Shown here: one piece after another, positions 1 to 12,355 of the stretch
Numbering within the stretch: position 1 is the stretch's first letter
How the letters are laid out: the number at the start of each line of letters is the position of its first letter
Assembly (NCBI GenBank): GCA_002689735.1
Contig: NZHS01000063.1
Location: 4,069-16,423, forward strand
DNA length: 12,355 bases
From: Flavobacteriales bacterium
Lineage (GTDB): Bacteria > Bacteroidota > Bacteroidia > Flavobacteriales > BACL11
Direction: 5' to 3'
Notes under the pieces: generated by a model
What the model was told of the DNA's origin: nothing
The model's input: the letters and a program-made list of their open reading frames with translations, nothing else
Database searches by the model: none
Program-made: the position numbers and the translations under genes

Positions 1-347
1 ACTAATGCTTTGGTAATGGTGTGATCAGGATGCTCATTCCATGCATCCCTTAATAGAAAAGCCTCTTTTTCTGCCTGTGGATCTGTTCCATGGGCATTCA
101 CTACATAACCGAGAGCTAAGTCATGTCTGAGTTCATCTCTAACGTTGTCCGCTAGAAGTGCTCGCGCAGTGTCGGGAACATCTTTTCCAAGTGCTTGAGA
201 TATAAAATCCCCAACTGGTACTTCCATATGGCGTACTGCAAGCGCACGGAAGAGGGTCTCTTCTGATCCCTCCTTAAACTTTCCTTTTGTTGTTTGGACT
301 GGTGTCCATCTTCTCTTTCTATTGAGTAATTTGTCATACGGGTTCAT
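1..347 (-). CDS. nrdB: Ribonucleotide reductase small (beta) subunit, NrdB-like, N-terminal part
   Basis: Partial gene: the reading frame opens at ATG 347 and runs off the left edge with no stop, giving about 115 residues. I identify it from a ferritin-like diiron pattern: a helix with Glu42 (RHMEVP), then DELRH at residues 71-75, which supplies the E-x-x-H metal-ligand pair about 30 residues later, the spacing seen between Asp84 and Glu115/His118 of E. coli R2. It follows the large subunit with one base between stop and start, and AGGA lies 5 bases ahead of the ATG. In class I reductases this subunit makes the radical or oxidised metal centre passed to the large subunit. The residue four after the ligand histidine is Leu79, where E. 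coli R2 has the radical Tyr122. The class is inferred jointly with the neighbouring gene; another ferritin-like protein is possible because the C-terminal ligands lie outside the window. Confidence 0.75.
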   Translation of the reverse strand, partial: MNPYDKLLNRKRRWTPVQTTKGKFKEGSEETLFRALAVRHMEVPVGDFISQALGKDVPDTARALLADNVRDELRHDLALGYVVNAHGTDPQAEKEAFLLRDAWNEHPDHTITKAL

Positions 348-348
348 T

Positions 349-1734
349 TTATTCCTGGCAATCGCATGTGATCGGTTGCTTTACTATCCCATCCAAGTAG
401 TCTTGTACATCTTCAGCATCTAATGCAGCATACGCATCTGATTTATCTTGCGTATCGGACATCACCTGAAGCGAATAGTATAAGCTTGTTTGAGGAGACC
501 GAAGCCACTCTGCCACGAAGTTTTCATCGTATGTCACGACATCACTCCAGCTATTAAACGAATAGCCGTGCAGAAGTCCTGTAGAATCTAAGATTCTCAT
601 AAAGTTATCAGCTACCTTTTTATAGGCATCCCAACCAACTTCACTGGCAATTTCTACATTGCCGTAATCATAATTTTTAACACCAAATGTACCACTATCT
701 CTGGAAACTATCCGAGAGATTGGGGGTGCTATCTCTGGTGTAGAGGTGTAACCGTCAAAGGTTTTAGTCCTATACGAGCAACTAGCTGTTGGGGCAATGC
801 AGAATGCACGATCCATCTTGTAATACTTAGCTACTTCTGCAGCTTCTTTAACACCTTCATGGATTTCACCAGCAATAATACCGCCAACACCTTTTCTAAT
901 ACCACTCGTTAAAACTTCATGTAAAGCATCACCAAACTCTGCGTAGGTGACACCATGTTGTCCTAATAGATTTGCTAATCCAAGGAATCCAAAGCCGACC
1001 TGACGATCCTCTTCAGGGGAGAGGTATTCTCCCGACAGACCAACGCCTGTCTTCGGATGGAGTTCGCACAACTCTTGCATACCTCCAACAATAGACCTTC
1101 TGATTTCTCCAATACCACAGGCAGATAAAGCACAGTGCTGAAGGAGGCAGGTTCCACGTGAGGGCAAGAATATTTCAAGGCATACGTTCGATCTGATTCG
1201 TTTTCCATTTTTGTCATGTTTTATTTTTGCAAGCCAAATGTCTCCACTTTTAATTCCGTGGATAATGGCTGCTTTAGTTTCTCTATTTGATTTGTCCCAG
1301 CTTTCTTGAGTAAGGTTGACGCACCTTTTGACCCAAGGGAGTTCCACTCTAGGACAGCGCACGAACTCAATAATATCGTCATGCCAAATATCAAGGGTAA
1401 GCGTAATTGCTCCATTTTTGTACACGCCTCCTCTGCGTAATGTTTCATTTAAAATTGAGTAGATTTTTCCGAATGACACCGGACCCGAAGCAACGAGTCC
1501 TTTTCCATTTTCATGTCCTCTTGGACGGAGATTAGATAGGTGTATAGCGCAGCCCGCCCCATTCCGGAGGGCATGGCTGGCGAATCTCCACGATGCTTCA
1601 ATCCCATTTGGTCCCTCCATTTGGTCTTCAACTACGAAAACTGTGCATGATACGGGTAGACGTGATTCTGGATTATCTAGCCATGATTGAACACGGCCAG
1701 TTCTCGCTATAGTTCTTTCTAATAATTTATCCAT
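349..1734 (-). CDS. nrdA: Ribonucleoside-diphosphate reductase large (alpha) subunit, compact class I type
   Basis: A 461-residue catalytic subunit that reduces ribonucleotides to deoxyribonucleotides for phage DNA synthesis. Visible active-site features are Cys30 (VSC, equivalent to E. coli Cys225), the finger-loop Asn183-x-Cys185-x-Glu187 (SNVCLEI), Cys201 (HCALSA, equivalent to Cys462), the APTAS loop near 315, a Tyr419-Tyr420 pair (SLYYS) and a C-terminal Cys457-x-Cys459. The Tyr pair is the radical-transfer dyad of class I enzymes and is not expected in class II, so I call class I despite the short length; the small-subunit-like gene directly downstream agrees. The protein is much shorter than cellular NrdA (about 760 residues): there is no ATP cone, and little precedes the first catalytic Cys, so allosteric activity control is probably absent. 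The start ATG overlaps the MazG stop in a TAATG junction. Related short reductases in podoviral cyanophages have been annotated as class II. Confidence 0.88.
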   Translation of the reverse strand: MDKLLERTIARTGRVQSWLDNPESRLPVSCTVFVVEDQMEGPNGIEASWRFASHALRNGAGCAIHLSNLRPRGHENGKGLVASGPVSFGKIYSILNETLRRGGVYKNGAITLTLDIWHDDIIEFVRCPRVELPWVKRCVNLTQESWDKSNRETKAAIIHGIKSGDIWLAKIKHDKNGKRIRSNVCLEIFLPSRGTCLLQHCALSACGIGEIRRSIVGGMQELCELHPKTGVGLSGEYLSPEEDRQVGFGFLGLANLLGQHGVTYAEFGDALHEVLTSGIRKGVGGIIAGEIHEGVKEAAEVAKYYKMDRAFCIAPTASCSYRTKTFDGYTSTPEIAPPISRIVSRDSGTFGVKNYDYGNVEIASEVGWDAYKKVADNFMRILDSTGLLHGYSFNSWSDVVTYDENFVAEWLRSPQTSLYYSLQVMSDTQDKSDAYAALDAEDVQDYLDGIVKQPITCDCQE

Positions 1735-2105
1735 TAAACTAAGTCACTTAAAGTTGGTGGTTTGTAGTGTGCGCCTTTTAATACTTTTCCGTCCTCTCTA
1801 TAGACAGCTTTACCGTCTTCTAGTTTGGACATATTACTTTCATGGACTCGACGTAAGGCTTCGTCTAAGTCCCATCCCATGTTTTCTGCATATTGGTAAC
1901 AGACATATACAAGATCACTGAGTTCTTTAATAGCGTCCTCATGAAAAGGTTTATTGTTTCTGAACAACATCCCCTCTGCTTCTAAAAATTCTTTAAATTC
2001 TTCAACGATCAAATTCTTTTGCATAGCTCTGGTAGGCAAAGTCGGGGAGTTCTGGACCCCGAACGCACTCCTGAACTCTTTTGCCTGTTCTAAATTCGAT
2101 TTCAT
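1734..2105 (-). CDS. mazG: MazG-like nucleotide pyrophosphohydrolase
   Basis: A 123-residue all-helical protein. It carries the metal-binding pattern of the MazG / phosphoribosyl-ATP pyrophosphohydrolase superfamily: an E-E-x-x-E motif in VEEFKEF (near residues 35-40) followed about 25 residues later by E-x-x-D in KELSDLVYV. The upstream stretch (EFRSAFG, then Pro-rich, then a helix into the EE motif) matches the usual family N-terminus, which supports the ATG at 2105 although it lies 104 bases inside the DUF3310 gene. Family members hydrolyse nucleoside triphosphates or related nucleotides to monophosphate and pyrophosphate. Lying directly before the reductase genes, it could supply or clean nucleotide pools; a role in alarmone metabolism has been discussed for cyanophage MazG but cannot be read from the sequence. 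Its stop overlaps the reductase start (TAATG). Confidence 0.82.
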   Translation of the reverse strand: MKSNLEQAKEFRSAFGVQNSPTLPTRAMQKNLIVEEFKEFLEAEGMLFRNNKPFHEDAIKELSDLVYVCYQYAENMGWDLDEALRRVHESNMSKLEDGKAVYREDGKVLKGAHYKPPTLSDLV

Positions 2106-2289
2106 TTGATAGGTAGTGGATTGCTTTTGATAGATCTTCTATGTCGTCTTCTTTATGACCTGCTCTACAGACGTACTTGATAACATTTCCTAAGTGGAAG
2201 TTGAGTTCCTTATCACGTATAAAATCCCAAACTTGGATTGAGCCAAGCCTGTAATATTCGGGTCCGGTTTCATTGGTGGTTTCGGCCAT
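2002..2289 (-). CDS. DUF3310 family protein (T7 gp1.7-related domain)
   Basis: A 95-residue protein. Its centre reads YYRLGSIQVWDFI, then LNFHLGNVIKYVCRAGHK, then DLSKAIHYLSNEI, which is the signature of the DUF3310 domain common in phages. From memory this domain also occurs in T7 gp1.7, a nucleotide kinase, but only the short domain is present here, so I do not claim kinase activity. The domain ends near residue 70; the remaining 30 or so residues are encoded in DNA that also encodes the MazG N-terminus in another frame (2002-2105). The N-terminal coding part overlaps the end of the upstream hypothetical gene by 100 bases. Position among MazG, reductase and exonuclease genes suggests nucleotide metabolism. 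Confidence 0.82.
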   Translation of the reverse strand: MAETTNETGPEYYRLGSIQVWDFIRDKELNFHLGNVIKYVCRAGHKEDDIEDLSKAIHYLSNEIEFRTGKRVQECVRGPELPDFAYQSYAKEFDR

Positions 2290-2498
2290 TTCTTTAATAA
2301 ATTTGTAAGGCAGTTGGCTAAGATAAAATTCTGTTTTTGGAGTGCTAGGAAGATGGTGTGAACATCTTCTCTAGAACACATAGGATGCTCTATTGCATCT
2401 TTAAGTTGACGTAGCTTGAAGTCTTGCTCCATCGTCAACTCTGTAATCGGGGGAGGGGGTCCAAAGGATTGGTTTTTGTTCTTTGAAGTCATAATCAT
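2190..2498 (-). CDS. Small hypothetical phage protein with Gln/Leu-rich helices
   Basis: A 102-residue protein of unknown function. It has a proline run (GPPPPI, residues 13-18), then a helical core from about residue 23 (MEQDFKLRQLKDAI) through REDVHTIFLALQKQNFILAN to NLLKKWPKPP near residue 75. The core resembles short conserved proteins I recall from marine phages, with the same pattern of FKLRQ, then an LALQ-Q-F segment, then a basic Trp, but I cannot verify this. No catalytic motif, signal peptide or membrane segment is visible. It overlaps the exonuclease C-terminus by 98 bases and the DUF3310 N-terminus by 100 bases, so only its centre is free of other coding. An internal ATG at 2432 is an alternative start. 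That the conserved-looking core falls in the non-overlapped part supports a real gene. Confidence 0.62.
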   Translation of the reverse strand: MIMTSKNKNQSFGPPPPITELTMEQDFKLRQLKDAIEHPMCSREDVHTIFLALQKQNFILANCLTNLLKKWPKPPMKPDPNITGLAQSKFGILYVIRNSTST

Positions 2499-3165
2499 CT
2501 ACGGTTAATATTCTTGCTAAACGTGCATTCATTAGTGCGACCTCTTCCGATAAGTCTTTTTCTTTAAATGCATTTACAACTGTCTTCCAGCTGTACCCTT
2601 TCTCATCAAATAAAGCGGTTGCTCGCTTGACTCCCAGTCCTGGAACTCCTGAATAACCATCAGTGTTGTCTCCAGCCAAACTCTGAATTAGATGCCACTT
2701 AGCACCTTCCTCTTTAGTTATAGTAAAAGATTGATCCAGATTGTAGAGTTGGCCTGAGATTTGCTTCATATCCTTATCAGGTGAGATAATGATATTTCCT
2801 GGATTTTTTGTACTATAAATTCCAAGAGCATCGTCTGCCTCTAAGGTAGGCATCTTGATAACTTCATACTCTTCTGATAGCTTATTAATGACTCTCCTGT
2901 AACCGCAAGGCTTCTTACGATTTCTGTGGCCTTTATACGACCCCTCTATTTCTTTTCTGAAATTTAAACTATCACTAAAAAATAAGATAGGTTCATCAAA
3001 TAATCCAAAGTGTCTACATACCCTATCAATGTCTCGTTTAACACAGCTATAGGCTTCAGAAAACTTAGAGGTTACAAAGATAACATCATCACCAAAGTTA
3101 ATCTCATCTTCGGCTGCAGCACAACATTTATATACTGTGAAGTCAGCATCAAAAAGCAGCTTCAT
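2401..3165 (-). CDS. 5'-3' exonuclease, T7 gp6-like / FEN family
   Basis: A 254-residue PIN/FEN-type nuclease. Motifs in order are DADFTVYKC at the N-terminus (first metal aspartate), FRKEIEGSYKGHR (arch basic region, about residues 68-80), EADDALG (about 108-114), ISPDKDM (about 127-133, metal aspartates) and the helix-three-turn-helix LAGDNTDGYSGVPGLG near 163-178, which binds duplex DNA. In T7 the equivalent gp6 removes RNA primers and degrades host DNA to recycle nucleotides. Here it follows the PD-(D/E)XK gene with an ATGA stop/start overlap at 3162-3165 and precedes the nucleotide-metabolism genes. The last 30 or so residues are encoded within the overlap with the next gene and look less family-like. 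Confidence 0.92.
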   Translation of the reverse strand: MKLLFDADFTVYKCCAAAEDEINFGDDVIFVTSKFSEAYSCVKRDIDRVCRHFGLFDEPILFFSDSLNFRKEIEGSYKGHRNRKKPCGYRRVINKLSEEYEVIKMPTLEADDALGIYSTKNPGNIIISPDKDMKQISGQLYNLDQSFTITKEEGAKWHLIQSLAGDNTDGYSGVPGLGVKRATALFDEKGYSWKTVVNAFKEKDLSEEVALMNARLARILTVDDYDFKEQKPILWTPSPDYRVDDGARLQATST

Positions 3166-3680
3166 ATGATTTTATAACCTCTGTACTTATTCATAGTGGT
3201 AGATGTTTTAAGCTCTCCACGGAAAGATGAACTCTCTAAAGCACTAATAGGTATGAGATAAATTTCTTCTGTCTTTAAGTTAACTGTGCATAAAAAGTCA
3301 AAGGCATCAATCTTATATCTACTTGTCTTAGGACCACTGGCTCTCATGCTTGATTTACCCAAGGTAATCCTATTGCGATCACTGATAGATTTGACTTGTA
3401 TTCGGGTAATCCCTGATTCACCATGAATGGTTAAATCATAATCACAAGGGGCTTCAAATCTAACGTCATAGCCAAGCCTACTTAGTGTGTTAAATGCTAT
3501 TAGCTCTGCAAATCTTCCTCGGTCTTGTGTATAGCCTCGTTCTTTAGGTTCTCCTAAATACTGACTAATGGACTTCGCTCCAGTTGAGTCCTGATTTAGA
3601 CTCGGCTGCGATAGGTACTCGCAAATTGTAGTACTCCCCAGCGGCTGCTGCAGAGTGTTCAAGGGTGAATTTAAGGTCAT
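3162..3680 (-). CDS. PD-(D/E)XK endonuclease, cyanobacterial group I intron (I-Ssp6803I-like) family
   Basis: A 172-residue nuclease. The fold signature is visible: DRGRFAELIAF with the first catalytic Glu, CDYDLTIHG with the metal Asp, then RIQVKS supplying the Q-x-K version of the (D/E)-x-K motif, followed by DFLCTVNLKTEEIYLIPI. This pattern fits the PD-(D/E)XK family that includes the cyanobacterial intron-encoded homing enzyme I-Ssp6803I. Free-standing phage copies may act as homing endonucleases or in DNA processing; which applies here is unknown. I chose ATG 3680; a TTG at 3731 extends the frame but adds residues without family likeness. With ATG 3680, the first 38 codons overlap the polymerase C-terminus. 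Two similar octapeptides, ICEYLSQP and ISQYLGEP, occur in the N-terminal part, the second just before the conserved domain. Confidence 0.78.
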   Translation of the reverse strand: MTLNSPLNTLQQPLGSTTICEYLSQPSLNQDSTGAKSISQYLGEPKERGYTQDRGRFAELIAFNTLSRLGYDVRFEAPCDYDLTIHGESGITRIQVKSISDRNRITLGKSSMRASGPKTSRYKIDAFDFLCTVNLKTEEIYLIPISALESSSFRGELKTSTTMNKYRGYKII

Positions 3681-4833
3681 TAATGTCTTTTTTTTCGCAC
3701 TCAAATTGAAGTTCGTCGTGTATGAAAGCAAGCTGTTGAGCGCGTAGGCCAGCTTCTTTGACGGTGTTATGAGTTATATAGAGCCAACGCTTCGCGATGC
3801 ACGCGGCTGACCCCTGTAAAAGGTAGTTAAGACTTTTGTGAGGACTATCTACTAGAAGTTTTCTTCCATCGATAGCCATGATCTCGCCTGTAGTAGACCG
3901 CTTCTTAATAGCCGATAACAACTCTGATAGTCCATCGATGGCGGCAATGAACGATTTACGTATTTCTTTTCCTTTAGCTCTTGCCTTATCTTCTGATAAT
4001 TGCTTATCAAAGGTTGTTCCAAGTTTGACATTTGAGGCTCCATATAAAAATGCATATGAGACACTTTTTACTTCACGTCTGGTAATACCAATTTTGTCAG
4101 CATTTACCTGATGAATGTCTCCGTTCAATAAGATGTCTGCATATCTACCACCGTCGTAACGGGCTAAGTAGTGTGCAAGCATTCTTAGTTCTATTCCGGC
4201 TAAATCTGCGCCAACCATCCATAAGTCTGGACTAGCAGTAAATAATTTTCTGTACTCAGACCCTGCAGGGCATTGGGCCACGTTGGGCTTGTTGTGCCGA
4301 CATCTAAAAGTATTAGTGGCGACTGAGCAGTGGTGATGGATACGGCTAGAGGTCGTACATAGCTTCAGCCATGCGTTCACGCCTTCTGATATCATTCCTA
4401 ATGCTTTCTTCAGTTCCAAGCATCGGAGAAACTTCAGAGCAGTATCCGTCCCAATCTCCTTTAAGACTATCTCGTCTACTACGGGCTTGCCGTTGGAGCT
4501 TATTAATGACGGCTTCCAGCCATAATGAGTTGTCAATACCCATGCAATATGATCTCTTGATGTAGGGTTTGTTTCTTTTAGTCGGATGCTTTCAGCACCA
4601 GCGACATAGCCTTGTGTCCGATTATTTCGTTTAGGATTAAATACTGATCCGGCAACGAAAGGATGCCTGTCTCGAAGTACTTGAGTAGTTTCTTCCAACT
4701 CTTTTCGGAGAGTTGATTCAAGTTCCCATGCAGATTTTTCATCAAAATACCATCCATGTAACTCCTGATTTGTTAATATTTCTGCGACCTTATGCTCTAA
4801 GACGAGCCAGTCACATAACGGTGGAAATGCCAT
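3565..4833 (-). CDS. DNA polymerase, family A, polymerase domain (separated by frame break)
   Basis: This frame encodes the T7 gp5-type polymerase domain. Motif A is GADLAGIELR (Asp210 from ATG 4833), motif B has R-x3-K-x3-Y-x3-Y-G (ITRREVKSVSYAFLYGA), and motif C is IHDELQF (about 371-377). The C-terminus GLNWSEVH matches the T7 ending, so the 3' end is intact. It would copy phage DNA together with the exonuclease domain encoded just upstream. The frame is -1 relative to that exonuclease, and the conserved link before WLVLEHKVAEI is only restored by one extra base near the run of five A at 4839-4843. If expressed separately, the first ATG is 4833, with a weak GGA about 9 bases ahead; a TTG at 4869 is also open. 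The motif B tyrosine corresponds to T7 Tyr526 (E. coli Phe762). Confidence 0.9.
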   Translation of the reverse strand: MAFPPLCDWLVLEHKVAEILTNQELHGWYFDEKSAWELESTLRKELEETTQVLRDRHPFVAGSVFNPKRNNRTQGYVAGAESIRLKETNPTSRDHIAWVLTTHYGWKPSLISSNGKPVVDEIVLKEIGTDTALKFLRCLELKKALGMISEGVNAWLKLCTTSSRIHHHCSVATNTFRCRHNKPNVAQCPAGSEYRKLFTASPDLWMVGADLAGIELRMLAHYLARYDGGRYADILLNGDIHQVNADKIGITRREVKSVSYAFLYGASNVKLGTTFDKQLSEDKARAKGKEIRKSFIAAIDGLSELLSAIKKRSTTGEIMAIDGRKLLVDSPHKSLNYLLQGSAACIAKRWLYITHNTVKEAGLRAQQLAFIHDELQFECEKKDINDLKFTLEHSAAAAGEYYNLRVPIAAESKSGLNWSEVH

Positions 4834-5315
4834 AGCAATTTTTCCGAGACCTTTACGTCTTGCTTGCAATACTCTTCCATCTCTTCGCTATATTCGCTCC
4901 AATCGGTAGTCTTACCGAAGTCACCCTTATAGGTTTTGAGACGATATCCGTATGACTCTAATGAGTGGCGGCCATATAGTTGAAGAGGCATATGCTCCCA
5001 CTTTTTATTTCTATCAATATCTAAAAGGTTCGGATGAAAAAGACGTGATAGAAGCAAAGTGTCAATAATACGAGCATTGGTAGAGAAATGGTTATATATT
5101 TTGCTAATAGCTGGGAGGTCAAAACCAAGGAGGTTGTGGCCGACAATTGTGTCTGCAACAGCCATTCTGGATAGTCCCTCAGTGATTGAGTACCTATTGT
5201 TTTTTTCGTCGTTAAAAGTTTCGATTTCATTTGTTTCTGAGTCATGAATGGCAATGCAATGTATACGTGTCAAGTCATGCAGCAGCCCATTAGTTTCGAT
5301 GTCAACGACGAGCAT
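4797..5315 (-). CDS. DNA polymerase, family A, 3'-5' exonuclease domain (separated by frame break)
   Basis: The proofreading half of a T7 gp5-like polymerase. Exo I is VVDIETNG (Asp-x-Glu) at the N-terminus, Exo II is GHNLLGFDLPA, and Exo III is EYCKQDV with Tyr-x3-Asp. I chose ATG 5315 because GGAG lies 5 bases ahead and MLVVDIETNG matches the T7 start; ATG 5330 adds five residues. After the Exo III helix (KVSEKLL) the frame runs 14 residues and stops at 4797, while the expected continuation lies in the -1 frame from about 4840. Joined at the A run, the product would be about 583 residues, a normal size for short phage polymerases. It could be a true split, programmed frameshift, mutation or sequence error; intact motifs on both sides argue against old decay. 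Confidence 0.88.
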   Translation of the reverse strand: MLVVDIETNGLLHDLTRIHCIAIHDSETNEIETFNDEKNNRYSITEGLSRMAVADTIVGHNLLGFDLPAISKIYNHFSTNARIIDTLLLSRLFHPNLLDIDRNKKWEHMPLQLYGRHSLESYGYRLKTYKGDFGKTTDWSEYSEEMEEYCKQDVKVSEKLLWHFHRYVTGSS

Positions 5316-5532
5316 TAGGTCTCCACTCATAAGTCTTATCTTTGAATTGAGCTTTCTTCACTGCCTCCTCGCTGGGTGGCTTAGGTTTATTTAATTGTGT
5401 TGAGTCCTTAGCGTGTTTATACCAAGGGTGTTCATATTCGCTTTCTTCAAAAATCCGTGGTTTCGCTGGTTCCACGGAAAAAGGATGATTCCGGAGTTTC
5501 ATTCTCACTAAATCGGCAGTTGGATAAGTCAT
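5302..5532 (-). CDS. Small hypothetical protein between primase-helicase and DNA polymerase
   Basis: A 76-residue, highly polar, charged protein with no recognised domain. It contains EYEHPWYKHAKD, a lysine/proline-rich middle (KPKPPSEE) and a basic C-terminus ending RPNARR. It fills the 131-base gap between the primase-helicase stop and the polymerase start, overlapping the former by 86 bases and the latter by 14, in keeping with the tight packing of the operon. The first ATG is 5532; ATG 5502 is an alternative that shortens the overlap. No signal peptide or membrane segment is visible. The evidence for coding is mainly its position and the otherwise unexplained gap, so the call is moderate. 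Confidence 0.55.
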   Translation of the reverse strand: MTYPTADLVRMKLRNHPFSVEPAKPRIFEESEYEHPWYKHAKDSTQLNKPKPPSEEAVKKAQFKDKTYEWRPNARR

Positions 5533-7045
5533 ACGTCAATTTTGTTGCTACGCCACATTCGCCTGAATATCTATTTTTAATAACTCTAAGAGTCGTAGTA
5601 TTTCGTTCTTCTTCACTCTGTTGGTTTCGTTCCAGAGCGATGACCGAATCGCTGAGTTGAGCGATACTATGAGACCCTCTAAGCTGGGAGAGAGACACTC
5701 TGCCTCCTTCCTCGTGGGATTTTTTGTCATTACTTGATCTCCTTAAATGGCTTACTAGAAATAGAGCTATGCCTGTTCTTTCAACTAGGCTTCGTAGACG
5801 TGTCATCGTAATATCCAGCATTCGTCTTTCGTCTCCCTCTAATCCGGACAATAATATCGACAAATGATCCAAGAAAATAACCTTACAATCTAAGCCAGTA
5901 GCTAGATACTCTATGCGGTTATAGATAACGTCGGGATCAAACGACCCGAACCCATCAAACATATAGAGATTCCAGTTAGCAATTGATTTATTGAACGCTT
6001 CTTTAAGTTCTTCCTCATCATGCTCTCCTAGATGTAATGACTTCCCAACAGCAGATGACATCAAGCCTAAAGCTGTTTGTCGGTTACTCTCTTCAAGTGC
6101 CAAGTACCCAACCCGTTCGCCCTTGACGAGCAAGTCAGTTGCAATTTCACGGCAGATGGAGCTTTTTCCTTGGCCAGAGCCACTAGTAAATGTCGTAAGT
6201 GTTCCGTACCTGATCCCGTGTAATTTCTGGTTGAGTCCTCTATATGGGTATTCATGATCAAATGGTTTTGTGGGTGTAGTGACTTCATTTAATAAAGTCT
6301 TTGCATCAATGATCCCATCAGGTTGATATACAGTGGCGTTCCAAATTGCCTTCCTTATGGCTTCCGCATCGTTCGCCTGTAAAGCGTCTGAAGCGTCTTT
6401 ATAGGTCTCCATCTTGGCGATTTTGACCTTCCCAGGTGGTAGTACTGATGCAGCCTCCTTTGCTGCTTCTCTTCCTGCAGTATCTCCATCAAAGAAGAGT
6501 ACAATTTCTTGGTATCCTTGAAAAAATGGAATCTGTTTCTTAATATCTTTTTTCGCACCTTTTGCTCCGTGTGGTAGTGATACATGAGGCCAACCTGTGA
6601 GTGCCTCGTAGCCTGATGCAGCATCTAATTCCCCTTCATAAACCACGACCCGTTTGCCAGTACTAGGGAATAAATGCTGACCAAAGAGAGTATCAGTGCT
6701 GTTGCCTTCATAGTAAAAATCCTTTTGTTTAGTCTTTACTTTTGCGCCCTGAAGTATTCCGTCGTTCGTGAAATAATGGAAGCGTAGTAGTTCTCCGTCT
6801 CTATATATTTTGTAGAGTTGGTTTGTTTTTTCGGAGATTCCTCGTTTATGCAGCCTTTGGGCTGATCCTTTGAGTTGGACATTAGTAGGCATGGATGTAG
6901 TGTGGGTTACCTCTCCAGTTGCAGAGGTGTGGTGATCGCATACGTAGCAATGTGTGTGTCCATCAGAGTAGAGAGATGCTCCGTCTGATGAACCACATGA
7001 ATTGCAAGAGATATGCCGGACGTGTTCGCTCTCTATATGAGCCAT
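5447..7045 (-). CDS. DNA primase-helicase, T7 gp4-like
   Basis: A 532-residue bifunctional replication protein. The N-terminal zinc ribbon has Cys14-x2-Cys17 and Cys33-x2-Cys36, nearly the spacing of T7 gp4A, so the full primase form is encoded. The TOPRIM core shows EGELDA (about 137-142) and FFDGDTAG (about 184-191). The helicase domain carries Walker A SGSGQGKSS (about 288-296) and Walker B VIFLDH (Asp393), followed by SHLRR and QLRGSHSIAQLSDSVIALER, typical of the DnaB/gp4 RecA-like fold. It unwinds DNA as a hexamer and lays primers for the phage polymerase. I chose ATG 7045, which overlaps the endonuclease stop by 13 bases; a TTG at 7066 would add seven residues of no family likeness. 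The C-terminus is acidic and ends in Phe, as in T7 gp4, where that tail contacts the polymerase. Confidence 0.95.
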   Translation of the reverse strand: MAHIESEHVRHISCNSCGSSDGASLYSDGHTHCYVCDHHTSATGEVTHTTSMPTNVQLKGSAQRLHKRGISEKTNQLYKIYRDGELLRFHYFTNDGILQGAKVKTKQKDFYYEGNSTDTLFGQHLFPSTGKRVVVYEGELDAASGYEALTGWPHVSLPHGAKGAKKDIKKQIPFFQGYQEIVLFFDGDTAGREAAKEAASVLPPGKVKIAKMETYKDASDALQANDAEAIRKAIWNATVYQPDGIIDAKTLLNEVTTPTKPFDHEYPYRGLNQKLHGIRYGTLTTFTSGSGQGKSSICREIATDLLVKGERVGYLALEESNRQTALGLMSSAVGKSLHLGEHDEEELKEAFNKSIANWNLYMFDGFGSFDPDVIYNRIEYLATGLDCKVIFLDHLSILLSGLEGDERRMLDITMTRLRSLVERTGIALFLVSHLRRSSNDKKSHEEGGRVSLSQLRGSHSIAQLSDSVIALERNQQSEEERNTTTLRVIKNRYSGECGVATKLTYDLSNCRFSENETPESSFFRGTSETTDF

Positions 7046-7386
7046 TCCATTGGTATGTTGTGCCAAGAAGTCCAGAGAATTTTATTTTTCTCGCAGAATT
7101 TGGCGTAAGTAGTTTTAGATTTTTTAGATATTTTCAGGAACGGTGATTGAAATATCATTCGGATATCTAAATCTGGGTTTTGTTTGCGGACTGCTTTTTG
7201 TTTTCTGCGGTCCTCTGCGTCCCAATAACCCTTGACCTCTAGATATAAATCCTTGTTAGGGAGGTAGAAATCTGGAGTATATGTCTTCTCTAACGTATAA
7301 GTTATTTTAGAACTTTCATACTCCTGTTCAACACCTAGTTCTAATAAGAAATCAGATACCTTCTCTTCCAGCTGAGACCGAAACAT
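7033..7386 (-). CDS. Endonuclease I, Holliday-junction resolvase, T7 gp3-like
   Basis: A 117-residue structure-specific nuclease of the PD-(D/E)XK fold. The N-terminal helix holds SQLEEKVSDFL (likely catalytic Glu), then YTPDFYLP gives the metal Asp and LYLEVKGYW gives the E-x-K pair, matching T7 endonuclease I order (Glu20, Asp55, Glu65-x-Lys67). It is somewhat shorter than the T7 enzyme (149 residues), mostly at the ends. It would cut branched DNA, helping resolve replication intermediates and break down host DNA. Its ATG overlaps the SSB stop (TAATG), and its end overlaps the primase-helicase start, the same order as gp2.5-gp3-gp4 in T7. Confidence 0.93.
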   Translation of the reverse strand: MFRSQLEEKVSDFLLELGVEQEYESSKITYTLEKTYTPDFYLPNKDLYLEVKGYWDAEDRRKQKAVRKQNPDLDIRMIFQSPFLKISKKSKTTYAKFCEKNKILWTSWHNIPMEWLI

Positions 7387-7967
7387 TAGAAGTCATCGGT
7401 TTCAACTGAGGAAGGTGTACCAGCCGCCTCAATCTCTACGTTAGGTGCGCTAGTTTTAAAGCCGTTGCATGTTCCAAACAGTTTGGCTGCGTCGTCGTCA
7501 TTCATATCTCCGGTATCCATCCCAACGCCATCTTTAAGAGACACAACTTGGATAGCACTTATCCTTAGTGTGGTTCCATAAGTGACTTCATCTTGTAGGA
7601 CATAAGGCTTTTGCTTGAAAGCTAACTTGACCATACTGCCTGAATAGATAGGCGTGTCCTTGTTAACGATGGCACTACCTTCTGTATCTAATACGGGAGG
7701 CTTGTTGTTCTCTTTCCATGAGAACTTGACACTATATTTACCATCGCTGACCTCCTCCCATGGCGTGGGCTTGAGGGATGATCGTGCTTTATTTTTTAAT
7801 TTTGACTCTGCCCATTTTAAAGCTGATACTCTTTCCTCTTCTAGTTTGTCTATGAGACTTTCGTCTACTACTGCGACAAGATTGTATGTGCCAAATTTTC
7901 CTGGCTTGAGGATGGCCTGAAAACCTTCAAGGATGACAGGCTCTGATGTGGTATGGGTAATACTCAT
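7386..7967 (-). CDS. Single-stranded DNA-binding protein, T7 gp2.5-like
   Basis: A 193-residue protein placed between RNA polymerase and endonuclease I, the position of gp2.5. It has a beta-rich OB-like body (LEGFQAILKPGKFGTYNLVA, then GKYSVKFSWKENNK, then LRISAIQVVSL) and ends with an acidic tail that finishes ETDDF; in gp2.5 the acidic tail with terminal Phe docks the polymerase and helicase. It also has the Asp-rich GDMNDDDA segment. I chose ATG 7967, which overlaps the RNA polymerase stop as TAATG; a TTG at 7973 would add two residues. No Shine-Dalgarno is seen, so translation is probably coupled to the upstream gene. Confidence 0.88.
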   Translation of the reverse strand: MSITHTTSEPVILEGFQAILKPGKFGTYNLVAVVDESLIDKLEEERVSALKWAESKLKNKARSSLKPTPWEEVSDGKYSVKFSWKENNKPPVLDTEGSAIVNKDTPIYSGSMVKLAFKQKPYVLQDEVTYGTTLRISAIQVVSLKDGVGMDTGDMNDDDAAKLFGTCNGFKTSAPNVEIEAAGTPSSVETDDF

Positions 7968-10309
7968 TAACAAAAAAAGTAAGTGGATTCAATCACTGAC
8001 TCAGGTTTGAGGTCTCCAATGATTGGTGGGTTTGTCTCTGCTCCGATTTGACGTGCAAAGTCTGTTAAATAATCATGATTAGCGAACATATTTTTATACG
8101 TCTCTCGCACGACCTTGGATAACTCGGTCATGTCTGTCGCTCTACATAAGACACTATCGTGTATGAGAGCTATTGGCTTATTATTAAACGCTAAAGTTGA
8201 GAGGCAAAGTAAACTGGCATCCATAGAATGAATTAGGTTGGGTGCAGTTGCAGCCTTGTGTCTGGCCTTGTCTACTACCTTTGTCTCATCAGTTGCGACG
8301 CTCATCTTACATAGACCTAAGAGTTGAAGTTGCATTGTCTTAATCTGTTTCTTCATTAGTCTTTGAGTGACTACGAAACCAGTGGGCGTGACCCATGACA
8401 ATTCAGTAACTCCACGCTTAAGTGCTTTACTGACCTCCTCTTCTATCCATTTCATAACTCGCATCGGTCCTGGAACTATGACATTCATTGCATCCCTAAC
8501 TGCGTGGACAGTAGCTATTAAATCTTCCTTACTAACTTCAACTCCTTTTTCTAGCAAAGCTTCCTTGATGTACGCTTTATTGGAGTAAAATTTACTATTG
8601 TAAGGCAAGGTCATGACTACGCGCTTGACAGTTTTTCTGTCCATATATTCTTTAACTGAATCAGGACAGTTAGGTTTAGCAGTTTCAGCTACTACTTTGT
8701 AGGCATCTTGTGGCTTATCTGTTGGCAAGACGTTCACTAAGGAAGCGGTCTGTCTGTCAGCGGCCAAAGAGGCGAGCAGCTGGAGTCCTGAACAAGTGGC
8801 ATCTATAGCCACCATTAAGCCTGTACTACAGCGGTCTTTCTTAATGACACAGTGGTACATCTCATCGCAACTACTAAGGAATTGCCAAGGCTCGTCAGCT
8901 ACTTCCCACTCTGAAATAGTCCCAATTGGATCTAAAGCTATCCGACTAATTAAGTCCTCATTTTCATAAGTCCAATGAAGACGATCTTGAATAGTTTCTT
9001 TATCTAACCCATACGTAGTGGCTGCACTAAAACGAATCCAACGCTCAGCCTCATCGTCCATAAAGGATTCATCAGCGAATTTTAAGAGGCTCTTCCCGAA
9101 GTCGGTACATTGAGGCGTTAATAAGGCAGGGATCGGATAAATTCTGGAGCGGTAGTCAAACGACCACGGAATCCAAAACTTATCAACATCCTTAAACCTT
9201 TTAACTGCCTCCATCTGCAGCCGAGTTCTACAAGACTTCTTAAACTCTTGAGCATTGAGGTCTCTGATCTTAGTAGCAGCCCTTCTGTATGCCTTCCTTG
9301 ACTCAGCATTCTCTGCTATGTCAGACGGTTTAGGTGGTAGCTCATGATTATGAACAGGGAGGAACTTACCGACACTGATCTGTTTTTCTTCTAGCTGTTC
9401 AGCTACTGAAACAGTGAATGGATTTAGTGTGTAAGCAACCTTTTGCACCTTGTTTAGAAAGGCAATTGGTTTCTCTCCCTGTATACGTGGTGAGTTGGAT
9501 CTGCGGACCATATCGTGGCCCAACATAACCTCGTTCAAAAGATATCCACCAGCCTTACCATTCTCCCAATCATTAGGAGGTATCAGCATGGGAAAAGTCA
9601 GTGGTGCAAACAGTTCAGCGTTGGCCATGACCTCATCCTTTATCTTCATAAAGGCATCGGTTGGGATTAAATACTGAACACTTTTATTACCAAACTGCTT
9701 AATGTCCTTTTGAAACCAGCCACTGGTCTTTAAAACACATTCAAGTAGCCAGCCTCCAAGCTTGACTCGTATCGATCTGCCCCAAGCTTTCCACTGTTTA
9801 ACATCACATCGGTTCATCAAGGTCTGAATGACCACGACCTTTTGCTGAGTCCCTGTGGATTTATGCCAGTAATTCTTTTTTAAAACTTCTAACAATCCTG
9901 GAGCGTGCTTTTGATAGTGGAGTAGTTGCGCCTCATTCTCCACAGCATTGCCCACAGCATCGCAGATATTGACCAATTGATTACTTCCAGCCCTCGTGCT
10001 AAACACCTTGTCAAAGACGATTTTGCAGGTGATAGAGGCGGCTGCCATCGGCTCAATCTCATGTAAGTATTGAGCTATTTCTTTAAATAAAACACCATTT
10101 TGTCTTTGATGGATTCGTGAGTTGGTTCGTTCTATTTCTTCTGTGACTAATGGCAGTAATGATTCAATTGAAGCAATGCCATAAACAGAAGCAGATGAGT
10201 ACTCCTTATCCTCTAAACGTTTGGTGTTATCTCTTAACTTTTCTATACCTAGTCGGATTTGTTCTCTTTCCAGCAGAATCTGCCGTTCAATCTGGTCCGG
10301 TGAAACCAT
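7967..10309 (-). CDS. Single-subunit DNA-dependent RNA polymerase, T7-like
   Basis: A 780-residue phage RNA polymerase that would transcribe the later phage genes from phage promoters. Catalytic motifs are all present: the DYRSRIYP segment near 385-392, motif A VAIDATCSGLQ (Asp503), motif B VKRVVMTLPYNS (Lys562, Tyr570) and motif C IHDSV (Asp718), matching T7 Asp537, Lys631, Tyr639 and Asp812. T7 has Gly after the motif B tyrosine, here Asn571. The C-terminus ends STYFFC instead of the T7 FAFA foot. It is about 100 residues shorter than T7 gp1. The ATG at 10309 has no clear Shine-Dalgarno. A terminator-like hairpin lies about 65 bases upstream, so its transcript probably starts from its own promoter between them, or reads through. 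Confidence 0.96.
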   Translation of the reverse strand: MVSPDQIERQILLEREQIRLGIEKLRDNTKRLEDKEYSSASVYGIASIESLLPLVTEEIERTNSRIHQRQNGVLFKEIAQYLHEIEPMAAASITCKIVFDKVFSTRAGSNQLVNICDAVGNAVENEAQLLHYQKHAPGLLEVLKKNYWHKSTGTQQKVVVIQTLMNRCDVKQWKAWGRSIRVKLGGWLLECVLKTSGWFQKDIKQFGNKSVQYLIPTDAFMKIKDEVMANAELFAPLTFPMLIPPNDWENGKAGGYLLNEVMLGHDMVRRSNSPRIQGEKPIAFLNKVQKVAYTLNPFTVSVAEQLEEKQISVGKFLPVHNHELPPKPSDIAENAESRKAYRRAATKIRDLNAQEFKKSCRTRLQMEAVKRFKDVDKFWIPWSFDYRSRIYPIPALLTPQCTDFGKSLLKFADESFMDDEAERWIRFSAATTYGLDKETIQDRLHWTYENEDLISRIALDPIGTISEWEVADEPWQFLSSCDEMYHCVIKKDRCSTGLMVAIDATCSGLQLLASLAADRQTASLVNVLPTDKPQDAYKVVAETAKPNCPDSVKEYMDRKTVKRVVMTLPYNSKFYSNKAYIKEALLEKGVEVSKEDLIATVHAVRDAMNVIVPGPMRVMKWIEEEVSKALKRGVTELSWVTPTGFVVTQRLMKKQIKTMQLQLLGLCKMSVATDETKVVDKARHKAATAPNLIHSMDASLLCLSTLAFNNKPIALIHDSVLCRATDMTELSKVVRETYKNMFANHDYLTDFARQIGAETNPPIIGDLKPESVIESTYFFC

Positions 10310-10335
10310 AAATTAATGCACAGGATTTACAAATT
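10310..10335 (-). promoter_or_regulatory. Candidate regulatory motif before RNA polymerase (ACAGGAT-type copy A)
   Basis: On the plus strand CACAGGATTTACAAATT begins at 10319, ending about 10 bases from the RNA polymerase start codon (reads TTTGTAAATCCTGTG in the coding direction). It resembles three copies in the 11960-12095 intergenic region. It may be a promoter or operator; the function is inferred only from recurrence in non-coding DNA. Confidence 0.3.
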
Positions 10336-10360
10336 AGATTTATCTATATCTGGACACGTC

Positions 10361-10397
10361 CTAAAAGAAAGAAGGGGCAAGCTTTTCAGCCTGTCCC
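10361..10397 (-). terminator. Rho-independent-type terminator between attP and RNA polymerase
   Basis: Read on the minus strand, a hairpin with arms GGGACAGGCT and AGCTTGCCCC (one A-C mismatch, one G-T pair, GAAA loop) spans 10397-10374 and is followed by a pyrimidine, T-rich tail TTCTTTCTTTT at 10373-10363. The tail lies only on the minus-strand side, so the direction is that of integrase and RNA polymerase. It would end the integrase transcript and, in an integrated copy, transcription coming from the host tRNA promoter. Confidence 0.68.
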
Positions 10398-10428
10398 TCC
10401 TACTACCAAACTACATAAGGATAATTAT

Positions 10429-10476
10429 GGCACAAGAACCTAAAACCAGCGCGTCTACCAATTCCGCCAGGTGGGC
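10429..10476 (-). other. attP: Probable attP: 5' half of a tRNA-Leu(UAG) gene
   Basis: The minus strand reads GCCCACC (acceptor 5' strand), then TGGCGGAATTGGTAGACGC (D-arm typical of tRNA-Leu), then an anticodon loop TTTAGGT (anticodon UAG) and the start of the variable region (GTGCC). The 3' side of the anticodon stem (TCTTG) no longer pairs well with CTGGT, and no T-arm or acceptor 3' strand follows, so this is not a complete tRNA. It lies 84 bases downstream of the integrase, as expected for an attachment site. From memory, cyanophage P-SSP7 carries a tRNA-Leu match of similar size beside its integrase. The likely core is about 39 bases ending in the anticodon loop. Confidence 0.82.
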
Positions 10477-10502
10477 CAACGGGTTTGCGTGAATGCTGAT
10501 TC

Positions 10503-10511
10503 ATTCTAACA
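10503..10511 (-). promoter_or_regulatory. Extended -10-like box upstream of the tRNA-Leu fragment
   Basis: TGTTAGAAT on the minus strand matches the extended -10 consensus TGnTATAAT at all but one position. It lies about 27 bases before the first tRNA base. No good -35 is seen at 17 bases upstream. It could drive a tRNA restored by integration; this is inference. Confidence 0.35.
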
Positions 10512-10559
10512 GCCCGTCGGTTGGAAGATATTGCCTTATTTCAGATTCATTGGATGCAC

Positions 10560-11444
10560 CTAGATCGCAGCTTGAGCTTTTTTCAAAGACTCATCGGTTG
10601 CTTTTGCATATCGTAGTGTGGTGTCAATGCGCTTGTGTCCCATGAGTTTCATGAGTGTTCGCATTGGTGTCCCTGCTTCTGCGTGCCACGTACCATATGT
10701 ATGGCGGAGTACGTGCCAGTGATAGGGATTGTCCTCGTGATAGTCAGTACCAATTCCACAGTAATTACGAATTTTATTGAAGGTTTTGCTAACCATAAAA
10801 CGGCTAGACCATTCCTCCCCAAAGACGCTCATCTGTGGATCAGTTCCTTCAAGTCTTGAGGATAAAACTTGAATACATCGATCGTGTATCGGTATGGCGC
10901 GGTGATTCTTGGCTTTGGTTTGAACATCTGGTCGTCCACCAATGTGAACTAACTTACGTCCAAGATCTACATCCCTTACTTTCATCTTTAATGTTTCTGA
11001 AACTCGCGTTCCCATAAACACGCTGAAAATAATGAGATCAGCCAGATCATCACGGCCAAACGGATCACGTGATGCACGTATCAGGCGTTCTACCTCGTTC
11101 CTTTGAAAGAACAATTCAACACCTTCTCCCTCTTCTCGTCGTTGGAATTTGGGAGGAAAATAGGAGCTAACTCCTTCTAGATGACACCACTTAAGACATT
11201 GGGATACTGCAGAGGTCACTCTGTTTATCGTTGAGTCCTTGTGGCACTTCTCCTCTTCTAAGTAAGTTTGAAACTCACTGACCAAAGAGCGTGAGATATT
11301 GGAGAGCTTGATGCTTCTCCCGTATTCATTGGTGAAGTGATTGGTGTTAATGCGAGCAGCTTCTGAGCCACCGCCTCGTCTCCATTTGTCATATGTGCGG
11401 AATGTGTAGTCCAATGCTGGACCCCACGTCCGGATGTCACTCAT
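10560..11444 (-). CDS. int: Tyrosine-type site-specific integrase
   Basis: A 294-residue tyrosine recombinase. The N-terminal half is a core-binding-like helical domain (SLVSEFQTYLEEE, then INRVTSAVSQCLKW). The catalytic half shows FMGTRVSE with the first Arg (about residue 152), a beta-hairpin Lys region (TKAKNHRAIPI), HVLRHTYGTWHAEAG with His-x-x-Arg (about 244-247), MGHKRIDTT with the second His, and RYAKA with the nucleophilic Tyr near the C-terminus. It would recombine the phage attP with a host tRNA-Leu gene. The start is supported by GGAG 7 bases before ATG 11444. Its first 8 bases overlap the end of the MarR-like gene, so the two are co-translated. No excisionase was recognised, though small DNA-binding proteins nearby could fill that role. 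Confidence 0.95.
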   Translation of the reverse strand: MSDIRTWGPALDYTFRTYDKWRRGGGSEAARINTNHFTNEYGRSIKLSNISRSLVSEFQTYLEEEKCHKDSTINRVTSAVSQCLKWCHLEGVSSYFPPKFQRREEGEGVELFFQRNEVERLIRASRDPFGRDDLADLIIFSVFMGTRVSETLKMKVRDVDLGRKLVHIGGRPDVQTKAKNHRAIPIHDRCIQVLSSRLEGTDPQMSVFGEEWSSRFMVSKTFNKIRNYCGIGTDYHEDNPYHWHVLRHTYGTWHAEAGTPMRTLMKLMGHKRIDTTLRYAKATDESLKKAQAAI

Positions 11445-11793
11445 AAAGAATCTCCTTGATGGTTTTAATTAAGTCCCGACCCTTGGAAGAAAGCGAAAGT
11501 GTGACCCTACGCTTGTTGCACTCATCCGGCTCTTTCACGATTAACCCCAATGCAGGGCGGCCAAGAATTGGATTTTTCTTAGCAAGCCAGTCTGTATTAC
11601 GAGACGTACTAGCAGTAGAGAGGTTGAGATCCTGTTCTAATGCAGTCTTATGCCCACCCTCATGACTTGCAACCCATAAAAGCGTTGCCATCACTTGGCC
11701 TGGCACATCTCGGTCATACAGCCGAATCAAATTGATCACCTTGAGTAGACGAGCAATCTTGGGATCGGTGAGTTGTTTCCTTAGAGGGTCCAT
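11437..11793 (-). CDS. MarR-like winged-helix regulator
   Basis: A 118-residue protein with the layout of MarR-type regulators: an N-terminal helix, VPGQVMATLLWVASHEGG, a helix-turn-helix region (KTALEQDLNLSTASTSRNTDWLAKK split around residues 50-73), then a wing with LGLIVKEPDECNKRRVTLSLSSKG and a C-terminal helix. It has the typical D-x-x-x-x-R-R wing pattern (DECNKRR). The start is well supported by GAGAGGA 5 bases before the ATG. It is the first gene of a two-gene unit with the integrase and could control lysogeny genes or its own leader; the upstream region contains an inverted repeat at 11990-12021 that is a candidate operator. Target and ligand are unknown. Confidence 0.8.
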   Translation of the reverse strand: MDPLRKQLTDPKIARLLKVINLIRLYDRDVPGQVMATLLWVASHEGGHKTALEQDLNLSTASTSRNTDWLAKKNPILGRPALGLIVKEPDECNKRRVTLSLSSKGRDLIKTIKEILYE

Positions 11794-11966
11794 CCGTTCC
11801 TCTCAATGGTTTGGGACCACCTAATTGTAATTGAAATTTCCATAAGTGGACATTGACTTCGTGGTAGGCCACGTCATCAACGCCTAAATAGAAATCACCG
11901 AATGAAAAGAGGGTACGCATTGCGTTAAATCGAAGTAAACAACAGAGATTTGCATAGATTTAGAGG

Positions 11967-11980
11967 ACAGGATATGTAAA
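11967..11980 (-). repeat. ACAGGAT-type motif, copy B
   Basis: Plus-strand ACAGGATATGTAAA; in the coding direction TTTACATATCCTGT. Closest to copy A before the RNA polymerase, sharing ACAGGAT and the AAA end. Confidence 0.35.
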
Positions 11981-11989
11981 ATGAGTAGT

Positions 11990-12021
11990 GTGTTACCCAT
12001 GTACAGGATGATACATAACAC
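11990..12021. promoter_or_regulatory. Interrupted inverted repeat, candidate operator
   Basis: GTGTT pairs with AACAC and, inside it, ATGTA pairs with TACAT, with a 4-base bulge (ACCC) on the left arm and an 8-base centre (CAGGATGA). It contains motif copy C. Located about 200 bases upstream of the MarR-like gene, it could bind that protein or the ribbon-helix-helix protein; an RNA hairpin is also possible. Confidence 0.35.
12003..12020 (-). repeat. ACAGGAT-type motif, copy C
   Basis: Plus-strand ACAGGATGATACATAACA. It shares CAGGAYGATAYATAA with copy D at 12079, differing at two positions, and sits in the centre and right arm of the inverted repeat. Confidence 0.4.
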
Positions 12022-12078
12022 CCCACATTTAGTGTCTGATGCTACAGGTTTTCTTCACATAAGCATTTCCTATCCATA

Positions 12079-12094
12079 TCAGGACGATATATAA
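12079..12094 (-). repeat. ACAGGAT-type motif, copy D
   Basis: Plus-strand TCAGGACGATATATAA, 76 bases from copy C and close to it in sequence. The plus strand also reads TATAAT here, but no gene follows on that strand. Confidence 0.35.
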
Positions 12095-12162
12095 TTGCTA
12101 TTATTTATAGTTTTCCTAGGTGTGCAATGTTTTATTAAGACATTTGACCATTTAACCTGTAT

Positions 12163-12330
12163 TTACAGTTGATCTGTAGTTACATCTTTGTTGACTAAAT
12201 ATAACTTAGCAGCCTCAACCATAACAGTATTAACAGTCAAACCCCTTTCAGCAGCTATAACTTTGATCTTTCTGTGGAGATATTCTTCCAGCTGAACAGT
12301 TATACGCTTCAAGGAATTTGTTAAGCACAA
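12163..12330 (-). CDS. Small ribbon-helix-helix (Arc/MetJ-type) DNA-binding protein
   Basis: A 55-residue protein with the clear pattern of a ribbon-helix-helix monomer: a beta strand KRITVQL (residues 8-14), helix A EEYLHRKIKVIAAERG (15-30), a turn LTVN, and helix B TVMVEAAKLYLVNKD (35-49). Such proteins bind DNA as dimers through the strand and often repress their own operon. There is no ATG: the frame follows a TAA, and the candidate starts are TTG 12330 (AAGG only 1 base ahead) and TTG 12312, which begins directly at KRITV. The weak start leaves open a truncated gene. It is upstream of the MarR-integrase unit and could be part of the lysogeny control or an excisionase-like factor. Confidence 0.6.
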   Translation of the reverse strand: MCLTNSLKRITVQLEEYLHRKIKVIAAERGLTVNTVMVEAAKLYLVNKDVTTDQL

Positions 12331-12355
12331 GCCTTAGACTATCTTATAAGCAACA

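What the first reader, a model, noticed from the sequence alone, without database searches (positions are those of the whole stretch)
4797..4869. DNA polymerase gene split by a -1 frame change at a run of five A
The exonuclease frame ends at 4797 and the polymerase frame opens upstream at 4869 (first ATG 4833). All exo and pol motifs are intact. Adding one A to the AAAAA at 4839-4843 would give a continuous protein of about 583 residues through KIAMAFPPLCDWLVLEH. The local context is TCG GAA AAA TTG; this is not a textbook X-XXY-YYZ slippery heptamer. The options are sequence error, recent mutation, programmed frameshift, or two separately translated subunits (ATG 4833 with weak GGA).
Basis: partly seen in the sequence, partly recalled or inferred. 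Interest (0 to 1): 0.72.

Follow-up and report, generated by a model that had tools for sequence, protein, structure and literature searches.

The report
Phage DNA polymerase in two genes
In this cyanobacterial phage and its close relatives the proofreading half and the copying half of the DNA polymerase appear to be made as two proteins from overlapping genes; the break is an old, conserved design and not a sequencing error or a damaged gene.

Summary
In detail: exonuclease ORF 4797-5330(-) and polymerase ORF 3565-4833(-) overlap by 37 nt in the -1 frame. A polymerase start codon sits at the same exo Leu-Trp/Cys codons in 232 of 232 distinct overlapping junctions. Programmed -1 frameshifting is unlikely: canonical heptamers in 5 of 232, no conserved RNA structure in a sample, a close relative with a methyltransferase gene inserted at the polymerase start, and a sister clade with separate genes in all three offsets, up to 949 nt apart. 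The split arose once, inside single-chain lineages (support 100). Best reading: two separately translated subunits, probably bound non-covalently (inferred). The split was already recorded for P-SSP7 as 'putative frameshift or ... split variant'; the comparative decision for the split is what is added. No protein was measured.

The parts
4797..5330 (-). Proofreading 3'-5' exonuclease subunit gene (homologue of the N-terminal domain of T7 gp5), 177 aa
   Evidence: PHROG 17 'DNA polymerase' E 3.6e-30 and PHROG 403 'DNA polymerase exonuclease subunit' E 2.8e-23; Pfam only RNase_H_2 E 1e-7; T7 gp5 structures E 1.9e-18; catalytic D10, E12, D71, D158; pN 0.15-0.19 against pS 0.67-0.84 in 5 comparisons
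3565..4833 (-). Polymerase subunit gene (family A polymerase without exonuclease domain), 422 aa from ATG 4833
   Evidence: Pfam DNA_pol_A E 2.3e-35; PHROG 15971 E 4.1e-140; T7 gp5 E 1.3e-47; catalytic residues intact; pN 0.13-0.18 against pS 0.52-0.64
4797..4833 (-). 37-nt overlap read in two frames: exonuclease C-terminal tail and polymerase N-terminal stretch
   Evidence: -1 overlap geometry in 232 distinct junctions
4831..4833 (-). Polymerase start codon ATG, made from the exo Leu (CTA) and Trp (TGG) codons
   Evidence: Start codon at the homologous codons in 232 of 232 distinct junctions (203 ATG, 27 TTG of 230; L339 and L340 with ATG)
4797..4799 (-). Exonuclease stop codon TAG, lying inside the polymerase codons of a conserved Leu-Glu-His motif
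   Evidence: TAG in 200 of 200 junctions with the standard -37 geometry
4839..4843 (-).
   Evidence: canonical in-frame heptamer in 5 of 232 junctions; base before the Lys codon varies freely

Best explanation
The phage encodes a T7-type (family A) DNA polymerase as two separate proteins: a 177-aa proofreading exonuclease and a 422-aa polymerase. The polymerase gene starts at its own ATG (4833) inside the end of the exonuclease gene, in the -1 frame, and ribosomes initiate there independently or helped by translation of the overlapping upstream gene. The arrangement came from one ancient fission of a single-chain gene and has been kept by selection across a clade that includes P-SSP7 and S-TIP37 (P-SSP7's clade is called MPP-B in PMC9860041, passages). 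Shown here: the split, its conservation, single origin, conserved start codon, purifying selection on both parts, and natural relatives in which other DNA lies between the two. Inferred: that two proteins are made, that they bind each other non-covalently as the two domains do within T7 gp5, and how initiation works, since most junctions have no Shine-Dalgarno motif.
For: (1) Conservation: the 80 best of 594 IMG/VR relatives are all split; of 343 sequences in the wider set 279 are split, 53 fused, 11 cut off before the exonuclease; 21 of 21 fetched isolate or fosmid records of the clade are split. (2) Start codon at the same codons in 232 of 232 distinct junctions. The exo Leu codon that gives its first base ends in A (203) or T (27), never in C or G, of 230; 7 other conserved Leu columns upstream of the overlap use all six codons and end in A in 20-51%. 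(3) Natural separations: in L032 a 279-aa C5 cytosine methyltransferase ORF (5178-6017; Pfam E 9e-50) lies between the genes. Homology to its relative L030, which has no insert, stops at L030's polymerase start codon (L032:5155 = L030:5993) and resumes at L032:6000, with 93.8% and 89.7% identity on the two flanks; the L032 polymerase has its own ATG at 5992. L242/L302 (one contig) carry another insert there. (4) Sister clade: 79 of the 80 loci hold an exonuclease and all 79 are split, in the three frame offsets (31/27/21), gaps -14 to +949 nt, median 219. (5) Tree: split clade plus sister clade together, support 100, nested in fused lineages (0.998 with L246 alone as sister). (6) Contigs L001 and L002, from two IMG metagenomes, differ from the window by 4 in 6800 and 1 in 6900 bases, no gaps, and have the same break.
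Against: A Shine-Dalgarno-like motif precedes the polymerase start in only 3 of 230 junctions, against 54 of 79 in the sister clade; how the internal start is chosen is open. The force of this is limited, because the motif is rare at annotated starts of five related phages too (6 of 46). In 27 of 230 the start is the weaker TTG. In 144 of 230 the polymerase frame is open for 15-96 nt upstream of the start, so a shift there could physically yield a fusion. No protein-level evidence was obtained. P-SSP7 proteomics, as described in PMC3350473 (passage), left both options open. A low level of fused product is not excluded. Binding of the two proteins was not tested; structure jobs did not run.
Confidence: 0.88

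Rival explanations
1. Programmed -1 ribosomal frameshifting in the overlap makes a full-length exonuclease-polymerase fusion, alone or beside the separate exonuclease.
For: The offset is -1 in 276 of 279 split loci; record notes for P-SSP7 and S-TIP37 name it as possible; the Lys codon before the start is AAA in 203 of 230; the polymerase frame is open 15-96 nt upstream in 144 of 230.
Against: Canonical in-frame X XXY YYZ heptamer in 5 of 232 junctions; base before the Lys codon A70 T65 C48 G47 of 230; polymerase frame closed by a stop 3 or 6 nt upstream of the start codon in 86 of 230. No consensus structure in four windows of 60 of 200 sampled junctions; window fold z -1.1, 29 of 200 shuffles as good. 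Conserved start codon. Relatives with inserts and a sister clade in three offsets cannot work that way. The fixed -1 offset has another explanation: the exo stop TAG lies inside conserved Leu-Glu codons of the polymerase.
Confidence: 0.07
2. Sequencing or assembly error, or a recent mutation in this phage.
For: The break lies near a five-base homopolymer.
Against: Same break in two other metagenome contigs of nearly identical sequence, in the 80 relatives and in isolates.
Confidence: 0.01
3. A decaying polymerase gene whose function has been lost.
For: Two pieces in two frames; one paper speaks of 'a frameshift mutation' in polA genes of some members of its cyanophage clade (PMC6370689, passage).
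Against: Catalytic residues kept; purifying selection on both pieces in 5 of 5 comparisons; split kept across the clade.
Confidence: 0.02

Closest known systems
P-SSP7 ORF17A/17B and S-TIP37 17A/17B
   Same: Same two ORFs, same -1 offset, polymerase start 37 nt before the exo stop codon
   Different: In the window the start lies 34 nt before it; their annotation leaves frameshift or split open
T7 gp5 DNA polymerase (family A)
   Same: Homologous exo and pol domains, catalytic residues conserved
   Different: One chain in T7; the window polymerase lacks some 40 residues that T7 has near T7 260-310, where the thioredoxin-binding segment lies (location recalled)
Syn5, P60, S-CBP2, S-CBP42 (MPP-A in PMC9860041, passages), S-TIP28, P-RSP2, pelagiphages HTVC309P and HTVC022P
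   Same: Related polymerases
   Different: Single continuous gene
OM43 phages MEP401/MEP402
   Same: Polymerase coded by two ORFs (PMC10580990, passages)
   Different: Split within the polymerase domain with a small ORF between, not between exonuclease and polymerase
Group 1 jumbo phage DNA polymerases
   Same: No fused exonuclease; a standalone exonuclease is coded elsewhere (PMC7824862, passages)
   Different: A different, divergent polymerase, and the genes are not adjacent halves of one family A gene
Bacterial Pol III epsilon/alpha
   Same: Works like: proofreading exonuclease and polymerase on separate subunits (recalled)
   Different: Family C polymerase, not homologous to this polymerase (recalled)

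Membership tests
Split family A polymerase of the P-SSP7 clade (MPP-B) | Exonuclease and polymerase as two ORFs overlapping in the -1 frame | tested here: met
Split family A polymerase of the P-SSP7 clade (MPP-B) | Polymerase groups with P-SSP7 and S-TIP37 | tested here: met
   the 46 sampled split sequences, window included, form one group, support 100
Split family A polymerase of the P-SSP7 clade (MPP-B) | Start codon for the polymerase at the conserved Leu-Trp/Cys codons | tested here: met
   (CTA TGG in the window)
Programmed -1 frameshift gene | Conserved slippery heptamer in the overlap | tested here: not met
   5 of 232 junctions; the window's context is none
Programmed -1 frameshift gene | Conserved stimulatory RNA structure | tested here: not met
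   (nested structures only; 60 of 200 junctions sampled)
Programmed -1 frameshift gene | Fusion protein made | not testable with these tools
   Needs mass spectrometry
Family A (T7-type) polymerase | Family A sequence and catalytic residues | tested here: met
Family A (T7-type) polymerase | Proofreading domain on the same chain, as in T7 | tested here: not met
   (by gene structure)
Two-subunit polymerase complex | The two proteins bind each other | not testable with these tools

The most novel reading that the evidence does not exclude
A large branch of marine phages, the P-SSP7 clade and an uncultured sister clade, replicates with a genuinely two-subunit family A polymerase born from one ancient gene fission. 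The proofreading subunit is a free, separately dosed protein, and in many of the sister clade a small protein coded between the two genes may be a further part of the enzyme.
Probability: 0.6. Interest if true: 0.6.

Novelty: new member of a known kind. Interest (0 to 1): 0.5.

Why it matters
The polymerase gene is used as a marker for cyanophage diversity and lifestyle (PMC4646655 and PMC6370689, passages). Yet in this clade it is recorded as frameshift or split, and 12 of the 21 fetched records show no CDS for either gene. Comparative evidence now favours two subunits. If so, the amounts of exonuclease and polymerase could be set apart from each other, and the coupling of synthesis and proofreading in T7-type enzymes could be studied with parts that evolution has already separated.

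Tried and rejected
Slippery sites: codons within 60 nt before the exo stop in 232 distinct junctions, 5 canonical heptamers. Conserved RNA structure: none in 60 of 200 sampled junctions, gapless, nested pairs only. Window fold: not significant. Shine-Dalgarno motifs at the polymerase start, 3 of 230, and at exo starts, 27 of 201, against 6 of 46 annotated starts in five phages, their polymerase starts among them: this does not discriminate. RNA around the start was somewhat more open than at random exo positions (mean unpaired 0.494, n=120, against 0.419, n=119; rows are related, so the p value is not independent). Intron or intein: no intervening sequence in the window. Papers: ten searches; passages seen in nine papers, none read whole. 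In these I saw nothing that decides between split and frameshift for these phages. The 2005 P-SSP7 genome paper was looked for under an id recalled from memory and is not held.

Limits and dropped rows. The search for related loci lists are capped at the 80 best. 11 loci without exonuclease and L407 were set aside; L083, which is the window itself, was left out; 274 overlapping loci gave 232 distinct 180-nt junctions. Some contigs were fetched twice (for example L242 and L302). In one search one row was out of phase and the window's own Leu aligned one codon off, so the counts are used; Leu column 201 lies in the overlap and is biased the other way (CTG), as the polymerase frame demands. The small-ORF count rests on simple patterns and is approximate. 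The tree is a sample of 92.

Full report
What is there. The window carries a T7-like cyanophage replication module on the minus strand: an integrase at 10560-11444 and an RNA polymerase at 7967-10309, further ORFs, the exonuclease and polymerase ORFs, and on towards a ribonucleotide-reductase-like ORF at 349-1734 (that name is recalled from its sequence and from the gene order of relatives). The exonuclease ORF 4797-5330 and the polymerase ORF 3565-4833 overlap by 37 nt in the -1 frame. The polymerase piece matches Pfam DNA_pol_A and PHROG 15971. The exonuclease piece matches PHROG 17 'DNA polymerase' and PHROG 403 'DNA polymerase exonuclease subunit', but in Pfam only RNase_H_2. Both pieces hit T7 gp5 best among solved structures, and the catalytic residues are intact.

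It is not an error. Contigs L001 and L002, from two IMG metagenomes, match the window over 6800 and 6900 bases with 4 and 1 mismatches and no gaps, and show the same break. The 80 best IMG/VR relatives (of 594 found) are all split; 79 keep the -1 offset with overlap and one, L032, has an insert. Of the 27 isolate or fosmid records classed, 21 are split. Twenty of these have the usual junction in that call's output; in the last, P-GSP1, the record has a further break upstream, but the usual junction can be seen. The other six are fused: P60, Syn5, S-CBP2, S-CBP42, S-TIP28, HTVC309P. P-RSP2, HTVC022P and T7 are fused as well. The 21 are part of the records listed.

Wider survey. Three further scans with polymerases of 9515-10a, Syn5 and S-CBP1 (each capped at 80) brought the set to 343 sequences: 279 split, 53 fused, 11 cut off before the exonuclease. 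Of the 279, 276 have the -1 offset; the others are L032, L087 and L246. Without the insert loci L242 and L302, 274 overlap, and these hold 232 distinct junctions.

The start codon is what is conserved. In 230 of the 232 junctions a polymerase-frame start codon (203 ATG, 27 TTG) lies 31-49 nt before the exo stop, made from the last base of an exo Leu codon and a following TGG or TGC. The other two, L339 and L340, have a longer exo tail but the same ATG. The Leu codon never ends in C or G at this place; at seven other conserved Leu columns upstream of the overlap all six codons occur, with A-endings of 20-51%. By contrast the base before the Lys codon that precedes it is nearly random, and canonical heptamers occur in 5 of 232. 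In 86 of 230 the polymerase frame is closed 3 or 6 nt upstream of the start codon; in the other 144 it is open for 15-96 nt. No consensus RNA structure was found in a sample of 60. The fixed -1 offset follows from coding: the exo stop TAG lies inside the Leu-Glu codons of a motif conserved in the polymerase (TAG in 200 of 200 junctions of standard geometry).

Natural separations. L032 has a 279-aa C5 cytosine methyltransferase ORF (5178-6017) between the two genes. Similarity to its relative L030, which has no insert, runs to L032:5155 (L030:5993, in L030's polymerase start codon) and resumes at L032:6000 (L030:6001), with 93.8% over 5173 and 89.7% over 3091 aligned columns, so it is not a chimaera of distant phages. 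The exonuclease has a new short tail ending at 5190, the methyltransferase ORF (ATG 5178) overlaps its last 13 nt, and the polymerase has its own ATG at 5992, inside the end of the methyltransferase ORF. L242/L302, one contig fetched twice, has another insert: a short cysteine-rich ORF starts at the homologous Leu-Trp ATG (2665), and the polymerase has a new ATG at 2983. That ORF had no Pfam match.

Sister clade. L246, first seen as an odd case, led to 79 more loci (the 80 best of 347). In 79 of the 80 the exonuclease is on the contig, and all 79 are split, with 31, 27 and 21 loci in the three frame offsets. The distance from exo stop to polymerase start runs from -14 to +949 nt (median 219; 18 overlap), and a Shine-Dalgarno-like motif precedes the start in 54 of 79. 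In 51 of 79 a small ORF of one recognisable type lies between. Across this clade a -1 shift could not be the general way to join the two.

Tree. A maximum-likelihood tree of 92 sampled polymerases rooted on T7 puts split cyanophages (46) and sister clade (23) together with support 100, inside a series of fused lineages; the node that joins the nearest fused group (4 sequences) has support 95 and the next deeper node 66. FastTree on 292 sequences agrees (0.998; no fused sequence inside). One fission explains the split forms seen. Whether the ancestor had the overlap or a gap cannot be told.

How it most likely works. Shown: two intact reading frames under purifying selection (five comparisons), a conserved start codon and natural separations. 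Inferred: separate translation of both from one message, and a non-covalent complex. Open: how ribosomes find the internal start without a Shine-Dalgarno motif in 227 of 230 junctions.

Against what is known. [quoted passage not shown] the P-SSP7 and S-TIP37 records say much the same. A later paper speaks of a frameshift mutation in polA of some members of its cyanophage clade (PMC6370689, passage). The window is thus a new member of a known, undecided case. The comparative evidence here favours two genes with high but not full confidence, since no protein was measured.

Noticed in passing
L246 and L344-L422, between exo and pol genes: Sister clade of uncultured phages with exonuclease and polymerase genes apart; a small ORF of roughly 75-100 aa lies between them in 51 of 79 loci by a simple pattern count and could be a further subunit.
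   Followed up: partly
L032:5178-6017: C5 cytosine DNA methyltransferase gene inserted between exonuclease and polymerase of a close relative, the insert beginning at the place of the polymerase start codon.
   Followed up: yes
L242:2665-2985: Another insert at the same place, with a short cysteine-rich ORF and, by eye, an HNH-like stretch in another frame; no Pfam match for the short ORF.
   Followed up: partly
L081, L085-L091, L097, L100, L101, L107: 12 of the 21 fetched records of this clade show no annotated CDS for either polymerase gene.
   Followed up: yes
window 3565-4833 (-): Polymerase is shorter than T7 gp5 by some 40 residues near T7 260-310, where the thioredoxin-binding segment is recalled to lie; the fused-type phage S-TIP28 carries an annotated thioredoxin gene.
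   Followed up: partly
window 3162-3731 (-): ORF of unknown function (PHROG 5018, residues 68-172 only) whose listed start lies inside the polymerase gene; the true start is probably further downstream.
   Followed up: no
window 10560-12330 (-): Integrase, a PHROG 9665 transcriptional regulator and an Arc-like repressor beside the RNA polymerase; the window lies in contig C66 of a 1.0-Mb, 63.6% complete genome. Possible temperate phage, or a phage caught in a cell or bin.
   Followed up: no
L087 (P-GSP1): The record has further frame breaks in the exonuclease and polymerase genes, perhaps sequence errors.
   Followed up: partly
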